Shown here piece after piece: positions 1 through 64,000 of a stretch of 64,000 bases of DNA. The stretch is taken from positions 62,001-126,000 of the forward strand of contig NZ_JQMP01000003.1 in assembly GCF_000744775.1 (NCBI RefSeq). Direction: 5' to 3'. This DNA comes from Thermorudis peleae. GTDB taxonomy: Bacteria > Chloroflexota > Chloroflexia > Thermomicrobiales > Thermomicrobiaceae. Every line of letters begins with the position of its first letter. The first letter of the stretch is position 1. The translations under genes and the position numbers were made by a program. The notes under the pieces are model-generated. The model did no database searches. It was not told the DNA's origin and saw only the letters and a list, made by a program, of their open reading frames with translations.

Positions 1-1
1 A

Positions 2-361
2 GGCTTCTTTGACGCAGTGCCTATTGCCATTGAGGAGGCGGCGCTGGTCGATGGGGCAAGCCGGCTCCGCGCCGCTTTCCAGGTCGTGCTGCCGCTTGCT
101 GGCCAGGGGGTGGCTGCGGCAGGGCTGATTGGCTTCATCGGCGCGTGGAGCGAATTCCTTATCCCGCTCGTCTTGATTTCTGACCAGGACAAGATGCCGA
201 TCTCGATCGGGATGTTCCGGGCATGGATTTCCTACACGCAGGTTGACTGGGGATTGCTCGCTGCCTTGTCGATAACCTACATGATCCCGGCTGTCGTGTT
301 CTACGTCATTGCCCGACGCGCCTTACAAAGCTCGATTGCTGGTGGGCTGTCGGGTGTCTAG
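2..361 (+). CDS. ABC transporter permease, C-terminal part (MalG-like, truncated by window edge)
   Basis: The frame is open from the first bases of the window, so only the last ~120 residues of an inner-membrane permease are visible. The fragment contains the EAA loop (EEAALVDGASRLRAAF...LPLA) that contacts the ATPase in binding-protein-dependent sugar importers. Two hydrophobic segments follow, around GLIGFIGAWSEFLIPLVLI and MIPAVVFYVIA. The spacing from the EAA loop to the C terminus fits the MalG/UgpE branch of carbohydrate permeases. The next gene, a Gfo/Idh/MocA dehydrogenase, starts 53 bases downstream in the same direction. The transporter therefore probably imports the sugar or cyclitol that the following genes degrade; the substrate itself is inference. 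Confidence 0.85.
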   Translation, partial: GFFDAVPIAIEEAALVDGASRLRAAFQVVLPLAGQGVAAAGLIGFIGAWSEFLIPLVLISDQDKMPISIGMFRAWISYTQVDWGLLAALSITYMIPAVVFYVIARRALQSSIAGGLSGV

Positions 362-413
362 GCCCACAGCGGTACTGTTTCACCACGGCTCGGCCAGATG
401 ATGGGAGGAGAGT

Positions 414-1463
414 GTGCAACCGATCGGTGTGGATGCGCGTGCGGCTGAGCCGCCGTTGCGCGTTGCGGTTTTTGGTTGTGGAGTGATGGCTCGAGAGCAT
501 GTCAAGGCTGCCCTGCAACGGCCTGGACGCGTCACCGTCGTGGCCGTTTGTGATCCGTCGCCGCAGGCGTATGCGGCAATGGCCGCGTTGTTTGAGGCAG
601 TTGGGCAACCCGCGCCGCCGAACGTGCCCGACCTGGCTCTCCTGCTTGCGCGTTACCATGATCAGCTTGACCTGGTGCTGATTGCTACGCCGCATGCCGT
701 CCATTTTGCGCAGGCGAGTGCGGTACTCGCCGCTGGGCTGCCAGTTATCCTAGAAAAGCCCATGGTCACCACGGTGGAAGAGGCGAGGGCATTGGTTGCG
801 GCGCAGCATCGCGCTGGGCGCGAACTGATCGTGGCGTTTAATGGCAGCCTCTCACCACGCATTCGGGAGGCGGCACGGCTGCTCCAGCAGGGCGAGCTTG
901 GAGATATCCTGCTCATTGCAGGAACCATCTGGGAGGGATGGCGCACTGCCTATCGCGGCCACTGGAAGCAAGATCCAGCGGTATCGGGCGGAGGGTTCTT
1001 CTTCGATACCGGAGCGCACCTGCTGAACACAGTCGCTGATCTCGCTGGACAGCCGATCATTGAGGTGGCCGCGTGGCTTGACGAGCGGGGTGGCCCTCCC
1101 GGCCTCGAAATCCTTGGGACCGTGATGGCACGGCTCCAGCGTGGTGGGCTGGTCTCGCTGGCAGCCTGCGGAGACACGATTCGTGTCTGTGCTTCGGAAA
1201 TTACAGTGTTTTGTACCCAGGGCATCGTTCGGACCGATGCGTGGGGGCGGAGCCTCGCTGTCCAGCGGAACGGTGAGGAGACAGCGTATGACATTACGCA
1301 GGACGAGCCACATGACGTATGGGACGTTGCCCAGGCCGTGCTGCGCCACGGTCAGCCCAATCCCTGCCCACCGGAAGCAGGACTGCGGATGGCACTGTTC
1401 TGGGAAGCAATCCAGCGTTCGGCGAAGCAGGGTGGGCAACCAGTTGTCATACAGCCTGACTGA
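414..1463 (+). CDS. Gfo/Idh/MocA family NAD(P)-dependent oxidoreductase
   Basis: This 349-residue protein has the typical family length. It has an N-terminal Rossmann fold with a glycine-rich loop (FGCGVMAREH, about residues 21-30) and the conserved EKP motif near residue 118 (ILEKPMVTT), whose lysine is catalytic in the family. The C-terminal alpha/beta domain holds a GGFFFDTGAHLLN stretch carrying the family's conserved D and H near the substrate. Members oxidise sugars, inositols or amino sugars in the cytoplasm. The GTG start is preceded by GGGAGGAG at a short spacing. It sits between a sugar permease and a ThuA/IolD pair, which favours a role in polyol or inositol oxidation. The exact substrate cannot be read from the sequence. 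Confidence 0.88.
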   Translation: MQPIGVDARAAEPPLRVAVFGCGVMAREHVKAALQRPGRVTVVAVCDPSPQAYAAMAALFEAVGQPAPPNVPDLALLLARYHDQLDLVLIATPHAVHFAQASAVLAAGLPVILEKPMVTTVEEARALVAAQHRAGRELIVAFNGSLSPRIREAARLLQQGELGDILLIAGTIWEGWRTAYRGHWKQDPAVSGGGFFFDTGAHLLNTVADLAGQPIIEVAAWLDERGGPPGLEILGTVMARLQRGGLVSLAACGDTIRVCASEITVFCTQGIVRTDAWGRSLAVQRNGEETAYDITQDEPHDVWDVAQAVLRHGQPNPCPPEAGLRMALFWEAIQRSAKQGGQPVVIQPD

Positions 1464-1478
1464 AAGGGGTGCAGCGCG

Positions 1479-2231
1479 ATGACGGTGAAGCCGGTGCGGG
1501 TGACGATCTGGAACGAATACCGGCACGAGCGACAGGATCCCGCGGTGCGTGCCCACTATCCGGCAGGCATCCACGCGGTGCTGGCCGCAGCCCTGGAGGC
1601 GGCTGGCTGCACGGTGCGCGTGGCCACGCTGGACGAGCCGGAGCACGGGTTGGACGCGGCCACGCTGGCGGCGACCGATGTGCTGGTCTGGTGGGGCCAC
1701 CTGGCACACGAGGCCGTCGCCGACACCGTCGTCGACCGGGTGCAGCAGCGTGTGCTCGATGGCATGGGACTGGTGGTGCTGCACTCCGCCCACGAGTCGA
1801 AGATCTTCCGGCGGCTGATGGGCACGACCTGCAAGGTGATGTGGCGCGAGCGTGGGGAACGGGAGCGGGTGTGGGTGGTGCAGCCGGCCCACCCGGTCGC
1901 GGCTGGGTTGCCGGAATACTTCGAGCTGCCGCAGTCGGAGATGTATGGCGAGCCGACGGACATCCCGGCGCCCGACGAGCTCGTCTTCATCAGCTGGTTC
2001 CAGGGGGGCGAAGTCTTTCGCAGCGGTGGCGCCTACACCCGCGGCCGGGGCCGGATCTTCTACTTCAGCCCGGGCCATGAGACCTTCCCGATCTACCATC
2101 ACCCGCTCGTCCAGCGGGTCATCGTCAACGCGGTGCGCTGGGCAGCCCCCAACGACTTCTCGGGGGCGCCGGTGGCCGGTATTCGCCAGGGCGGCGCGCA
2201 CCGGCCGGACCCGCTGGAGCCGCTGGACTAA
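1479..2231 (+). CDS. ThuA-like (trehalose utilization) domain protein
   Basis: This is a 250-residue cytoplasmic protein of the ThuA family, which has a class I glutamine-amidotransferase-like fold. Family features seen are the N-terminal [11 protein letters not shown] segment, a central VLVWWGH turn, [14 protein letters not shown] in the nucleophile-elbow region (with Ser rather than Cys), and a C-terminal [12 protein letters not shown] motif followed by a [14 protein letters not shown] helix. ThuA proteins lie in sugar catabolic operons and have been linked to oxidised disaccharide or 3-keto sugar metabolism; their chemistry is poorly defined. The gene starts 15 bases after the dehydrogenase and ends 18 bases before iolD, so one transcript is likely. 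Confidence 0.85.
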
Positions 2232-2249
2232 GGGGAGAGGAGGCCGACG

Positions 2250-4157
2250 ATGACGACGCGCCGGCTGACGGTGGCGCAGGCCCTGGTGCACTTCCTGGCA
2301 GCGCAGTATAGCGAGCGCGATGGCGTGCGCCAGCGATTGATCCGCGGGGTCTGGGCCATTTTCGGGCATGGCAACGTAGCCGGGCTGGGGCAGGCGCTGG
2401 CCGAATACGGGACGAGGCTTGGGTTGCCGACCTATCGCCCGCAGCACGAGCAAGCGATGGTGCACGCCGCGGCCGCCTTTGCCCGCCACACTGAACGGCT
2501 GAGTACGTTTGCCTGCACCGCCTCGATCGGGCCAGGCTCGACGAACATGCTCACCGCAGCCGCGGGGGCAACGATCAACCGGCTGCCGGTGCTGCTCTTG
2601 CCAGCCGATGCCTTCGCCAACCGGGTACCTGATCCTGTGCTTCAGCAACTCGAGCACCCACTGGAGCGCGACGTCAGCGTCAACGATGCGTTTCGCCCGC
2701 TCTCGCGCTTCTTTGCCCGGATCACCCGGCCGGAGCAGATGCTGGACGTCCTGCCGGAGGCGATGCGGGTGCTGACGGATCCGGCCGAGACCGGGGCGGT
2801 GACGGTGGCCTTGCCGCAGGATGTGCAGGCCGAAGCCTATGACTGGCCAGTCGCCTTCCTGGCCGAGCGGGTCTGGCCGATCCGCCGGCCGGTGCCGGAT
2901 CCGGCAGCGGTCGCCGTGGCGGCACAGCTGCTGCGGCAGGCGGAACGGCCGCTGGTGATTGTGGGCGGAGGAGCACGCTACAGTGCGGCGGGGGAGGCCC
3001 TGGCCGCGCTGGCCAGCCGCTTTGGCCTGCCGGTTGCCGAGACACAGGCGGGCAAAGGGGTGTTGAGCTGGCAGCATCCGTGGAACGTGGGGCCGATCGG
3101 GGTCAACGGCGGGCTGGCGGCTAACCGGCTGGCGCGGCAGGCTGACCTCATTCTGGCGGTCGGCACACGGCTGACCGATTTCACCACGGCGTCCAAGACG
3201 GCCTTCCAGCATCCTGCGGTGCGGGTCATCGGGCTGAACATTAACGCGGCCGATGCGGCCAAACTGGGCGGGGTGGCGCTGGTGGGCGATGCCCGGCAGG
3301 GGATAGAGGCCTTGGCGGTGGCGCTCAGCGACTGGCCGGGCACGGCTGTGCCCTACCGGGCCGAGGTGGCGCAGTTGCGGGCCGAGTGGGACGCGTGGGT
3401 CGCGGCGTGGCGCACGCCGCCCGCAGCAGCCGGGCCACGACTCCGCCAGGCGGCAGTGCTGGGAGTGCTCAACACGGTCGTCGGCGGGCGGGCGACGGTG
3501 ATCAATGCGGCGGGGAGCATGCCGGGAGAGCTGTTGCGGCTCTGGCGTGCGGAGGAGCCCGCCGCCTACCACGTCGAGTATGGCTACTCGTGCATGGGCT
3601 ACGAGTTGCCGGCAGGGATTGGAGTGAAGCTGGCCGAGCCAGACCGGGACGTGGTGGTGCTGGTGGGCGATGGGAGCTACCTCATGGCCAGCGCGGAGCT
3701 GGTCACCGCCGTGGCCGAGGGGCTTGACCTCACCGTGGTGCTGGTGGACAATGGCGGGTTTGGCTCGATCCACGGGTTACAGCAGGCGGTGGGCTCGCCG
3801 CCGTTCGGCAACCTGCTGCGGGCACGGAATCCGGCGACCGGGCAACTGGATGGGCCGCCGATCGTCGTCGACTACGTCCAGCATGCGGCGGCGATGGGAG
3901 CACGGGCCTGGGCTGTGACGAGCTACGAGGAACTGGCGGCGCGGCTAGCGGAGGCACGGCGGCTGCCGGGGGTGAAGGTGCTGGTTGTGCCGGTTGATCC
4001 AGACGACCGGCTGCCGGGCTGTGAGAGCTGGTGGGACGTGCCGGTTGCCGCAGTCTCGGAGCAGCCGGCGGTGCAGGCCGCCCGCCAGGCCTATGAGCAG
4101 GCCCGGCAGCACCAACGGTGGTTCGGGGCGCACACGGAAACGGTCACGACGCCTTGA
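2250..4157 (+). CDS. iolD: 3D-(3,5/4)-trihydroxycyclohexane-1,2-dione hydrolase (ThDP-dependent)
   Basis: This 635-residue protein has the three-domain architecture of ThDP enzymes. The N-terminal PYR domain carries a conserved Glu region (YRPQHEQAMVHAAAAFAR), the middle domain is Rossmann-like, and the PP domain has the ThDP/Mg motif (VGDGSYLM ... VDNGGFGS, about residues 472-507). The N-terminal phrase LVHFLAAQYSERDG and the FGHGNVAGLGQAL segment are characteristic of IolD and separate it from acetolactate synthase. IolD opens the ring of the diketo intermediate in myo-inositol catabolism. GGGGAGAGGAGG precedes the ATG. No other iol gene is visible downstream, so the remaining steps must be encoded elsewhere. 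A related cyclitol substrate remains possible. Confidence 0.88.
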   Translation: MTTRRLTVAQALVHFLAAQYSERDGVRQRLIRGVWAIFGHGNVAGLGQALAEYGTRLGLPTYRPQHEQAMVHAAAAFARHTERLSTFACTASIGPGSTNMLTAAAGATINRLPVLLLPADAFANRVPDPVLQQLEHPLERDVSVNDAFRPLSRFFARITRPEQMLDVLPEAMRVLTDPAETGAVTVALPQDVQAEAYDWPVAFLAERVWPIRRPVPDPAAVAVAAQLLRQAERPLVIVGGGARYSAAGEALAALASRFGLPVAETQAGKGVLSWQHPWNVGPIGVNGGLAANRLARQADLILAVGTRLTDFTTASKTAFQHPAVRVIGLNINAADAAKLGGVALVGDARQGIEALAVALSDWPGTAVPYRAEVAQLRAEWDAWVAAWRTPPAAAGPRLRQAAVLGVLNTVVGGRATVINAAGSMPGELLRLWRAEEPAAYHVEYGYSCMGYELPAGIGVKLAEPDRDVVVLVGDGSYLMASAELVTAVAEGLDLTVVLVDNGGFGSIHGLQQAVGSPPFGNLLRARNPATGQLDGPPIVVDYVQHAAAMGARAWAVTSYEELAARLAEARRLPGVKVLVVPVDPDDRLPGCESWWDVPVAAVSEQPAVQAARQAYEQARQHQRWFGAHTETVTTP

Positions 4158-4256
4158 GCCGCTCTCTGGCACCATTGGAGGTGTGAGGAAGAGCCGTTCT
4201 CGGTTGCTGACAGACCGTATCAACGGTAGAGCATTGTATCGAAATGTGAGGGGCGC

Positions 4257-5081
4257 GTGGTGCGAGCGGAAGAGCGACGGCGGCTGATTATCGAGTTACT
4301 CGAGCGTGAGGGAGAGGTCGCGGTCGACGCGCTTGCGCAGCGCTTTGGCGTCAGTCAGGTTACGATTCGCAAAGATCTGCATGAACTAGAAGAGCGTGGC
4401 ATTCTCCACCGCACGCATGGCGGGGCCATTCCGGTCCATAAAAGCCTGTTTAATCCTTCGTTCTACGAGAAGCTCAACTTTAAGCGGCAGGAAAAACAAG
4501 CGATCGCCTGGGCCGCGCTCGAGCTGATCCAAGAGGGCGACAGCATCATCCTGGATGCTGGCAGCACCACGCTCGCCCTGGCACGGCTGCTGCGCCACCG
4601 GTTTCGTCGGCTCTACGTCATCACGAATTCGATGCCGGTCGCCTTGGAACTGTCCAAGTCCGGCTTCGATGTGCTACTCACGGGCGGGCAGATGCGGCAC
4701 CATAGCCTGGCGCTCATCGGGCCGGCAGCGGTCGACATGCTGCGGCACTACCATGTCGACAAAGCGTTTCTGGGGGCGACGGGTGTGGATGACCAAGGCT
4801 ACTCGACGCCGAACCCGATTGAAGCGCAGACGAAACGGGCGCTGCTGCAGGCTGCGAGCGTGGCCTACGTGCTCGCCGACTCCAGCAAGCTTGGGCAGCC
4901 AACGCTGGCACGTTTCGCGGCGTTGGAAGAAGTGGCCCTGCTCATTACTGATGCTGCGGCCCCGGCTGACTTCTTGTCGCGCCTGGATGCACGTGGGCTC
5001 CGCTACCTTCTGGCACCGAACGTCGATGCCGTCGAAGGAAAGCGCGCGAGCGCTGGTATCGCGGCGCAAGACGATGGATGA
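4257..5081 (+). CDS. DeoR/GlpR family transcriptional repressor
   Basis: This 274-residue protein has a DeoR-type winged helix-turn-helix at about residues 5-58 (ERRRLIIELLEREGEVAVDA, then VSQVTIRKDLHELEERG and LHRTHGGA). A sugar-phosphate-binding ISOCOT domain follows, with the ligand-loop motif ILDAGSTTLALA and the LTGG and FLGATGVD segments. Such repressors respond to a phosphorylated sugar or polyol and usually control the adjacent catabolic operon. Here that is the upstream dehydrogenase/ThuA/IolD set, about 100 bases away on the same strand. The gene begins with two consecutive GTG codons; the first is used here. The effector is unknown, though a phosphorylated inositol derivative would fit the context. 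Confidence 0.9.
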   Translation: MVRAEERRRLIIELLEREGEVAVDALAQRFGVSQVTIRKDLHELEERGILHRTHGGAIPVHKSLFNPSFYEKLNFKRQEKQAIAWAALELIQEGDSIILDAGSTTLALARLLRHRFRRLYVITNSMPVALELSKSGFDVLLTGGQMRHHSLALIGPAAVDMLRHYHVDKAFLGATGVDDQGYSTPNPIEAQTKRALLQAASVAYVLADSSKLGQPTLARFAALEEVALLITDAAAPADFLSRLDARGLRYLLAPNVDAVEGKRASAGIAAQDDG

Positions 5082-5216
5082 GGCCGAGGCTCGCGCGTGG
5101 TGGTTGCTCCATCGGTGATGGAATTGGAATAGCGGCCTCGGGTATCGCGTTTGATGTAGACTGGAAAGACCAGCGCGCAGCGCGCGGAGGATTATGGGTG
5201 GAGGTAAAGGAACCCG

Positions 5217-6404
5217 ATGCCGCGAGAGTACGAGAAGCTCTTCCAAGAGATTAAGCAAGCCATTCAAGAGGTCGACGTGCACCAGCTCTACCAGGAGTTG
5301 CGGCAGGGCCGTCGTCCCGTCGTCATTGACGTGCGTGAGCGCGAGGAGTGGGAGCAAGGGTATATCCCCGGCGCGGTCTTCATTCCCCGCGGCTACCTCG
5401 AACTGCAGGTTGAAGACCGTGTGCCCGATAAGGACACGCCGGTCTACGTCTACTGCGCTGGCGGAGTACGGTCAGCCTTCGCGGCTAAGACGCTGCAGGA
5501 GATGGGCTATCGGCACGTCTACAGCGTCGCTGGCGGCTTCAGCGCGTGGAAGCATGCCGGCTACCCCTTCGTTACGCCACGGCAGTGGACGCGCGAGCAA
5601 CTGCAGCGCTACAGCCGGCACTTCCTGATTCCAGAAGTCGGCGAGTCAGGGCAAGCGCGCCTGCTCGACTCCAAGGTGCTGGTCATCGGCGCCGGCGGGC
5701 TCGGTTCGCCAGCCGCGCTGTACCTGGCCGCTGCCGGCGTTGGCACGATCGGCATCGTCGATAACGACGTCGTCGATTTGAGCAACCTGCAGCGCCAGAT
5801 CATCCACACGACTGATCGGGTCGGCCAGCCCAAGACGGAGTCGGCCCGGCAGACGCTCACCGCGCTCAACCCTGACGTGAACGTTGTGCTCCATGATGTC
5901 TGGCTGACGAGTCAGAACATTCTCGACATCATCCGCGACTACGACGTCATCGTGAACGGAGCCGACAACTTCCCAACACGCTACCTGGTCAACGACGCAG
6001 CCGTACTCCTGGGCAAGCCGGTCGTCGATGCCAGCATCTTCCGCTTCGAGGGGATGGTCACCGTCTACAAGCCGGGCGAGGGGCCATGCTACCGCTGCCT
6101 GTTCCCGGAACCACCGCCGGCTGACCTGGCGCCGACCTGCGATCAGGCGGGCGTGCTCGGCGTCCTCACGGGCGTCATCGGCGCGCTACAGGCCAACGAG
6201 GCGATCAAGCTGCTGCTCGGGCTGGGTGAGCCACTGGTCGGGCGCGTGCTGCTCTTCGACGGGCTGACAACGACCTTCCGCGAGCTGACGGTCGCTCGCG
6301 ACCCCGACTGCGCGATCTGCGGCCCGAACGCGACGGTCACGCCGGAGACGATCGGGCAGATCGACTACCAGCAGTCATGCTTGCTGCCGAGCGTGGCCGA
6401 CTAG
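5217..6404 (+). CDS. Rhodanese-E1 fusion: ThiF/MoeB/MoeZ-like sulfur-carrier adenylyltransferase and sulfurtransferase
   Basis: This 395-residue protein has an N-terminal rhodanese domain (about residues 15-120) with the active-site loop CAGGVR at about 81-86. An E1-like domain follows, with the nucleotide loop VIGAGGLGSPAALYLAAAGVG, the IVDNDVVDLSNLQRQ core and two zinc-binding CxxC pairs (CYRC and CAIC). The Cys in PTCDQAGVLG matches the acceptor Cys of MoeB/Uba4-like enzymes. It should adenylate the C-terminal glycine of a small sulfur carrier and supply sulfur to form a thiocarboxylate. MoeZ of mycobacteria has the rhodanese at the opposite end. The convergent carrier, JAMM and CysM genes provide the expected partners. 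GGAGGTAAAGGA lies ahead of the ATG. Confidence 0.9.
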   Translation: MPREYEKLFQEIKQAIQEVDVHQLYQELRQGRRPVVIDVREREEWEQGYIPGAVFIPRGYLELQVEDRVPDKDTPVYVYCAGGVRSAFAAKTLQEMGYRHVYSVAGGFSAWKHAGYPFVTPRQWTREQLQRYSRHFLIPEVGESGQARLLDSKVLVIGAGGLGSPAALYLAAAGVGTIGIVDNDVVDLSNLQRQIIHTTDRVGQPKTESARQTLTALNPDVNVVLHDVWLTSQNILDIIRDYDVIVNGADNFPTRYLVNDAAVLLGKPVVDASIFRFEGMVTVYKPGEGPCYRCLFPEPPPADLAPTCDQAGVLGVLTGVIGALQANEAIKLLLGLGEPLVGRVLLFDGLTTTFRELTVARDPDCAICGPNATVTPETIGQIDYQQSCLLPSVAD

Positions 6405-6431
6405 TTCTCCGTCCGCTACACGAGCATGAAA

Positions 6432-6463
6432 CGACGCCCCGGGGCAAACACTCCGGGGCGTCG
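6432..6463. terminator. Bidirectional terminator hairpin between convergent genes
   Basis: A perfect 11-bp stem (CGACGCCCCGG / CCGGGGCGTCG) with a 10-base loop lies between the stop codons of the rhodanese-E1 gene and the oppositely oriented JAMM protease gene. There is no strong T-run on either side. Position and symmetry support a shared terminator. Confidence 0.7.
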
Positions 6464-6485
6464 CACGCATACGGGGTTGCCAGGC

Positions 6486-6998
6486 TTACCGCTCTGCAGC
6501 GCTCCCAGACTCGGCCTCATCAATGATGCGAATGGGCACTTCGGTCACCTGGCCGTTGACGATCCGATAGGCCCGCAGGTCTGGATGCTCAGGATCAGCC
6601 AGGGAACAGATGAGGTGGTAGACGTGCGACCAGTAGGCGGCGAGCTCAATATCGGTGCGCGAGGGGCGAGCCGGGGACGCTGGGTGCGAGTGATAGTTGC
6701 CGATATGCTCGAGCCCACGGGCCTCCATGTCGCGTAGTGCTCGGAACTGCGCTTCGGGGTCCATGAAGAACCGCTCGGCGGTCAATACCTCAGGCCCGCG
6801 CAGGCCGGAGATTTTCCCTTCGGGGTAGAGCCCACGCTCGGCGAAGAACTCGGCGGCGGCGTCCGCGCGGTTCGGCACTTCGTAGACGCGCTCGACGCGG
6901 CTGCCGTGGCCAGCCAGGAGCCCACAGCACTCGCGTGGTGCTTCGCGCCGGGCGTGGGCGATGATCGCCTCGTAGTCAGCTCGCCGCAGCTCAATCAT
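6486..6998 (-). CDS. mec: JAMM/MPN+ metalloprotease (Mec-like), sulfur-carrier processing
   Basis: This 170-residue JAMM isopeptidase has all metal and catalytic positions: Glu23 in PRECCGLL, the HSHP motif with His103 and His105, and Ser113 and Asp116 in SRTD. In mycobacteria the homologous Mec cleaves cysteine from a CysO-cysteine adduct. The start ATG overlaps the stop of the upstream carrier gene (ATGA), implying translational coupling, and CysM lies one gene further upstream. The substrate is therefore very probably the neighbouring ThiS/MoaD-like protein. It may release cysteine, trim a C-terminal residue, or both. The last ~20 residues are poorly conserved in character. Confidence 0.88.
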   Translation of the reverse strand: MIELRRADYEAIIAHARREAPRECCGLLAGHGSRVERVYEVPNRADAAAEFFAERGLYPEGKISGLRGPEVLTAERFFMDPEAQFRALRDMEARGLEHIGNYHSHPASPARPSRTDIELAAYWSHVYHLICSLADPEHPDLRAYRIVNGQVTEVPIRIIDEAESGSAAER

Positions 6999-7273
6999 CG
7001 TCCGCCAGCCATCGCCGGGACGATGCCAACCTCGTCCCCCTCCTGCAACGGCGTCTCCAGTCCCTGCAACGTCCGCACGTCCTTGCCATTCACGAAGACA
7101 CTGACGAAGCGGCGCAGGCGGCCATCCGGCTCAACCAGGCGATCACGGAGACCAGGGAAATGCTGGTCGAGCGCAGCCAGCGCGTCGCCAACCGTTGTGG
7201 CCTGGACGTCAACCGAAGACTGTCCGCCAGTAAACTGGCGCAGTGGTGCGGGGATCATGACCTTGACTGCCAT
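6995..7273 (-). CDS. cysO: ThiS/MoaD-like sulfur carrier protein (CysO-like)
   Basis: This 92-residue beta-grasp protein has the hallmark C-terminal half of the MoaD/ThiS family: VFVNGKDVRTLQGLETPLQ, then EGDEVGIVPAMAGG. It ends in Gly-Gly followed by one arginine instead of stopping at Gly-Gly. Mature carriers need the free diglycine for adenylation, so the extra Arg implies proteolytic maturation, and the overlapping JAMM gene supplies a candidate protease. It lies between cysM and the JAMM gene. The gene order matches CysO-type cysteine biosynthesis better than thiamine or molybdopterin synthesis, though a shared carrier cannot be excluded. Confidence 0.85.
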   Translation of the reverse strand: MAVKVMIPAPLRQFTGGQSSVDVQATTVGDALAALDQHFPGLRDRLVEPDGRLRRFVSVFVNGKDVRTLQGLETPLQEGDEVGIVPAMAGGR

Positions 7274-7315
7274 CTGTTGCTACCCTCCCGTTCTTGCTCT
7301 GGTATCCTTCGCACG

Positions 7316-8254
7316 CTATGACCCGTCTTGCCAGAGTGGCGTACTGAGGTACTTGACGCCGCTGTCCGGCAAAATCACCACAATGACGCCATGATCGAGC
7401 TCGCGCGCAACGCGGAAAGCCGCGACGACGGCCGCCGCTGCTGACGGACCGACAAAGAGGCCCTCTTCACGGGCCAGCTGGCGGGCCATGGCAAAGGCTT
7501 CATCGGTGTTCACAAACTCCATCCGGTCGATCACCGAGGGATCGTAGATCGCTGGGACGATGGCGGTGGTGAGATGCTTAAGGCCTTCAAGGCCGTGGAA
7601 CGCGTCATCGGGCTGGACGCCGACGAGGGTGATCGCCGGGTTGAACTCCTTCAAGCGGCGGCCAGTGCCCATCATCGTGCCGGTGGTCCCTAAGCCGGCA
7701 ACGAGGTGCGTGACGGCGCCGTCGGTTTGTTCGATGATTTCGACGCCGGTGCCGTTGTAGTGGGCACGCCAGTTGGCGGGATTGCTGTACTGGTCGGCGT
7801 AGAAGTAGCGATCGGGCTCCCGCGCAGCCAGCTCGCGGGCCAGGCGAATGGCGCCGTCGGTGCCTTCATAGGGGTCGCTGAAGAGCAACTGGGCGCCGTA
7901 GGCCTGCAGGATGCGCCGCCGCTCTTCGCTAATGCTCTCCGGCACGACTAAGGTGACGGAGAAGCCCCAGGCAGCACCGATCATGGCATAGGCAATGCCC
8001 GTATTGCCCGACGTCGCATCGAGCAACGTCATGCCAGGGCGCAGCAGCCCCTGTTCCATCGCCTCCTTGACGATTTGCAAGGCTGCACGGTCCTTGATTG
8101 AGCCACCGGGGTTGAACCATTCCGCCTTGCCGAGGATCTGCACGTCTGCGGGCACGCCATGCTGCTGTGGTATCCGCTCGAGCCGGACGAGCGGCGTCCG
8201 GCCGATGCACTCGGTGACCTGCATTCCGTGTTGTTCTCGGACATGCGCTCGCAT
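7316..8254 (-). CDS. cysM: Cysteine synthase, PLP-dependent (CysM type)
   Basis: This is a fold-type II PLP enzyme of 312 residues. The Schiff-base lysine is Lys54 in NPGGSIKDRA, the substrate loop is TSGNTGIA, and the PLP phosphate loop is LGTTGTMMGTGR. A GRTPLVRL motif near the N terminus fits cysteine synthases. The start chosen is preceded by GGAAGG; the frame stays open upstream, but that stretch has no family similarity, and an internal ATG ten codons on is also possible. With the CysO-like carrier and JAMM genes 42 bases downstream, it probably uses a carrier thiocarboxylate with O-phosphoserine or O-acetylserine. Direct use of sulfide remains possible. Confidence 0.9.
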   Translation of the reverse strand: MRAHVREQHGMQVTECIGRTPLVRLERIPQQHGVPADVQILGKAEWFNPGGSIKDRAALQIVKEAMEQGLLRPGMTLLDATSGNTGIAYAMIGAAWGFSVTLVVPESISEERRRILQAYGAQLLFSDPYEGTDGAIRLARELAAREPDRYFYADQYSNPANWRAHYNGTGVEIIEQTDGAVTHLVAGLGTTGTMMGTGRRLKEFNPAITLVGVQPDDAFHGLEGLKHLTTAIVPAIYDPSVIDRMEFVNTDEAFAMARQLAREEGLFVGPSAAAAVVAAFRVARELDHGVIVVILPDSGVKYLSTPLWQDGS

Positions 8255-8489
8255 GCTCACGCTCGCCTTCCGGCTGAGCCGCTCCCAGCCTCTGCTCTTA
8301 GGATGCCAAAGCACGGAGCGGCTCGTCGCCCCACGGTCCTGCAACGCTCGTGACTAGCCGACTATTCCCCAGCCACGCCCCTGCGAGCACAGGCGCATCC
8401 GTAGTAGGATAGCGACAACGCGAGTACGCTTCGCGACGGCGAGGAGCGAGGCGCGGCAGAGGGGGCCGAGCAGCGAGGAAGGCGCAACG

Positions 8490-10379
8490 GTGCAAGCGAC
8501 GGTCTTGAACGGGCGCTACCGGCTCGAAGAGGTGATCGGCCAAGGAGGCATGGCAGTTGTCTACCGTGGCGTCGACCTCGCCCTTGGCCGGGATGTAGCG
8601 ATCAAGATTCTGCGAGGACAGTACGGCAGCGATCCGAACTTCCTGCGCCGCTTCGAGCGCGAGGCTCAGGCGGCGGCCCGGCTCAGCCATCCGAACATCG
8701 TCAGTGTCTACGACGTCGGGCACGACAACGGCGTGCACTACATCGTCATGGAGTACGTGCCGGGACAGACGCTCAAGCACCTGATCCTTCGCCATGCGCC
8801 CTTCACGGTCGATGAGGCAGTGCCTATCATCAACCAGGTCGCCGCAGCCCTCGACTATGCTCATTCGCACGGGCTTGTGCACCGCGATATCAAGCCACAG
8901 AACATTCTGGTTGACGATCAAGGCCATGTCAAAGTGACGGATTTCGGCATCGCCAAGGGGCTGACCGACGCCAGTCTCACCGAAGCCGGCGTGGGGCTCG
9001 GCACCGTGCACTACGTCTCGCCCGAGCAAGCCCGCGGCGAGCCTGCAACACCGGCGTCTGATATCTACGCGCTCGGCGTCGTCCTCTATGAGATGCTCAC
9101 CGGCCGGCTGCCCTTCGACGCGGATAACCCGATCGGCCTGGCAATGCAGCACGTGCAGGCGCCGCCCCCGCTGCCACGGCAGTTCAACCCGAATATCCCG
9201 CCGCAGGTCGAGCAAATCATCTTGCGCGCGCTCGCCAAGAATCCAATGCAACGCTTTGCTCGGGCAACTGACCTCGCGCGGGCACTCGAGCGCTGGCGCC
9301 AACTGCCGAATGATCCAGCTGCGGCGGCCTTGGCACTTGGCGGGCGCGGCGCAGCGCCGCCCGCGTGGGGAACTGTCCGCCCGCGGGGAACGCGTGCTGC
9401 ACCCCCACCCAGGATCCCGACTCGAGGCAACGAACTTGGCTGGGCGACCTGGTTAATCGGCACTGCAATCCTCATCGGCATCGTCGCGCTCGTCCTCATT
9501 GCCTTCAAACTCGTCGATCTCTCGGCGCTCTCCGGAACAAATCCCACCCCCACGCGCACTGCCGTTGCCAGCGTTGCCTCACCGACAGCAACGCCTGCAG
9601 CCACTCCAACAGAACTGGCAACGCCAACGGCGGCGCTGACACCGAGCCCGAGTCCAAGTCCAAGCCCAAGCCCAAGCCCGAGTCCAAGCCCCACACCGAC
9701 CGTCGCGGCAACGCCAACGCCGGAACTTGCGCGTGTGCCCGTCTTCGTTGGCTCGACGCTGGCGCAGGCGCAGCAGGCGGCGAAGGTCGGGAACTTCCAG
9801 CTCAACATCCAGAACGTCTATGACGACGTTGTGCCGAAAGGCGTGATTATCAAGCAAGATCCACCAGCGGGCACCGAGCTTGCCAAAGGATCGACAGTCA
9901 CAGTTTGGGTCAGTCAGGGGCCCCAGTTCATCTCCTTCCCCAAGCTCGACGTTCAGCCCTATGACCAGGCCCTGCGCCAACTGCAGAGCCTCGGCCTGAA
10001 CGTCAACCGCGTGGAGGAACCAAGCCAGACTGTCCCCGAAGGGCAAGTCATCCGCACGGATCCGCCTGGGCCGGGGCAAGTCCCCAGCGGCGGCACAGTG
10101 ACCGTCTATGTCAGCATGGGCGACAAGGTAAAGGTGCCGGACGTCTACAAGATGCCGTATCAGCAGGCGGTGCAAGTCTTGCAGAGTGCGGGACTGGTTG
10201 TTGGCTCGGTTTCACCGCAGACCTGCACCTACATTCGGACGCACGGCGCGCCAAACTTTGACTGCGCGTCCTTCCCCAACGGCGGCGTCGTCAGTGGCAC
10301 GCTCCAGTGGAACACCTGGGTACCACGCGGAGCACGCATTGACATTGCCTACTACCAGGCTACACCATCGGGCCAGTAG
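8490..10379 (+). CDS. pknB: PASTA-domain Ser/Thr protein kinase (PknB/StkP type)
   Basis: This 629-residue membrane kinase has an N-terminal kinase domain (about residues 10-270) with Lys39 in VAIKIL, the catalytic HRD at 131-133, DFG at 151-153 and a SPEQARGE activation-segment end. A juxtamembrane linker is followed by one transmembrane helix at about 316-341, then a Ser/Pro/Thr-rich extracellular spacer with an (SP)n run, and about three PASTA domains from residue 413 onward. PASTA kinases sense muropeptides and regulate cell-wall growth and division. The GTG start lies close to a GAGGAAGG site. The next gene begins 3 bases after the stop and is probably cotranscribed. The SP run is encoded by a short tandem repeat that may vary in length. 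Confidence 0.93.
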   Translation: MQATVLNGRYRLEEVIGQGGMAVVYRGVDLALGRDVAIKILRGQYGSDPNFLRRFEREAQAAARLSHPNIVSVYDVGHDNGVHYIVMEYVPGQTLKHLILRHAPFTVDEAVPIINQVAAALDYAHSHGLVHRDIKPQNILVDDQGHVKVTDFGIAKGLTDASLTEAGVGLGTVHYVSPEQARGEPATPASDIYALGVVLYEMLTGRLPFDADNPIGLAMQHVQAPPPLPRQFNPNIPPQVEQIILRALAKNPMQRFARATDLARALERWRQLPNDPAAAALALGGRGAAPPAWGTVRPRGTRAAPPPRIPTRGNELGWATWLIGTAILIGIVALVLIAFKLVDLSALSGTNPTPTRTAVASVASPTATPAATPTELATPTAALTPSPSPSPSPSPSPSPSPTPTVAATPTPELARVPVFVGSTLAQAQQAAKVGNFQLNIQNVYDDVVPKGVIIKQDPPAGTELAKGSTVTVWVSQGPQFISFPKLDVQPYDQALRQLQSLGLNVNRVEEPSQTVPEGQVIRTDPPGPGQVPSGGTVTVYVSMGDKVKVPDVYKMPYQQAVQVLQSAGLVVGSVSPQTCTYIRTHGAPNFDCASFPNGGVVSGTLQWNTWVPRGARIDIAYYQATPSGQ

Positions 10380-10382
10380 CGG

Positions 10383-11480
10383 ATGCTGTGGCGTCTGGTG
10401 ATGTTCGGCCTCGGGCTCGCTGCTGGTCTGGCCATTGTCGGTGGCGCAACGGCAGCGAACCGAGCCGACCGGATCGTCGTCAGCAACACGGGGACAACCC
10501 TCACCGCGCTTGTCCAGTTCGGCACACAGCGCATCGCCGTCGGTGGCAGTGCGACCCGCACGGGACTTGTGGAACTGCTCGATCGCACAACGCTTCCCTG
10601 GGATCGTCACCCCGTGACGCTCCTCCTCGATGCACGAAGCACGGAGCAACTCCCTGGCGTGCTCGACGCCGTTGCACGCCAGCGCATTGGGGCGATCGTG
10701 CTCCTCGGCAAGCGGGGCGACGACCCGGCGTGGGCGTTGCTTTGGCAGGCCGCAGCAGCACACCACGTGCGCATCCACGAGGTCGAGCGCTCGACCCGGG
10801 TCATCCTTGGCCAGCGGCATCCGGCTGTGCTGCTGGTGACCCAAGGGAAAGGGCAGCTGAGCGGGCTCCGCATCTGGACAGGCCGGCTCTCGTGCCTCCT
10901 TGCAACATCTGGCACGGCGAGGCCGACAGCGGCTCGGCCAGAAGCATGCCTGATTGACCTGAGTGGACGCGTCCAGACACCGGCGCGACTGCTCGTGCGG
11001 CCAGCGCCGCGCACGCCTGACACCGCGCCGCCGCCGGGCCAGCAGCGCGTGACCGTGCGCACCGGCATGCGGGTGACGTTGCAGCTCGCTCACGCGCAGG
11101 TACGTGTCCCCCGGTCAGCGCTCGACGCGGCCGCGGCGCCGCCAGGTCGTTCGATGCCAGCGCAGCCTACCCGCGCAGGTCACGCAGCATCTGCTCATAC
11201 TGCTCACGCGTCAGCTCACCGCGGGCATAGCGTTCCTGCAGGATGGCAATGGCCTGCGATGACGGCTGGGATTGGCTCGGTCGCGTCAGGCGCTGGATTG
11301 CCCAGGCGATCAGGACGAGCACACCGAGGAAGACGGCAAACCGCCCTGCCACGATCAGCACGAACCACCAATTCCAGACCGGCCCAACGCGATACCATGG
11401 CACGAGCGGGCCGTGGAATCGCAACATCGGCTCATGCCCCACGACGAAACGCGGCAGAGAGAGCAGCACGACCCCGATGA
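10383..11480 (+). CDS. Exported protein with a degenerate ComEC-type metallo-beta-lactamase-like fold
   Basis: This gene starts 3 bases after the PASTA kinase. Residues 1-25 form a signal or membrane segment (LVMFGLGLAAGLAIVGGATAA). The following ~180 residues show the strand pattern of the ComEC C-terminal MBL domain: VVSNTGTTLTALVQFG, then a RTGLVELLDRTTLPWD stretch, then LLLDARSTEQLPGVL where active enzymes carry the THPHxDH metal motif. The metal ligands are absent, so it is probably non-catalytic; this fold call is inference. After about residue 255 the frame continues as an Ala/Arg-rich tail lying antisense to the convergent SHOCT-domain gene for over 300 bases. The true C terminus may be shorter or frameshifted. 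Coupling to the kinase suggests a cell-envelope role. Confidence 0.6.
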   Translation: MLWRLVMFGLGLAAGLAIVGGATAANRADRIVVSNTGTTLTALVQFGTQRIAVGGSATRTGLVELLDRTTLPWDRHPVTLLLDARSTEQLPGVLDAVARQRIGAIVLLGKRGDDPAWALLWQAAAAHHVRIHEVERSTRVILGQRHPAVLLVTQGKGQLSGLRIWTGRLSCLLATSGTARPTAARPEACLIDLSGRVQTPARLLVRPAPRTPDTAPPPGQQRVTVRTGMRVTLQLAHAQVRVPRSALDAAAAPPGRSMPAQPTRAGHAASAHTAHASAHRGHSVPAGWQWPAMTAGIGSVASGAGLPRRSGRAHRGRRQTALPRSARTTNSRPAQRDTMARAGRGIATSAHAPRRNAAERAARPR

Positions 11481-11526
11481 TGATCAGCAGGATGCCAGCA
11501 AGGCCGAGCGAGTTCGCGCGTTGCAT
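11167..11526 (-). CDS. Small membrane protein with C-terminal SHOCT domain
   Basis: This is a 119-residue protein with two transmembrane helices (about residues 9-25, LGLAGILLIIIGVVLL, and 54-76, WWFVLIVAGRFAVFLGVLVL). A C-terminal SHOCT motif follows (LQERYARGELTREQYEQML), a short helical domain found at the ends of many bacterial membrane proteins. The start is supported by GGTGGAGGT just upstream. It is convergent with the gene after pknB and its coding region overlaps that gene's open tail. No specific function is known for such proteins. Confidence 0.8.
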   Translation of the reverse strand: MQRANSLGLAGILLIIIGVVLLSLPRFVVGHEPMLRFHGPLVPWYRVGPVWNWWFVLIVAGRFAVFLGVLVLIAWAIQRLTRPSQSQPSSQAIAILQERYARGELTREQYEQMLRDLRG

Positions 11527-11738
11527 CGTGCACCTCCACCAGCAGTGCTTCTCCCTGTGACGATACTGAGCACGGCGCACACTGACAAGCCGGATTGCTC
11601 TTCCCCAACCCACGGTCAGGCAGTGAGGCGCGGCCAGCCCGTCATCCTACGCTGAGATACGCACTCATCCACCCCTTCCTGGAAGCGAAGAGAAAGAATC
11701 CTGGCACAATAGGGGAGAAGGCATGAAGGGAGCAGGCA

Positions 11739-12521
11739 ATGGCTGAAGAGCCCGTGTTGCTACAGGCCCGCGATGGCGACGTCGTCACCCTCACGCTGAA
11801 CCGCCCCCAGGCCCGAAACGCCCTCAGCCGCGCTCTCGCCGAGGCCCTCCGCACGGCCGCCGAGGCGTTGGCCGCCGACCACACAGTTCGGGCGGTGCTG
11901 GTGCGCGGCGTGCCGCCCGCGTTCTGCGCTGGCGCCGACCTGCGCGAACGCCTCGATCTCCCGCCCGACGCCCTCACCGCCCACACGCAGGCTGTCCGTG
12001 CCGCCGTCGAGGCTGTCGCACAGCTGCCGATGCCGACTATCGCCGTCATCGCTGGCCCGTGCCTGGCTGGCGGACTCGAACTTGCGCTGGCCTGCGACGT
12101 GCGCTTCGCCAGCACGACCGCGACGTTCGGCCTGCCGGAGGTTCGCCGCGGCATTTTCCCGGCTGCTGGCGGCATCATCCGCCTGCCGGCCGTTGTCGGG
12201 CCGTCGCGCGCGGCTGACCTGATCCTCAGCGGGCGCATCATCGACGCGGAGGAAGCCTTCCGTATCGGCCTCATCGATCGGCTCTGCCCGCCAGAGGCAC
12301 TCGAGGACGCGGTTGCCAGCTACCTCGCCGAGCTTGCGCAGACCGCGCCGCTCGCTGTCCGCGCAGCGAAGGCCGCGCTCGCTGCTGCTCGCCCAGCCCT
12401 TTCGCCCGAGGCGCTGGCCACGATCGATCAGCTCCGCGCCGCTCTCGACGCGACTGAGGACTACCAGGAAGGGCTGCGGGCCTTCCGCGAGCGCCGTCCC
12501 CCGCGCTTCACCGGGCGCTAA
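11739..12521 (+). CDS. Enoyl-CoA hydratase/isomerase (crotonase family)
   Basis: This 260-residue protein has typical crotonase length. It contains the CoA-binding and oxyanion-hole regions (PPAFCAGADLRE near 64-75 and IAGPCLAGGLELALACD near 102-118), the LPEVRRGIFP segment carrying a glutamate in the catalytic region, and a C-terminal helical trimerisation section ending in a basic REERRPP-like tail. It should hydrate trans-enoyl-CoA, or isomerise or hydrolyse a related acyl-CoA, in the cytoplasm. No beta-oxidation partner is adjacent, so the pathway is open. GAAGGGAGCAGGC precedes the ATG. Confidence 0.9.
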   Translation: MAEEPVLLQARDGDVVTLTLNRPQARNALSRALAEALRTAAEALAADHTVRAVLVRGVPPAFCAGADLRERLDLPPDALTAHTQAVRAAVEAVAQLPMPTIAVIAGPCLAGGLELALACDVRFASTTATFGLPEVRRGIFPAAGGIIRLPAVVGPSRAADLILSGRIIDAEEAFRIGLIDRLCPPEALEDAVASYLAELAQTAPLAVRAAKAALAAARPALSPEALATIDQLRAALDATEDYQEGLRAFRERRPPRFTGR

Positions 12522-12635
12522 GTGTGGGGGCGCGCCAGCGTCATGCTCGGGCTTCCCGCAACGCCACGGCACGGGTCGTTCACACAGGCGTGGCGATGCC
12601 GTGTCTGGGATATGGGTACGCCTGCTCCGCGCTGC

Positions 12636-13472
12636 CTACTGCGGCGACGCGTCTGGCGTTGACCCAGAAGACGGGGTGGCTGGAGGGATCTGCACCGAAT
12701 GGGGCGGCACGATTACGACGGTCGGCAGGCCAGCAAGGCCGCCAGAGCTGCCCCCAATGGGTGTCGCTGGCGGCATGGTGGCTGGGACTGAGCCGGGCGG
12801 CGGAGCAGTCGCTTGCGGCGTCGGGGAGACAACAGCGCCGGATGACGTTGCCGACCCCTCGGGCGTGCCGGTGGTACGCACAGGCGGGTTCATCACGCCG
12901 CCGGGGCTAGCGTTGCCCGCGCCTGACGTCGTCGAGTCGACGACAAGCTGGTGTGTCGTGCCATTGACGATGAGCTGATATTCCCCAGCCTCGAGCGGCC
13001 CCAGCGCGACCGTCACCGTTGTTTCGCGCACGACCTGAGCACAGATCGCATCAGCCGGGCGCTGGCCTACGAGCGTGACGGTGATGCGCGTGCCTTGCCG
13101 CTCGACGCGGGGCGCCGCTGGGGTGGTGCAGGCGTCAGGCAGGAGCACGCGCACCAGGAGAGTAACCGGCTGCCCGGGTGCCACCGGCTCGGGGGTGACC
13201 GCAAGCACCTGGAGCAGTGGTGCTGTTGCATCTGGCGTGGCCGGTGATGATGCGTCTGGCGTCGTCGGTGGCGTTGCGTCTGGGGTAGCAGATGGGGTGG
13301 TCATTGTTGTCCCTCCGCGTGGTGCAGCGAGCACGCCGACGACCGCCACGCCGAGGATGACGGCCACCAGCGTGGCGAGCCCGAAGAAGAGCAGGCGTTC
13401 GGCCCGACGGGGCGACGGCGCATCTGCTTCGGGCGGCAGACCGGCTGGTCGATCCGGGCGAGACTGCGACAC
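12636..13472 (-). CDS. Single-pass membrane protein of unknown function, Thr/Pro/Ala-rich
   Basis: This 278-residue protein is not recognised as a named family. A short cytoplasmic N terminus rich in Pro and Arg is followed by a transmembrane helix at about 28-49 (LLFFGLATLVAVILGVAVVG). A low-complexity T/P/D/A linker comes next (TPDATPPTTPDASSPATPD). About 100 residues of beta-rich sequence containing two Cys (DACTTPA and DAICAQ, possibly disulfide-linked) follow, then another T/P/S/G-rich tail. The layout suggests an extracytoplasmic domain anchored by an uncleaved helix. The GTG start has AAGGAG at a 7-base spacing. It is divergent from the MBL hydrolase gene. Confidence 0.65.
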   Translation of the reverse strand: MSQSRPDRPAGLPPEADAPSPRRAERLLFFGLATLVAVILGVAVVGVLAAPRGGTTMTTPSATPDATPPTTPDASSPATPDATAPLLQVLAVTPEPVAPGQPVTLLVRVLLPDACTTPAAPRVERQGTRITVTLVGQRPADAICAQVVRETTVTVALGPLEAGEYQLIVNGTTHQLVVDSTTSGAGNASPGGVMNPPVRTTGTPEGSATSSGAVVSPTPQATAPPPGSVPATMPPATPIGGSSGGLAGLPTVVIVPPHSVQIPPATPSSGSTPDASPQ

Positions 13473-13616
13473 CGGCGGCTCCTTCTACATCCACATCCCT
13501 CTTGTTGGGTAAAACGACGGCAGGCGACGATGAGTTCCCGCACCATCGCCTACAATCATGGTCGGCAGCACCGATCGTATGCAGGAGAGGCCCGGAGCCA
13601 GGCAAAGGAGGGCATG

Positions 13617-14483
13617 ATGGCAGGGCAAACACTCACGGTTGGGCCGTTTCAGGTGACCCCACTCGTTGATGCTGAGGGCGGCTTCTTCCCGCTCTCCGTC
13701 GTCTTTCCCCACGACACGCCGCGTGTCGCCGCCTTCCGTGAGGCCTACCCCGGCTCGTTCGCCGATCCCGAGACGCTCTACACGTTTGTCCGCTGCTATC
13801 TTGTTCGGACGCCGACGCAGCTGATTCTGGTCGACGGTGGGATTGGGCCGGGGCCGGTGCCGCTGTTCGGCAACAGCCGTGGACAGTTGCTCACTGCGCT
13901 GGCGGCCGAGGGCGTCACGCCAAACGCCATTGACCTCGTCTACTTCACGCATCTCCACCCTGACCACGCCGGGTGGGCAGTCGGCCCTGACGGACGGCCG
14001 ACGTTTCCGCGCGCCCGCTACGTCGCGACCCGGACAGACTGGGAGACGTTTCAGCAGCCAGCGGTCAAGGAGGCGATGGACGCTTTGGTCGCGTACCTCG
14101 ATCAGGCGGTCTACCCGCTCGCGCGCCTGGGCGTACTGGAACTGGTCGACGGTGAGGCTGAGCTTGCACCTGGCATCCGCGTCTGGCCGACGCCTGGGCA
14201 CACAACCGGTCATGCCAGCCTGCTGCTCCAGGCCGAGGACACGACGGCGGCGATCCTCGGCGATGTCTACACGCATCCCGCGCAGGTACGACATCCCGAC
14301 ATTGCCGCCGCCTTCGACATGGACGCCGCAACAGCGCAGGCAACGCGTGAACGCGTCAATGCGTGGGCCGCGGAGACCGGTGCAATCGTGACCGTCACAC
14401 ACTTCCCGCAGCCGGGCGGCTTCGGCCGGATCGTGCGCGAGGGCGAGGTGTTTCGCTGGGAGCCGTTGCCAGCGCTACGTTGA
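13617..14483 (+). CDS. MBL-fold metallohydrolase (lactonase/GloB-like)
   Basis: This 288-residue protein has the metallo-beta-lactamase metal signature HLHPDHAGW at about residues 115-123. Further ligands lie in PGHTTGHASLLL (near 193-204) and the IVTVTHFPQPGGF segment. The N-terminal half (VTPLVDAEGGFFPLS, YTFVRCYLVRTPTQLILVDGG) matches the family of AHL-lactonase-like and related hydrolases, whose substrates vary widely. The start follows AGGAGGG with a 4-5 base gap; an ATG immediately upstream is the alternative. The catalytic fold is certain, the substrate unknown. Confidence 0.85.
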   Translation: MAGQTLTVGPFQVTPLVDAEGGFFPLSVVFPHDTPRVAAFREAYPGSFADPETLYTFVRCYLVRTPTQLILVDGGIGPGPVPLFGNSRGQLLTALAAEGVTPNAIDLVYFTHLHPDHAGWAVGPDGRPTFPRARYVATRTDWETFQQPAVKEAMDALVAYLDQAVYPLARLGVLELVDGEAELAPGIRVWPTPGHTTGHASLLLQAEDTTAAILGDVYTHPAQVRHPDIAAAFDMDAATAQATRERVNAWAAETGAIVTVTHFPQPGGFGRIVREGEVFRWEPLPALR

Positions 14484-15081
14484 CGCCACCGGTGGCCAGA
14501 GCACTTCCCTGCCGTGAGCAGCCGACTGCGTGCGCAACGGTGCAGCGAGCACAGGCAGGGCAGCCAACGTTACTGAGATGAGCGCGCCGGTGGAACCAGA
14601 GCCAGAGCCAGTGTAGGGCTGCACGACGCTGGCACGTTCGCTGGGCGGATCGCGTGATCTGGTGCGGTGCCCGCGGTGGCGCGACGCCTCGCGGGCACTC
14701 GGCGCAACGTATCAGCGCAGGCAGAGCGCAGCCCAGATCGGCGGCCGCGTGCTCGAGTGCCATCCCCCTGTCGTGGACAACACGATGCAACACCTGTTGG
14801 GGACGCTGCTGCGGCATCCCAATCTTTCAGCAGTACAGGCAAAAACCGGGGCCAGTGCATCTGGCCCCAGCAGACCACGGCCGCGGTCAGGATTCAGCTG
14901 ATGACAGGCACGCCCGGGCAGAGCGGGAGATCATCACGGAGCTGAGCATGCGTCCCCACCAGGCCCTGGCCTGCGACCGGATTTGATGACCTTACCCCGG
15001 CGCGCCGACCATGGAGAAACTGTGAGGATATCGATCAGGTTTCAGCAAGGCAACCACCCGTGTGGGGGCGATGCGTGATGC
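14484..15081. other. Intergenic stretch without a recognisable gene
   Basis: About 600 bases between the MBL hydrolase and the next minus-strand gene. Short open frames exist on both strands, but none has a ribosome-binding site plus protein-like composition. A clean 8-bp stem-loop (GGGGCCAG / CTGGCCCC, 14848-14868) without a T-run is the only structured element seen. Confidence 0.5.
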
Positions 15082-15768
15082 TCAGCCCCATTCGTCCTCT
15101 TCTTCGCGGAGTTCCCGGTTGAGGAAGACCAGGGACACCGCCTCCTGGCTCAGGGAGATGATGTCATGGGAGCGGCCTGTCCAGACGACCTGGCCCCACT
15201 CGTTGAGGGCGAGGCCGATCAGTTCACCGGGCCGTCCGGGCCAGCTCACGAGGTGACCTGCCCCGCGCTGCCCGTTCCAGGCCAGCTCCCGGATCTCCGG
15301 GATTAGGGTCAGGAGGCCGCGGAGAACCTCGAGATCAGTCACGTCATCCTGACCGGAGAACTGATCCGGATCGGCCAGGGACGGCTGGGAACCCGGCCCA
15401 GCCCTGGAACTGGACTGGGACGGTGTCCATCCGACGAGGTAGGAGGGAGACCACAGCTCCGGCTCCGGCGACTGCGGCGCCCTAGCCCACCACCCGGTCT
15501 GCTGCGGGATTCTGAGGAGCGGGGCGAGATAGCGCCGGTCGCTGATCCGGGCGATGAAAGACTGGACCAGTTCGAGGAGTGGCGTCGCCCCACCATCTTC
15601 CGGAATATGGAAGGACCAGGTCACCAACCCCTTGAGGACGGAGAGTGCGAGCTCGGGAGACTCGTCGAGCCGGTCCCAGTCGATAATCAGGCATTGCTCA
15701 TCCGGATCAGGCGGGTCGACCCGGACATCGACCCACCCGCCTTCCATGTCGACCAGGATTCGTCTCAT
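15082..15768 (-). CDS. Hypothetical protein, possible immunity- or scaffold-type cytosolic protein
   Basis: This 228-residue acidic soluble protein is not recognised. The gene is real by several signs: a strong AGGAGGTGA ribosome-binding site, a promoter-like TTGAAA-N17-TATACT about 130 bases upstream, and even composition. It starts with RRILVDMEGGWVDVRVDPPD and has a hydrophobic core around ALSVLKGLVTWSFHIPE. A low-complexity S/G/P stretch sits in the middle, and it ends with a WTGRSHDIISLSQEAVSLVF-like section and an acidic tail REEEDEWG. No membrane segment, signal peptide or metal motif is visible. It stands alone, with long non-coding flanks on both sides. Confidence 0.65.
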   Translation of the reverse strand: MRRILVDMEGGWVDVRVDPPDPDEQCLIIDWDRLDESPELALSVLKGLVTWSFHIPEDGGATPLLELVQSFIARISDRRYLAPLLRIPQQTGWWARAPQSPEPELWSPSYLVGWTPSQSSSRAGPGSQPSLADPDQFSGQDDVTDLEVLRGLLTLIPEIRELAWNGQRGAGHLVSWPGRPGELIGLALNEWGQVVWTGRSHDIISLSQEAVSLVFLNRELREEEDEWG

Positions 15769-16230
15769 CGGTCACCTCCTATCGTGGCTATTGCGGACCA
15801 TCCTGGCCTGGCAGGTTTGTGATCATGGCGGGCATGGGAGAGCCCAAGGGATTGCGCATGGCAATCGCGCGGGACGTGAGCACTAAGCGCTATGAACTCG
15901 CTAAGTATACAGAAAAGCATTTCAGGTTTCAACCTCACACCGGCGTGAGCGTTTCGCCCATGCCAGCAAGAACTCGGCAATGATTCAACCTAGCAGCAGG
16001 GTTGAGGGAAGGACCAACGTTGATCTGGCGTTGTGCTGGCGCCAGCATGAACGACCAGTTGCCAGGTGCCTGCGCCGCATGCTGGTCGAGCGCTGCAGCA
16101 CACACCAGTGCGCGAGGCATTTGCCTGGCAACCACAAGCGTTCCTGGCTTCAGGCAATCAGCCGGCCTTCGCGTGCACCGCGCTCGCGTGCCGCAGCGGC
16201 ACTGGACGCGGATGGTGGGAAACTTCTGGA
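15769..16230. other. Non-coding stretch carrying the upstream gene's promoter
   Basis: About 460 bases with no convincing gene. The left part carries the promoter of the preceding minus-strand gene. Between 16000 and 16200 short frames overlap in several phases, none with a ribosome-binding site or recognisable motif. This could be the remnant of a decayed gene. Confidence 0.45.
15904..15932 (-). promoter_or_regulatory. Sigma-A-type promoter TTGAAA-N17-TATACT
   Basis: Read on the minus strand, a -35 TTGAAA (15927-15932) and a -10 TATACT (15904-15909) are separated by exactly 17 bases. They point at the hypothetical gene whose start lies about 130 bases downstream. This is one of the more AT-rich spots of the region. 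Confidence 0.65.
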
Positions 16231-17307
16231 TCAGTGATTGCTCGCTGGCTCGGCATCGGGGAACGGTTCAGCGATCGGAGCCGTTTCCGTAAGGAGTCCG
16301 CGCTCAGCCAGGTTCCGGAGCAGTAGGGAGAAATAGATGAAGCCAGCGAAGGAGCGCCACGGCGCCAGCAAGGCAGCGAGGCGATCATAGTCCAGCGTGC
16401 CTTCGACGTCGAGCCAACGTTGCACGTTCCGTCGCGCGCCGACGTCGTCACCGGGGAAGATGTGCGTGCGGCCAAGCCCGCGCAACAGCACGTATTCAGC
16501 CGACCACCGGCCGATCCCTCGCACCGTACGCAGGAGCGCGATAGCTTGGTCGTCGGGCAGCGTCTCAAGCTTGTCGAGCGCGCCTGCCAGCACAGCACGC
16601 GCTGCCTCGACAACGGCCTGCCCTTTCTGACGGCTGAACGAAAGCGGCCGAAAATCCTCGGGAGCGCACGCTGCAATGCGATCCGGCGGCGGAAACGCCC
16701 GGGGAGCTGGCTCGCCAGATGGGGGAGCTGTTTCGTAAAAAACTGGCACACCGAACGTCTGCACAAACCGGTTGAGCAGCGTGATGCCGAAGGACAGCGT
16801 GACCTGCTGGCAGACAATTGCATTCACCAGCGCCTCGAAAAGCGAGGGATAGCGTGTGGGCCTGGCGCCGCGGAACTGCATCACCAGCGGGCCGAGCTTC
16901 GGATCGCGCGCGGCGAGGGCCAAGAACGGCTCGAGGTCAACATCCATGCCAAGCGTGCGCGTCAACCACGCCGTCGCTGCCGGGATGGCCTCGGGGCTGG
17001 CGCCGCTGAGCTGGACGGACAACACCGGATCGTCGACCGAGCCGACCTGCCGCACCGCCAGCTCAACGGGCCAGCATGCCGGTTGCTGTTCCATCACCGG
17101 CGCTGTCGTGGGACATGCCTCGCTCGGCCGGGAGCGGCCATCGCCTGCTGCGGCAGCGCGTGGAAGCAGCAGCGCCCGGCGATAGGTCGTACCGTCCCAC
17201 CGATCAAGCTGGTTCTCGGGCCGACGGCGCAGGATCCACACCGTTGCGTCGAGTCGAAACGGTGCACGGGGGCGCAGTGTGAAGGTCACACGAGGCACCG
17301 CTGTCAT
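16231..17307 (-). CDS. DNA-3-methyladenine glycosylase II-like (AlkA/HhH-GPD)
   Basis: This 358-residue base-excision enzyme has an N-terminal AlkA-like beta domain and a C-terminal helical HhH-GPD domain. The latter starts near FEALVNAIVCQQVTLSFG, where the QQ pair is typical. The hairpin motif is VRGIGRWSAEYVLLRGLGR, and the catalytic aspartate lies in IFPGDDVGARR (Asp287/288). WRSFAGFIYFSLLLR mirrors the AlkA C-terminal WRSYA... segment. The protein is longer than E. coli AlkA, mostly in the N-terminal half. It should excise alkylated purines. Its ATG overlaps the stop of the upstream AhpD-like gene, so the two are translationally coupled. Confidence 0.88.
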   Translation of the reverse strand: MTAVPRVTFTLRPRAPFRLDATVWILRRRPENQLDRWDGTTYRRALLLPRAAAAGDGRSRPSEACPTTAPVMEQQPACWPVELAVRQVGSVDDPVLSVQLSGASPEAIPAATAWLTRTLGMDVDLEPFLALAARDPKLGPLVMQFRGARPTRYPSLFEALVNAIVCQQVTLSFGITLLNRFVQTFGVPVFYETAPPSGEPAPRAFPPPDRIAACAPEDFRPLSFSRQKGQAVVEAARAVLAGALDKLETLPDDQAIALLRTVRGIGRWSAEYVLLRGLGRTHIFPGDDVGARRNVQRWLDVEGTLDYDRLAALLAPWRSFAGFIYFSLLLRNLAERGLLTETAPIAEPFPDAEPASNH

Positions 17308-17771
17308 GCGTGATAGCCTCGCTCAGCGGACACGTCCTCGACCTCAGGCGGGATGCAAAAACTGACATTCAGCCGGTTCCAGCCATTGATCGCGACGATC
17401 GCGAGGGTCAGGTACGCGAGCTCCGTAGGACTGAAGACGGCCCGAGCCTGCTCGTACACATCATCGGGCACGCCGGTCTGGGGGAGGAGCGTCACGGCCT
17501 CAGTCCAGGCGAGAGCCGCCCGTTCACGTGCGCTGTAGAACGGGGCCTCGCGCCAGGCCGGCAGCAGGTCGATTCGCTCCTGACGTTCACCATCCTCACA
17601 TGCTTCGCGGATATGCATAGCCAGGCAGAACGCGCAGCCATTGAGCTGCGACGCGCGGATCTTCACCAGATGGAGGCAGGGGCGCTCCAGGCCACTTTGC
17701 GCGATTTCGCGTTCAAGGCCGCGCATCGCCTCGACCACACCAGGAGCAGCAGCGCGATAGTCATACCGCAT
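17304..17771 (-). CDS. AhpD-like / carboxymuconolactone decarboxylase family protein
   Basis: This 155-residue protein carries the CxxC...H redox motif of the AhpD family: Cys46, Cys49 and His53 in NGCAFCLAMH. It also has the following conserved helix (EREALAWTEAVTLL-like) and a C-terminal LAIVAINGWNRLN segment. Such proteins are peroxidase or disulfide-reductase partners, or decarboxylase relatives. The start is set by GGAGG upstream of the ATG; the longer upstream reading lacks family character. Coupling to the AlkA-like gene (4-base overlap) suggests co-regulation in a damage or oxidant response. A -10-like TATACT (about 17829-17834) lies ahead, without a good -35. Confidence 0.85.
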   Translation of the reverse strand: MRYDYRAAAPGVVEAMRGLEREIAQSGLERPCLHLVKIRASQLNGCAFCLAMHIREACEDGERQERIDLLPAWREAPFYSARERAALAWTEAVTLLPQTGVPDDVYEQARAVFSPTELAYLTLAIVAINGWNRLNVSFCIPPEVEDVSAERGYHA

Positions 17772-18050
17772 ACAACAACCTCCAACGCTCGCGGAATCGG
17801 CATTACTCCGCGAACCGGTTCCAGATCGGAGTATACGCCCGTCGTTTTCCGGTTCCATCGAGCGGCGTCACGTTGCCCATGGCGCGGCCTCGCGAGGCAG
17901 CACAGAGGAGACGTGCGCTGTCGGCTTGTGCGTGACCATTGGCTGAGCGGAACGGCATGTGGGACAGCCTGCACGCGCAGCTGGTGGGAGGATGCTATCG
18001 CGCCCTAGCAGGGGCCAAAAACCAGCGATCGCACCATCGAGGCGCACGGC

Positions 18051-18080
18051 GACGCAATTTCCAATAGGCATGGGCAACAC
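18051..18080 (-). repeat. Strongly degenerate terminal CRISPR repeat
   Basis: This 30-base stretch matches the consensus repeat at 21 of 30 positions and sits one spacer length (38 bases) left of the next repeat. It is the leader-distal fossil of the array. Confidence 0.75.
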
Positions 18081-18118
18081 TAAGCCTGACCCCCACGCGC
18101 TGGCACGCAGAACGCGCG

Positions 18119-18150
18119 GTTTCCAAATCCCTCATAGGTACGGACAAAAC
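18119..18150 (-). repeat. Degenerate CRISPR repeat with a 2-base insertion
   Basis: The unit differs from consensus by two extra bases near its left end (TTTCCAAATCCC) and an A for G in the GGACAAAAC end. It is intermediate in decay between the terminal fossil and the regular repeats. Confidence 0.85.
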
Positions 18151-21100
18151 TCGGCTGGACTGCTCGCATTCCCCATCCCCACCTCGGGTTTCAATCCCTC
18201 ATAGGTACGGGCAAGACTTGCGCTCGACCCGCAGACCGTGCGTGACCGTGCGATGTTTCAATCCCTCATAGGTACGGGCAAAACCGTACGGCGTTCTGCC
18301 GTATGTATGAAGTCTGGGAGTTTCAATCCCTCATAGGTACGGGCAAAACGCAGCCCAATGGCAAAGCCGTGGTGGCCCCTGACGAGGTTTCAATCCCTCA
18401 TAGGTACGGGCAAGACATTGCCGCCAACCCACCGGAACATGCTGAGCAGATGTTTCAATCCCTCATAGGTACGGGCAAGACCTACCTCAGCCTCTACGAC
18501 GTGCGTGCCGAGTTGGTGTTTCAATCCCTCATAGGTACGGGCAAGACGTTATTCGAAAAGATCGTGGCATATGCCGCAGAGAAGTTTCAATCCCTCATAG
18601 GTACGGGCAAGACAAACAATCAGGCTCACGAGCGCATTTGGGCACACTCGGCAGTTTCAATCCCTCATAGGTACGGGCAAGACACGTACCAGGTGTGGTT
18701 GGGGGTGCTGCGCGAGGGCAGTTTCAATCCCTCATAGGTACGGGCAAGACGGTGTCTCGAGGACTGGCATGCCGATCGGGGGAGGGTTTCAATCCCTCAT
18801 AGGTACGGGCAAAACCTGGGGTGGGGGAAACAGCGGAACTGGATGCTATCGCTTGGCGGTTTCAATCCCTCATAGGTACGGGCAAAACTCGCCGAGGCTG
18901 GCAACCACATGCTCGATGACTCCGGCGTTTCAATCCCTCATAGGTACGGGCAAAACGCGTGCTTGCTCCCGGACACGGACTCCGGTTGCCAGGTTTCAAT
19001 CCCTCATAGGTACGGGCAAAACGGTGAAGAGTCTCGTAGCAATTGCAACTGTTGTGCGTTTCAATCCCTCATAGGTACGGGCAAAACCGTTGCAGGAACG
19101 GGATGGACTGCGAGTGTTGACTCTGGTTTCAATCCCTCATAGGTACGGGCAAAACCATCCGCCTTGTTGACACTCATCGGTTCCCCCTTATCGTTTCAAT
19201 CCCTCATAGGTACGGGCAAAACAAGATTGTCTTCCCGGGGAAGCCCCTCCGGGAAGACAGTTTCAATCCCTCATAGGTACGGGCAAAACGCCCGCTAAGA
19301 GTGAGTACCCCCCTGCGGCACTTGGGTTTCAATCCCTCATAGGTACGGGCAAAACTCACCGACGAGCTGAAGGAAGACAACCTAACTGTGGTTTCAATCC
19401 CTCATAGGTACGGGCAAAACCGTTGCCATCGCCACGATTTTCTCGACTGGGAGGTCGCGTTTCAATCCCTCATAGGTACGGGCAAAACCTCGGGCTCTGG
19501 TTGTGGCTCTGGCTTCGCTTCTGAGTTTCAATCCCTCATAGGTACGGGCAAAACGAAATTACCGCTGATCCCACTCTCTCGGACGAGTGGAGTTTCAATC
19601 CCTCATAGGTACGGGCAAAACTGACGGCATTCTTGAGGACGCCGAAGGCTGGAATGGGTTTCAATCCCTCATAGGTACGGGCAAAACCTGCACATCGGAC
19701 TGGAGTTGTCCGATTCGGGTGAGTTTCAATCCCTCATAGGTACGGGCAAAACGAGCGACGGATTCAGCATCTTGAAGACCGACTCGCTGTTTCAATCCCT
19801 CATAGGTACGGGCAAAACGCTGGGACGACGTACGGCGTCTACGTCGGGCGCAAGTTTCAATCCCTCATAGGTACGGGCAAAACCGTGACACTCGATACCT
19901 TCCCGTAATGACCCGACGCCGTTTCAATCCCTCATAGGTACGGGCAAAACCGAGATCGAGGCATGCGTGAGGCCATGCGTGTCCAAGTTTCAATCCCTCA
20001 TAGGTACGGGCAAAACAGCGGTCACGTGTCTGGGAGACGTAGCGCAGGAGCGGTTTCAATCCCTCATAGGTACGGGCAAAACATGACGAGCCCTCCGCGA
20101 TCGGTACGACGGTCACGAGTTTCAATCCCTCATAGGTACGGGCAAAACCGTCCGCTGCTGCCAACTGAGCGAGGTGAGCGCTGGTGGTTTCAATCCCTCA
20201 TAGGTACGGGCAAAACCTGCCAACGCCGTCGGCGTGAGGTCGACATCCGGCGTTTCAATCCCTCATAGGTACGGGCAAAACAAGGAGGTTCCCATGCCGG
20301 AACGCGCAGAAGCGCTCGTTTCAATCCCTCATAGGTACGGGCAAAACCGTACTTGCTCGGGAGCCCGGCCTGGCGGGCGACGGCGAGTTTCAATCCCTCA
20401 TAGGTACGGGCAAAACTCGCCCGGTAATCTCTTGGTTCCGGATGATCATCCTGTTTCAATCCCTCATAGGTACGGGCAAAACCTTTCCTCCATATTATAT
20501 TAGATATACGCCCGGCTGGTTTCAATCCCTCATAGGTACGGGCAAAACCTGCGCATTCTGCATCCAGAGCCGCCCCCAGCGAAGGTTTCAATCCCTCATA
20601 GGTACGGGCAAAACCATACTGTTCGTGCTCAATCCCGATTGAGCGGACGTTCGTTTCAATCCCTCATAGGTACGGGCAAAACCATGACCACGGCGAGCGG
20701 CACGATCGCCCGTCTCTGCGTTTCAATCCCTCATAGGTACGGGCAAAACGGAACGGCCAGCGTGATCCGCGCGTTCCGCGGCGGAGGTTTCAATCCCTCA
20801 TAGGTACGGGCAAAACTCAACCGCGTCTTGCGCACTGGCGAAGCAGCATCCGTTTCAATCCCTCATAGGTACGGGCAAAACCCGCGCACAGCAGTCATAC
20901 TCACCGCGAGGCCGGTGTTTCAATCCCTCATAGGTACGGGCAAAACGATTACCCGAAAGAGTTTGAACTCCTGTTACCGCAGTTTCAATCCCTCATAGGT
21001 ACGGGCAAAACTCCCGAACGCCATAGGTTGCCACCGCCGCGGAGTCCTGTTTCAATCCCTCATAGGTACGGGCAAAACGCACTTCCACACTGGTTGTGCC

Positions 21101-21413
21101 CGATGTTGACATCCTGTTTCAATCCCTCATAGGTACGGGCAAAACTGCTTCGGTGACGGCGCTCCTTCTCAGCGCTCAGCCTGGTTTCAATCCCTCATAG
21201 GTACGGGCAAAACGATTGGCAAAGCCATTGGCCGCGCCGGCGGTGAGCGGTTTCAATCCCTCATAGGTACGGGCAAAACTGGGCCGCGAATTCGCGCACC
21301 GCCTTTGCGACCGGGGTTTCAATCCCTCATAGGTACGGGCAAAACGACAGGCATGTCCACGTGCTTCCTCGGCGTTCCAGCACGTTTCAATCCCTCATAG
21401 GTACGGGCAAAAC

Positions 21414-21543
21414 CTCCGGCCGATGCCAGTTGAGCGCCGCCTTGACGTGTTTCAATCCCTCATAGGTACGGGCAAAACCTCCGGCCGATGCCAGTTGAGC
21501 GCCGCCTTGACGTGTTTCAATCCCTCATAGGTACGGGCAAAAC
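21414..21543 (-). repeat. Tandem duplication of one CRISPR spacer-repeat unit
   Basis: Two consecutive spacers, 21414-21448 and 21479-21513, are identical over 35 bases and separated by one normal repeat. This indicates slippage or recombination duplicating a spacer-repeat unit rather than independent acquisition. Confidence 0.95.
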
Positions 21544-24300
21544 CCGAGCCAACACGTCTTTCATGAAGCGCAGAATGTCGTGTTTCAATCCCTCATAGGT
21601 ACGGGCAAAACTTGCGCACCCTTTCCCAGCGTCCCGACGTCGTCGAAGTTTCAATCCCTCATAGGTACGGGCAAAACCGCGCGGAGATGCTCGTCCGTCA
21701 CGCGGCCGTATGTCCGTTTCAATCCCTCATAGGTACGGGCAAAACCGTACCCAATTCCCTGCGTGAATTGATCCTTGCGGTGGTTTCAATCCCTCATAGG
21801 TACGGGCAAAACGGCCGCCAGAATCCGTATCCATCACAAAGCTTGTCAAGTTTCAATCCCTCATAGGTACGGGCAAAACGGTTGGTCACATGACCACCCC
21901 CTCTTCTGTTCACACCTGGTTTCAATCCCTCATAGGTACGGGCAAAACCATCGATCGTAGGAGAAGACGAAGAAGAGGAGGTGGGTTTCAATCCCTCATA
22001 GGTACGGGCAAAACATGCTCGCCTCACCGAAGGCGCTCTCGCGCTTCTTGTTTCAATCCCTCATAGGTACGGGCAAAACACGTACCATTTTCCGAATGGG
22101 GGGATAGATGGACAAAGAGGTTTCAATCCCTCATAGGTACGGGCAAAACAGTGTCGTCACCGAGACCACACTGCCAGCCGCGGCGTTTCAATCCCTCATA
22201 GGTACGGGCAAAACGGTTGCCGGGCGGCCAATGTGCTCGGCCTGCGTAGAGTTTCAATCCCTCATAGGTACGGGCAAAACACCGTTCCGGTACGGAGCGA
22301 TACCTTTGCCGTTGGATTGTTTCAATCCCTCATAGGTACGGGCAAAACTCGGCGTTGTCCCAGGTTGTCCACCAGGAGGTGGAGAAGGAGTTTCAATCCC
22401 TCATAGGTACGGGCAAAACAACTTTGTCTTCTCTACCGCGTCACCGACGATGGCAGGTTTCAATCCCTCATAGGTACGGGCAAAACTGGCCTCGATGTCT
22501 TTCTTCTCCTCGATGACGACTACATTGTTTCAATCCCTCATAGGTACGGGCAAAACACCGTGACGGTGATGGCGATCATCGGCATTGTCTTCCTGTTTCA
22601 ATCCCTCATAGGTACGGGCAAAACCCAGGCCTTCGCTTGTTGATCCGGCGGGAGAAGCCGGTTTCAATCCCTCATAGGTACGGGCAAAACTGTGCTCGAG
22701 GCAGCCATCGCCGCCCTCGAGCAACCCGTTTCAATCCCTCATAGGTACGGGCAAAACGAGAAGTATCGTCTTCTCGATGATTCTTATTATCGATAGTTTC
22801 AATCCCTCATAGGTACGGGCAAAACACGGAGTAACAAGCGTAAGGGCATGAGGGGTAAGGTTGTTTCAATCCCTCATAGGTACGGGCAAAACGGCCAGCA
22901 GCTCGTCAGCCGCGACGCTCGTGCCATGGTTTCAATCCCTCATAGGTACGGGCAAAACAGCCCGGCGCGAGCGCGCTCAACATCGTGCTCGCTGATGTTT
23001 CAATCCCTCATAGGTACGGGCAAAACTAGCCGAGCGCGGACAGCACCAGGAGCGACACGCTCGTTTCAATCCCTCATAGGTACGGGCAAAACAACGCGGA
23101 GAGAACCACGTTAGGTGAGCGAGCCAAAGTTTCAATCCCTCATAGGTACGGGCAAAACGAGAAGCACGGGAAGCCTCGGCCGTCGCGCGGGATACGTTTC
23201 AATCCCTCATAGGTACGGGCAAAACACCACGACCCTCCACGGCGCTGGCTCGGGCCGGAACCGTTTCAATCCCTCATAGGTACGGGCAAAACGCTGCAGC
23301 AACGCGGGCCGGAGGCAAAAATCTGGGCGTTAGTTTCAATCCCTCATAGGTACGGGCAAAACAGTCTTCGTAAACGTAAGCTCATGATACGGTTTACCGG
23401 TTTCAATCCCTCATAGGTACGGGCAAAACCGCACGAGCTGCATCGTCGTCCCCCCTTAGCACCCAGTTTCAATCCCTCATAGGTACGGGCAAAACATGGA
23501 CAACCTTACTGCGGCAAAACCGGGTGGTGACACAGTTTCAATCCCTCATAGGTACGGGCAAAACGTTGTCAAGCCCCTACGGCACTGTTTTTCAGGTACC
23601 GGTTTCAATCCCTCATAGGTACGGGCAAAACACTGAGGCCGCGCTGAGGCTGGCGCGGCTTTTGGAGGTTTCAATCCCTCATAGGTACGGGCAAAACGAC
23701 GACGAACGAGAGGAGAAGGCACCGGTGATCGAGAGTTTCAATCCCTCATAGGTACGGGCAAAACCACGTCCCCTTCCCTGCGGAACCGGAACGGATACCG
23801 CTGTTTCAATCCCTCATAGGTACGGGCAAAACCGGCCCTTCGCAGCCGTAGAGGCCGGGAACGAAGACTTGTTTCAATCCCTCATAGGTACGGGCAAAAC
23901 GGTGGGCGCTCAGTCTGGTTCATGCGCGCCCAGCTGGTTTCAATCCCTCATAGGTACGGGCAAAACCGCCGGATTGAGCTCGCGCTTGACCGGCTGGTCA
24001 CGGTTTCAATCCCTCATAGGTACGGGCAAAACTTTGCTGCGCGGTGTGGTCGCTCACCACTCCCGCACGTTTCAATCCCTCATAGGTACGGGCAAAACTC
24101 AGAAGTAGGTCACGGTTCCACGTCTCGAGCACGTCCGTTTCAATCCCTCATAGGTACGGGCAAAACCCTCGAGAAGGGAGAGAGCCGTGAACATCGTGAA
24201 CCTGTTTCAATCCCTCATAGGTACGGGCAAAACCGCTTGCTGAGCGTGGCTTCATTCTCCGATACACCGTGTTTCAATCCCTCATAGGTACGGGCAAAAC

Positions 24301-25280
24301 CCATCACATCCCTAGTCTACCACGGCGAACGCCTGCCCACCATCCCCTCCCTCGCCGCCTCGGCACTTGCCCACCACCGCCACCCGCCGCATCCCGCCGC
24401 TCACTACACCCCACACCCCGCTCCGTCGACCCCCCAGCCGCTGCGCACGATCTGAGGTCGACGGACGTGCCGCGCCAGATCTCCCCTGTGCTCCCTGCCC
24501 TGTTCGTGCTGCCTGTTGCGGACACCCCAGCGGAGGCGGCCAGGTGTTCGCTGCGCCCCGCACTGAGACTGGCGGACGGCATCGCCGGATATTGCCCGAC
24601 TGCATGCGCACTGTGCGGCGTTGGGCGAGCATGGCCGGCGGTACCCCTGGGCGCTGTGCCCAGCGGTGGGACAGGGGCTCTCCTGTCGGAACCAACTGGA
24701 TGGTCAACGGACAAGCCACCTTGCTCGTTCGGTGGCGAACCCATGATCCAAGACGCACTCTTGCCGTTTCGCCGCTGCAATCTCGCGAAACGGGATCCGC
24801 AGCACAGCGAAGCAGGCTGCGCAGCCCCCTGTCACCTCTGCACACTCGAGAAGACGGCTCGCTGGCTGGACCTCCTGGTCGAACGGGCACAAGACTGGCT
24901 CAGGGTAGGCCGGATCGCTTGCGTCAGCATACCGCTCGGGCAATTACTCCCCCGTCAGGGAAGTCGATTCACTCCGACGCACGCAGGGGGAGAGGGGGCT
25001 TGGCGTTGACGATGTGTTCGCTCGATCCTGATCGCTCAGGCACGGACGCGAAAAAGCGGTCTTGCTCCCTGTCGTGGCACGGGCAGCTGGTCGCGCAGGG
25101 ACGGAGGGATAAAGATCGGCCGGCGCGCGGGCTGGCTCGCCGCCACTCTTTCGCCGCTGCGCGCACGGGAACAGCGTGGAAGCGCTGCGGAGGTCTTTGG
25201 TATGATGCAGCTATCGAACGATGGATTCAGGCGCAGCGGGCAACTCATACCAGCCCGCTGGAACTGGCAAGGAGCACTGC
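24301..25280. other. CRISPR leader side and long non-coding stretch
   Basis: Nearly 1 kb with no convincing gene. The first ~140 bases are the probable CRISPR leader, read leftward. They are unusually G-rich on the transcribed-direction strand (several GGG/GGGG runs between 24335 and 24440) and contain a -10-like TAGACT (24315-24320) about 15 bases before the first repeat, without a clear -35. From 24450 to 25190 open frames exist in several phases but lack ribosome-binding sites and motifs. No cas gene or cas fragment was recognised. Confidence 0.55.
25201..25206 (+). promoter_or_regulatory. Extended -10 promoter element (TGG-TATGAT)
   Basis: TATGAT preceded by TGG forms an extended -10 about 75 bases ahead of the DUF1848 start codon. 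No good -35 hexamer is seen, which fits extended -10 promoters. Confidence 0.45.
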
Positions 25281-26505
25281 ATGCCCGCTACCACTGATCT
25301 GCCACCCTGCCCCCACGGACGCACGAACACGGGCTTGCCGCACGAACCACGCATTCTCTCGGCCAGCAAGCGCACCGATATCCCCGCGTTCTATCTGCCC
25401 TGGCTGCTCGACCGCATCGCGCGTGGCTGGGTCGATGTGCCCAACCCTGTCCTGACCCCCTCACTCATCAAGACGTTGCGGGAGGAAGCCCCACAAGCGC
25501 TGCCGACCGCACACCGGTCACGTCATGCCCGCCGCGCTCAACTCGACGCCGCGCTCGAACAGCCCTCCAAGCACGACGCCCAGCTTGCCGTGCCCTCACC
25601 CACGTCTCGCTCCATCCCGACGATGTCCTCGCCATCGTCTGGTGGTCGAAGAACTACGCGGTCTATCTGCGCGTTGCCGACCGGTTGGCCTGCTACCAGC
25701 GCCAGCACTTCCACTTCACCATTACCCCGCGCCGTGACGACCTGCGCTGGATCGAGCCCGAAGTCCCGCCGCTCGATGCCGTCCTCGCCCAGGCTCGTGC
25801 CCTCGTCGCCCGCTTTGGTCCCCAGGCTCTCACCTGGCGCTACGACCCGCTGCTCTTCTGGACGGAGGACGGCCAGCCCCGCAGTTCGTGGGATCCCGCC
25901 TTCTTCGAACAGGGCTGCCGCACCCTCGGCTCGCTCGGTGTCCGCCGCTGCGTCACTAGCATCATCGATCCCTACTTCAAGGTCGTCAGGCGCTGGCAAC
26001 GCTGTTTTCCCGAGCGTCCCCTGCGTCAGCCTGATCCGGAAGAAGTGGCGGCGATTGGCACCGCCATGGTTGAGATCGCCAGCGCGTGGGGCATTCAGAT
26101 GGAAGCCTGTGCCGAGCCAGCCCTTGCCGCCGTGCCGGGGTTTGTGGCAGCAGCCTGTATTGACGCCACAGTCCTGGCGCCCGAGTGCTATGCCGCCCCT
26201 GCGCAGCTCGCGCTGCCGCTTCTCCCGTCCATCGTGCACGAACCGGCCGCCTCACCGGCCGCAGCGACAGGGGACACTGCCCCCAGCACGCACCGACGGG
26301 CCAGCCCTCGGCAGCCCAGCCCGTTGCGCAGGGAACGCAGAAGAAACGGATGCCTCCAGCGGCGACCGACCGGCAGTTCGCGACGCGTCAGGCCTGTGGC
26401 TGCCACCGCCACACCGACATCGGCGACTACGAGTGGCAAGAATGCGGCTACAGCTGTCTGTATTGTTACGCCAATCCGAACCATCGCCGCTTTACCGCTC
26501 CGTAA
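25281..26505 (+). pseudogene. DUF1848 family protein gene, disrupted by two frame changes
   Basis: Parts of one DUF1848 protein occur in three successive frames. The N terminus (ILSASKRTDIPAFYLPWLLD, with AAGGAG ahead of the ATG) is in one. The core (LTHVSLHPDDVLAIVWWSKN ... FHFTITPRRDD ... ALTWRYDPLLF) is in the next, from about 25600. The C-terminal cysteine cluster (ACGCHRHTDIGDYEW, then CGYSCLYCYAN) is in the third, from about 26200. Both shifts are of the same sense, as after one-base deletions. About 40 codons after VPNP are additional to what the family usually shows. DUF1848 proteins resemble radical-SAM-like iron-sulfur proteins of unknown function. A sequencing error could explain one shift but is less likely for two. 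Confidence 0.8.
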
Positions 26506-26555
26506 GCATTAGGCGTCGCTGACCACCCGGGCGGCTGCACAGGGAGGGGGATACG

Positions 26556-27194
26556 ATGTCATCGCGGGTTGCTGAGACGCTGGAGATCCTCTTCGCACCG
26601 GGCAAACGGTTCCGCCTCTCGCCACTCGTCGAGGCCACGCAACTGCAGGTGCTCTTCGGCTGCGCGCCCGATCCCCAGAACCGCGCTGGATCCATTCAGC
26701 AGATCCTCAGCCGCTCCGATGTCACGAACCGGATTGAGAGACTGGCTGCTCAATGGGAACAGTTTTGCCGCAGTGGGAAACCGTTTTCGGCAGCGACAAC
26801 CTATGACAGAGGATTTCTCGAGGTCTATCTCACATACTACGCCACGGTCAACGTCCCAAAGCTGCAGGCGGTGCTGATTGAGCTGGTGCGGCAGGGCAAG
26901 CTCTCCGGTACCCTGCGCGTCCTCGATATCGGCGTCGGGCCAGGCACGACTGCTCTCGCCGTCCTGGACTTCTTGCTCGTCTGGGAAGCCGTCTGCCGGC
27001 TCTGGAACGAGTCATTTCCGGTCACGGGGGTGGAACTGATCGGCATTGACCGCAATCAGGCCGCCCTCGACTATGCTGCCCACGTCACACGCACTTTTGC
27101 TAACCAGGTGGACCAGTGGCGAAGAGCACGGCGGGAGGCGATCGCCCAGCGGGGCGCGGAGGCACTGCAGGCAGCGCAGGCAACAACCGCCTAG
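26556..27194 (+). CDS. Rsm22-like SAM-methyltransferase domain, 5' part of a larger gene ending at an in-frame amber codon
   Basis: This 212-codon frame starts behind GGGAGGGGG and holds the first half of an Rsm22-type (mitochondrial/bacterial ribosome-associated methyltransferase) domain. It has an N-terminal helical part (ATTYDRGFLEVYLTYYATVN), SAM motif I at about residues 122-132 (RVLDIGVGPGT), and motif II IGIDRNQAALDYA. It stops at TAG (27192-27194) in the middle of the fold. The same reading frame resumes directly after the stop with the missing second half (VVASYVLNEVRDSG, then the cysteine-rich end) and runs on into a helicase. As seen, this fragment cannot make a complete methyltransferase unless the amber is read through or is a sequence error. 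Confidence 0.8.
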   Translation: MSSRVAETLEILFAPGKRFRLSPLVEATQLQVLFGCAPDPQNRAGSIQQILSRSDVTNRIERLAAQWEQFCRSGKPFSAATTYDRGFLEVYLTYYATVNVPKLQAVLIELVRQGKLSGTLRVLDIGVGPGTTALAVLDFLLVWEAVCRLWNESFPVTGVELIGIDRNQAALDYAAHVTRTFANQVDQWRRARREAIAQRGAEALQAAQATTA

Positions 27195-27203
27195 GCCGAA
27201 CAG

Positions 27204-30200
27204 GTGATTGCTGCCGCACGTGCCGCCCGCTGGGAGCGGATCGACGTCACCGACCGAGCCAGTGTGCCGCGCCTCCAGCAGCATGCCCAGAGGGCGACGC
27301 TCGTTGTTGCCAGCTATGTCCTCAACGAGGTCCGTGACAGCGGCGCAGAAGAGCTGTTTACCCAGGTGATCGCCGCGACACAGCCCGGAACCGTGACGCT
27401 GGTGCTCGAAGCTGGCAGCAAAGACCCCGCCCAGGGATTGATGCGCTGGCGGAGGCAGCTGCTTGCCCGGTATCCGCGCTTCCGTTCGCTCGGGCCCTGT
27501 GGCCAAGAATTTGGCATGCAGTTACCGGTCTGCTGTGATCGTTGCTGGCCGGGCCGGCGGGAAGGGCTCCACCAGCCGGCACTCTATCGGAAATTTGTCG
27601 ATGCGGCTAAGCACAGCTGGCAAGGTGCGTCCAGCCGGTTCGATGAGCTGGAGAATCAGCTGCTATCGTGGTGCTACGTCATGCTCGAGCACACTGCCAC
27701 GCCCGCCCAGGCCGCATCGGTGCAACCGATCAGGCCACCGCGGGCAGGAGAGCAGCGCTCGTTCCTCACCCGCTCGCTTGGCTATGTCCGCCACCACCGG
27801 CCCATTTCTGAGACGCCGCTTGAGCTCTTCGAGGAGCGATCGGGCAGGGCAGTGGTAAGCGCCATCAAGCTCTGCCCAGCCACACTCGGCTGCCAACAGG
27901 CCCTGCTGCGCCGTGACCCCGGCCGCGCCCTCCCCCAACTGCGCTTCGGCGAGCCAATCCGGGTGACTGCAACCATCGTGGAAGCAACGATACGAGGAGA
28001 GGTTATCCTCAGTGTGACCGAGCAGGGACACGGCGTTGAACACTGTGAGCCCGCGCATGACGAGCGAGCGGAACGTCATATCGCGCAGGTCTCGGCCGAG
28101 CCGGTGTGGCTACCACCCTTTACCCCGACGATGCACGATGCTCTTGACGATCTGGCATATTGGCTGTTTGGTTTCCCTGCGCTCCGCCCGTTCCAGCATG
28201 TCATGCTCGAGCGGGTGCTCACCGGACGCTCGACGCTCGGGATTGCCGCGACTGGCTCCGGGAAGAGCGAGTGCTTCATCATGCCGGCCTTGCTCCTGCC
28301 GGGCTTCACCGTCGTGGTCTCGCCGCTGAAATCCCTCATGCAGGACCAGTTCGAACAACGCATTCAGGGGCGCTACGGCTTCGATGGAGTCACAGCCTAC
28401 CTGAACGGCGATATTCCCTTGAGCCAGCGCGACTGGATCCTCCAATGCCTGGCTCAGGGTTCGGTGAAGCTTCTCTACGTCACGCCAGAACAACTCGAAC
28501 GCGATTGGGTGATCAATGCCTTGAAAATGGCGAACGAGCGGGTACCCGGAGGCTTTCGCTATCTTGCCGTCGACGAAGCGCACTGCATTAGCCAGTGGGG
28601 GCACGACTTTCGACCAGCCTATCTCAACATCCTCCGCCGCCTTGCCGCGCATCACCTGCGTCCGACTGTCATCGCCTTAACGGCGACGGCAAGCCCACAG
28701 GTGCGCGATGACCTGGCCCAGGAGTTACAGCTCAACCCTGAGTCGATTGAGCATGGCGGTGATGTGCTCTTTGACACCGCGAATCGTCCTGAACTCAACC
28801 TTGTCGTACGCCTGGTTTCTGACGCCACGGCACGGGCCGAGGATATGCTTGCCCAGTTGCGCAGGTTGCGTCAGAGCGACCCGCATGGTGCGGCTATCGT
28901 CTTCCAGCCCTGGACGAGTCCCACCTCCAACCCGGACAAGCCTGAACCTGTCAGCCCGTACGTCACCAACTTTGCTGCCTGGCTCGAGCAGGCGCTTGGC
29001 GAGCCGGTCGCCATCTACCACGGCAAGATGGAGGAGGATCCTCGCAACGGCCAGCCGGACGATGCCGCGGAGCATGCCAACCATCCTGTCACCCTGGGTA
29101 ACTTCTATGGTCGCACGCGGCAAGAGGAACAGCGCCGCTTTCTTGACGGTCAGCGGGCTATCATGGTCGCGACCAAAGGCTTTGGCATGGGCGTCGATAA
29201 GCCGAACATCCGCCTGGTTCTGCACCGCACACCCCCGTCGACGATTGAAGCCTACTGGCAAGAAGCCGGCCGGGCTGGTCGCGACGGCAAGCTCGCCACG
29301 GTCATCGTCTATTTCGCGCTGGAGCATGCTCAGTCGCCGGCACAACCCACGACCGCCACGCCAGCGTCCCAGCGTGATGATACGGGGCTGTCGGATGTCG
29401 ATATTCAAGAGCGTTTCATTGAGCAGCGATACGTGCAGCGGTCGGCCGTCGAGGCAATGGTTGCGTTCCTGCAGACACGGCCAACGACCAGAGTCGGTAC
29501 CTGCTATTTCACGGCCGATGAAGTGCTGGAGTACTTTCAAACACTGAATCCCTTCCCCTTGCCAGATCCACCCCCACGCTCCAGCACAGGGAACAGAACA
29601 CAGGAGCAAGAGCTTATTCTAAACCGCGGTCACACGTACGACTTCCGCTGCAGCTATATTGACCGCATTCTGCAGGCACTTCAGTCGTATCGCATCCGCG
29701 ATGGCGCACGGGAGGTTGCGTTCCTCGACGCGGTTCATGAATGCAGCGGCCTGTTGGACAAAGTGGTGCTCCCCGCAGGAATCGACGCCCTCTTTACCTC
29801 GACCTATTACTTCGGTGATCTATTGCGGCAGATGGAGCAGCACCGTCCCGGCTTCCGCCAGCAGTTTGCAGCACTGCTTTCCCAGAAACCGGTCGACCTT
29901 ACCAAACTCGCCGACCTGTTGGAGATGCCGATGCACGAGACGCTCGGCCTGCTGTACGATATCCGATCGGCCGAAGGACAAAAGGAACCTGACCCGAAGA
30001 CTGGGCAGCCACGGTGGCGGGGAAGGCTGCTGGACTTTTGGTCATCCGTGCCGTGCCGTGGTCTTGCAGCCTCGTGCGCAGGGCCATCTGGCAGGCCCTC
30101 ACTACAAGCATGGCGTGCCTATGCCGGCGCGATCCGGAGGGCAGATCGCAAAACGGCTAGAGAGCGGATGAAGGAGCGCATGCGTAAGGCGGGGCAGGCA

Positions 30201-33200
30201 CGCGCGGAGATACCGTGGGGCCAGTACCCTACCCTGGACGACTGGTTCAGCTGGCGCGAGTTACCACGGCGACGCGGTTGGGAAGTGCGGCTCGGCAACG
30301 CTTTTGCTGATCCATCCCACCTTCCGCGTTATATCGACGAGTTCGTGGCGCTCATGGAGCGACGGCGAAACTATGACGAGGAAGCCTATCATCGCTTTCT
30401 GACCGAGTATATCGGCGTTGAGCAGCGCGGAAACCACTGGGTAAAGCGCGAGGGGCCGCTGCCCTGCCTGCGCTCGGTCATTCTCGGGTATCTGAAGACC
30501 GGTGAGACAGTTATTGGAGAAAACTGCTTCAGCTGCAGCCGCTGTGTGCCGAACCTGAACTTCGTCACCGACCTGGAAGCACGCCAGCGCGTCGTCCAAC
30601 GCCTGGCGGCTGACCTCGCTGCCCTGCTCGCTGAGCTTGAACAGCGCCGCACTGAATGGCCAAGCATCCAGCAACTGACCGAGCTTGCGGCGTTGGTCAA
30701 CCGGGAAGTGGCAGCTGGACGGCGGATTGGCGGCTATCTCTTAGGCTGGACCGATCGGCTGCTAAGTGATACGCCAGATCACCGCACCGCAACTGCCATC
30801 CGCCTGTTCGCGGCCGGCCGGGGATGGATCCAGTTGCCGCCAGATGAAGTTATGCGCCTCGCGGAGACTTGCGCCAAAGAAGCAACTGCTGCCGATCAGG
30901 CCATCTTCGATGCGCTGCTTCTTGAAGCGACCACGGCCTCGCTGCCGACTGTCCCACTCCTGCACCGCATGCGTGCCGACTGGCTGGTTCGCACAGGCCG
31001 GTGGCCTGCCGCAGCCGATGAGTTGCACGCGTTGCTCCAATCACCAGCGGTCAGCTTCTCTGCGATCGATCGCTGTGACCTGACCTGGCGCCTCGTCTTA
31101 TGGCTTGATCGACTGCATCGCGACCGCACGATGCTCCGCTGGTTACGCTGGCTCGCGTGGCATGAACCACGGCAGGACAACCAGGAGGCCGCGCTCGAGC
31201 AGCTCATCGCGCACTTTCTCGCACGCGGCCAGCAAGGCCGGGCCAGAGTCTGCGCTCGCCGTCAGGCCCGGCTGGCGCGTGATCGGGGCATAGCACGGCA
31301 CTGGTACCAGCGAGCTGGTATAGTCGACTGGCCAGCGACTCGGGTGGTACGGGAATTAGGCTGGATCCGGCGTCACGCTAGCGCATCGTGGCAGTGGCGT
31401 GCCCCGATGCTCCTCCAGCTCTGGCTCACCGCTCACCCGCAGCAGCTGCCACACTTCGCCGATACGCTGAGCCAGGCGCCCTGGCTTCCCCACCTCACCC
31501 TCACCGAATGGCGGACGTTGCGCCAGCAATTCGGTCCATTGGACCAGTGGGCAAATCTCCCCCTGGCGCCCCAGTACGCAGCGGTCCTGGCTGCCCACTG
31601 CACGCAATTGTCGGCTGCTGAGCGACATGATCTCATTTGGTGGCTCAGTACCTCCACCAACCAACCACGCGAGCTGGTTGACCGGCTCGTCGCAGATAGT
31701 GCCACCCTGCTGACGACTGACAAGCGAACGTACGAGCTCCTCGTTGATGCCTTGCGGGGATCACTCCAGGCCATTCTGGAGCTTGTCCGCCGTTGCCAGA
31801 ACACCGGCACGACACTGCGCTGGTTGCCAGCGCTGCTGACGCCTGAGGTGGCAGCGCAGGCACAGGAACGCGGCCTGCTCGCACAGCTGGTGGCGCTTGC
31901 ACTCAAGAGCGCGCAGGATACGGCAGACGTGCCGTCTATTCTTGCCGCCATCGCTCCCTGGCTTGCGAACGAGACGATCGCACTCACCGTGCTGAAGCAC
32001 CTCGCACGGGCAGAGATGATCGACAAGCTGGATCCGAAACAGGCTGCGTTGCTTGGGCGGGCCTTCATCCAGCACCACAGCACCGATCAACCCTGGACGG
32101 CGAACACTGTCGAACTCGCCGTCCGGTTGGCCCGACAAGTAGCAGTCACCGACCCCGACGCTGCGGTCGACCTGCTCACTGGCGTCACGATCGTTGTTGG
32201 TCGCCAACTGCGTGACCTACAGAGCACAACTGCCCTGTCAGCATGGCGCACTGCGCTCACGACACCGCCGATGCCGCAGCACCTGCTCAACGCGCTGTGG
32301 CTCCGCATCGTCACAAGCGATGCCCTCCCCGGCGCTGACGCGAGTTACCTTGCCAGCTGTGTCGCGTTCGTTGCCGGGCATGACCGGGCTGCGCTCCTGG
32401 CGCTCGCTCACGCGCTCGAGGGATGGCTCTCCCTGCCCGATCCATCGCTTCGTCTGCACCTTCTCGCGTTGCTGAGTGATGCGTTACAGCAACTTGTCGC
32501 GCGCACGGCTGACACGGAACTGCTTACATCGCTGTCTGCCCAGTTCGTCGAAGCTGCCTGCCGCTGCCCCGTTCCGTTCACGCACAACGTAGCGCTAGCG
32601 CTCCAGTGGTGGCGGACATATGGCAAGCCATTCATTGCGTTCGTCCCACCGGCAACGCTGGCGACGTTGGCCATCGAGGAAGTCGGAACGCCGATGCTGA
32701 CGGCATTCCTGGATGTTTGGCAAGAGGTCATGCCCGCGCCTGACGATGCCTGGACTGCAGCGTTCCAGGCGGCATGCGCCGAACGCATCTTCCGCGGCGA
32801 CGAGCTTTTCCTTGTTGGGGCTCTCCTCACGCTCCGCAACCGTCCATGGATGCCGGCAGCGTGGTGCGACGATCTCCTGAGGCGATGGCTTGCGCAGACC
32901 GCATGGGGAAGTGTGCCCTTCTTTGTCTGGCCGCCTCCCTGGCGTGCCATGCTCCTCGCCTGGTTCACGAAGCACCCCAGCGTGACGGCTTCTGCCATCG
33001 TGAGGAAGAACCGCGATGCCCTCTCGTTTATCACGCCACGCCTTCTGCTGCAGAAGCCTCCCGAGACGGTGCGCATTGCTTTGGCATTGTACGAGTTACT
33101 CCAAAACGACCGGCAGACTGAGCACTCAATTCAGGAGATTATCCAGCAGGTCAAGCTGGTCGACGCTGAACTCACTGCAGTCATGCTCAGCAAGCCACTC

Positions 33201-33695
33201 TGCGCCTGGATACAACGCATCATCGCGTATCCGCTCAGTCCCACGCTCATCACCGAAGCAACCATAACCGTGCTGCGGATTCTTGCCGGCCATCCTTCGA
33301 TTCTGAAGCTTGTCCCCACGCTGGCAGGAAAAGCGCCGAAGCTAACACGGCAAGCGATCTGCACGCTCGCTGAACATGATCCGCCCGATTGTCCATTTCT
33401 GATGCAGAGTGCGCACCTGATCCGCACCCTCGACACATGGTTGAACGGGACGGCACGCTTGGCCCGTGTGGGTGACAGCACCGAGCGCGCAACGGCCTGC
33501 ACGACTCTCGCCCAACTGCTGACTCCGGTGTGCTCGCAGGATGAGGCAACCGTGCTTGCCGAGCACATTTGCCGGTACTTCAACATCGTCAAAAGTGCCA
33601 CACCGGGTCTGTCTGCGCAGGCAGCGGCACTGGTTGCCCTTGTTAACAAGCTTTACTACCGAACAGGCCGAAGAGTAGATAATCCGAAAGACTGA
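27204..33695 (+). CDS. Giant protein: Rsm22 C-terminal half, RecQ-like SF2 helicase and a ~1000-residue helical repeat region
   Basis: Counting from the first GTG after the amber codon, this frame has 2163 residues. Residues 1-150 complete the upstream Rsm22-like methyltransferase, with SYVLNEVRD and a four-cysteine end (CGQEFG, then CCDRC). A RecQ-like helicase follows with Walker A ATGSGKS (349-355), the DEAHCISQWGHDFRP box (from 457), TALTATASPQVRDDL, ATKGFGMGVDKPNIR and QEAGRAGRDG. A zinc-binding-like NCFSCSRC lies near 1107. The last ~1000 residues are Leu/Ala/Trp-rich amphipathic helices resembling an alpha-solenoid, without recognised motifs. No ribosome-binding site precedes the GTG, so independent translation looks poor. 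The stop-spanning gene would encode about 2379 residues. The role is unknown; nucleic-acid modification plus unwinding is inferred. Confidence 0.8.
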   Translation: MIAAARAARWERIDVTDRASVPRLQQHAQRATLVVASYVLNEVRDSGAEELFTQVIAATQPGTVTLVLEAGSKDPAQGLMRWRRQLLARYPRFRSLGPCGQEFGMQLPVCCDRCWPGRREGLHQPALYRKFVDAAKHSWQGASSRFDELENQLLSWCYVMLEHTATPAQAASVQPIRPPRAGEQRSFLTRSLGYVRHHRPISETPLELFEERSGRAVVSAIKLCPATLGCQQALLRRDPGRALPQLRFGEPIRVTATIVEATIRGEVILSVTEQGHGVEHCEPAHDERAERHIAQVSAEPVWLPPFTPTMHDALDDLAYWLFGFPALRPFQHVMLERVLTGRSTLGIAATGSGKSECFIMPALLLPGFTVVVSPLKSLMQDQFEQRIQGRYGFDGVTAYLNGDIPLSQRDWILQCLAQGSVKLLYVTPEQLERDWVINALKMANERVPGGFRYLAVDEAHCISQWGHDFRPAYLNILRRLAAHHLRPTVIALTATASPQVRDDLAQELQLNPESIEHGGDVLFDTANRPELNLVVRLVSDATARAEDMLAQLRRLRQSDPHGAAIVFQPWTSPTSNPDKPEPVSPYVTNFAAWLEQALGEPVAIYHGKMEEDPRNGQPDDAAEHANHPVTLGNFYGRTRQEEQRRFLDGQRAIMVATKGFGMGVDKPNIRLVLHRTPPSTIEAYWQEAGRAGRDGKLATVIVYFALEHAQSPAQPTTATPASQRDDTGLSDVDIQERFIEQRYVQRSAVEAMVAFLQTRPTTRVGTCYFTADEVLEYFQTLNPFPLPDPPPRSSTGNRTQEQELILNRGHTYDFRCSYIDRILQALQSYRIRDGAREVAFLDAVHECSGLLDKVVLPAGIDALFTSTYYFGDLLRQMEQHRPGFRQQFAALLSQKPVDLTKLADLLEMPMHETLGLLYDIRSAEGQKEPDPKTGQPRWRGRLLDFWSSVPCRGLAASCAGPSGRPSLQAWRAYAGAIRRADRKTARERMKERMRKAGQARAEIPWGQYPTLDDWFSWRELPRRRGWEVRLGNAFADPSHLPRYIDEFVALMERRRNYDEEAYHRFLTEYIGVEQRGNHWVKREGPLPCLRSVILGYLKTGETVIGENCFSCSRCVPNLNFVTDLEARQRVVQRLAADLAALLAELEQRRTEWPSIQQLTELAALVNREVAAGRRIGGYLLGWTDRLLSDTPDHRTATAIRLFAAGRGWIQLPPDEVMRLAETCAKEATAADQAIFDALLLEATTASLPTVPLLHRMRADWLVRTGRWPAAADELHALLQSPAVSFSAIDRCDLTWRLVLWLDRLHRDRTMLRWLRWLAWHEPRQDNQEAALEQLIAHFLARGQQGRARVCARRQARLARDRGIARHWYQRAGIVDWPATRVVRELGWIRRHASASWQWRAPMLLQLWLTAHPQQLPHFADTLSQAPWLPHLTLTEWRTLRQQFGPLDQWANLPLAPQYAAVLAAHCTQLSAAERHDLIWWLSTSTNQPRELVDRLVADSATLLTTDKRTYELLVDALRGSLQAILELVRRCQNTGTTLRWLPALLTPEVAAQAQERGLLAQLVALALKSAQDTADVPSILAAIAPWLANETIALTVLKHLARAEMIDKLDPKQAALLGRAFIQHHSTDQPWTANTVELAVRLARQVAVTDPDAAVDLLTGVTIVVGRQLRDLQSTTALSAWRTALTTPPMPQHLLNALWLRIVTSDALPGADASYLASCVAFVAGHDRAALLALAHALEGWLSLPDPSLRLHLLALLSDALQQLVARTADTELLTSLSAQFVEAACRCPVPFTHNVALALQWWRTYGKPFIAFVPPATLATLAIEEVGTPMLTAFLDVWQEVMPAPDDAWTAAFQAACAERIFRGDELFLVGALLTLRNRPWMPAAWCDDLLRRWLAQTAWGSVPFFVWPPPWRAMLLAWFTKHPSVTASAIVRKNRDALSFITPRLLLQKPPETVRIALALYELLQNDRQTEHSIQEIIQQVKLVDAELTAVMLSKPLCAWIQRIIAYPLSPTLITEATITVLRILAGHPSILKLVPTLAGKAPKLTRQAICTLAEHDPPDCPFLMQSAHLIRTLDTWLNGTARLARVGDSTERATACTTLAQLLTPVCSQDEATVLAEHICRYFNIVKSATPGLSAQAAALVALVNKLYYRTGRRVDNPKD

Positions 33696-33872
33696 GGGAA
33701 GAGAGCCCGTCCACAGCCATCCTCGAGCCGAGGGCAGATGACGATCCACGGCCGTCAGTTCGTGACGACGCGTGCCGCAGGACAGCGGGAAGGTTATCGG
33801 ACGTTTACCCCGTTGCAACATTGATCAGCCCATGCGCGTGTAGGCTCCTCCGCGGTGAAAGGAGGAGGCCGT

Positions 33873-35381
33873 ATGGCTGGGGATACTACGCTGCAGCACG
33901 CGCATGGCACGCCGGCTGTCTCCGGGCTGACGCGCCGGCGGTTCCTGCTGCACGGCGTGTGGGCGGGTGCGGCGTTGCTGACCGCCTGTGCACAAGGAGG
34001 CAGCAGCCCAACAACCAGCCCGAGGGCGACGCACGAGACCAGCGGGGGAGCATCGGCAACAGCTCATCCGACGAGTCCAGCCACGCCGTCGACACCTACC
34101 GCGAGCCCGACGGGCGTTCCGGCCCTCGTGACGCAGCCCGGTTCGAAGGTCAGCGTCGTCTACTGGGACGCCTTCGGCGGTGACCGCGGCAAAGTCGTGC
34201 AGGAGATCGTGCACCGCTTCAACACATCCCAATCAGACGTTGAGGTCGTCTACCAATACCAGGGGAACTACGACGAGACGGGGCAGAAGCTGATTCAGGC
34301 GCTTGCGGCCAAGCAGACGCCTGACCTGGTGCTGCTGGCTGATAACTGGTGGTTTCGGTTCTATCTGACGGGGGCACTCCAGCCGCTGAACGACTTCTTT
34401 GCGCAGGCTGCGATCGATACTCGCGACTACGTGGCGCCGCTGCTCAACGAAGGGACGCGCCAGGGCCGGATCTACTGGGTGCCGTTTGCGCGCTCGACAC
34501 CGCTGTTCTACTACAACAGGGCGGCCTGGCAGGAGGCGGGGTTGCCGGATCGCGGGCCGCGGACGTGGGAGGAGTTCCGAGCGTGGGCGCCAAAGCTGGT
34601 GAAGCAGAGCGGTGCAACGACGAGCCGCTTCGCTTTCGGTCATCCCGCCGGGGCTGGAACCACGGCCGGGAACCTCAGCTCAACGATGTCGTGGAATTTC
34701 CAGTCGATCGTGTGGCAATGGGGCGGGCGGTATTCGGACGAGTCATTGCAGATCCATATTCACGAGCCACCGGCTGTTGAAGCAGGCCGGGTCTACCTGC
34801 TCGACGGCATCCAGGCAGGGTGGGCAGTCGCGTCGGGGAATGTCGACGGGGACTTTATCACCGGGCGCGTGGCAGCACTGGTCGCTTCAACCGCTCAATT
34901 GGCTGGCTACGAGAAGAACGCGAATTTTCCGGTAGGCACGGCGTTCTTGCCAGAAGGGCCGGTCGGCTTTGGTTGCTGCACGGGTGGCGCGGGGTTGGCC
35001 ATCCTCAAGGACAGGCCCCGGGAGGTGCAGCAGGCGGCCTTCCGCTACGTGGCGTTTGCGACCTCGCCGGAGATGACGACGTTCTGGTCGCAGAGCACGG
35101 GGTACATGCCCGTGCGGACGTCGGCAATCGAAGGGGCGGCGATGCAGCAGTTCTATCCGCAACACCCGAACTTCAAGACGGCGGTGACGCAGCTGCCCCA
35201 AGCGCGCCCGCCTGATCCTGCTCGCGAGTGGATTCCCAACGGCTTTGACCTCATCGGCCGGGGGCTCGAGCAGGTGCTGACACAACGGGAGGATCCCCAA
35301 GCAGTGTTTAGTGCGGTAGCCAAGCAACTCGAAGAAGCGGCGAAGCCCGTGCGCGAGCAGTTGAAGCGTATCGAGGGATAA
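33873..35381 (+). CDS. Tat-exported extracellular solute-binding lipoprotein, family 1 (sugar ABC transporter)
   Basis: This 502-residue binding protein has a twin-arginine lipoprotein signal: TRRRFLLHGVW near 25, then AALLTAC with the lipobox Cys. A Thr/Ser/Pro-rich tether follows, then a family 1 fold (VSVVYWDAFGGDRGKVVQEI, FNTSQSDVEVVYQYQGNY, NDFFAQAAI, VPFARSTPLFYYNRAAWQEA). It would capture an oligosaccharide or sugar outside the membrane. AAAGGAGGAGG with a 5-base gap fixes the ATG; an upstream GTG would translate the ribosome-binding site itself. No permease or ATPase gene is next to it, which is unusual for this class. Its partners are elsewhere or it is an orphan. Confidence 0.9.
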   Translation: MAGDTTLQHAHGTPAVSGLTRRRFLLHGVWAGAALLTACAQGGSSPTTSPRATHETSGGASATAHPTSPATPSTPTASPTGVPALVTQPGSKVSVVYWDAFGGDRGKVVQEIVHRFNTSQSDVEVVYQYQGNYDETGQKLIQALAAKQTPDLVLLADNWWFRFYLTGALQPLNDFFAQAAIDTRDYVAPLLNEGTRQGRIYWVPFARSTPLFYYNRAAWQEAGLPDRGPRTWEEFRAWAPKLVKQSGATTSRFAFGHPAGAGTTAGNLSSTMSWNFQSIVWQWGGRYSDESLQIHIHEPPAVEAGRVYLLDGIQAGWAVASGNVDGDFITGRVAALVASTAQLAGYEKNANFPVGTAFLPEGPVGFGCCTGGAGLAILKDRPREVQQAAFRYVAFATSPEMTTFWSQSTGYMPVRTSAIEGAAMQQFYPQHPNFKTAVTQLPQARPPDPAREWIPNGFDLIGRGLEQVLTQREDPQAVFSAVAKQLEEAAKPVREQLKRIEG

Positions 35382-35409
35382 CGGACGGGAGCGCCTTCCC
35401 CGTTATCCC
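35375..35409. terminator. Hairpin overlapping the binding-protein stop codon
   Basis: A perfect 10-bp stem (GGGATAACGG / CCGTTATCCC) starts inside the last codons of the solute-binding protein gene. It stands between convergent genes, so it could serve both strands. Confidence 0.65.
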
Positions 35410-35487
35410 GCAATCAGGCACGCGTGGCCGAGCGCTCGTGAGGCCATGCCTGGGCCGGAGCAGCACGCAGTGGCACGCACCCGGCAG

Positions 35488-35844
35488 TCAGCGCCACCAG
35501 CGCCAACCACGTGGCCGCCCCGCGCGCTGTCCAGAGCGCCGTGCCGCAACGGCTGCGGCTGCCGCTGACGATGCGGCTGCGACGGCCGCGACGGCGACAA
35601 TGCCCCCGATGATCCACGCTTTCTGCTGCGACGACACCGTTGGTATTTGGCTGGCTGGTGCGCTCGACGGGCCGCTGACGGTCGCGGCGCCGTGAGCAGC
35701 GGCCTGATGTTCCACATGCCTGCTGGGCGCTGCGAGCGCAGCGGCTGGCCATGCGACCAGGAGCCCCACGATAACGGCCATCATACCCACCGTGAACAGA
35801 AACGCCGGCCGCTTCGGCCCGCCGCGTGCCATGTCATGTTCCAT
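35488..35844 (-). CDS. Small secreted or membrane protein of unknown function
   Basis: This 118-residue protein has a signal-peptide-like N terminus (KRPAFLFTVGMMAVIVGLLV, then AALAAP). A short His/Ala/Ser-rich stretch (HVEHQAAAHG) and a second hydrophobic helix (KAWIIGGIVAVAAVAAASS) follow, and it ends in a basic tail rich in Arg and Trp (RRSGQRAGRPRGWRWWR). The start chosen has AGGAG upstream; a longer reading adds 42 residues without character. No family is recognised. A perfect TATAAT on the minus strand (36003-36008) lies about 160 bases upstream but has no clear -35. Confidence 0.55.
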   Translation of the reverse strand: MEHDMARGGPKRPAFLFTVGMMAVIVGLLVAWPAAALAAPSRHVEHQAAAHGAATVSGPSSAPASQIPTVSSQQKAWIIGGIVAVAAVAAASSAAAAAVAARRSGQRAGRPRGWRWWR

Positions 35845-36191
35845 ACGGCAGTCTTCTCCTGTTCTGCGGCCTGGCCGCACGTCCTCCCGAGGATCCATCG
35901 CAGGGAGTATCGGCGGTTGGGCATGGGGCGTCAAGGGGCAGGGAGCGGTTGCTGCCTGAGCAGCTTGCATGTGCGCGCTAGTGCAGATCGGACAGACCAG
36001 CCATTATAGTGTGGTTGCTGGCTGAGCAGCCCCAGGGACAATCTCCGGGCTGTTCGTACTCTTGACAGGCTCCACTAGCACTGTTACACACTACCGGCAG
36101 TCCAGACCAAGCGACACATTCGCGGCGGAGCGCTACAGCCGAAATCGCCAGCAAAAACCTACCGAAAAGCCAGAACTAGAGGAGCCTTGCC
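35845..36191. other. Divergent intergenic region
   Basis: This stretch lies between the small membrane protein gene (minus) and the RelE-helicase gene (plus). It contains a TATAAT on the minus strand at 36003-36008 and the promoter-like pair at 36062-36090 on the plus strand. The last 60 bases are comparatively A-rich. No further gene is seen. Confidence 0.5.
36062..36090 (+). promoter_or_regulatory. Promoter TTGACA-N17-TACACA
   Basis: A perfect -35 and a moderate -10 at 17-base spacing lie about 100 bases upstream of the RelE-helicase start codon. Confidence 0.5.
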
Positions 36192-38381
36192 ATGTGTGAG
36201 CACTACCGCATCGCGATGACTGAATCGTTCGGGCGTTCGCTCTCGGCACTCGCGGGCAAGAACCAGGAACTCATCTGGAGACGACTTCCCGAACTCCGGG
36301 CTAATCCCCATCCCGACGGGTCGCAGCACAAACTGCGTCTGGAGCAGTTCGATGATGTCTATCGCTGGCGCGTCGGGAAGTATCGCGTGTTCTACCGGAT
36401 CGGGTCGGATTGCCTGGTCACCCTGCTCGGCATCGAGCATCGAAAAGAGGCCTACCGGCAGGATGCGTTGCCGCTCGAGCAGGGACTGACCGTGCTGCTT
36501 GAGCCAGACGAGGACGATCTCTCCACCCCTGCACAGCCAGAAACAGACGCAACCGATGGCGCGGTTCCCCCGAGCCAGCCGTCACGGCCGTTGCCGCGGC
36601 TGCTGACGGAGCAGGAGCTGAAACGGATCGGGGTGCCACCACAGTTTCACCAACGCCTGCTCGCGTGCACCACCGAAGACGAACTCCTCCAGATCGCCGA
36701 GCAACTGCCGGACGAGCAGCTCACAAACCTTGTGCTCGATCTGGCCTGCGGTCGTGATCTCGACGATCTGCTCGACGATCCGGCCTATGTCATCGACGAA
36801 ACGGCCTCGGTGCAGGATCTCCTGTCCGGGCGGGCGCGGATCGAGCTCGCACTCGATTCGTCGCAGCGCGAGGTTCTGCGCACGATCGCTGAACAAGACG
36901 GGCCATTCATCATCACCGGCGCCGCTGGGACGGGGAAAACGCTTGTCGCGGTGCGCGCGCTCGAGGAGATCGCACGCCGGCTGCAGGCGGAAGGTGTCAC
37001 GGATTTCCGCTTCCTCTTCGTGACCTATACGCGAACGCTCACTGAATTTGTTCGCACTTTGACTCATTCTGCGCTTTCGCTAAGCGTGCATCGCGTGACG
37101 ACAGTCCACACGCTCGACAAGCTCGTACATGAGCTATGCCCCGACATTCCCCGTGACGCGATCGTGCGAACGCATCAGGCACAGAAACTGGTGCTTGAAC
37201 AGGCGCGGAAAAACGCGTTCGAGCGACTGCTCAGCCCCGACGCCCAGCGCGATCGTCGACTGGCCGCGAGCATCAAGGGCATCACCGCCGACTATCTCTT
37301 TCGGGAGATCACGGAAGTCATCATCGGACGCGGCTTGACAAGCCTGGATGCCTATCTCGAGGCTGATCGGTCCGGTCGCCGGCGGCCGCTGAACCGAACA
37401 CAACGTGAGGCGATCTGGGCCCTCTACGAAGCGTTGACGGATATCCTCCGAGCCGAAGGGTTGTTCCTGCGCGAGGAACTGCGCCAGCTCGCACTCGACC
37501 AGGTCCAGAACGACCCGGAGATCCCACGCTACCATGCCGTGGTCGTGGACGAGGTTCAGGACCTCACGCCAGTTGCTGTCCGCCTCCTTCATGCACTATG
37601 TCGAGATCCGCGCTACCTTGTGCTCGCTGGCGACGAGCACCAGACAATTCACCTCCGCACGTTCAGCTGGCGATCGATCGAGCAGGCGATTTCACCCTGT
37701 GACGGGACGGTGAAGCGCCTGGCGCTGCAGGTGAACCACCGTTGCCCGCCGGAGATTGCCGCAGCGGTGCGAGCGTATCGCCTCGCGCTGCCGAATGGGG
37801 GCGGGCGCACTGCGCCGCCGAGCGATCGGAAACGCGCTGGACGGGCGCGACCCACCGTGCTGGCGCTCGCACGATGGGAGCGGTGGCAGCAGGTCCTGCC
37901 GGACGAACTCCTCCGCCTGCGCCAAGCGCACCGTCTTCCCTGGGATCACTGCGCGGTCCTTGCACCACGCAACGACGACGTGAGGGAGGTCGAACTGGCC
38001 CTTCGCTCCCAGCACATCCCGACCGAGATTGTCGAGCATGGCAAGCCCCTGTCGCCCGCTGCGACCGTCAAGGTGCTCACCTGGCACAACGCCAAGGGGC
38101 TCGAGTTTCCAGCCGTTTTCGTCCTCTTCCCAGACTGGGAGCCACCGCCGGCCAGCTTCACTGATCCGCCTGCTGAAGAGGCGGAGGAGTCGATCCACGC
38201 ATGGCGCCAGGCAGCAGCGGTCGCGCTCGGGCGTGCTTCGCGCCATCTGACCGTGCTCCGTCCAGCGAGTGGGAGCAGTGCATTGCTGGCTGGTCTTGAC
38301 GGCGATCCGTGGGAGATACAGTTCATCGAAGCCGGTGACGAGTCCGAACCTGACACGACGTGGGACGAGCTCCCATTCTAG
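36192..38381 (+). CDS. SF1 (UvrD/Rep-like) helicase with N-terminal RelE/ParE-like domain
   Basis: Residues 1-95 of this 729-residue protein look like a RelE/ParE toxin fold: an N-terminal helical part (FGRSLSALAGKNQELIWRRL), HKLRLEQFDDVYRWRVGKYR, then VFYRI and a C-terminal GIEHRKEAYR. A Pro/Glu linker and a helical segment lead into a superfamily 1 helicase with Walker A GAAGTGKT (243-250), the VVVDEVQDLTP Walker B (Asp453/Glu454), GDEHQTI, and HNAKGLEFPAVFV near 633. The motif VI region is VALGRASRHLTVL. AGAGGAG precedes the ATG. No antitoxin gene is adjacent. The protein may use the toxin-like fold for nucleic-acid or gyrase-type binding, or be a self-contained toxin-helicase; both are inference. 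Confidence 0.85.
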   Translation: MCEHYRIAMTESFGRSLSALAGKNQELIWRRLPELRANPHPDGSQHKLRLEQFDDVYRWRVGKYRVFYRIGSDCLVTLLGIEHRKEAYRQDALPLEQGLTVLLEPDEDDLSTPAQPETDATDGAVPPSQPSRPLPRLLTEQELKRIGVPPQFHQRLLACTTEDELLQIAEQLPDEQLTNLVLDLACGRDLDDLLDDPAYVIDETASVQDLLSGRARIELALDSSQREVLRTIAEQDGPFIITGAAGTGKTLVAVRALEEIARRLQAEGVTDFRFLFVTYTRTLTEFVRTLTHSALSLSVHRVTTVHTLDKLVHELCPDIPRDAIVRTHQAQKLVLEQARKNAFERLLSPDAQRDRRLAASIKGITADYLFREITEVIIGRGLTSLDAYLEADRSGRRRPLNRTQREAIWALYEALTDILRAEGLFLREELRQLALDQVQNDPEIPRYHAVVVDEVQDLTPVAVRLLHALCRDPRYLVLAGDEHQTIHLRTFSWRSIEQAISPCDGTVKRLALQVNHRCPPEIAAAVRAYRLALPNGGGRTAPPSDRKRAGRARPTVLALARWERWQQVLPDELLRLRQAHRLPWDHCAVLAPRNDDVREVELALRSQHIPTEIVEHGKPLSPAATVKVLTWHNAKGLEFPAVFVLFPDWEPPPASFTDPPAEEAEESIHAWRQAAAVALGRASRHLTVLRPASGSSALLAGLDGDPWEIQFIEAGDESEPDTTWDELPF

Positions 38382-38395
38382 CGTCCAAGACGCGA

Positions 38396-38426
38396 AGCGG
38401 GGCGGGTCAGTCCAACCCGCCCCGCT
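38396..38426. terminator. Bidirectional terminator hairpin
   Basis: A perfect 12-bp stem (AGCGGGGCGGGT / ACCCGCCCCGCT) with a 7-base loop lies between the convergent helicase and surface-protein genes. Confidence 0.75.
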
Positions 38427-38455
38427 CGTAGCAGCGCGTTCAGCGCGCGTCGGCC

Positions 38456-40870
38456 CTAGGGATACGGCGTGCCGTAGCGGTTGTGCAGCACCTGTGCGCC
38501 AAGGCGCCCGAGCAACACGTGGTAGGGCACGTTAGCCTCCGGATGCGCCTCAAAGCGCTGCCGCTCAAAGTACTGCACCGTGTAGACCTGGCCCGTATCG
38601 GGATTCTGCTCCGAGAACGGCTCGCTGATCGGGTAGCCAAAGGTCGCTAGCCCGCCATTCTGCTGCCAGAAGGCCAGGAAGTCGCCACAGACGTTGTGCC
38701 CCGTCTGGGCAAAGTAGACGCAGCCCGGCGCGTTGTTGGGCTGCGCCGGCTGGAACGGCGCCTGGCCCTGTCGCCCGGCCGTGATCTCATCACCGAGCAG
38801 GCCGAGCAGCACGTCGTAGCGCTGCGGGAACTGGCCCGGGTGCCACTCGAAGCGGGCCCGCTCAAAGTACTGCACCGTCAGGCCGTTCTCCTGGAACTCC
38901 TCGGTGATTGGGTAGCCGAAGATGGCCAGACCGCCGAACTGCTGCCAATAGGCCCGGAAGCCGTAGCAGAGGTTGTGCTGTGTCTGCGGGAAGTAGATGC
39001 AGGCTGGATTGGAGCTGGGCTGCGCCGGCTGAGCCGGGCCAAAGCCGCTCGGCGTGGCCTGCCAGGTGATCGTCGCCGTTGCCGTCGGGTTCCCCGTGAC
39101 TTGCGCCGTCGCGGTCACCGTGTCGGTGCCGGTGTTGGTGCCGGTGTAGGTGAAGACGGCGTGGCCGTTGGCGTCAGTCGTGGCGCTGCCGCTCCGCGGG
39201 TTGGCTCCACTCACGGTGAAATTGACCGTGATGCCACTCAGCGGCGCACCGTTCGACGTCAGCGTCGCCGTCACCTGGACGGCATTATTGACGGTCGGCG
39301 TGGTGGAACTGGGCGCAAGGGTCAGGCTTATCCCACCAGTCACAGTGATCGTTGCGCTCGCATTCGCCCCGCCGTAGCTCGCCGTGACCGTATCGGTGCC
39401 GGCATTGGTGGGCGTATAGGTGAAGGACGCCTGGCCAGCGCTGTTGGTGTAGACAGTCGTGCTCTGGGGATTTGCCCCGCTCACCGTAAAGGTGACCGGT
39501 ACGCTAATCAGCGCCTGGCTGTTCGGGCCGAGCACCGTTGCCGTCAGGGTCACGCTGGTGCCCGCGGTTACCGTCAGCGACGTCGGGCTTAGGGAGATAC
39601 TGGCCACCGTCGTGCTCGACCAAGTCACCGTCGCTGAGGCGTTGTAGGTCGTGCTGTTATAGGTTGCCGTCGCCGTGACCGTGTCGGTGCCGACGTTGGT
39701 GCCGGTGTAGGTGAAGGTCGCCTGACCGGCGCTGTTCGTGTACAGCAAGACGGTACCCCGCGGATTGACCCCACTGACGCTAAAGTAGACGGGCACGCCG
39801 CTGATCGGCGAGCCGTTGTAGTAGAACGTGGCCGTCACGCTCGCTGTGCCCCCGATCACCTGGGTCTGGCTGGTCGGGCTGAGCGAGAGGCCCTGTGACG
39901 GCGTCGACCAGTTCACGGTCGCGTAGGCGTTGACGCCGCTGTACGTTGCCGTCACGGTGTCGGTGCCGGCATTGGTGCCGGTGTAGGTGAAGGTCGCCTG
40001 CCCGGCGCTGTTGGTGGTAATTGATTGGCTCTGCGAGTTAGCCCCGCTGACCGTGAATGTGACCGCTGCACCAGAAACCGGTGAGCCGTTGCTGCGCACG
40101 GTCGCCGTCAGGCTCACGCTGGTCCCCACGGTGGCATTCACGACAGTCGGGCTCAGCATCACACTAATGCCCGTCGTCGTGCTCGAGACGACGACTGTGG
40201 CGCTGGCACTGCCGTAGACCGAACTCGCCGTGACGGTATCGGTGCCGAGGTTGACTGGCGTGTAGGTGAAGATGGCTTGTCCATTCCCGTTGGTGTAGAG
40301 CGTAATCGGCCCCTGGGGATTAGCACCGCTGACCGTGAACGTAATTGCCGCGTTCGTGATCGGCTGCCCGTTCTGGGTCAGTGTAGCCAGCAGTTGAGCT
40401 GGCGTCGACGGCGCAACGGTCAGCGTTGCGGGCGTCAAGGTCAAGGTCGGCTGCGACACCGGTGCCCCGCTCGTGACCCAAGTGACGGTCGCCGTCGCCG
40501 TCGGGTTGCCGTCACTCAGGAGTGTCGCGGTCACCGTATCGGTTCCGGGGTAGAGCCCATGGTATTGGAAGGTAGCATAACCGTTCTGGTCAGCCGTCAA
40601 GACATGGTCAGCGGGGAGGAGTTTTTGGTTCGGCCCACTGATCGTAAAGCTTACTTGTGCTCCCGGTGTTGCCCCTGAGACGATCAGCGTCACTGTGCTG
40701 CCGACGTTCGCCGTCTGCGAGACTGGACTCAGGGTAATGCTCGCCTGGGCCGCTGCTGGTGCTGCGAGCACCAGGCTTGCAAGACCGGCGAGCGCGAGCA
40801 GCAAGGCGAGGGTGATTCGCCCTCCAAGCAGGCGTATGTGCTGAGATGGTTGTCGCGCTTGACGCTCCAT
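38456..40870 (-). CDS. Secreted Ig-repeat surface protein with two C-terminal LGFP-like modules
   Basis: This 804-residue protein has a signal peptide (ITLALLLALAGLASLVLAAPAAAQA). About six tandem bacterial Ig-like domains of 85-95 residues follow, each marked by FTVSGAN, TNSAGQATFTYTGTN and GTDTVTA motifs as in Big_1/invasin-type repeats. A Pro/Gln linker leads to two ~85-residue modules with C-x-YF-x5-HN-x-C, WQQFGGLAIFGYPI and QYFERARFEWHP signatures. The same pair of modules ends the protease homologue at 60.8-62.4 kb, so it may be a lineage-specific cell-surface attachment domain (inference). GGAAAGGA precedes the ATG. The gene is the last before a strong hairpin terminator. Function is probably adhesion or envelope structure. 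Confidence 0.88.
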   Translation of the reverse strand: MERQARQPSQHIRLLGGRITLALLLALAGLASLVLAAPAAAQASITLSPVSQTANVGSTVTLIVSGATPGAQVSFTISGPNQKLLPADHVLTADQNGYATFQYHGLYPGTDTVTATLLSDGNPTATATVTWVTSGAPVSQPTLTLTPATLTVAPSTPAQLLATLTQNGQPITNAAITFTVSGANPQGPITLYTNGNGQAIFTYTPVNLGTDTVTASSVYGSASATVVVSSTTTGISVMLSPTVVNATVGTSVSLTATVRSNGSPVSGAAVTFTVSGANSQSQSITTNSAGQATFTYTGTNAGTDTVTATYSGVNAYATVNWSTPSQGLSLSPTSQTQVIGGTASVTATFYYNGSPISGVPVYFSVSGVNPRGTVLLYTNSAGQATFTYTGTNVGTDTVTATATYNSTTYNASATVTWSSTTVASISLSPTSLTVTAGTSVTLTATVLGPNSQALISVPVTFTVSGANPQSTTVYTNSAGQASFTYTPTNAGTDTVTASYGGANASATITVTGGISLTLAPSSTTPTVNNAVQVTATLTSNGAPLSGITVNFTVSGANPRSGSATTDANGHAVFTYTGTNTGTDTVTATAQVTGNPTATATITWQATPSGFGPAQPAQPSSNPACIYFPQTQHNLCYGFRAYWQQFGGLAIFGYPITEEFQENGLTVQYFERARFEWHPGQFPQRYDVLLGLLGDEITAGRQGQAPFQPAQPNNAPGCVYFAQTGHNVCGDFLAFWQQNGGLATFGYPISEPFSEQNPDTGQVYTVQYFERQRFEAHPEANVPYHVLLGRLGAQVLHNRYGTPYP
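39070..40740 (-). repeat. Tandem ~270-300-bp repeats encoding Ig-like domains
   Basis: Six coding repeats share nearly identical short blocks, for example those encoding GQATFTYTGTN and GTDTVTA, recurring about every 270-300 bases. Such an array can change copy number by recombination and is prone to assembly collapse. Confidence 0.8.
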
Positions 40871-41177
40871 GGCGTCTCTGTCCTTTCCTACGAACCCGCA
40901 GTCTGCCGAGTAGCTGCCTTACGGTCGCCGCGTCGCCGTGCCAGCGCCACCATTGCATGGCCTGGTGGCGAGCGCGCCCATTCGGCAGCCGGTGGGCGGC
41001 TCGGGGCGACTGCCCCAGAGAATGCCGATGTTGTCTCAGTCGCTCCCCAACGCATCCCCCGCTCCCTACCATCCCTTGGCCATGATAGCACCGTTCTGTA
41101 ACACGCCGGTTACCGCGGCACGAGGCTGGGGCGGTGTGGCATGCTCGTTGTCAACGATGAGGGAAAGGACGGTCACG

Positions 41178-41888
41178 ATGGCTGAGGGACAGGTCGTGCT
41201 CATCACCGGTGGCACTGGCCAGGTCGGGCAGGTGGTGGTCAGGTATTTCGCTGCGCACGGTGCCCAGGTAGTCGTACCCTATCGTTCAGCCGATCGATGG
41301 GAGCAACTGCGCGCGCAACTGGGGGAACACGCCGGCCGGGTGATCGGCATCGCTGCTGGCGACCTCGCCGACCCTGCAGCCGCCCGGGCGCTCGTCGAGG
41401 AGACGCTGGCCCAGGCTGGCGGGTTGGACGCGGTTCTCTGCCTGGCGGGCGGCTTCGTCGGCGGACGGTTCACCGAGAGCAGCCCGGAGCAGTGGCTGCA
41501 GATGATGGCAATCAACTTCTGGCCAACGGTGCATGTCTTGCGGGCAGCGGTTCCGCACCTGCTCGCGCACGGCAGCGGCCGGATCGTGACGGTCGGCGCC
41601 CGAACAGCGCTCGAGCCTGCCGGGGGAGCCACGGCCTACGCGGCAGCCAAGGGCGCGGTCATCACGCTGACGCAGGCGCTGGCCCGCGAACTGCGCGGGA
41701 GCGGCGTCACAGTGAACTGCATCGCGCCAGGCACGATTGACACGCCGGCCAACCGCGAAGCGATGCCGAAAGCCGATCCTAAGACCTGGGTCAAGCCCGA
41801 AGAGATCGCCGCCCTGCTCTGGTACCTCTGTTCGCCCGAGGCCGCGGCGGTCACCGGCGCGGTCATTCCCATTCCCGGCCGCGGCTAG
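41178..41888 (+). CDS. Short-chain dehydrogenase/reductase (classical SDR)
   Basis: This 236-residue SDR has the cofactor loop TGGTGQVG near residue 11, a DLADPAAA acidic turn, a Ser-region ending in TVGART, the catalytic Tyr154-x3-Lys158 (AYAAAKG), and the CIAPGTIDTPANR tail typical of classical SDRs. The catalytic Ser position appears replaced by Ala/Arg in the GARTALEP stretch, so activity may be altered. GGAAAGGA with an 8-base gap selects the start. Substrate unknown. It converges on the M42 peptidase gene with only 12 bases between stops. Confidence 0.87.
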   Translation: MAEGQVVLITGGTGQVGQVVVRYFAAHGAQVVVPYRSADRWEQLRAQLGEHAGRVIGIAAGDLADPAAARALVEETLAQAGGLDAVLCLAGGFVGGRFTESSPEQWLQMMAINFWPTVHVLRAAVPHLLAHGSGRIVTVGARTALEPAGGATAYAAAKGAVITLTQALARELRGSGVTVNCIAPGTIDTPANREAMPKADPKTWVKPEEIAALLWYLCSPEAAAVTGAVIPIPGRG

Positions 41889-41900
41889 CGCGGCACCGGG

Positions 41901-42959
41901 CTAGCCCAGCGACAACGGCGTCGTCACCACCGCCTCCAGCAGCGCGATCGTCTGCGTGAGGTCGCGCAGGTCGATCATCTCAAAGGCGGCATGGGTGTAG
42001 CGAGTGCCGACAGCCAGCATCGCGGTCGGGACGCCTTGCCGCAGCAGTTCGGCGCCGTCGCTGCCAAAGCGCTCAAAGACAGCATGCTGCAGGGGGATGC
42101 CTGCCTGTTCGGCCACGGCGGCAAGATGCCAGCTGAGTCGATAGTGATAATGGGCGGAGGCATCCTGATGCACCAGGAGTGGCCCCTGACCGAGCGCGGT
42201 CGGCATCTGGCGTTCGCCAACCGTCGGGATGTCGCCAACCAGTCCGATCTCGAGCGCGATTGCGGCGTCGGGAGCAAGCGCCTGGGCGAGCGAACTGGCG
42301 CCGAGCAGGCCGTTTTCCTCCTGGACGGTCGCGGCATAGAGCAGCCGGCAGGCCAGCCGTGAGCGGTCGAGTTGCTCAAGCAGCCGCGTCATCGCCGCCA
42401 GCGCGACGCGATCGTCGAGCGCCTTGCCAGCGAAGCGGGTGCCGAGCCGGCGCGGCGGCGGGTTCCAGATGACGCCGGCGCCGACGTAGACGCCGCGTGC
42501 TCGCGCCTCCTCCTGCGACTGCGCGCCGATGTCGACAAAGAGGTCGTCGAACGTCAGGGGCTGCTCGCGGCGGCGATCGGGGACGATGTGGCCGGTGGCG
42601 GTGGCAAAGAGGCCCTCAATCGGCCCGTGACGGCCGAGCACGAGGGCGGGCTGGCCGACGGGATAGCGGCTGTGCGGCTCGCCACGGCCCTGTCCATTCG
42701 TCAGCCAGAGGAACCCGGCTGGGTCGATACTCCGCACGGTGAAGCTGATCTCGTCCGCGTGGGCCTGGAGGAGGAGGCGGGGGCCCTGGCCGCCAACCTC
42801 GGCAACGAGATTGCCGACCGGCGTGCGCCAGACGCGCTCGACATGCGGCGCCCACGCACGCTCCAGCCACGCCATGACCGCGTCTTCCTGGCCACTCGGA
42901 CCAGGCAACGCGACCAGCTCGGCGAGCAACGCCGCCGCTCGCTCATCGACCGCCGTCAT
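41901..42959 (-). CDS. M42 family metallo-aminopeptidase / cellulase-M-like peptidase
   Basis: This 352-residue protein has the dinuclear zinc pattern of M42 peptidases: HADE (His67, Asp69), GKALDDRVALAAM, the catalytic VQEENGLLGA, EIGLVGD and a C-terminal RYTHAAFEMIDLRDL His. These cytoplasmic, often dodecameric enzymes remove N-terminal residues from peptides and are common in thermophiles. GGAGGGAAGGGAG sits before the ATG; the open frame upstream is antisense-like and rejected. Its start lies inside the last 17 bases of the macro-domain gene, so the two are coupled. Confidence 0.9.
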   Translation of the reverse strand: MTAVDERAAALLAELVALPGPSGQEDAVMAWLERAWAPHVERVWRTPVGNLVAEVGGQGPRLLLQAHADEISFTVRSIDPAGFLWLTNGQGRGEPHSRYPVGQPALVLGRHGPIEGLFATATGHIVPDRRREQPLTFDDLFVDIGAQSQEEARARGVYVGAGVIWNPPPRRLGTRFAGKALDDRVALAAMTRLLEQLDRSRLACRLLYAATVQEENGLLGASSLAQALAPDAAIALEIGLVGDIPTVGERQMPTALGQGPLLVHQDASAHYHYRLSWHLAAVAEQAGIPLQHAVFERFGSDGAELLRQGVPTAMLAVGTRYTHAAFEMIDLRDLTQTIALLEAVVTTPLSLG

Positions 42960-43509
42960 GCTGCTCCCTTCCCTCCGTCGCAGGATTGGCTTGCGCCAGT
43001 GCCTGGGCGAAGATCTGGCGCGCGGACTCGTCTCGCAGCACAAAGACGACGCGCTCGGGCAGCGTCGCCCCGCTCGCCCAGTGCGCCCGTACGGCCTCGA
43101 CCATAGCCTGCGCACAGCGTGCCATGTCTAACCCACCAACACCCGTGCCGAGCGCTGGGAACGCGACGGAGCGGAAGCCGCGTTCGGCGCACCGGCGCAG
43201 GGCTGCGGCGGTCGCCTGACTGACCGTGGTGGCGGTTGCTGGGATCAGCTGGCCGCCACGGTAGCCCATGGCAGCGGCGTGGATGACGCCGCGGTAGGGA
43301 AGCCGCCCAGCGCCGGTGACGACAGCCTCGCCGAGAGGGATCGGCCCCTGCGCCATCGCCTCGCGTTCGATCTCCTCACCGCCAGCCCGTTTGATCGCGC
43401 CAGCAACGCCGCCCCCCATCCAGAGGTCGGTATTGGCTGCGTTGACGATCGCCTCGACGTCAACCTGCGTGATGTCGCCGATGATGGCCTCGATGGTGTG
43501 CTGGGCCAT
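42943..43509 (-). CDS. Macro-domain protein (ADP-ribose / O-acetyl-ADP-ribose hydrolase type)
   Basis: This 188-residue protein has the complete macro fold signatures: GDITQVDVEAIVNAANTDL, the WMGGGVAGAI ribose loop, VIHAAAMGYRGG, and FPALGTGVGG at the distal phosphate loop. The NAAN...GGGVAGAI arrangement fits MacroD-like or TTHA0132-type enzymes that hydrolyse O-acetyl-ADP-ribose or ADP-ribosyl-carboxylates, or simply bind ADP-ribose. It has an AAGGAGGAC site and is the first gene of a two-gene unit with the M42 peptidase. Confidence 0.92.
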   Translation of the reverse strand: MAQHTIEAIIGDITQVDVEAIVNAANTDLWMGGGVAGAIKRAGGEEIEREAMAQGPIPLGEAVVTGAGRLPYRGVIHAAAMGYRGGQLIPATATTVSQATAAALRRCAERGFRSVAFPALGTGVGGLDMARCAQAMVEAVRAHWASGATLPERVVFVLRDESARQIFAQALAQANPATEGREQHDGGR

Positions 43510-43905
43510 GGCGTCGTCCTCCTTCGCTCTCCGCCTCCCTCCTCATAAGGAGAAGGGAAGGAACCATGGGAAAGAGAAGCGAACGCGGCAACTGCGCACT
43601 CAGCCCATGCCCATATTCACTTACACGAGAAGAAGGCGAAGAGGGCCGTGGGGCGTGTGATCGTTGATACGGCTGCGCTTCCCCTGTCCTTTGGCCCTCG
43701 CACACGGGCTCGCTGACCGCGGCAGCGTCCACCTTCCCGCGAGTGCGCTCTTCGCCAGCAGCACTATACCACGCTTTCCTCGCGTTGGCTGCTTCTCCCT
43801 CTCCTCGGACTCGCGTGACGGGAACAGAACCGTTGCCCAGCCGCGCCCAGCGCATGCAGCATCCAGCCCCGCGCCCGGCGGAGAGTAAGGGACCCGGACT
43901 GTAGC
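43510..43905. other. Intergenic stretch without a recognisable gene
   Basis: About 400 bases upstream of the macro-domain gene. A minus-strand TATAGT (43763-43768) could be a -10 but no -35 is convincing. No open frame here has a ribosome-binding site or protein-like composition. Confidence 0.4.
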
Positions 43906-45090
43906 TTACGACACCTGCTTGGCTGCAGCCTGGACGTAGCGAAAGTCGACCAGCTGCGATGACGGCACCACCTGTTGAATCTTGCCGCGCGCCTTCCAGA
44001 GTTGCTGGGCCTCGTCCAGCTTGGCCGTATCGAACGTGCCATCGGGCGAGACGCCCGGCCAGGTCATCTGGGCGTAAAGCGCGTCGTCCTTCAGCGGCGT
44101 GCGGTTCTTCAAGATCTGCACCACCTCAGCCCGCGCGGCGCTGTCCTGCAACGCCTTCAAGTAGTAGCGCACGCCTTTGAGATACCCAGCCAGGAAGGCT
44201 TCAAGCAACGCCGGGTCGTTGAGCATCGGCGGGCCGGCGACGATGACCGAGATCGGGAAGTTGTCGCCCACGATGTCGACAATCGTGTCGCTCGGCAGCA
44301 CTGGGACACCTGCCTTCAGCTGCTGGAGTGCAATCGTGGCGTAGGGTTCAACTAGTTCGGCCGCGTCGACCGCGCCGTTCTGGAGGGCAACGGGCATGTC
44401 GGGCAAGCGGATGAGCTGGAGGCGCACGTCGTCGAGCGTGAGGTTGCCGGTTGCCAGCACTTTCTGCAGCTCAAGCAGGTCGATCCCAGCATCGCTCGGC
44501 ATGGCGAGGGTATGGCCCCGAAGGTCGGCAATGTTGCGCACGCCCTGGCTGGCGAGCTTCTGCGAGACCGCATAGGTATGGAAGACGTTGCCACGGCGGA
44601 GCGCGCCTTCGCCTGCGACGATCGTGACTGCGACGCCCTGGGTGCGGGCATTGACGAGCGCCGCCTGGATCGCACCGCTGAAGAGATCGAGTTGCCCAAC
44701 AGCGACCAGGGGGATAACCTCACCCGGTGTCCCCTGTGTCGTGACGAGGTCGACGTTCAGCCCGGCCTCGCGAAAGAACCCCTTTTCGACAGCGATGAAA
44801 TTACCAGCTTCCTCCGTCGCCAGCGCCACGCGCATCTTGAGCGTGCGCGAGCGAACGACGGCCGGGGCACTGGTGGCACTGGCCGCCGGCGAAGCGGCAG
44901 CCGTCGGTGATGATGCCGCGACCGTGGTGGCAGTCGTTGTGCGAGCAGGCTGTGCCGCGGCGGTAGCAGCGGGCGTGGGCGTGGCCGTCGCGCTCTGGCA
45001 GGCAGCAAGCAGCGGGCCAACAGCGGCTGCCGCGGTCGCAGTGAGCGCGGTTCGCAGGATTGTGCGACGACTCCAGGTACGCTGGTGCAT
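43906..45090 (-). CDS. Tat-exported NitT/TauT-type (NMT1/SsuA-like) substrate-binding lipoprotein
   Basis: This 394-residue protein has a twin-arginine lipoprotein signal (WSRRTILRTALTA, then GPLLAAC), a long Thr/Ala/Ser/Pro tether to about residue 75, and an NMT1/SsuA-like domain. That domain contains RVALATEEAGNFIAVEKGFF, REAGLNVDLVTTQGTPGEVI, GQLDLFSGAIQAALVNA and LRGHTLAMPSDAGIDL. The family delivers nitrate, sulfonates, taurine or pyrimidine precursors to ABC importers. GGGGAGGAGGAG lies just ahead of the ATG; a start 6 codons upstream would translate that site. No permease or ATPase is adjacent, so it appears as an orphan. Confidence 0.9.
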   Translation of the reverse strand: MHQRTWSRRTILRTALTATAAAAVGPLLAACQSATATPTPAATAAAQPARTTTATTVAASSPTAAASPAASATSAPAVVRSRTLKMRVALATEEAGNFIAVEKGFFREAGLNVDLVTTQGTPGEVIPLVAVGQLDLFSGAIQAALVNARTQGVAVTIVAGEGALRRGNVFHTYAVSQKLASQGVRNIADLRGHTLAMPSDAGIDLLELQKVLATGNLTLDDVRLQLIRLPDMPVALQNGAVDAAELVEPYATIALQQLKAGVPVLPSDTIVDIVGDNFPISVIVAGPPMLNDPALLEAFLAGYLKGVRYYLKALQDSAARAEVVQILKNRTPLKDDALYAQMTWPGVSPDGTFDTAKLDEAQQLWKARGKIQQVVPSSQLVDFRYVQAAAKQVS

Positions 45091-45311
45091 TGCTCCTCCT
45101 CCCCCCAATCAACGCGTTCCCTACGCTGGTAGAAGCTGAGCAGGATCATGGCGAGGCGGCGCACGCGGCACAAGCGCCGTGTTCAGCAATCCAGAATGCT
45201 CTCCTACCCACCCAAAGCCCACCCCCAGCGGAGAGCGGGTGGGCACACGCGCCCAGCAGCGGCAGCGCCCAGACCCGCTCTCCCTGGAAGCAGGGAAGTG
45301 GCTGAAACGTT

Positions 45312-46073
45312 CTAGGACTGGAGACGCTCGCGAGCGTGGTGCACCAGGCGCTGCACCGTCCGCACGCTGACGCCGAGCCGCGCGGCGATTTCGGGCGCGG
45401 TGTAGCCGGCCGCGGCGAGCGCCAGCGCCTGCTGCTCCATCGGCGGAAGCGTGGCGAGGGCTGCCCGCACCTCAGCTTCGGTCAGCTGCGGAGGCGCGGC
45501 GTGTCCCGCTGCCGACGTGAGCCGCAGCACGGTGCGCCGGCGCGGCGGTGAGCCGGCTGCGCGTGCCAGCGCCCGCGTGAGCGCGCGTTCGAGCCGTCGC
45601 CCGCCGATCAGGTAGCTCAGCAGGTCGCCCTGGCCGCTCCAGCGTGCCAGCAGCTCGCAGAAGACGCAGAAGGCTTCCTGTGAGGCGTCGGCCAGCTCAA
45701 GCGCCGGGTCGTTGGCAAGCCGCCGGGCGGCCCGGGTGATGGAGAGTGCCAGCTTCGGGGCGAGCGCCAGCCAGCAGCGGTTGCGCGCCGCTGGATCGAC
45801 ACGAACGTCCGGCCCGGCCAGCACCGCGATCTGCTCGGCCCAGGGTGCCGCGGCCAGCGCCTGTACGGCCACCTCGGGCGGCTCCTCCGGTGGCAGCGCT
45901 GGCAACCCGGCGCGGGCCCGCGCACCCTGCAGTAAGCGGCGACGGCGGGCAACAGCCTCAGACGCAGTGGGGTCGGCTGCAGCCGGCTGGGTGCGGCCAG
46001 CGGCCGGCTGGGGGAACGGAGCAGCGTGAGCTGGTCGTGGTGTGCGGTTCGCGATAACACGGTCGGTTCCCAT
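45312..46073 (-). CDS. Sigma-70-like (ECF-type) regulator with C-terminal region 4 HTH
   Basis: The end of this 253-residue protein is a clear sigma region 4/LuxR-type helix-turn-helix (LATLPPMEQQALALAAAGYT, then APEIAARLGVSVRTVQRLVH). The middle (DASQEAFCVFCELLARW and nearby helices) could correspond to a divergent sigma region 2, and LTRALARAAG leads into the linker. The first ~85 residues are Ala/Pro/Arg-rich and unusual for ECF factors. It may be a diverged sigma factor or a sigma-like transcription regulator. GAGGTG lies just before the ATG. No anti-sigma gene is adjacent. Confidence 0.7.
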   Translation of the reverse strand: MGTDRVIANRTPRPAHAAPFPQPAAGRTQPAAADPTASEAVARRRRLLQGARARAGLPALPPEEPPEVAVQALAAAPWAEQIAVLAGPDVRVDPAARNRCWLALAPKLALSITRAARRLANDPALELADASQEAFCVFCELLARWSGQGDLLSYLIGGRRLERALTRALARAAGSPPRRRTVLRLTSAAGHAAPPQLTEAEVRAALATLPPMEQQALALAAAGYTAPEIAARLGVSVRTVQRLVHHARERLQS

Positions 46074-46307
46074 GAGCGCACCTCATCGTTCGCCATGCGA
46101 TGCCATGGCGCGCCAGACGCCAGCAGGGTTCCCCCGTGAACCCAGAGGCTTGTGGGGGTGCCCAAGCGCGGCCTGGGCAGCCGGCGCCTGGCGGAGACGG
46201 TGGCGCTCTTGCGCTCTCGACAGTGGGGACGTGCACGCGCAGGGCGCGTCGTCCTGGGGAAGCGTGACAGCGGCCGGGTGTGGGCACCCAGCTCGCTGGT
46301 GGATCAG

Positions 46308-46592
46308 CTAGCTGGTGGCAGCGTTATCGGCCGACGCTGGCGGCGGGGCCGAACGAGGAGCCAGCCCGTCAGCCGTGCCATGCGGCAGCTGCAGCACGTG
46401 GCGCGTCCCGCAGCGCGGGCACGTGGCAGCAAGCCAGCCACGCGCGAGGTAGCGCCGCTCGCGGACTTTGACCTCGATCCAGCCCTGCTCGTCGTAGCAG
46501 GCCAGGAGGATCGGTGGCTGCTGGCAAGTGCATTCCCAGCGGTAACGCTGGCCAGCGAGCCGCGGTGAGCCGGGGGGCAACCGGTCAGCCAT
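46308..46592 (-). CDS. Small zinc-ribbon-like protein, cotranscribed with dinB
   Basis: This 94-residue protein has two cysteine pairs, WECTCQQPP and TCPRCGTRH, flanking a basic beta segment (WIEVKVRERRYLARGWLA), consistent with a zinc ribbon. GGAAGGATGAGG supports the ATG, which lies 4 bases beyond the stop codon of dinB, so it should be in the same SOS-controlled transcript. Not recognised as a named family. A DNA-repair accessory role is suggested only by position. Confidence 0.65.
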   Translation of the reverse strand: MADRLPPGSPRLAGQRYRWECTCQQPPILLACYDEQGWIEVKVRERRYLARGWLAATCPRCGTRHVLQLPHGTADGLAPRSAPPPASADNAATS

Positions 46593-46596
46593 TGCC

Positions 46597-47820
46597 TCAT
46601 CCTTCCAACCATGGCGGGCGCGGCGGCTCAGCGGGGCGAAGCAGGCTATGCGCAAGCACGCTCGGCGGCACGTGCACCGGCCGCTCGCCCCAGCGGGCCG
46701 CGAGCCGGTCGAGCGCGTGCAGCGCTAACAGGCGGCGGGCCGTCTGGGTATCGAACAGCGCGAGTTGCACAGCCAGTGGGCGCAACCCGCTGAGGCGGAC
46801 GCCCAACAACCGAACCGGACGGCGTTCGTCGCGCACCAGCCGCTCGATCAGGGCATAGGCCACCGCCGCCACCGTCGCCTCGTCGGCCGTCGGGGTGTCC
46901 AGCCGGCGCTGGCGCGTCAGCGTGGTGAAGTCGCGAAACCGCACCTTGACGCTCACCGTCTGCGCCTGGTACCCCTCGGCCCGCGCCCGGCGCGTGACCG
47001 CGGCGGCAAGCTGAGCGGTGGCGTCGGCCAGCTCCTTCGGCGCGAAGAGGTCCCGCGCAAACGTGCGCTCTTGACCGATCGACTTCGGCTCCCGCGGTTC
47101 AGGGCGGATCGGCTGGCGGTCGATGCCACGCGCGCGCTCACGCATCTCCTCGCAACGCCGGCCGAAGACCAGCCGGAGCACGCTGATCGGCGCACTCGCC
47201 AGGTCGCCCAGGCGGCGGATGCCGTAGCCGCGCAACTCAGCGGCCGTGCGCGGGCCGATGCCGGGCATGGCCTCAACCGGCAGCGGCGCAAGGAAGCGGG
47301 CTTCCGCCCCTTGCGGAACCACCAGCAGGCCGTCCGGCTTGGCGTGGTCAGCCGCAATCTTGGCGACCGTCCGGTTGGCCCCGGCGCCGACGGTGACCGT
47401 CAGGCCCAGCTCGTCGCGCACAGCCTGGCGCAGCCGCTGGCCAAGCTCCCAAAGCTCGCGCATCCAGTTCTCCTGCACGCCCACCTCAAAGCAGGCCTCG
47501 TCGATGCTCAGGACTTCGACGACGCTGCTGAGACGGAAAATAATGGCGCGGAAGGCGTCGGCCAGCGTGCGGTAGTAGGCCCCGTCGACCGGCAGGACGA
47601 CCGCGTTCGGGCAGCGCGCGAGCGCCTCGCCCAGCGACATGCCGGAATGCACGCCGAAGCGCCGGGCCTCGTAGGTAGCGGAGGAGACCACACTGCGCCC
47701 CTCCGGCCGCCCGGCGACGATGACCGGCGTGCCGCGCAACTCAGGACGGCGCCGCACTTCGGCAGCGGCGAAGAACGCGTCCAGGTCAGCGTGGACAACG
47801 GCGCGTTGCAGTCCCCCCAT
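46597..47820 (-). CDS. dinB: DNA polymerase IV (Y-family translesion polymerase)
   Basis: This 407-residue Y-family polymerase has the first metal site in HADLDAFFAAAE (Asp12) and the catalytic SIDEAC (Asp107/Glu108). It also has the YEARRFGVHSGMSLGEA finger segment, the helix-hairpin-helix PGIGPRTAAELRGYGI and a little-finger domain ending in a Pro/Arg tail rather than a canonical beta-clamp motif. It copies past damaged bases. A LexA-type box lies inside its promoter, so SOS induction is well supported. The zinc-ribbon gene follows in the same unit. Confidence 0.93.
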   Translation of the reverse strand: MGGLQRAVVHADLDAFFAAAEVRRRPELRGTPVIVAGRPEGRSVVSSATYEARRFGVHSGMSLGEALARCPNAVVLPVDGAYYRTLADAFRAIIFRLSSVVEVLSIDEACFEVGVQENWMRELWELGQRLRQAVRDELGLTVTVGAGANRTVAKIAADHAKPDGLLVVPQGAEARFLAPLPVEAMPGIGPRTAAELRGYGIRRLGDLASAPISVLRLVFGRRCEEMRERARGIDRQPIRPEPREPKSIGQERTFARDLFAPKELADATAQLAAAVTRRARAEGYQAQTVSVKVRFRDFTTLTRQRRLDTPTADEATVAAVAYALIERLVRDERRPVRLLGVRLSGLRPLAVQLALFDTQTARRLLALHALDRLAARWGERPVHVPPSVLAHSLLRPAEPPRPPWLEG

Positions 47821-48368
47821 TGGCGGCCTTCCCTTCCGGTTGGCGCGACGAACGCCACCACAATGGTAGCGAACGCGCGTTCATTCGTCAAGGCAAGGCC
47901 CCCCACCTGCGCCCTGCGAACGGATGCCGTCTTCCACGATGGCCCCTCGGCAGCCGCAGCCAATGACCTGCTCGTTTGGAACCCGCGTGCCGCCCTGTCA
48001 CACGGAACACGTTCCCGTCACTGATGCGGCGAGCGAGCCACTCGCTTCTCGGCCACCCGGCGGATTGTGCGCCATTTCCTGCCTGGCCGGCACGTGCTAC
48101 CATCCCGTCGCCCATCGTCCGTTGCGCGGCACGAGCAGCGCACGACTGGCGGCGGGACGCAGCGCCACGGCCGATGGAGTGCGGGAGCATGGGGCGGGCG
48201 CTGTGCCGGCAATGCCCGAACAGCGTCGGCAGCCGCCCAGCCGGTTCCGGCGCAGCCAGGCGCACACCGTTGCCCGCGCTGCTCGCTGTGCCCTGGCGGC
48301 GACGCCCGCGCCCGACTGTGGACGATCCGCCATGGCCGCGCTGGGCATCTGGCCAGGGGAGGAGTGTC
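47821..48368. other. Divergent intergenic region between dinB and the CPBP protease gene
   Basis: About 550 bases. The left end carries the SOS promoter of dinB. The remainder has open frames on both strands, but none begins with a ribosome-binding site or resembles a protein family. Confidence 0.45.
47863..47891 (-). promoter_or_regulatory. dinB promoter TTGACG-N17-TACCAT with an embedded LexA box
   Basis: On the minus strand a -35 TTGACG (47886-47891) and a -10 TACCAT (47863-47868) at 17-base spacing stand 43 bases before the dinB start. Between them is GAACGCGCGTTC (47871-47882), a perfect palindrome of the GAAC-N4-GTTC type recognised by LexA in Gram-positive bacteria and relatives. A repressor bound there would block both hexamers. 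Confidence 0.8.
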
Positions 48369-48989
48369 ATGCCGTGGGATGACCTGCTGATTGTCGCCGC
48401 CCTGGTGATGCGGCTCGTGGTGCGCCAGCTGCTCGAGCCGATCAGTCTCGAGCTCGCGTTCGGCCTCTATCTCGCCGCCATGCTCGTGCTGCTACCGGTG
48501 CTTGTCTGGCGCATGCGCCGCTCCCGGGCCGCGCTCGGCCTGACGCGGGGCGACCTCGCCGGGAGTCTCCGCGCCACGGCGCTGCTCCTGCCGCTCGTCC
48601 TGGCCCAGGCCGCGGCCAACGCCTGGCAGCTCACCGGCCGGCTTGCGCTGGCTCCCCTCTGGCTGATCGGCCTGGCGCTGCTCAACGGGCTCGTGACCGC
48701 CGCCCTGCCGGAGGAGGTGCTCTTTCGCGGCGTTCTCCTGGCGCGGCTACGCCGGGCTGGGGCAAGCCCGTGGCAAGCAATCGTCGTGCAGGGCGCGCTC
48801 TTCGCTGCCGGGCACATGCGCTATCCGCTCGCTGGCCAGTGGCTGCTGTTCGGCAACGTCACGGTGCTCGGCCTGCTGCTTGGCTGGCTTGCCCTGCGCT
48901 ACCGCACGCTCACCGGCCCGATCGCCCTGCATACGCTGAGTAACGTGGTGACCTTTGCCCTCCTCGGCGGCACTATCCAGCGCCTCTAG
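48369..48989 (+). CDS. CPBP family intramembrane glutamic endopeptidase
   Basis: This 206-residue protein has about six hydrophobic segments. It carries the CPBP/Abi signature motifs: PEEVLFRGVLLARLRR (EExxxR), VQGALFAAGHMRYPL with the His, and LHTLSNVVTFALLG near the C terminus. The family includes Rce1-like and bacteriocin-immunity proteases acting inside the membrane. GGGGAGGAG with a 4-base gap defines the ATG; the frame extends far upstream but that part is not protein-like. No peptide substrate gene is nearby. Confidence 0.87.
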   Translation: MPWDDLLIVAALVMRLVVRQLLEPISLELAFGLYLAAMLVLLPVLVWRMRRSRAALGLTRGDLAGSLRATALLLPLVLAQAAANAWQLTGRLALAPLWLIGLALLNGLVTAALPEEVLFRGVLLARLRRAGASPWQAIVVQGALFAAGHMRYPLAGQWLLFGNVTVLGLLLGWLALRYRTLTGPIALHTLSNVVTFALLGGTIQRL

Positions 48990-49049
48990 CCGCCTCGCAC
49001 CCCCACGGTCCATGCCCGCTCTCCGGGGATGAGGGCAGGGGGACGTGTG

Positions 49050-49958
49050 CTAGCTCAGGCCGAGCAGGGTGCGGACGCGGGGGATGACGTCCGCGACGAA
49101 GCGGCGCGCCTGGGCAACGTAGTCCCCAGCAACCGGCCAGAAGACAAAGGTGTCCATGCCCTGTTCGGCAAAGCGGGCAATCGCTTCCGCCCAGTCCTCG
49201 ACCGAGCCGCCGAGAAAGCCTGGCCGGTTCACGCGCAGGGGGCGCTGGCCCGGCACGTCAAGCACACCGAGCAGGTTATAGAGGCGGCGGACCGCGCGCG
49301 GGTCGCGCCCAGCCGCTCGCGCGCCGTCGTCGACGAGCCGGTTGACGTCGGCGAGCTGCTCGGGCAAGACGTACGGCGTCGAGATCGTGATGCCGTCGCC
49401 GAGCGCGCCAGCGATGCGCAGCGCACGCGGCCGGGTTACACCGACCCAGAGCGGGATCGGATGGGCGGGCGCTGGGCCGAACTGCAGGCCGTCGACCCGG
49501 AACACGCGCCCGGCGTACGTCACAGCCTCGCCGGTCTCGGCCTTCGCCCAGAGCAGGCGGCAGAGGCGGAGCGCGTCTTCGATAGCGGCGACTGCTTCAC
49601 CAGCCGACCAGCGTGGCCCGCCCATCGCCGCGATGCCATCCCAGAAGCCGCCCGAACCGACGCCGAGCTCGACGCGGCCGCCGGTGAGCCGGTCGAGCGT
49701 CGCTGCGGCCTTGGCCAGCATCGCCGGATGCCGGAGCGCGAGTGTGGCCACGTTGGTGAGGACATGCACCCGCTGGGTGCGGAGCGCGACCGCGGTGAGG
49801 GCAGTCCAGGTCTCGGCGAAGCGGGCGTTGTAGGCATGGTCTTGCATGGCGACGAGGGCCAGGCCGGCGCTGTCGGCCAGTTCAGCCAGGGCCTGTGTCT
49901 CCGCCGGCCGGTCAACGACCGGGTCAAGATTGAGCCCGAACTGGATCGTTCGCTCCAT
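49050..49958 (-). CDS. LLM-class flavin-dependent oxidoreductase
   Basis: This 302-residue luciferase-like monooxygenase-fold protein contains FGLNLDPVVD, VAMQDHAYNARFAETW, VLTNVATLALRHPAMLAKAA, TLDRLTGGRVELGVGSGGFW and LWVGVTRPRALRIAG, all typical of F420- or FMN-dependent LLM oxidoreductases. A long insertion or a fused domain is absent. The gene immediately upstream in the same direction encodes a second LLM domain with clearly similar motifs, so the pair probably arose by duplication. Substrate unknown. Confidence 0.9.
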   Translation of the reverse strand: MERTIQFGLNLDPVVDRPAETQALAELADSAGLALVAMQDHAYNARFAETWTALTAVALRTQRVHVLTNVATLALRHPAMLAKAAATLDRLTGGRVELGVGSGGFWDGIAAMGGPRWSAGEAVAAIEDALRLCRLLWAKAETGEAVTYAGRVFRVDGLQFGPAPAHPIPLWVGVTRPRALRIAGALGDGITISTPYVLPEQLADVNRLVDDGARAAGRDPRAVRRLYNLLGVLDVPGQRPLRVNRPGFLGGSVEDWAEAIARFAEQGMDTFVFWPVAGDYVAQARRFVADVIPRVRTLLGLS

Positions 49959-49998
49959 GACTCCCTCGCTTTCAGCTCACCACGTGCCGCGTTCCGGT

Positions 49999-52320
49999 TC
50001 ACCGCTGGTCGGCAGCCGACAGCACATGACCAGGTGCCACTACCAGGCCGCGGCGGAACAGGTTAGCTGGATCATACCGCTGTTTGACGTCTCGGAGGTG
50101 TTCGAGCGTTTCACCGGGAAACGCGTCCGGAAGACGCTCCGGCCGAACGTCTGACGTGTAGGCTGCATAGAGGCCGCGCACACGCGGCGCAACGACCGCC
50201 CACGCCCGGTCCTGTTCGTCGAGCGAAACAGGCCGGAACCAGGCCGCCACGAACACATCGTACGCCCGGTGCGCGAAGGCAGTCGCAAGCGGATCGACGT
50301 CGGCGTTTGCCCCACCCAGCGAGCGGAGTTCGACCAGCACTGTCGGCTCCTCGGCGAGCAGGGCGGCAATCGCGCGCGCATCGTCGGCCGACAACCGTTC
50401 AAGGAAGCCGTTGCGGATCTTGACCGTCTGCTGCCCGATCTGCAGGTCATGGGTCGGCGGCACCAGCGACGCATAGCGGACCAGAACAGCACGCTGCTCC
50501 AGGACGGGGGCAATGCGCAGGAACGGCGCCAGCACGTCGGCTGCCTGGTCGACATTGTCGCTCGCGACAACCGCGTAGAGCTGGCCAATCGCTGGCTGCC
50601 CGCGCCGGCCTGGGATGAGCCAGAGGAACGTCGTCAGCTCGCGGGGCGCGGCGGCCATGAGTTCAGCCCACGCCTGCACGACCGCCGCCGTTTCGCTCGC
50701 GTCGAGAACGATTTGCGCGAACACAACGCGCGGGAGCTCGAAAACCCGGAACTCGAACTGCGTCGCCACCCCAAGCATGAAGCCAGCGCCGCGCATGCCC
50801 CAGAAGAGGTCAGGGTGCGCCAGCGAGTCAGCCCGCACGATCTGCCCGTCGGCCAGCACAACCTCGACAGCAACGACATGGTCAATCGTCAAGCCATGTT
50901 TCCGAACCAGCCAGCCCAGTCCCCCAGCTGTGGCCAGGCCGCCGACACCGACGTCTCCGTAGTTGCCGGACGTCATCGCCCAGCCGTACGGCGCGAGCGC
51001 GCGTGCCACCTCGCCCCAGGTCGCACCCGCGCCGATGCGCACCAGCCGCTGCGCTGAATCCAGCACCTCGATCGCGTTCAGCTTGCGCAGGTCGATCACG
51101 ATCCCGCCGTCGTTCGTCGCCAGCCCGGCGATCCCGTGGCCACCTGAGCGGATCGAGAGCGGTGCGTCCGTCTGGGTCCGCGCGAAGGCGAGCGCCGCAG
51201 CAACGTCATCGCTCGACGCACAGAGGATGATCACGCCGGGCCGGCCGCGTGCCATGTAGACCGAGCGGAGCGCGTCGTAGCGCTCGTCACGGGGCGTCAC
51301 AACCTTGGACGCGAGTTCAGGCGGGATCGCGGCATAATCGATCAGCGGGCTGAGGGGAACGCTCCGGTACCGCAGCCAGCGTCCAGCCGCGAGCAAGGGG
51401 AGCGGGTCATGCGCCGTCTGAGAAGGGCGGCGCCGGGCGCGTTCCGCCTCGACACGCTCACGCACGGCCGGCGCGACGTCCCGGGCGAAGCGCTCGATCG
51501 TCGCGCGATCATCGCTTGCCAGCACGAACGCTGAAATCCCGGCGTCGAGCGCGAGCGCCGTGAGCTGTTCAATCCACTGCCCGGGTGGCCCGACGAGGAA
51601 GCCGCCGGAGCGACTGGTGAAGCGTCCGCCGATGTTGAGGAGGCGGCGGATCTCCGCAGGATCGCGGCCGGCCTCGCGCGCTGCCTCGTCGATGAGCTGG
51701 TTCCCGGTCGTGAGATCAGCCAGGCTGTCAAGGTAGCCGACGGAGGGAAGCCAGCCGTCGCCCTTCTGGCCGATGAGGCGGAGCATGCGCGGCCGGTACG
51801 CCCCGATCCAGACGCTGATCGGGTGCACAGGCGCTGGGCCAGGCTGGGTGCCCGGTACCGAGTAGAACCGTCCCTCGTGACTGAAGAACGCGGACCGCGT
51901 ATCCCACAGACCACGCAGGATATCCAGCGCCTCGCTCAACGCCTCGACCGCCTGGCGCGGATGCAGCCGACGCCCACCCATGCCCTCGACCGCGTCCCAG
52001 AAGTAGCCAGCGCCGATGCCGAGTTCGACGCGGCCACCCGTCAGACGGTCCAGGCTGGCAACCGAACGCGCGAGCACGGCCGGGTGCCGCAGCGGCAGAT
52101 TCGCCACGTTGGGGGCAAGCCGCACGTGTTGCGTCCGCGCCGCGACATAAGCAAGCAGCGTCCAGGTTTCGAGGAATCCTGGTTGGTACGGGTGGTCCTG
52201 GAACGTGACCAGATCGAGACCGAGCGTATCGCACCACGCGACGAGTTCCACGATCCGCCCGGGTTCAGCCGCCGACGGAGTCAGAAAGACGCCGAAGAGC
52301 AGAGGGTGTCCATAATCCAT
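49999..52320 (-). CDS. Fusion of LLM-class oxidoreductase with BBE-type FAD-linked oxidase
   Basis: Residues 1-285 of this 773-residue protein are an LLM domain (LFGVFLTPSAAEPGR, FQDHPYQPGFLETW, LDRLTGGRVELGIGAGYFW). After a Pro/Arg linker comes a PCMH-type FAD-binding domain (VIILCASSDDVAAALAFA, SIRSGGHGIAGLA with the usual flavin-linking His near 395, GGLATAGGLGWLVRKHGL). The C-terminal berberine-bridge segment is HLRDVKQRYDPANLFR. The Cys used for bicovalent flavin in many BBE enzymes is replaced (GGLGW region lacks it). Both halves look intact, which argues against a chance read-through. A two-flavin enzyme on one substrate is the simple inference. Confidence 0.88.
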   Translation of the reverse strand: MDYGHPLLFGVFLTPSAAEPGRIVELVAWCDTLGLDLVTFQDHPYQPGFLETWTLLAYVAARTQHVRLAPNVANLPLRHPAVLARSVASLDRLTGGRVELGIGAGYFWDAVEGMGGRRLHPRQAVEALSEALDILRGLWDTRSAFFSHEGRFYSVPGTQPGPAPVHPISVWIGAYRPRMLRLIGQKGDGWLPSVGYLDSLADLTTGNQLIDEAAREAGRDPAEIRRLLNIGGRFTSRSGGFLVGPPGQWIEQLTALALDAGISAFVLASDDRATIERFARDVAPAVRERVEAERARRRPSQTAHDPLPLLAAGRWLRYRSVPLSPLIDYAAIPPELASKVVTPRDERYDALRSVYMARGRPGVIILCASSDDVAAALAFARTQTDAPLSIRSGGHGIAGLATNDGGIVIDLRKLNAIEVLDSAQRLVRIGAGATWGEVARALAPYGWAMTSGNYGDVGVGGLATAGGLGWLVRKHGLTIDHVVAVEVVLADGQIVRADSLAHPDLFWGMRGAGFMLGVATQFEFRVFELPRVVFAQIVLDASETAAVVQAWAELMAAAPRELTTFLWLIPGRRGQPAIGQLYAVVASDNVDQAADVLAPFLRIAPVLEQRAVLVRYASLVPPTHDLQIGQQTVKIRNGFLERLSADDARAIAALLAEEPTVLVELRSLGGANADVDPLATAFAHRAYDVFVAAWFRPVSLDEQDRAWAVVAPRVRGLYAAYTSDVRPERLPDAFPGETLEHLRDVKQRYDPANLFRRGLVVAPGHVLSAADQR

Positions 52321-52735
52321 CGCCGCTGTACTCGCTCTCTCTCGCAGAAGTCAGGTCAGCGCCACAGGCCGGGGCGAGGCTCAGCCGCTACCGCGCGCCG
52401 CACGCGCTGCACGCGCAAGCACGGCCCCGAGCCAGGTCCGCTACTGCGCTTCAGTGTGCACACCGCCCAAGCCGTACCCGCCATTGGCAACGAGCGTCAG
52501 CGCCACCGAAACACCGCACTCCGGAGACGCCGCTCTCGCCCGCGCTCGCGAGTGAGGCGCGCTCGCTACTCAAGCCAACGATCATGACGATCGCCTCCGG
52601 CGCCGGGGCGAGCGCGAAGCACCGATGCACCACCTGAACGTCCAGGATTTCCCAATGGCCCGACGCAACCGCGGCGACGCCACGGCACACCACGTGCAGA
52701 GCATAGCGGGGAAAACGTGAGGACGACCACGCCGC
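52321..52735. other. Intergenic stretch without a recognisable gene
   Basis: About 415 bases between the LLM-BBE fusion and the DoxX gene. Short frames in all phases lack ribosome-binding sites and family motifs. Nothing structured was noticed. Confidence 0.4.
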
Positions 52736-53125
52736 TCATCCCCCGAGGCTGAGAGGCCACGGCGTCGGCACGCCCAGCAGCGCGAGCGCCGCTCCAGCCA
52801 GCGCAAGATTCTTCGTGAAGTTCGTCATCTGGTTTGCCCGGACCATCGGATCGGTTTCACCCCAGAAGTTGTGCATCCAGAACGCCACTACCACGAGGAA
52901 GATGCTCAACAGGATGTTTCCGATCACCGGCTGATACCCTGTCACGACGCTGGCGCCGCCGAGCAGCAGCATGATCCCGGTCACAATGACCGCAGCTTGC
53001 GGCACCGGCACCTTCTTGGACGCTGCGTACCCGCTTAGCCTGCGAACATTGGCCAGGTGGTTGATGCCGTTGTAGATGAAGAAGAGCCCGAACACGATCC
53101 GCCCAAGCAAGAATGCCCACTCCAT
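52736..53125 (-). CDS. DoxX family membrane protein
   Basis: This 129-residue protein has four hydrophobic helices: WAFLLGRIVFGLFFIYNGIN, VPVPQAAVIVTGIMLLLGG, VIGNILLSIFLVVVAFWMHN, and LALAGAALALLG. It also has the DoxX N-terminal GRxxFGxFFxxxGxxH pattern (GRIVFGLFFIYNGINHL). DoxX-like proteins are inner-membrane subunits or redox-stress-associated proteins of diverse function. GGAAAGGAAGG supports the ATG. It follows the YceI gene but is separated from it by a hairpin terminator. Confidence 0.87.
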   Translation of the reverse strand: MEWAFLLGRIVFGLFFIYNGINHLANVRRLSGYAASKKVPVPQAAVIVTGIMLLLGGASVVTGYQPVIGNILLSIFLVVVAFWMHNFWGETDPMVRANQMTNFTKNLALAGAALALLGVPTPWPLSLGG

Positions 53126-53167
53126 CGCGGCCTTCCTTTCCGAGCTCTTCTTCGAACGATATGACAC

Positions 53168-53198
53168 CGAGGGGCAGAGGATTGCCCCCTGCCCCTCG
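53168..53198 (-). terminator. Terminator hairpin between yceI-like and doxX-like genes
   Basis: A perfect 10-bp stem (CGAGGGGCAG / CTGCCCCTCG) lies 9 bases after the YceI-family stop codon on the minus strand. Confidence 0.65.
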
Positions 53199-53206
53199 TG
53201 CCGCCA

Positions 53207-53770
53207 TCAGGCTGCGTCCTTACGGACCAGCTCGACTTCGATGAACACGTCGAGCGTGTCGCTGACGAGCCACCCGCCCGTCTCAAGCGCAACGTTCCAG
53301 CTCGCGCCAAAGTCGTGGCGGTTGATCTTGGTGCGCGCCTCAAACCCCGCGCGCACACCGCCCCACGGATCCTTGGCAACGCCGTGGAACTCAGTGTCGA
53401 GCGCGACTTCCTTGGTCACGCCGCGGATCGTGAGGTCGCCGACGACGCGGTAGCGGTTGTCGCCGAGTGGCTCGATCCGCTTGCTGACGAAGGTAATCGT
53501 CGGATAATGCTCAACGTCCAAGAAGTCGGCCGAGCGCAGGTGCGCATCGCGCCGCTCATCGCGCGTGTCAATGCTCGCGGCATCGATCGTGACCTCGACC
53601 TTGCCGGATTCCGGATGCGCCGGATCGAACTCCGCCCACCCAGTGAACTGCTTGAACTGACCACGCACCGTCGTGACCATCAGGTGACGAACCGCAAATG
53701 TCACCTGACTGTGAACGGGATCGATCTCCCAGCGGGCAACTCCGGTCAGTTCTGGTGCGATGACACTCAC
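53207..53770 (-). CDS. YceI family protein (lipid/isoprenoid-binding lipocalin-like)
   Basis: This 187-residue protein matches the YceI fold throughout: WEIDPVHSQVTFAVRHLMVT, VRGQFKQFTGWAEFDP, ASIDTRDERRDAHLRSADFL, TITFVSKRIEPLGDNRYRVV, GDLTIRGVTKEVAL and TKINRHDFGASW. The YceI barrel binds long-chain polyisoprenoids or amides. No signal peptide is present, so it should be cytoplasmic, unlike E. coli YceI. A strong promoter (53836-53865) drives it and a hairpin terminates it, so it is monocistronic. Confidence 0.94.
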   Translation of the reverse strand: MSVIAPELTGVARWEIDPVHSQVTFAVRHLMVTTVRGQFKQFTGWAEFDPAHPESGKVEVTIDAASIDTRDERRDAHLRSADFLDVEHYPTITFVSKRIEPLGDNRYRVVGDLTIRGVTKEVALDTEFHGVAKDPWGGVRAGFEARTKINRHDFGASWNVALETGGWLVSDTLDVFIEVELVRKDAA

Positions 53771-54190
53771 GCGCGATCCCTCCTTTCGCTGATCCTGCCA
53801 GATCCATTGCTACGCAATCCGTAGCTACCATGGTAAGCATAGTCAAAGCCGTGGCACGCTGTCAAGTCAGGATTTTCCCCATCGCCGCCTGGCCCGCCCG
53901 CGCGCGAAGCCGATCACACCCAGCCGGCGGGGACTCGAACAGCGTCCCGCTCCTGCTCCCGCCGGAGAGCGAGTCTGCTCCGCAAGCAAGGCGGGGCGCT
54001 GCACCGGGCTCGGTTGCGTCATTGACGAGCAGCAGGTGCCGTAGCTCGCTGAGCTGCCATCCTGCTCGGCGGCCCCGCCCACCAGGAGCAGGCAGTGCCG
54101 CCAGCGAGGGCGCCCTCCGCCCAGGCACTGCTCCCGTGTTCAGCGCGAAGCGGGCCGGTGCGGCGGGGGCAGCCGGGCGGCGGGCTCAGA
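53771..54190. other. Intergenic region with the YceI-family promoter
   Basis: About 420 bases, GC-rich apart from the promoter. No further gene is supported by a ribosome-binding site or motif. Confidence 0.5.
53836..53865 (-). promoter_or_regulatory. Promoter TTGACA-N18-TATGCT
   Basis: On the minus strand a perfect -35 (53860-53865) and TATGCT -10 (53836-53841) at 18-base spacing lie about 65 bases upstream of the YceI-family start. Confidence 0.7.
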
Positions 54191-55099
54191 TTACCGCCTG
54201 GCCGCGCGGGCTTCGAGAAACTCGAGGATGACGGTATCGATCTGGTCGTCGTCACGCCAGCGTTCCTCGAGATTCTCGACGCTGACGAACCGCTCGAGCG
54301 CAGCCCGCGTCGTCGCGGTGTCAGCATCCGGCGTCGGCAGATAGCCGAGCGCGTGCAACTGGTGCTGGATGGTTCGGAGCAGCGCGGCATCGAGCGGCAC
54401 GAGATCGCGCTCCTCCAGGCTGAAGTAGACGCGGTGGAGGTGGAGCAGGCGGCGCAGCTCGGCAATCGGTTCGGGATGGTCGTCAACCCGTAGGTCGATG
54501 AAGCGGTCGGAGCCGCCGCCGTAGCCCCCGCCCGCGCGGACGACCAGCAGCGCGGCCGATTGCTGGCCACGGGCGTCGCCGCCAGCGGCTTGTCCGGCCT
54601 CGAGCGCGGCGATCAGGCGCAGAGGGAAGCTCGCCTGTGTCGTCTGGCAGGCCTCGGCCATGGCCGGGACAACTTCCGGTCCGGCCAGGATGTTGCCTTG
54701 GCAGCAGAAGCCGTCGCCGAGAACGATCTGCCCACGCGGGTCAGCAACGACGCGCCCCGCGCCCGCCGTGCCCCCAGCCCAGGCCAGGCAGCGATTGCCG
54801 GTGAACGTTGCCGCTCGCCCCTGCGCGTCGACGATGCCAACCTGGCGCTCGGGGCAGTCGGGGTCGGCAGCCAGCAGCCGCTCGAGCGCCTCAGCCGCGC
54901 TCAGCCCCTGAGCGAGCAGGGCCAGCCCCTCCGGGCCGTAGCGGACGTTCGCCCGGGCCTGGGTGGCGATCGCGCCGACGCCGGCCTGCGCCCAGGGGAC
55001 AACCGCGCCGACCGCTAAGAACTTGGACTGGACGGCAATACCAAGGTCACCCGTTGCCGGATCCCGCGCAACAATCGAAAACGTGCTGGGCTGTTGCAC
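54191..55099 (-). CDS. DUF1028 family protein with C-terminal peptidoglycan-binding-like domain
   Basis: This 302-residue protein has DUF1028 motifs: TFSIVARDPATGDLGIAVQS, VGAVVPWAQAGVGAIATQA, the DGFCCQGNILAGPEVV stretch (shared with Ntn-hydrolase-like proteins) and LLVVRAGGGYGG. A C-terminal segment (AELRRLLHLHRVYF, then LLRTIQHQLHALGYL) corresponds to the PG-binding-like tail often attached to DUF1028. The family is annotated as a putative Ntn-type hydrolase of unknown substrate. The GTG start follows AAGGAGG by 6 bases; an ATG nine codons upstream would include the binding site. Confidence 0.87.
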   Translation of the reverse strand: MQQPSTFSIVARDPATGDLGIAVQSKFLAVGAVVPWAQAGVGAIATQARANVRYGPEGLALLAQGLSAAEALERLLAADPDCPERQVGIVDAQGRAATFTGNRCLAWAGGTAGAGRVVADPRGQIVLGDGFCCQGNILAGPEVVPAMAEACQTTQASFPLRLIAALEAGQAAGGDARGQQSAALLVVRAGGGYGGGSDRFIDLRVDDHPEPIAELRRLLHLHRVYFSLEERDLVPLDAALLRTIQHQLHALGYLPTPDADTATTRAALERFVSVENLEERWRDDDQIDTVILEFLEARAARR

Positions 55100-55337
55100 C
55101 AGGTTCCTCCTTCCCTCGCCCGGCAAGTGTCAAGCGCAGCCTGTCACCGCGCATTGTACCCAGGGGTTCTGGAGTACGATCACGCACTCCGGCCCATAGC
55201 CGGAACTGCTTGACCCCACGGGCTCGCAACGCGGTGTCAGGCTACAACAGATGGTTGAACAAACGGCCAGAACCACCGGAACGGCCGTGCCCTCCACTGC
55301 CAGCAAGGCAGTGGCCCATCAACCGCCCACCTCGCCG

Positions 55338-56330
55338 CTACTGGATCAGGAACGGCTGGGCCAGGCTATTGTTGATGTCGTTTACCTCGACCACGCTATT
55401 CTCCAAGTCGACCACCGCCACCAGGTATCCCTGCTGCTGCGGCGTGCGTGGCAAGGCTCGCACCGTCACCTGGCAACTCGCCTGCTGGCCCGGCGCCAGC
55501 GGCCCCACGCTGCAGGTGCCGAGCAGCAGGGCGCTGGGGCTGGGCGTCGGTCCAGGCACGAAGAGCAGGGCAACAGTGCTGGCCGGCGCAGAGGCGGTGC
55601 CCTGGTTGGCAACCGTGATCGTGGCCCGCAGCGGCCCACCGCGGGCTGCACGCGGGTGAGCGTCGAGCGCGCTTACCACCAGGTCAGGCTGGGGCACTGA
55701 CACCGACGGCGGGGAGGTATTTCCAGGAGGAGCAGCCCCGGTACTGCCCCCACTACCCGTGCTCCCACTCGAGCCACCACCGCCGGCGTTGCTATTCCCA
55801 CCGCCGGAAGGTGGCGGACAGGGCAAGACGTTAAGACATGGCAACACCGGGATCACGACGAACGGCGGAGAGGACGGTGGGGGCGGCGGTGGAGGCGGTG
55901 GGTTCCCATGCGAGCCACCACCGCCGGTGTTGCCATTCCCACCACTACTGGTGTTCCCATTCGAACCACCACCAGATGGCGGCTGACATTGTGAGACACA
56001 CGGCGTCACGGTAACCACGACGGACGGCGGAGAGGGCGAAGTCGAGCGTGAGGCCATCGACTCAAAGGCCCCCACATCACAGTGGGTGCCCGGTGGTTGG
56101 GGGCGCTCCAGCCCGTTCTGGTCAACGGTCACCGGTGCGCCGTTCCAGTCCACACATGCCGGAGCGGCAGAGATCGCTGGTGACGTGTCCGCTGGGATAA
56201 AAAGACCAGGGAGACCACCATAGAGTTGCAAGGTCGATGCCAGGTTCGGGACAACCGTGATGCCCCTCAGGCTGCCACCGCACGAGTCGTCATTGGCCAG
56301 CACGGCCTGCCGCACCTGCACGGTGAGTCC
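55338..56330 (-). pseudogene. C-terminal half of a split beta-helix/CARDB surface protein gene
   Basis: The frame begins in mid-fold with VQVRQAVLANDDSCGGS and lacks a ribosome-binding site. It continues with the classic end of Pmp-like beta-helix proteins (SPAISAAPACVDWNG, PQPPGTHCDVGAFE). Long Gly/Asn/Ser and poly-Pro linkers follow, then a CARDB-like domain at the C terminus (PDLVVSALDAHP, then ATITVANQGTASAPAS). The matching N-terminal half, with signal peptide, lies about 1.5 kb away on the same strand at 57.9-58.96 kb, and phage genes intervene. The two probably formed one gene, although decay from two paralogues is possible. Confidence 0.75.
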
Positions 56331-56494
56331 AGCTTGACAGTTGTGAAAGCGGTATCGGCGGCAGCCTTGACGACCTTCCCGGTCGTGCCGTCGAACCGCA
56401 CGACGTCACCGGCATTCAAGTCAGTACCGGCGATACCAATGAAGTGCTCAATCGCTTCGACGAGGCGAAGCTTGGTAATCGTCACTTGTGCCAT
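56267..56494 (-). pseudogene. Phage head-decoration/DUF2190-like protein, truncated
   Basis: The frame starts well, with GAGGAGG before the ATG. MAQVTITKLRLVEAIEHFIG and then GTDLNAGDVVRFDGTTGKVV resemble small phage capsid-associated proteins that precede the major capsid gene. After FTTVKLDS the reading changes to a Cys/Arg-rich tail that is the antiphase of the adhesin C-terminal half, so the gene is cut by the junction at about 56.33 kb. Confidence 0.65.
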
Positions 56495-56505
56495 TGTTTC
56501 CTCCT

Positions 56506-57072
56506 CTACCAGAGTTCACGTACCGACACCGTGCGGCGTCGGCGTTCATCTTCTGGGATGACTTGCGGTGTCCCGCCGTTTGGCGTCGGCGGTACGCCCG
56601 TCCGTGGGCGAATCTCGTCTGCGTGCTTCGTCAGCAACTCAAGCTGCTCCAGCGGATCAAGCCGCGCTAGTGCTTCCTGCACGAGCTTCGGGGCCGCTTT
56701 CATTTGCGTGTCGATATGCCGCTGGAGGACAGCCATGTATCGCTGCAAGCGCTGGTCGGCCTCACGGAGCCGGGCAAGTTCTGCCTCAAGCTCGGCAAGA
56801 CGGGCAGCGCGCTCCTCCGCAAGTTTCTGCCATTCCTGGTTCTCGGCGAGCGCTTTTTCCCGGGCGCGGCGTTCGACTTCGGCCCGTTCTTTCTCCGCCT
56901 TGCGGCGTTCCCGCTCAAGCCGTTCAGCGATGATCCTGTCGATCTCCCGTTGCTGCTCTTCGCTAAACGTGACGCGAGCCACGGGCTTCTCGACCGGCTG
57001 CTCAGCTTGCTCGGCCTGCGCCTCCGGCAGCGCTTGCGTTTGCTCGTCCACGCGGTCAGGTTCAACGCTCAT
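56506..57072 (-). CDS. Phage scaffold-like protein (coiled coil)
   Basis: This 188-residue, highly charged protein has an acidic N terminus (DRVDEQTQALPEAQAEQAEQ) and a central long Glu/Arg/Lys coiled coil (EEQQREIDRIIAERLERERR onward). It ends in a C-terminal segment with VPPTPNGGTPQVIPEDERRR. Length, charge and the position directly before a decoration-like gene match phage head-scaffold proteins of the DUF4355 kind. GGAGGG with a 5-base gap precedes the ATG. It may still be expressed, but without the capsid gene it has no obvious use. Confidence 0.6.
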   Translation of the reverse strand: MSVEPDRVDEQTQALPEAQAEQAEQPVEKPVARVTFSEEQQREIDRIIAERLERERRKAEKERAEVERRAREKALAENQEWQKLAEERAARLAELEAELARLREADQRLQRYMAVLQRHIDTQMKAAPKLVQEALARLDPLEQLELLTKHADEIRPRTGVPPTPNGGTPQVIPEDERRRRTVSVRELW

Positions 57073-57208
57073 GGATTCCCTCCACGATTTCCGGACGTGT
57101 CCCGTCACTGCAGATGTAGCGGTGTTCAACGGTCAACGCGAGAAAAACCCAGCACCTTGTGCGGTGCCGGGCCAGGGGTGGGAAAGGAACAGAAGGAGGA
57201 CGCAGTGA

Positions 57209-57553
57209 TTACAACACGATCGCTCCAGGTGGCGGGTGGAGCAGCGGATCGTCTGGGTTATCGACCGCCACCCCATGGGGTGCAAGATCAGCGAGAAACA
57301 CGTCGGTTGCGAAGGCGGCAAAGAGCAAAGCGGACGACATGAGGACGGCAAGCGGCATCTCAGTCCGGGCAGGCGTGGGGTTGCCCTGTGCAAGGTCGGC
57401 AAGGCGGCGCGTGAGGGCATCTTCGCCGAGTGCCGCCAGCCGCTGATCGCCTGACCATGCTCGCTGCACGCCCTGCGGCGAATCCGTCAGCTCAAGCACC
57501 GCGTGGGCACCGTTACGCGAGAGGTGGATACGCTGCAGCAATGTCTTCACCAC
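57209..57553 (-). CDS. Hypothetical phage-segment protein
   Basis: This 114-residue frame begins with two GTG codons, overlaps the end of the preceding fused frame by about 40 bases, and ends 137 bases before the scaffold-like gene. It begins KTLLQRIHLSRNGAHAVLEL and has a hydrophobic stretch (MPLAVLMSSALLFAAFATDV). No family recognised. Position between other head-morphogenesis genes suggests a small phage protein, but expression is uncertain. Confidence 0.4.
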   Translation of the reverse strand: MVKTLLQRIHLSRNGAHAVLELTDSPQGVQRAWSGDQRLAALGEDALTRRLADLAQGNPTPARTEMPLAVLMSSALLFAAFATDVFLADLAPHGVAVDNPDDPLLHPPPGAIVL

Positions 57554-58964
57554 CTTCCATCAGCACGGTCAAGAACCACGCGCGAACCTCAGGGTCGCCA
57601 AGGATGATCATGCTTTTCGCATTGCCCATTTGTGCACTATAGAGCGCTTCCATGAGCATCGACATGATTTCAGTATAGCGATTGGTATAGACCTTTGCCA
57701 TGTACGGGTCGGCAAACACGCCAGGATAGAATACTTCGTCGTCACGGTAGCCCCTCCCAATCTGGTACTGGTTGAGGCGGTGCAGGTACTGCTTGTCTTT
57801 TGGCACACGGGCGAGGCGGAGGTTGAGCAACGAGCGTTCTGCATTGAATCCTCCAAACAGCTGAAAGTTCTGAAAGTTCGCCAACAGCCTGCTGGCGAGC
57901 TGGACAGTCGCCGTCCCCGACGTTCCTGGGGCGAGACCAAGCGCATAGACTGATCCATTTTGGGCGATCGTCACGAAGGAGAGCGTGGCTATCGTGTCTG
58001 GATGGAGCCCAAGAGCGCCACCGTAGCCGTCGTTCACTGTGTTCAGGCTGAGGGTGCTGTTGACCATGGTGAGCGCCCTGAAGACAAAGATTCCACCGCC
58101 GCTGTGCTGAGCATGGTTGTTTGTGAACCAGCTGCCACTGACGTATCCATTAAATACGGATAGCGCACCGCCATCACTCCCGGCCGTGTTGTTCGTGAAG
58201 ATGCTGGCATCCACAGTGAGTGAACTCGGGAAGTATTGGGCGATAGCACCGCCGTCGCCGGCGATGGCACGATTCCCATCTATCACAGAATCATTATGAA
58301 TCCGAACGGTACTGGACTGTAAGCCAGTAAACACTGCGCCACCAGCGGAACCGGCCGTGTTATCGCGCAACCCGCCGCGGTTGATCTCAAGCTGCCCCGT
58401 ACGGACCACGATCGCACCGCCGACACAGTCGGACCCTTCCGGAACAACAGGACAGCCATTGATGCTCACCAACCCGCCCTGCAGGGTCACATCCTGCAGG
58501 ATCAGGCTACCCCCGTCGATCCAAAAGAAGCGGAAGGGCTGAGAAGCCGTACGCTTGATCGTCGCCCCATTGCCGATGATCGTCAGGGAGAGGCCATCGC
58601 TCAGCATGGGGAAAAGGGTCATGGACGGTCTCGACCACCCGAGGGAACCGCTCAGGGTCTGGAGCGCTACGTCATTGACTGTGTACGTATAGTTCGACGA
58701 GAGGACAAGGGTGTATGGTGTGCCGGAGCCAGAAGCAGCTGTCGCGCAGTCAGGAGCATATGCCCGGTTCACGAACAGGTAGACCACCGCTTCGAACAGT
58801 GAGCAAACATGGTAGAACTCGCTATCAGCGATGGAAACTGCCCGGCCAACGTAAATCGTTGTGCCAGCGGCCCGGACTGTTGAAGAGCCCGAGAAGAAGC
58901 TCCCGAGCGTTAACGCGCATGCGAGGAGGACACCGCCCCAGCGGAGCCCAGCGGCCTGCTTCAT
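57513..58964 (-). pseudogene. N-terminal half of a beta-helix (Pmp-like) adhesin fused to a phage protein tail
   Basis: This frame has 483 codons. It has a signal peptide (KQAAGLRWGGVLLACALTLG, then VRAAG) and right-handed beta-helix repeats with GGAI/GGAV/GGGIF turns (NTAGSAGGAVFTG, NNTAGSDGGALSV, NNHAQHSGGGIFVF). After VQLASRLLAN the composition changes abruptly to a phage-like tail (FNAERSLLNLRLARVPKDKQ, then ending in GGEDIAAAYPPLA). GGAAGG and a good promoter support expression of the front part. The missing end of the adhesin is at 55.3-56.3 kb. The chimera would export a beta-helix without its normal C-terminal domain. Confidence 0.75.
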
Positions 58965-59102
58965 CGTGAACAACCTTCCTACGGCCTGCGCCGCGCACGC
59001 TTGCCGGAACCGTGACGGAACGTCTTCGGCCGCGCCAAGCTGCCTGCGCACGCCGCCAGGGGAGCTGGCAGCTGGTCTGGCTGGTGACGATCAGTCATGG
59101 CC

Positions 59103-59130
59103 ATCATAGCAGGACTGGTTTGACTGTCAA
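59103..59130 (-). promoter_or_regulatory. Promoter TTGACA-N16-TATGAT
   Basis: On the minus strand a perfect -35 (59125-59130) and a TATGAT -10 (59103-59108) at 16-base spacing stand about 140 bases upstream of the adhesin start codon. Confidence 0.7.
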
Positions 59131-59574
59131 GACGGAGAAAGCACCAATCGCTGGCGCGGGCAGGGGCAGTCCGGAGAGGAAGTAGCACGCTTCGCCGCCC
59201 ATGCGATGACACGGTGCGGCGCACTATCCTCGACGGCAACCAACACCCCGCGCCCCCCGCCCCACGGGATGGCCTGATAGGCCCGGAGCCGGCACGGCAG
59301 CGCCTCGCCCTGACAGCCGATTGTGCCCGTGCGCTGCCGCGTGTCAAGCGCAGCACCGCTGCCCCCTCGGCGCCCGCCGGGTGCGCCCGGGGGCTGGCAG
59401 TGGCCTGATCATCGATTCTTCGCAGTGAAAAGAAGCCGCGCTGCAGGGCACCCCCACAACCTGCCCAGTTTTGCCGGCAATATACGTCTTAACCCCCACA
59501 AATTTGCAAAAAACTGGCAGTATCATGGTCATCAATCCCCACATATCTTTCTCCGACCCTTTTTCGTGCATTTG

Positions 59575-59592
59575 CACACAATCGATTGTGTG
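59575..59592. promoter_or_regulatory. Perfect 18-bp palindrome, candidate operator
   Basis: CACACAATCGATTGTGTG reads identically on both strands and lies 82 bases upstream of the -35 of the YmgE-like operon, in an AT-rich stretch. Its size and perfect dyad fit a dimeric repressor or activator site. The cognate regulator is not in view. Confidence 0.55.
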
Positions 59593-59673
59593 AAATGATG
59601 AACTTCTTGAATATGACAGAATAAAGAAAGTCCAGAACCAGTCTCTTTCTCCTGGAGAACTTCGTGAAAAAGC

Positions 59674-59702
59674 TTGACAACACTCCGCAATGCTGTTATG
59701 CT
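59674..59702 (+). promoter_or_regulatory. Promoter TTGACA-N17-TATGCT
   Basis: A perfect -35 (59674-59679) and a TATGCT -10 (59697-59702) at 17-base spacing lie 40 bases before the start of the YmgE-like gene. It is the best promoter match in the window. Confidence 0.8.
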
Positions 59703-59741
59703 GTGCACTGGTCGGATTGGGATCAGGGAAAGGAAACAAAC

Positions 59742-60011
59742 ATGAACCTGAACCCTGGTGGGATTATTGGCTGGATTATTGTCGGCCTGATTGCCGGTTG
59801 GCTCGCCGGCCGCCTGACCGGACACGGCCACGGCTTCATCGGCGACCTGATCCTCGGGCTGATCGGCGCCTTCGTCGGCGGCTTCATCTTCTCCTTCTTC
59901 GGAGTCTCCGGCACCGCTGGCCTGATCGGCAGCATCATCGTCGCCACGATCGGCGCGGTGATCGTCGTGGTCGTCGTGCGGGCGCTGACGGGCGGCCGCA
60001 CCACGGTCTAG
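59742..60011 (+). CDS. GlsB/YeaQ/YmgE family (transglycosylase-associated) membrane protein
   Basis: This 89-residue protein consists almost entirely of three hydrophobic glycine-rich helices: GGIIGWIIVGLIAGWLAGRL, then FIGDLILGLIGAFVGGFIF and GLIGSIIVATIGAVIVVVVV. GWIIVGLIAGWLAGRLTG at the N terminus is the family signature. Such small proteins are stress-associated in many bacteria; their mechanism is unknown. GGAAAGGAAA supports the ATG. The YggT-like gene follows after 45 bases, and a shared terminator closes the unit. Confidence 0.92.
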   Translation: MNLNPGGIIGWIIVGLIAGWLAGRLTGHGHGFIGDLILGLIGAFVGGFIFSFFGVSGTAGLIGSIIVATIGAVIVVVVVRALTGGRTTV

Positions 60012-60056
60012 CTGGGCGCAGCTGCGCCCGGCACGCAGCCGGAAGGAGCGTGCACC

Positions 60057-60536
60057 ATGGCTGAGTCCTTCACGCCGCCGCCCGAAGAGCGCGTTGAGCA
60101 GGTTCGCGTCGAGCGCACGGTCGGACAGACGCCGGCCGGCGAGCCGGTCGCCCGCGAGCGCGTCGTCCGTGTCGCACGAGACCGCGGCGCCGAGCAGCAA
60201 CTCACGGCCTTCAAGCTGGGCCAGCTTCTCTGGACGATCGCGGGGATCATCATCGTCCTGATCCTGCTCCGCGCCGTGCTCGAGCTGATTGGCGCAAACG
60301 CGGCAAACGGCTTCGTCCATCTCATCTACAGCGTCACCGGGCCGCTCGTTCGGCCGTTCCGTGGCATCGTCAGCAACCCGCAGAGCGGGCGCATGGTGCT
60401 CGACGTCGCCGCGCTCATCGCCGTCATCGTCTACGCGTTCGTCACGTGGGCGATCGTCCGGCTGCTCGAAGTGGCGTTCTTCAACACCCGCTCTCGCACT
60501 GTTGTCGACGCCGAACGGCGGATGACCCGCGAGTGA
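60057..60536 (+). CDS. YggT family membrane protein
   Basis: This 159-residue protein has a charged, Arg/Glu/Val-rich cytoplasmic N terminus (EERVEQVRVERTVGQTPAGE) of about 50 residues. Two YggT-type transmembrane blocks follow: LLWTIAGIIIVLILLRAVLE and LDVAALIAVIVYAFVTWAIV, with the conserved link GFVHLIYSVTGPLVRPFRGI. YggT proteins are linked to osmotic stress and cell-division or SepF contexts in other bacteria. It is the second gene of the operon and is followed by a terminator. GGAAGGAG precedes the ATG. Confidence 0.87.
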   Translation: MAESFTPPPEERVEQVRVERTVGQTPAGEPVARERVVRVARDRGAEQQLTAFKLGQLLWTIAGIIIVLILLRAVLELIGANAANGFVHLIYSVTGPLVRPFRGIVSNPQSGRMVLDVAALIAVIVYAFVTWAIVRLLEVAFFNTRSRTVVDAERRMTRE

Positions 60537-60589
60537 TCATGCCCTGACGTTGCATATTCCAACTGCCCGCGCACGGGCCTGCGCCGGTA

Positions 60590-60625
60590 CAGGGGACGGT
60601 TTGGCTGCCGTCCCCTGTTCTATTT
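60590..60625 (+). terminator. Rho-independent terminator of the YmgE/YggT operon
   Basis: A perfect 10-bp stem (CAGGGGACGG / CCGTCCCCTG) with an 8-base loop is followed by TTCTATTT, about 55 bases after the YggT stop. Confidence 0.85.
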
Positions 60626-60737
60626 GCCAGTGCAACAACGGTCACCCCAAGAAAACATGCATGACGGTCTGGTCGAGAGGACGCGGCTGGCCCGCGTGGA
60701 GGCAGGCACGCTTCCCACCGCGACCAGCAAGCAAAGC

Positions 60738-60771
60738 GTGCGCCCGCGAAGGGGGGAACACGCGGGCGCAC
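60738..60771 (-). terminator. Terminator hairpin after the protease homologue
   Basis: A perfect 11-bp stem (GTGCGCCCGCG / CGCGGGCGCAC) lies 24 bases downstream of the minus-strand stop codon of the secreted protease homologue. Confidence 0.65.
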
Positions 60772-60794
60772 TGCGATGACCAGACAGGCGTGTG

Positions 60795-62447
60795 CTACGG
60801 ATTGAGACGAACGGCAAGGAGTTGGGCGCCAAGACGGCCGAGCAAGACGTCGAACTGCTGGGGGTTTTCGCCCGGGTGCCACTCAAACCGCTCGCGCTCG
60901 AAGTACTGGACTGTGTAGACCTTGCCGGTATCGGGATTGACCTCCTGCAGTTCTTCGGAGATCGGGAAGCCGAACGTTGCTAGCCCGCCGTTCTGCTCCC
61001 AATAGGCCAGGAACCCTCCGCAGAGGTTGTGACCGGTCTCCGGGAAGAAGCGGCAGCCGGGGCGAGGCTGGAAACGCTGGAACGCAGGCTCGCCACGACG
61101 TGACTGGATGAGCTCGTTGCCAAGCAGGCCGAGCAAAACGTCATAGCGCTGGGGGAACTCCCCAGGATGCCATTCGAAGCGGGCACGCTCGAACCACTGG
61201 GTCACGAGGCCGGTCTGGGGATCGGTGTATTCCTCAGTGAGGGGATACCCGAAGAGCGCGAGCCCGCCAAATTGACGCCAGTAGCCCAAGAAGCCGCTGC
61301 AGAGGTTATGGCGCGTCTGGGAGAAATAGAGACAGTTGGGATTAACGATGGGCTGGGCTGGCTGAGCCGCAGCCGCGAGTGCGCTTGCGGCTGGTTGCCC
61401 GGGTGCGGGCTGCGGGCTGGGCGCTGGTTGCGGTGTCGGTTGCGGCTGCGGTGATGGCGCGGGCGTCGGTTGCGGGCTGGGCTCGGGCGTCGGAGTCGGC
61501 TGGGGTATGGGTAACGGCGTCGGCTGCGGCGCTGGCGTGATCACGCCAGTCCCAGGCGTCGAGGACTGAGCAAACGTGCAGCCGTTGTCTGCGCAGATCT
61601 TGTGCAGCATCGTGAGGAAGTCGCTATTGACCCGCCGCGCAACATTGCTGGTGCTGGACTGGAACAACATGATGCCGACAATACTGAGATCCTGATAAGA
61701 AAGAAGCGGGGCTCCGCTCATCCCGACTGTGATATCGGCATCGGTTCCAAGGAACACCTCGGAGACGTTCGTGAAGCCTTGCGCGACCATCCCCCACTGC
61801 GTCCCGATCTCCTTATCGGCTGGATAGCCCAGCACAACATAGCGAAACGCGCCACTTGCCAGCGATGACAAGGACAGGTTGACCGGCGCTAGCGTTCCCG
61901 TTGCCATGCCGACAGCACGATCCAGGAGCACGAGGCCATAGTCGTAGAGCTCGTTGCCGCCACTGTCGATCCAGCCGCGCGGCACAAACGCTTGGGCCGC
62001 TTGTGCCACGCCAAACGGAGCAAAGAGCTTGCCGCCAACGACATCAGCGCCCGGGATGATCAGGATGTCGTTAGCAAAGCCCTTCGTTTGAGGATCGTAG
62101 ATGCACTGGGCAGCGGTCAACGCCACATCAACGCCGATGATGGACGCCGTGCAGCCGTAATAGCGACCGGCTGCATCCTGTCCGATCAGCAGCGCGATGG
62201 CCGAAAACGGGAAGCGAGTCGTATCGGCGACCCGCTGCCGGTCATCGGTGCCGACGATACGCTGGTAGTGGGCTGGGAGATCGAGAGTAGCGAGCGCGGC
62301 CTCGAGGTCGATCCGGCCTCGCATCTGGCCACGGTATGGGGCAAGGGGATCGGCCTGAGCCTGGGCCGGGATGGCCAGCCACGCCGGCACGCACAGTGCC
62401 AGGACCAGCGCGAACGTGACGATCAATCGACGCGACCAGTGGGTCAT
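60795..62447 (-). CDS. Secreted trypsin-like protease homologue lacking the catalytic His, with two LGFP-like modules
   Basis: This 550-residue protein has a signal peptide (SRRLIVTFALVLALCVPAWL, then AQA). A chymotrypsin-fold domain follows with a normal Asp169 (YDYGLVLL) and Ser244 (VGMSGAPLL). At the His position the motif reads LTAAQC, so Gln114 replaces the catalytic His; the neighbouring Cys is kept. A Pro/Gln/Thr-rich linker leads to two ~85-residue modules almost the same as those ending the Ig-repeat protein. A normal protease cannot work without the His, so it is probably a binding pseudoenzyme. GGAGGAAG supports the ATG, and a TTGACA-N17-TATGCT promoter lies upstream. Confidence 0.88.
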   Translation of the reverse strand: MTHWSRRLIVTFALVLALCVPAWLAIPAQAQADPLAPYRGQMRGRIDLEAALATLDLPAHYQRIVGTDDRQRVADTTRFPFSAIALLIGQDAAGRYYGCTASIIGVDVALTAAQCIYDPQTKGFANDILIIPGADVVGGKLFAPFGVAQAAQAFVPRGWIDSGGNELYDYGLVLLDRAVGMATGTLAPVNLSLSSLASGAFRYVVLGYPADKEIGTQWGMVAQGFTNVSEVFLGTDADITVGMSGAPLLSYQDLSIVGIMLFQSSTSNVARRVNSDFLTMLHKICADNGCTFAQSSTPGTGVITPAPQPTPLPIPQPTPTPEPSPQPTPAPSPQPQPTPQPAPSPQPAPGQPAASALAAAAQPAQPIVNPNCLYFSQTRHNLCSGFLGYWRQFGGLALFGYPLTEEYTDPQTGLVTQWFERARFEWHPGEFPQRYDVLLGLLGNELIQSRRGEPAFQRFQPRPGCRFFPETGHNLCGGFLAYWEQNGGLATFGFPISEELQEVNPDTGKVYTVQYFERERFEWHPGENPQQFDVLLGRLGAQLLAVRLNP

Positions 62448-62988
62448 TGCACTTCCTCCCCTCCCTCTTGGACGGGCACGGTCGCCTGGCCCGCCCACAC
62501 CGCACGCAGTCGCCGTCGCGGCCGCCTCGCCGTGTTCGCCGGGGACGGCAGCCATAGCCTACGCTGCAGTGGGAGAAGGATGGGGTTCTCGTGCCGTACC
62601 GGCTGACCCAGTCGGGCCGCGATACGGTGAGCATACAATCTACTCGGTAGCCTGTCAAGTATCCTATCGGAACACGCCCTCTGGCCTGACACCCAGGGCC
62701 AACGGCCCGCGCGACCTGCCACCATGCGTCACGGTTCCCCCTAGCCTGACACCAAAGAAAAACGGCAAACGGCAGCTGGCGTTCAGGAGCAACCGGGACA
62801 CCGCGGGACGCCGGGCCGCGACCATAGGCACCCCGGAGCAGCTCGCCCGGTTCGGTATCACGGCAGCGCAGCCGGCTGGCGGCGTGCCTACCCCCGACGC
62901 ACGCCGGCCGCCAGCTGCCGCGCCGAATAGCACAGCACCCGCAGGGCACAGCGCCGCCGCAGATCCAGCGCGCTGGGCGTGTTATCCC
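62448..62988. other. Intergenic region with a promoter and a short direct repeat
   Basis: About 540 bases. Apart from the promoter of the protease homologue it holds two similar 26-base units, 62681-62706 and 62741-62766, exactly 60 bases apart (both start CTRGCCTGACACC and end AACGGC). No gene is recognised. The repeats might be remnants of a mobile element or binding sites. Confidence 0.4.
62630..62658 (-). promoter_or_regulatory. Promoter TTGACA-N17-TATGCT
   Basis: On the minus strand a perfect -35 (62653-62658) and TATGCT -10 (62630-62635) at 17-base spacing lie upstream of the protease homologue, giving a leader of about 175 bases. Confidence 0.75.
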
Positions 62989-63933
62989 TCAGCCACGACC
63001 GGGTTTTTCGAGCGTCCCAACGCGTTCGATGGTCACCCGCACGACATCGCCTGGCTGCAGGAAGCGTGGTGGCTTGCGGGCGAAGCCGACGCCAGCAGGG
63101 GTGCCGGTCGCGATGAGATCGCCCGGCACCAGCTGGACAATCTGCGAGAGGTAGGCGATGGTCTCGGCGACCGGGAAAATCATCTCGCGGGTGTTGGAGT
63201 GCTGCAGCACCGCACCACTCACCTCCGTGGTGATCGTGAGGTTCTGGGGATCAGGCACCTCGTCGGCCGTGACAAGCCACGGCCCAACCGGCGTCGAGCG
63301 GTCGAACGTCTTGCCCGGCAGCCATTGCCGGCCACGGAACTGGAAATCGCGCATGCTGATGTCGTTGAGGATGGTGTACCCCGCCACATAGTCGAGCGCG
63401 CGGTCGGCGGGGATGAAGCGACCAGGCCGGCCGATCACGACCGCCAGTTCGGCTTCATAGTCAACCTGCTGGCTTACCCGGGGAAGCACGATCGGCTCGC
63501 CCGGGCCGATCAGAGTGCTCGGGAACTTGCTGAACAGTTCAGGGTACTGCGGCACCGCCGCGCCGCTTTCGGCCGCATGGTCGGCGTAGTTGAGCCCAAG
63601 GCAGATGATCTTGTCCGGGCGGAGCAGCGGAGGACGGAGCTGCACGGCAGGATCATCCAGCGCGGCGATGATCCCAGCGGCTGCGAAGCGGTCGCGCTTG
63701 TCAGGCAGCTGCTCGATCACCGCCGCGGCGACCTCGCGAGCACGCTCGAGCCCATCGCGGGCAAGCAGCGTCACCAGGTCAGGCGGGCACTCGGCCAGGG
63801 CACGACCGGGCGCGTCGCTGACACCACGGTCGGCCAGCAGCATGGCATAGGCCCGGGGTACATCGATGATGAGGCCATCGTCGACGACACCAACGCTCGT
63901 CCACCCACGCAGGGTATAGGTCACCAGCCGCAT
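62989..63933 (-). CDS. Fumarylacetoacetate hydrolase (FAH) family protein
   Basis: This 314-residue protein has the FAH catalytic core: KIICLGLNYADHAAE, PELFSKFPSTLIGPGEPIVL, VDYEAELAVVIG with the metal-binding Glu pair, GYTILNDISMRDFQ, WLPGKTFDRSTPVGPWLVT, and the C-terminal LVPGDLIATGTPAGVGF. The family covers hydrolases and decarboxylases of 2-hydroxy-hepta-diene-dioates, acylpyruvates and related diketo acids in aromatic and sugar-acid pathways. GGAAAGGA with an 8-base gap selects the ATG. Nothing adjacent indicates the pathway; the gene is close to the window edge. Confidence 0.92.
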   Translation of the reverse strand: MRLVTYTLRGWTSVGVVDDGLIIDVPRAYAMLLADRGVSDAPGRALAECPPDLVTLLARDGLERAREVAAAVIEQLPDKRDRFAAAGIIAALDDPAVQLRPPLLRPDKIICLGLNYADHAAESGAAVPQYPELFSKFPSTLIGPGEPIVLPRVSQQVDYEAELAVVIGRPGRFIPADRALDYVAGYTILNDISMRDFQFRGRQWLPGKTFDRSTPVGPWLVTADEVPDPQNLTITTEVSGAVLQHSNTREMIFPVAETIAYLSQIVQLVPGDLIATGTPAGVGFARKPPRFLQPGDVVRVTIERVGTLEKPGRG

Positions 63934-64000
63934 CGTTCCGTCCTTTCCCACCGTCTTCCAACGCTGGCTGCGCAGCGCAGGCACAGCCTGTCCAGGCAGC

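Follow-up and report, generated by a model that had tools for sequence, protein, structure and literature searches.

The split gene and the DNA between its halves

The window, i.e., the whole stretch of 64,000 nt of Thermorudis peleae DNA analyzed here (C3:62001–126000), contains a minus-strand beta-helix gene that runs from 58964 to 55338 and whose two halves lie around about 1.5 kb of DNA which, judged by gene order and similarity to a prophage in a genome of the same family (G009:C8), is phage head DNA. The N part of the gene (57876–58964, minus strand, 363 codons, last residues LLAN) lies in an open reading frame at 57513–59051 that continues directly into the phage slice and reaches its stop at 57513. 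The C part (55338–56339, minus strand), which is family-like from a Cys codon at 56339, corresponds to an open reading frame at 55338–56321 whose frame differs from that of the phage gene start on the other side of the junction (56494 versus 56321, a difference of 173 bases). The preliminary description of this DNA, which had reported an insert of about 1.5 kb joined in frame on one side and out of frame on the other, is therefore borne out.

Profile searches identify both parts. Chlam_PMP scores above the cut-off in the N-part frame (E 3.5e-7) and Beta_helix below it, and no NCBIfam family is found there at E values up to 0.1. The C part contains choice-of-anchor Q (NF041518, E 6.1e-8) and CARDB (E 1.2e-11), both above their cut-offs, which agrees with the earlier assignment of N- and C-terminal parts of a Pmp-like protein on the same strand. 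An adhesin function is not named by any of these profiles, and the adhesin of the preliminary description is a putative one. All the pieces of such a protein are thus present, but they are spread over two separate frames, where a choice-of-anchor Q/CARDB protein has one continuous reading frame. Upstream of the ATG at 58964 lies a promoter-like site, TTGACA-16-TATGAT (59103–59130, minus strand), with 11 of 12 consensus bases; the region contains three such sites against 0.8 in shuffled sequence, which is no proof of function.

The slice is coding sequence of 60% G+C, and its pieces, all on the minus strand, follow each other in the same order as in the prophage. It opens with a MuF-like minor head gene of which only the tail is present (57513–57875). 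This tail is in frame with the N part, is 42% identical over 74 aa to the prophage protein and matches phrog_20397 (E 3e-5). A small ORF of the head module follows (57209–57553; 30% over 109 aa, E 3e-6), for which the profile searches give no family and whose similarity to the prophage is lost under stricter search settings. Then comes a whole head scaffold gene of 188 codons (56506–57072; 53% over 187 aa; phrog_14063, head scaffolding, E 6.9e-7), and finally 49 codons from the start of a cement, or head decoration, gene (56348–56494; 57% over 49 aa), which make up only the first third of a gene whose prophage relative is a 131-aa protein with Phage_cement_2. Since the slice starts within one gene and stops within another, it does not form a gene unit. 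The T. peleae genome has it in a single copy.

Relatives of the gene and of the phage

Uninterrupted homologues of the gene were sought as places where a single frame without a stop contains both parts, with less than 250 nt between them, a definition under which interrupted relatives could not appear. The search gave 13 distinct places and one spurious row in a phage contig, leaving out five loci that belong to the window's own gene, and five of the 13 places, picked by eye, were compared more closely. A paralogue in the same genome (C3:147.4–149.4 kb) carries PMP-type beta-helix, choice-of-anchor Q and CARDB in the same order as the split gene, and a homologue on contig C1 of G009 has the same parts in the same order; unlike the gene in the window, both are uninterrupted. 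These count as homologues by similarity: the window has no match anywhere at the DNA level to the G009 locus, so the G009 gene and the paralogues are not proven empty sites. The uninterrupted gene that the preliminary description proposed to look for in relatives thus exists as a homologue in the paralogue, in G009 and in G013, but none was found at the same place. Together with the colinear intact phage module, these homologues support its main claim, that phage head genes split a beta-helix gene.

The CARDB segment of the split gene is 81% identical in DNA to that of the paralogue. We also note that the CARDB tails at C3:147.4 kb and at C1:183.6 kb are 81–84% identical in DNA to 55338–55730 of the window, while the three proteins with these tails otherwise differ, or differ in fate; the tail looks as if it were common to, or had been converted between, genes.

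The module to which the slice belongs is whole in the 37.8 kb G009:C8 contig, whereas T. peleae has only a cut piece of it. The same contig carries terminase, portal, MuF, major capsid, tail terminator, tape measure and endolysin genes, as well as an integrase with additional matches to DNA invertases, a gene set which suggests that the likely parent of the slice was a temperate tailed phage. Its MuF-like protein (L038 12660–14723) holds an HELGH stretch, which presumably resembles a metallopeptidase motif, and Pfam gives Phage_Mu_F only.

The preliminary description had also proposed to find the parent prophage, and here the outcome is divided: G009 supplies a colinear module, but in the T. 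peleae genome the major capsid, portal and tape measure of the G009:C8 phage have no match (G009 itself was positive each time), nor does its terminase in a search run with no positive control, an absence that applies only to relatives of this one phage. The earlier statement that no integrase is seen likewise holds in part, in that neither an integrase nor another recombinase was found within the slice, but the genome has one relative of the prophage integrase, a recombinase at C1:93699–95201 that is 36% identical. A translated comparison of this place gave many low-scoring rows, and among the matches listed only the recombinase was counted; its neighbors are ordinary-looking by eye.

Scaffold matches occur in 5 of 158 genomes of the class: T. 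peleae itself, the G009 prophage and, weakly, G104, G021 and G072. In G021 the capsid, portal and tape measure of the G009:C8 phage have relatives too. Among 41 genomes, which include no second member of the T. peleae genus, G018 also gives a weak match to the single scaffold protein. Besides T. peleae, no genome of the 158 was seen with the slice inside a beta-helix gene, G009 being the one of the four other matching genomes that was inspected at its match; within that scope, the same arrangement in relatives, which the preliminary description had named as evidence against its reading, was not encountered. Searches of viral contigs with either the scaffold or the MuF tail by itself give no match, while a two-row scaffold alignment finds one weak locus there (L049) and nothing among genome contigs. 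The scaffold has no match among phage records and the slice DNA none among plasmids; the MuF tail finds a single weak phage, PaV-LD (E 0.09, two records), and the N part one weak match from Bacilli among genome contigs.

A different set of head genes lies close by. A block with major capsid (phrog_212, E 9.4e-77), portal and terminase genes is found at C3:129.7–135.6 kb (L043 3733–9611). It begins 3.7 kb past the right end of the window, and 8.8 kb separate it from the split gene. The beta-helix gene on contig C1 of G009 adjoins terminase and portal genes, and the relatives of these two in T. peleae (55% and 61%) lie at C3:130.8–135.6 kb. The block matches neither the slice nor the core proteins of the G009:C8 phage, which indicates a different kind of phage and not a visible source.

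The window also holds a CRISPR array (18121–24300) with 93 repeats (GTTTCAATCCCTCATAGGTACGGGCAAAAC and variants) and 92 spacers of 35–43 nt. A link between the array and the slice, the split gene or the G009 phage was considered and rejected: the best of the 92 spacers has 13 mismatches to the slice (shuffle minima 13–14), 13 to the split gene (11–14) and 11 to the phage (11–12). Against L049, a distant phage contig, one spacer has 11 mismatches (shuffle minima 13–14), and one fits window position 43848 with 8 mismatches of 36, against a shuffled minimum of 12 obtained from a first-pass spacer set without the variant repeats.

The two junctions

At the right junction recognized phage sequence extends to 56348 and family-like sequence has begun by 56339; at the left junction family-like sequence extends to 57876 and phage similarity is recognized from about 57782. 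The preliminary description had reported a TVQ-x6-LAN motif at both junctions. The motif is indeed present at both, with a spacing of x5 and not x6, but as a duplication produced by the insertion it has to be rejected. In the three nearest intact relatives the junction sequences are adjacent rungs, which argues that the TVQ...LAN stretches belong to the normal protein, and both copies are sequence of the intact family. Specifically, the interval between a first rung that reads VVLAD or ILAN and a second that reads LTVQ or VTLT is 16 residues in the T. peleae paralogue and 11 in both G009 and G013, and it includes a Cys. When the C part is read upstream of its listed start it gives FHNCQAGLTVQ, which includes the expected Cys. 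From this rung spacing, the gene is missing some ten codons at most, and possibly none.

An imperfect direct repeat is a better clue to the junctions than TVQ/LAN, though only a suggestive one. The left junction has a tandem repeat of CTGAAAGTT (57861–57879, minus strand, 2.1 copies, 100%), just as had been described, and this is included in the left copy, CTTTCAGAACTTTCAGCTG (57858–57876, minus strand), of a 19–20 bp repeat whose right copy is CTTTCACAACTGTCAAGCTG (56330–56349, minus strand). The two copies have 17 of 19 paired bases equal and one gap, where a target duplication calls for an identical direct repeat, and on both sides the repeat is in the beta-helix reading frame. With 20 nt taken from each side and 5000 trials of each kind, no shuffle reached as high a score, whereas 15 local draws and 11 window draws did; with flanks of 30, 40 and 60 nt it was reached by 2, 1 and 2 shuffles and by 17–32 of 5000 real draws. 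These are post hoc statistics, since the repeat was noticed before it was tested, and skipped draws were kept in the 5000. The direct repeat is missing from the list given by a search for ungapped repeats, which likewise shows no inverted pair at the ends of the slice. Slippage between the two units of 9 bp at the left junction could account for the differences between the copies.

None of the frames has been closed, which would be surprising if the pseudogene were old. In simulations of substitution, all six frames remained open in a fraction 0.47 of 300 runs at 0.01 substitutions per site, falling to 0.14 at 0.02 and to 0.027 at 0.04. If the repeat copies were once identical, a drift of about 10% would make open frames unlikely, so that either the insertion seems recent or the two copies never were the same. 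For the CARDB segment (129–130 codons) the C part has dN/dS of 0.46 and 0.37 against two paralogues in the same genome, while the paralogues have 0.12 against each other. The raised ratio fits relaxed constraint, which may predate the insertion.

Origin of the split

The reading we favor, with a probability of roughly 0.7, is that broken phage DNA was captured by end joining and that the gene was left as a pseudogene. A temperate phage of the G009:C8 type would have supplied a linear fragment of about 1.5 kb, broken within two head genes, which would have been joined into a break in the beta-helix gene, in the loop between two neighboring rungs; the gene would have lost no more than some ten codons, possibly none, and a short imperfect repeat would remain. 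The N part now ends in a phage-derived tail of some 120 codons while the C part has no start or export signal of its own any more, and the split gene has presumably lost its function. No match to Ku (PF02735) is found in the T. peleae genome, which is 96.78% complete (the B. subtilis control was positive, 1/14), and Ku-dependent end joining is thus not indicated; from this, together with the missing recombinase in the slice, we infer joining independent of Ku, either by alternative end joining or by a ligase that the phage would have supplied.

The split is real in the assembled sequence, and it amounts to ordinary genome damage unless the assembly is in error. That the join is a chimera of the assembly or library, with phage DNA from the sample wrongly attached and the gene whole in the cells, is unlikely, even though the split is known here from assembled sequence alone, no close relative has the same arrangement and the genome is estimated to be 1.77% contaminated. 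The rest of a phage of the G009:C8 type is absent from the assembly, so its source would have gone unassembled, and the join sits in a 1.5 Mb contig of a 4-contig assembly. We consider it distinctly improbable that a whole prophage integrated in the gene and later lost nearly all of its DNA. The G009 parent is temperate and has an integrase, and the unrelated head-gene block at C3:129.7–135.6 kb is a further piece of phage in this genome, but here the host gene is flanked on both sides by head genes and not by attachment-site ends or an integrase, and two deletions would be needed, each stopping within a few bases of host sequence.

It is very improbable that a target-duplicating recombinase inserted the slice and left a duplication of 15–20 bp. 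The imperfect repeat at both junctions, rare in shuffles and draws with 20-nt flanks, would fit such an event, but its copies differ at two bases and by a gap, the test was post hoc, wider flanks find 17–32 equals among 5000 draws, and the slice has neither a recombinase nor an ungapped repeat or inverted pair listed at its ends. Just as little weight falls on the idea that the exported beta-helix part and the phage tail form a new surface protein under selection: the N-part frame is open and continuous into the slice and has a promoter-like site upstream, but the anchor-like C part is severed and its CARDB segment shows the higher dN/dS given above. Slimmer still is the chance of both at once, i.e., that a recombinase which places pieces of phage DNA in host genes produced the repeat as a genuine target duplication, and that the exported beta-helix with its MuF tail has been kept as a new surface protein.

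To the surface protein and to the phage, capture of broken phage DNA would be ordinary damage. If reads confirm the split, however, it would be a natural capture of phage DNA within a host gene with both junctions readable and Ku not found, and would help to ask how bacteria without detected Ku join foreign DNA. PMC6990116 describes alternative end joining in bacteria as well as phage ligases that carry out Ku-like joining in E. coli. The T. peleae junctions are like those treated in that account in their short junction similarity, and Ku was not found in T. peleae; the events in the parts of the paper considered here are chiefly deletions with 1–9 bp of microhomology, whereas in T. peleae about 1.5 kb of DNA has been inserted.
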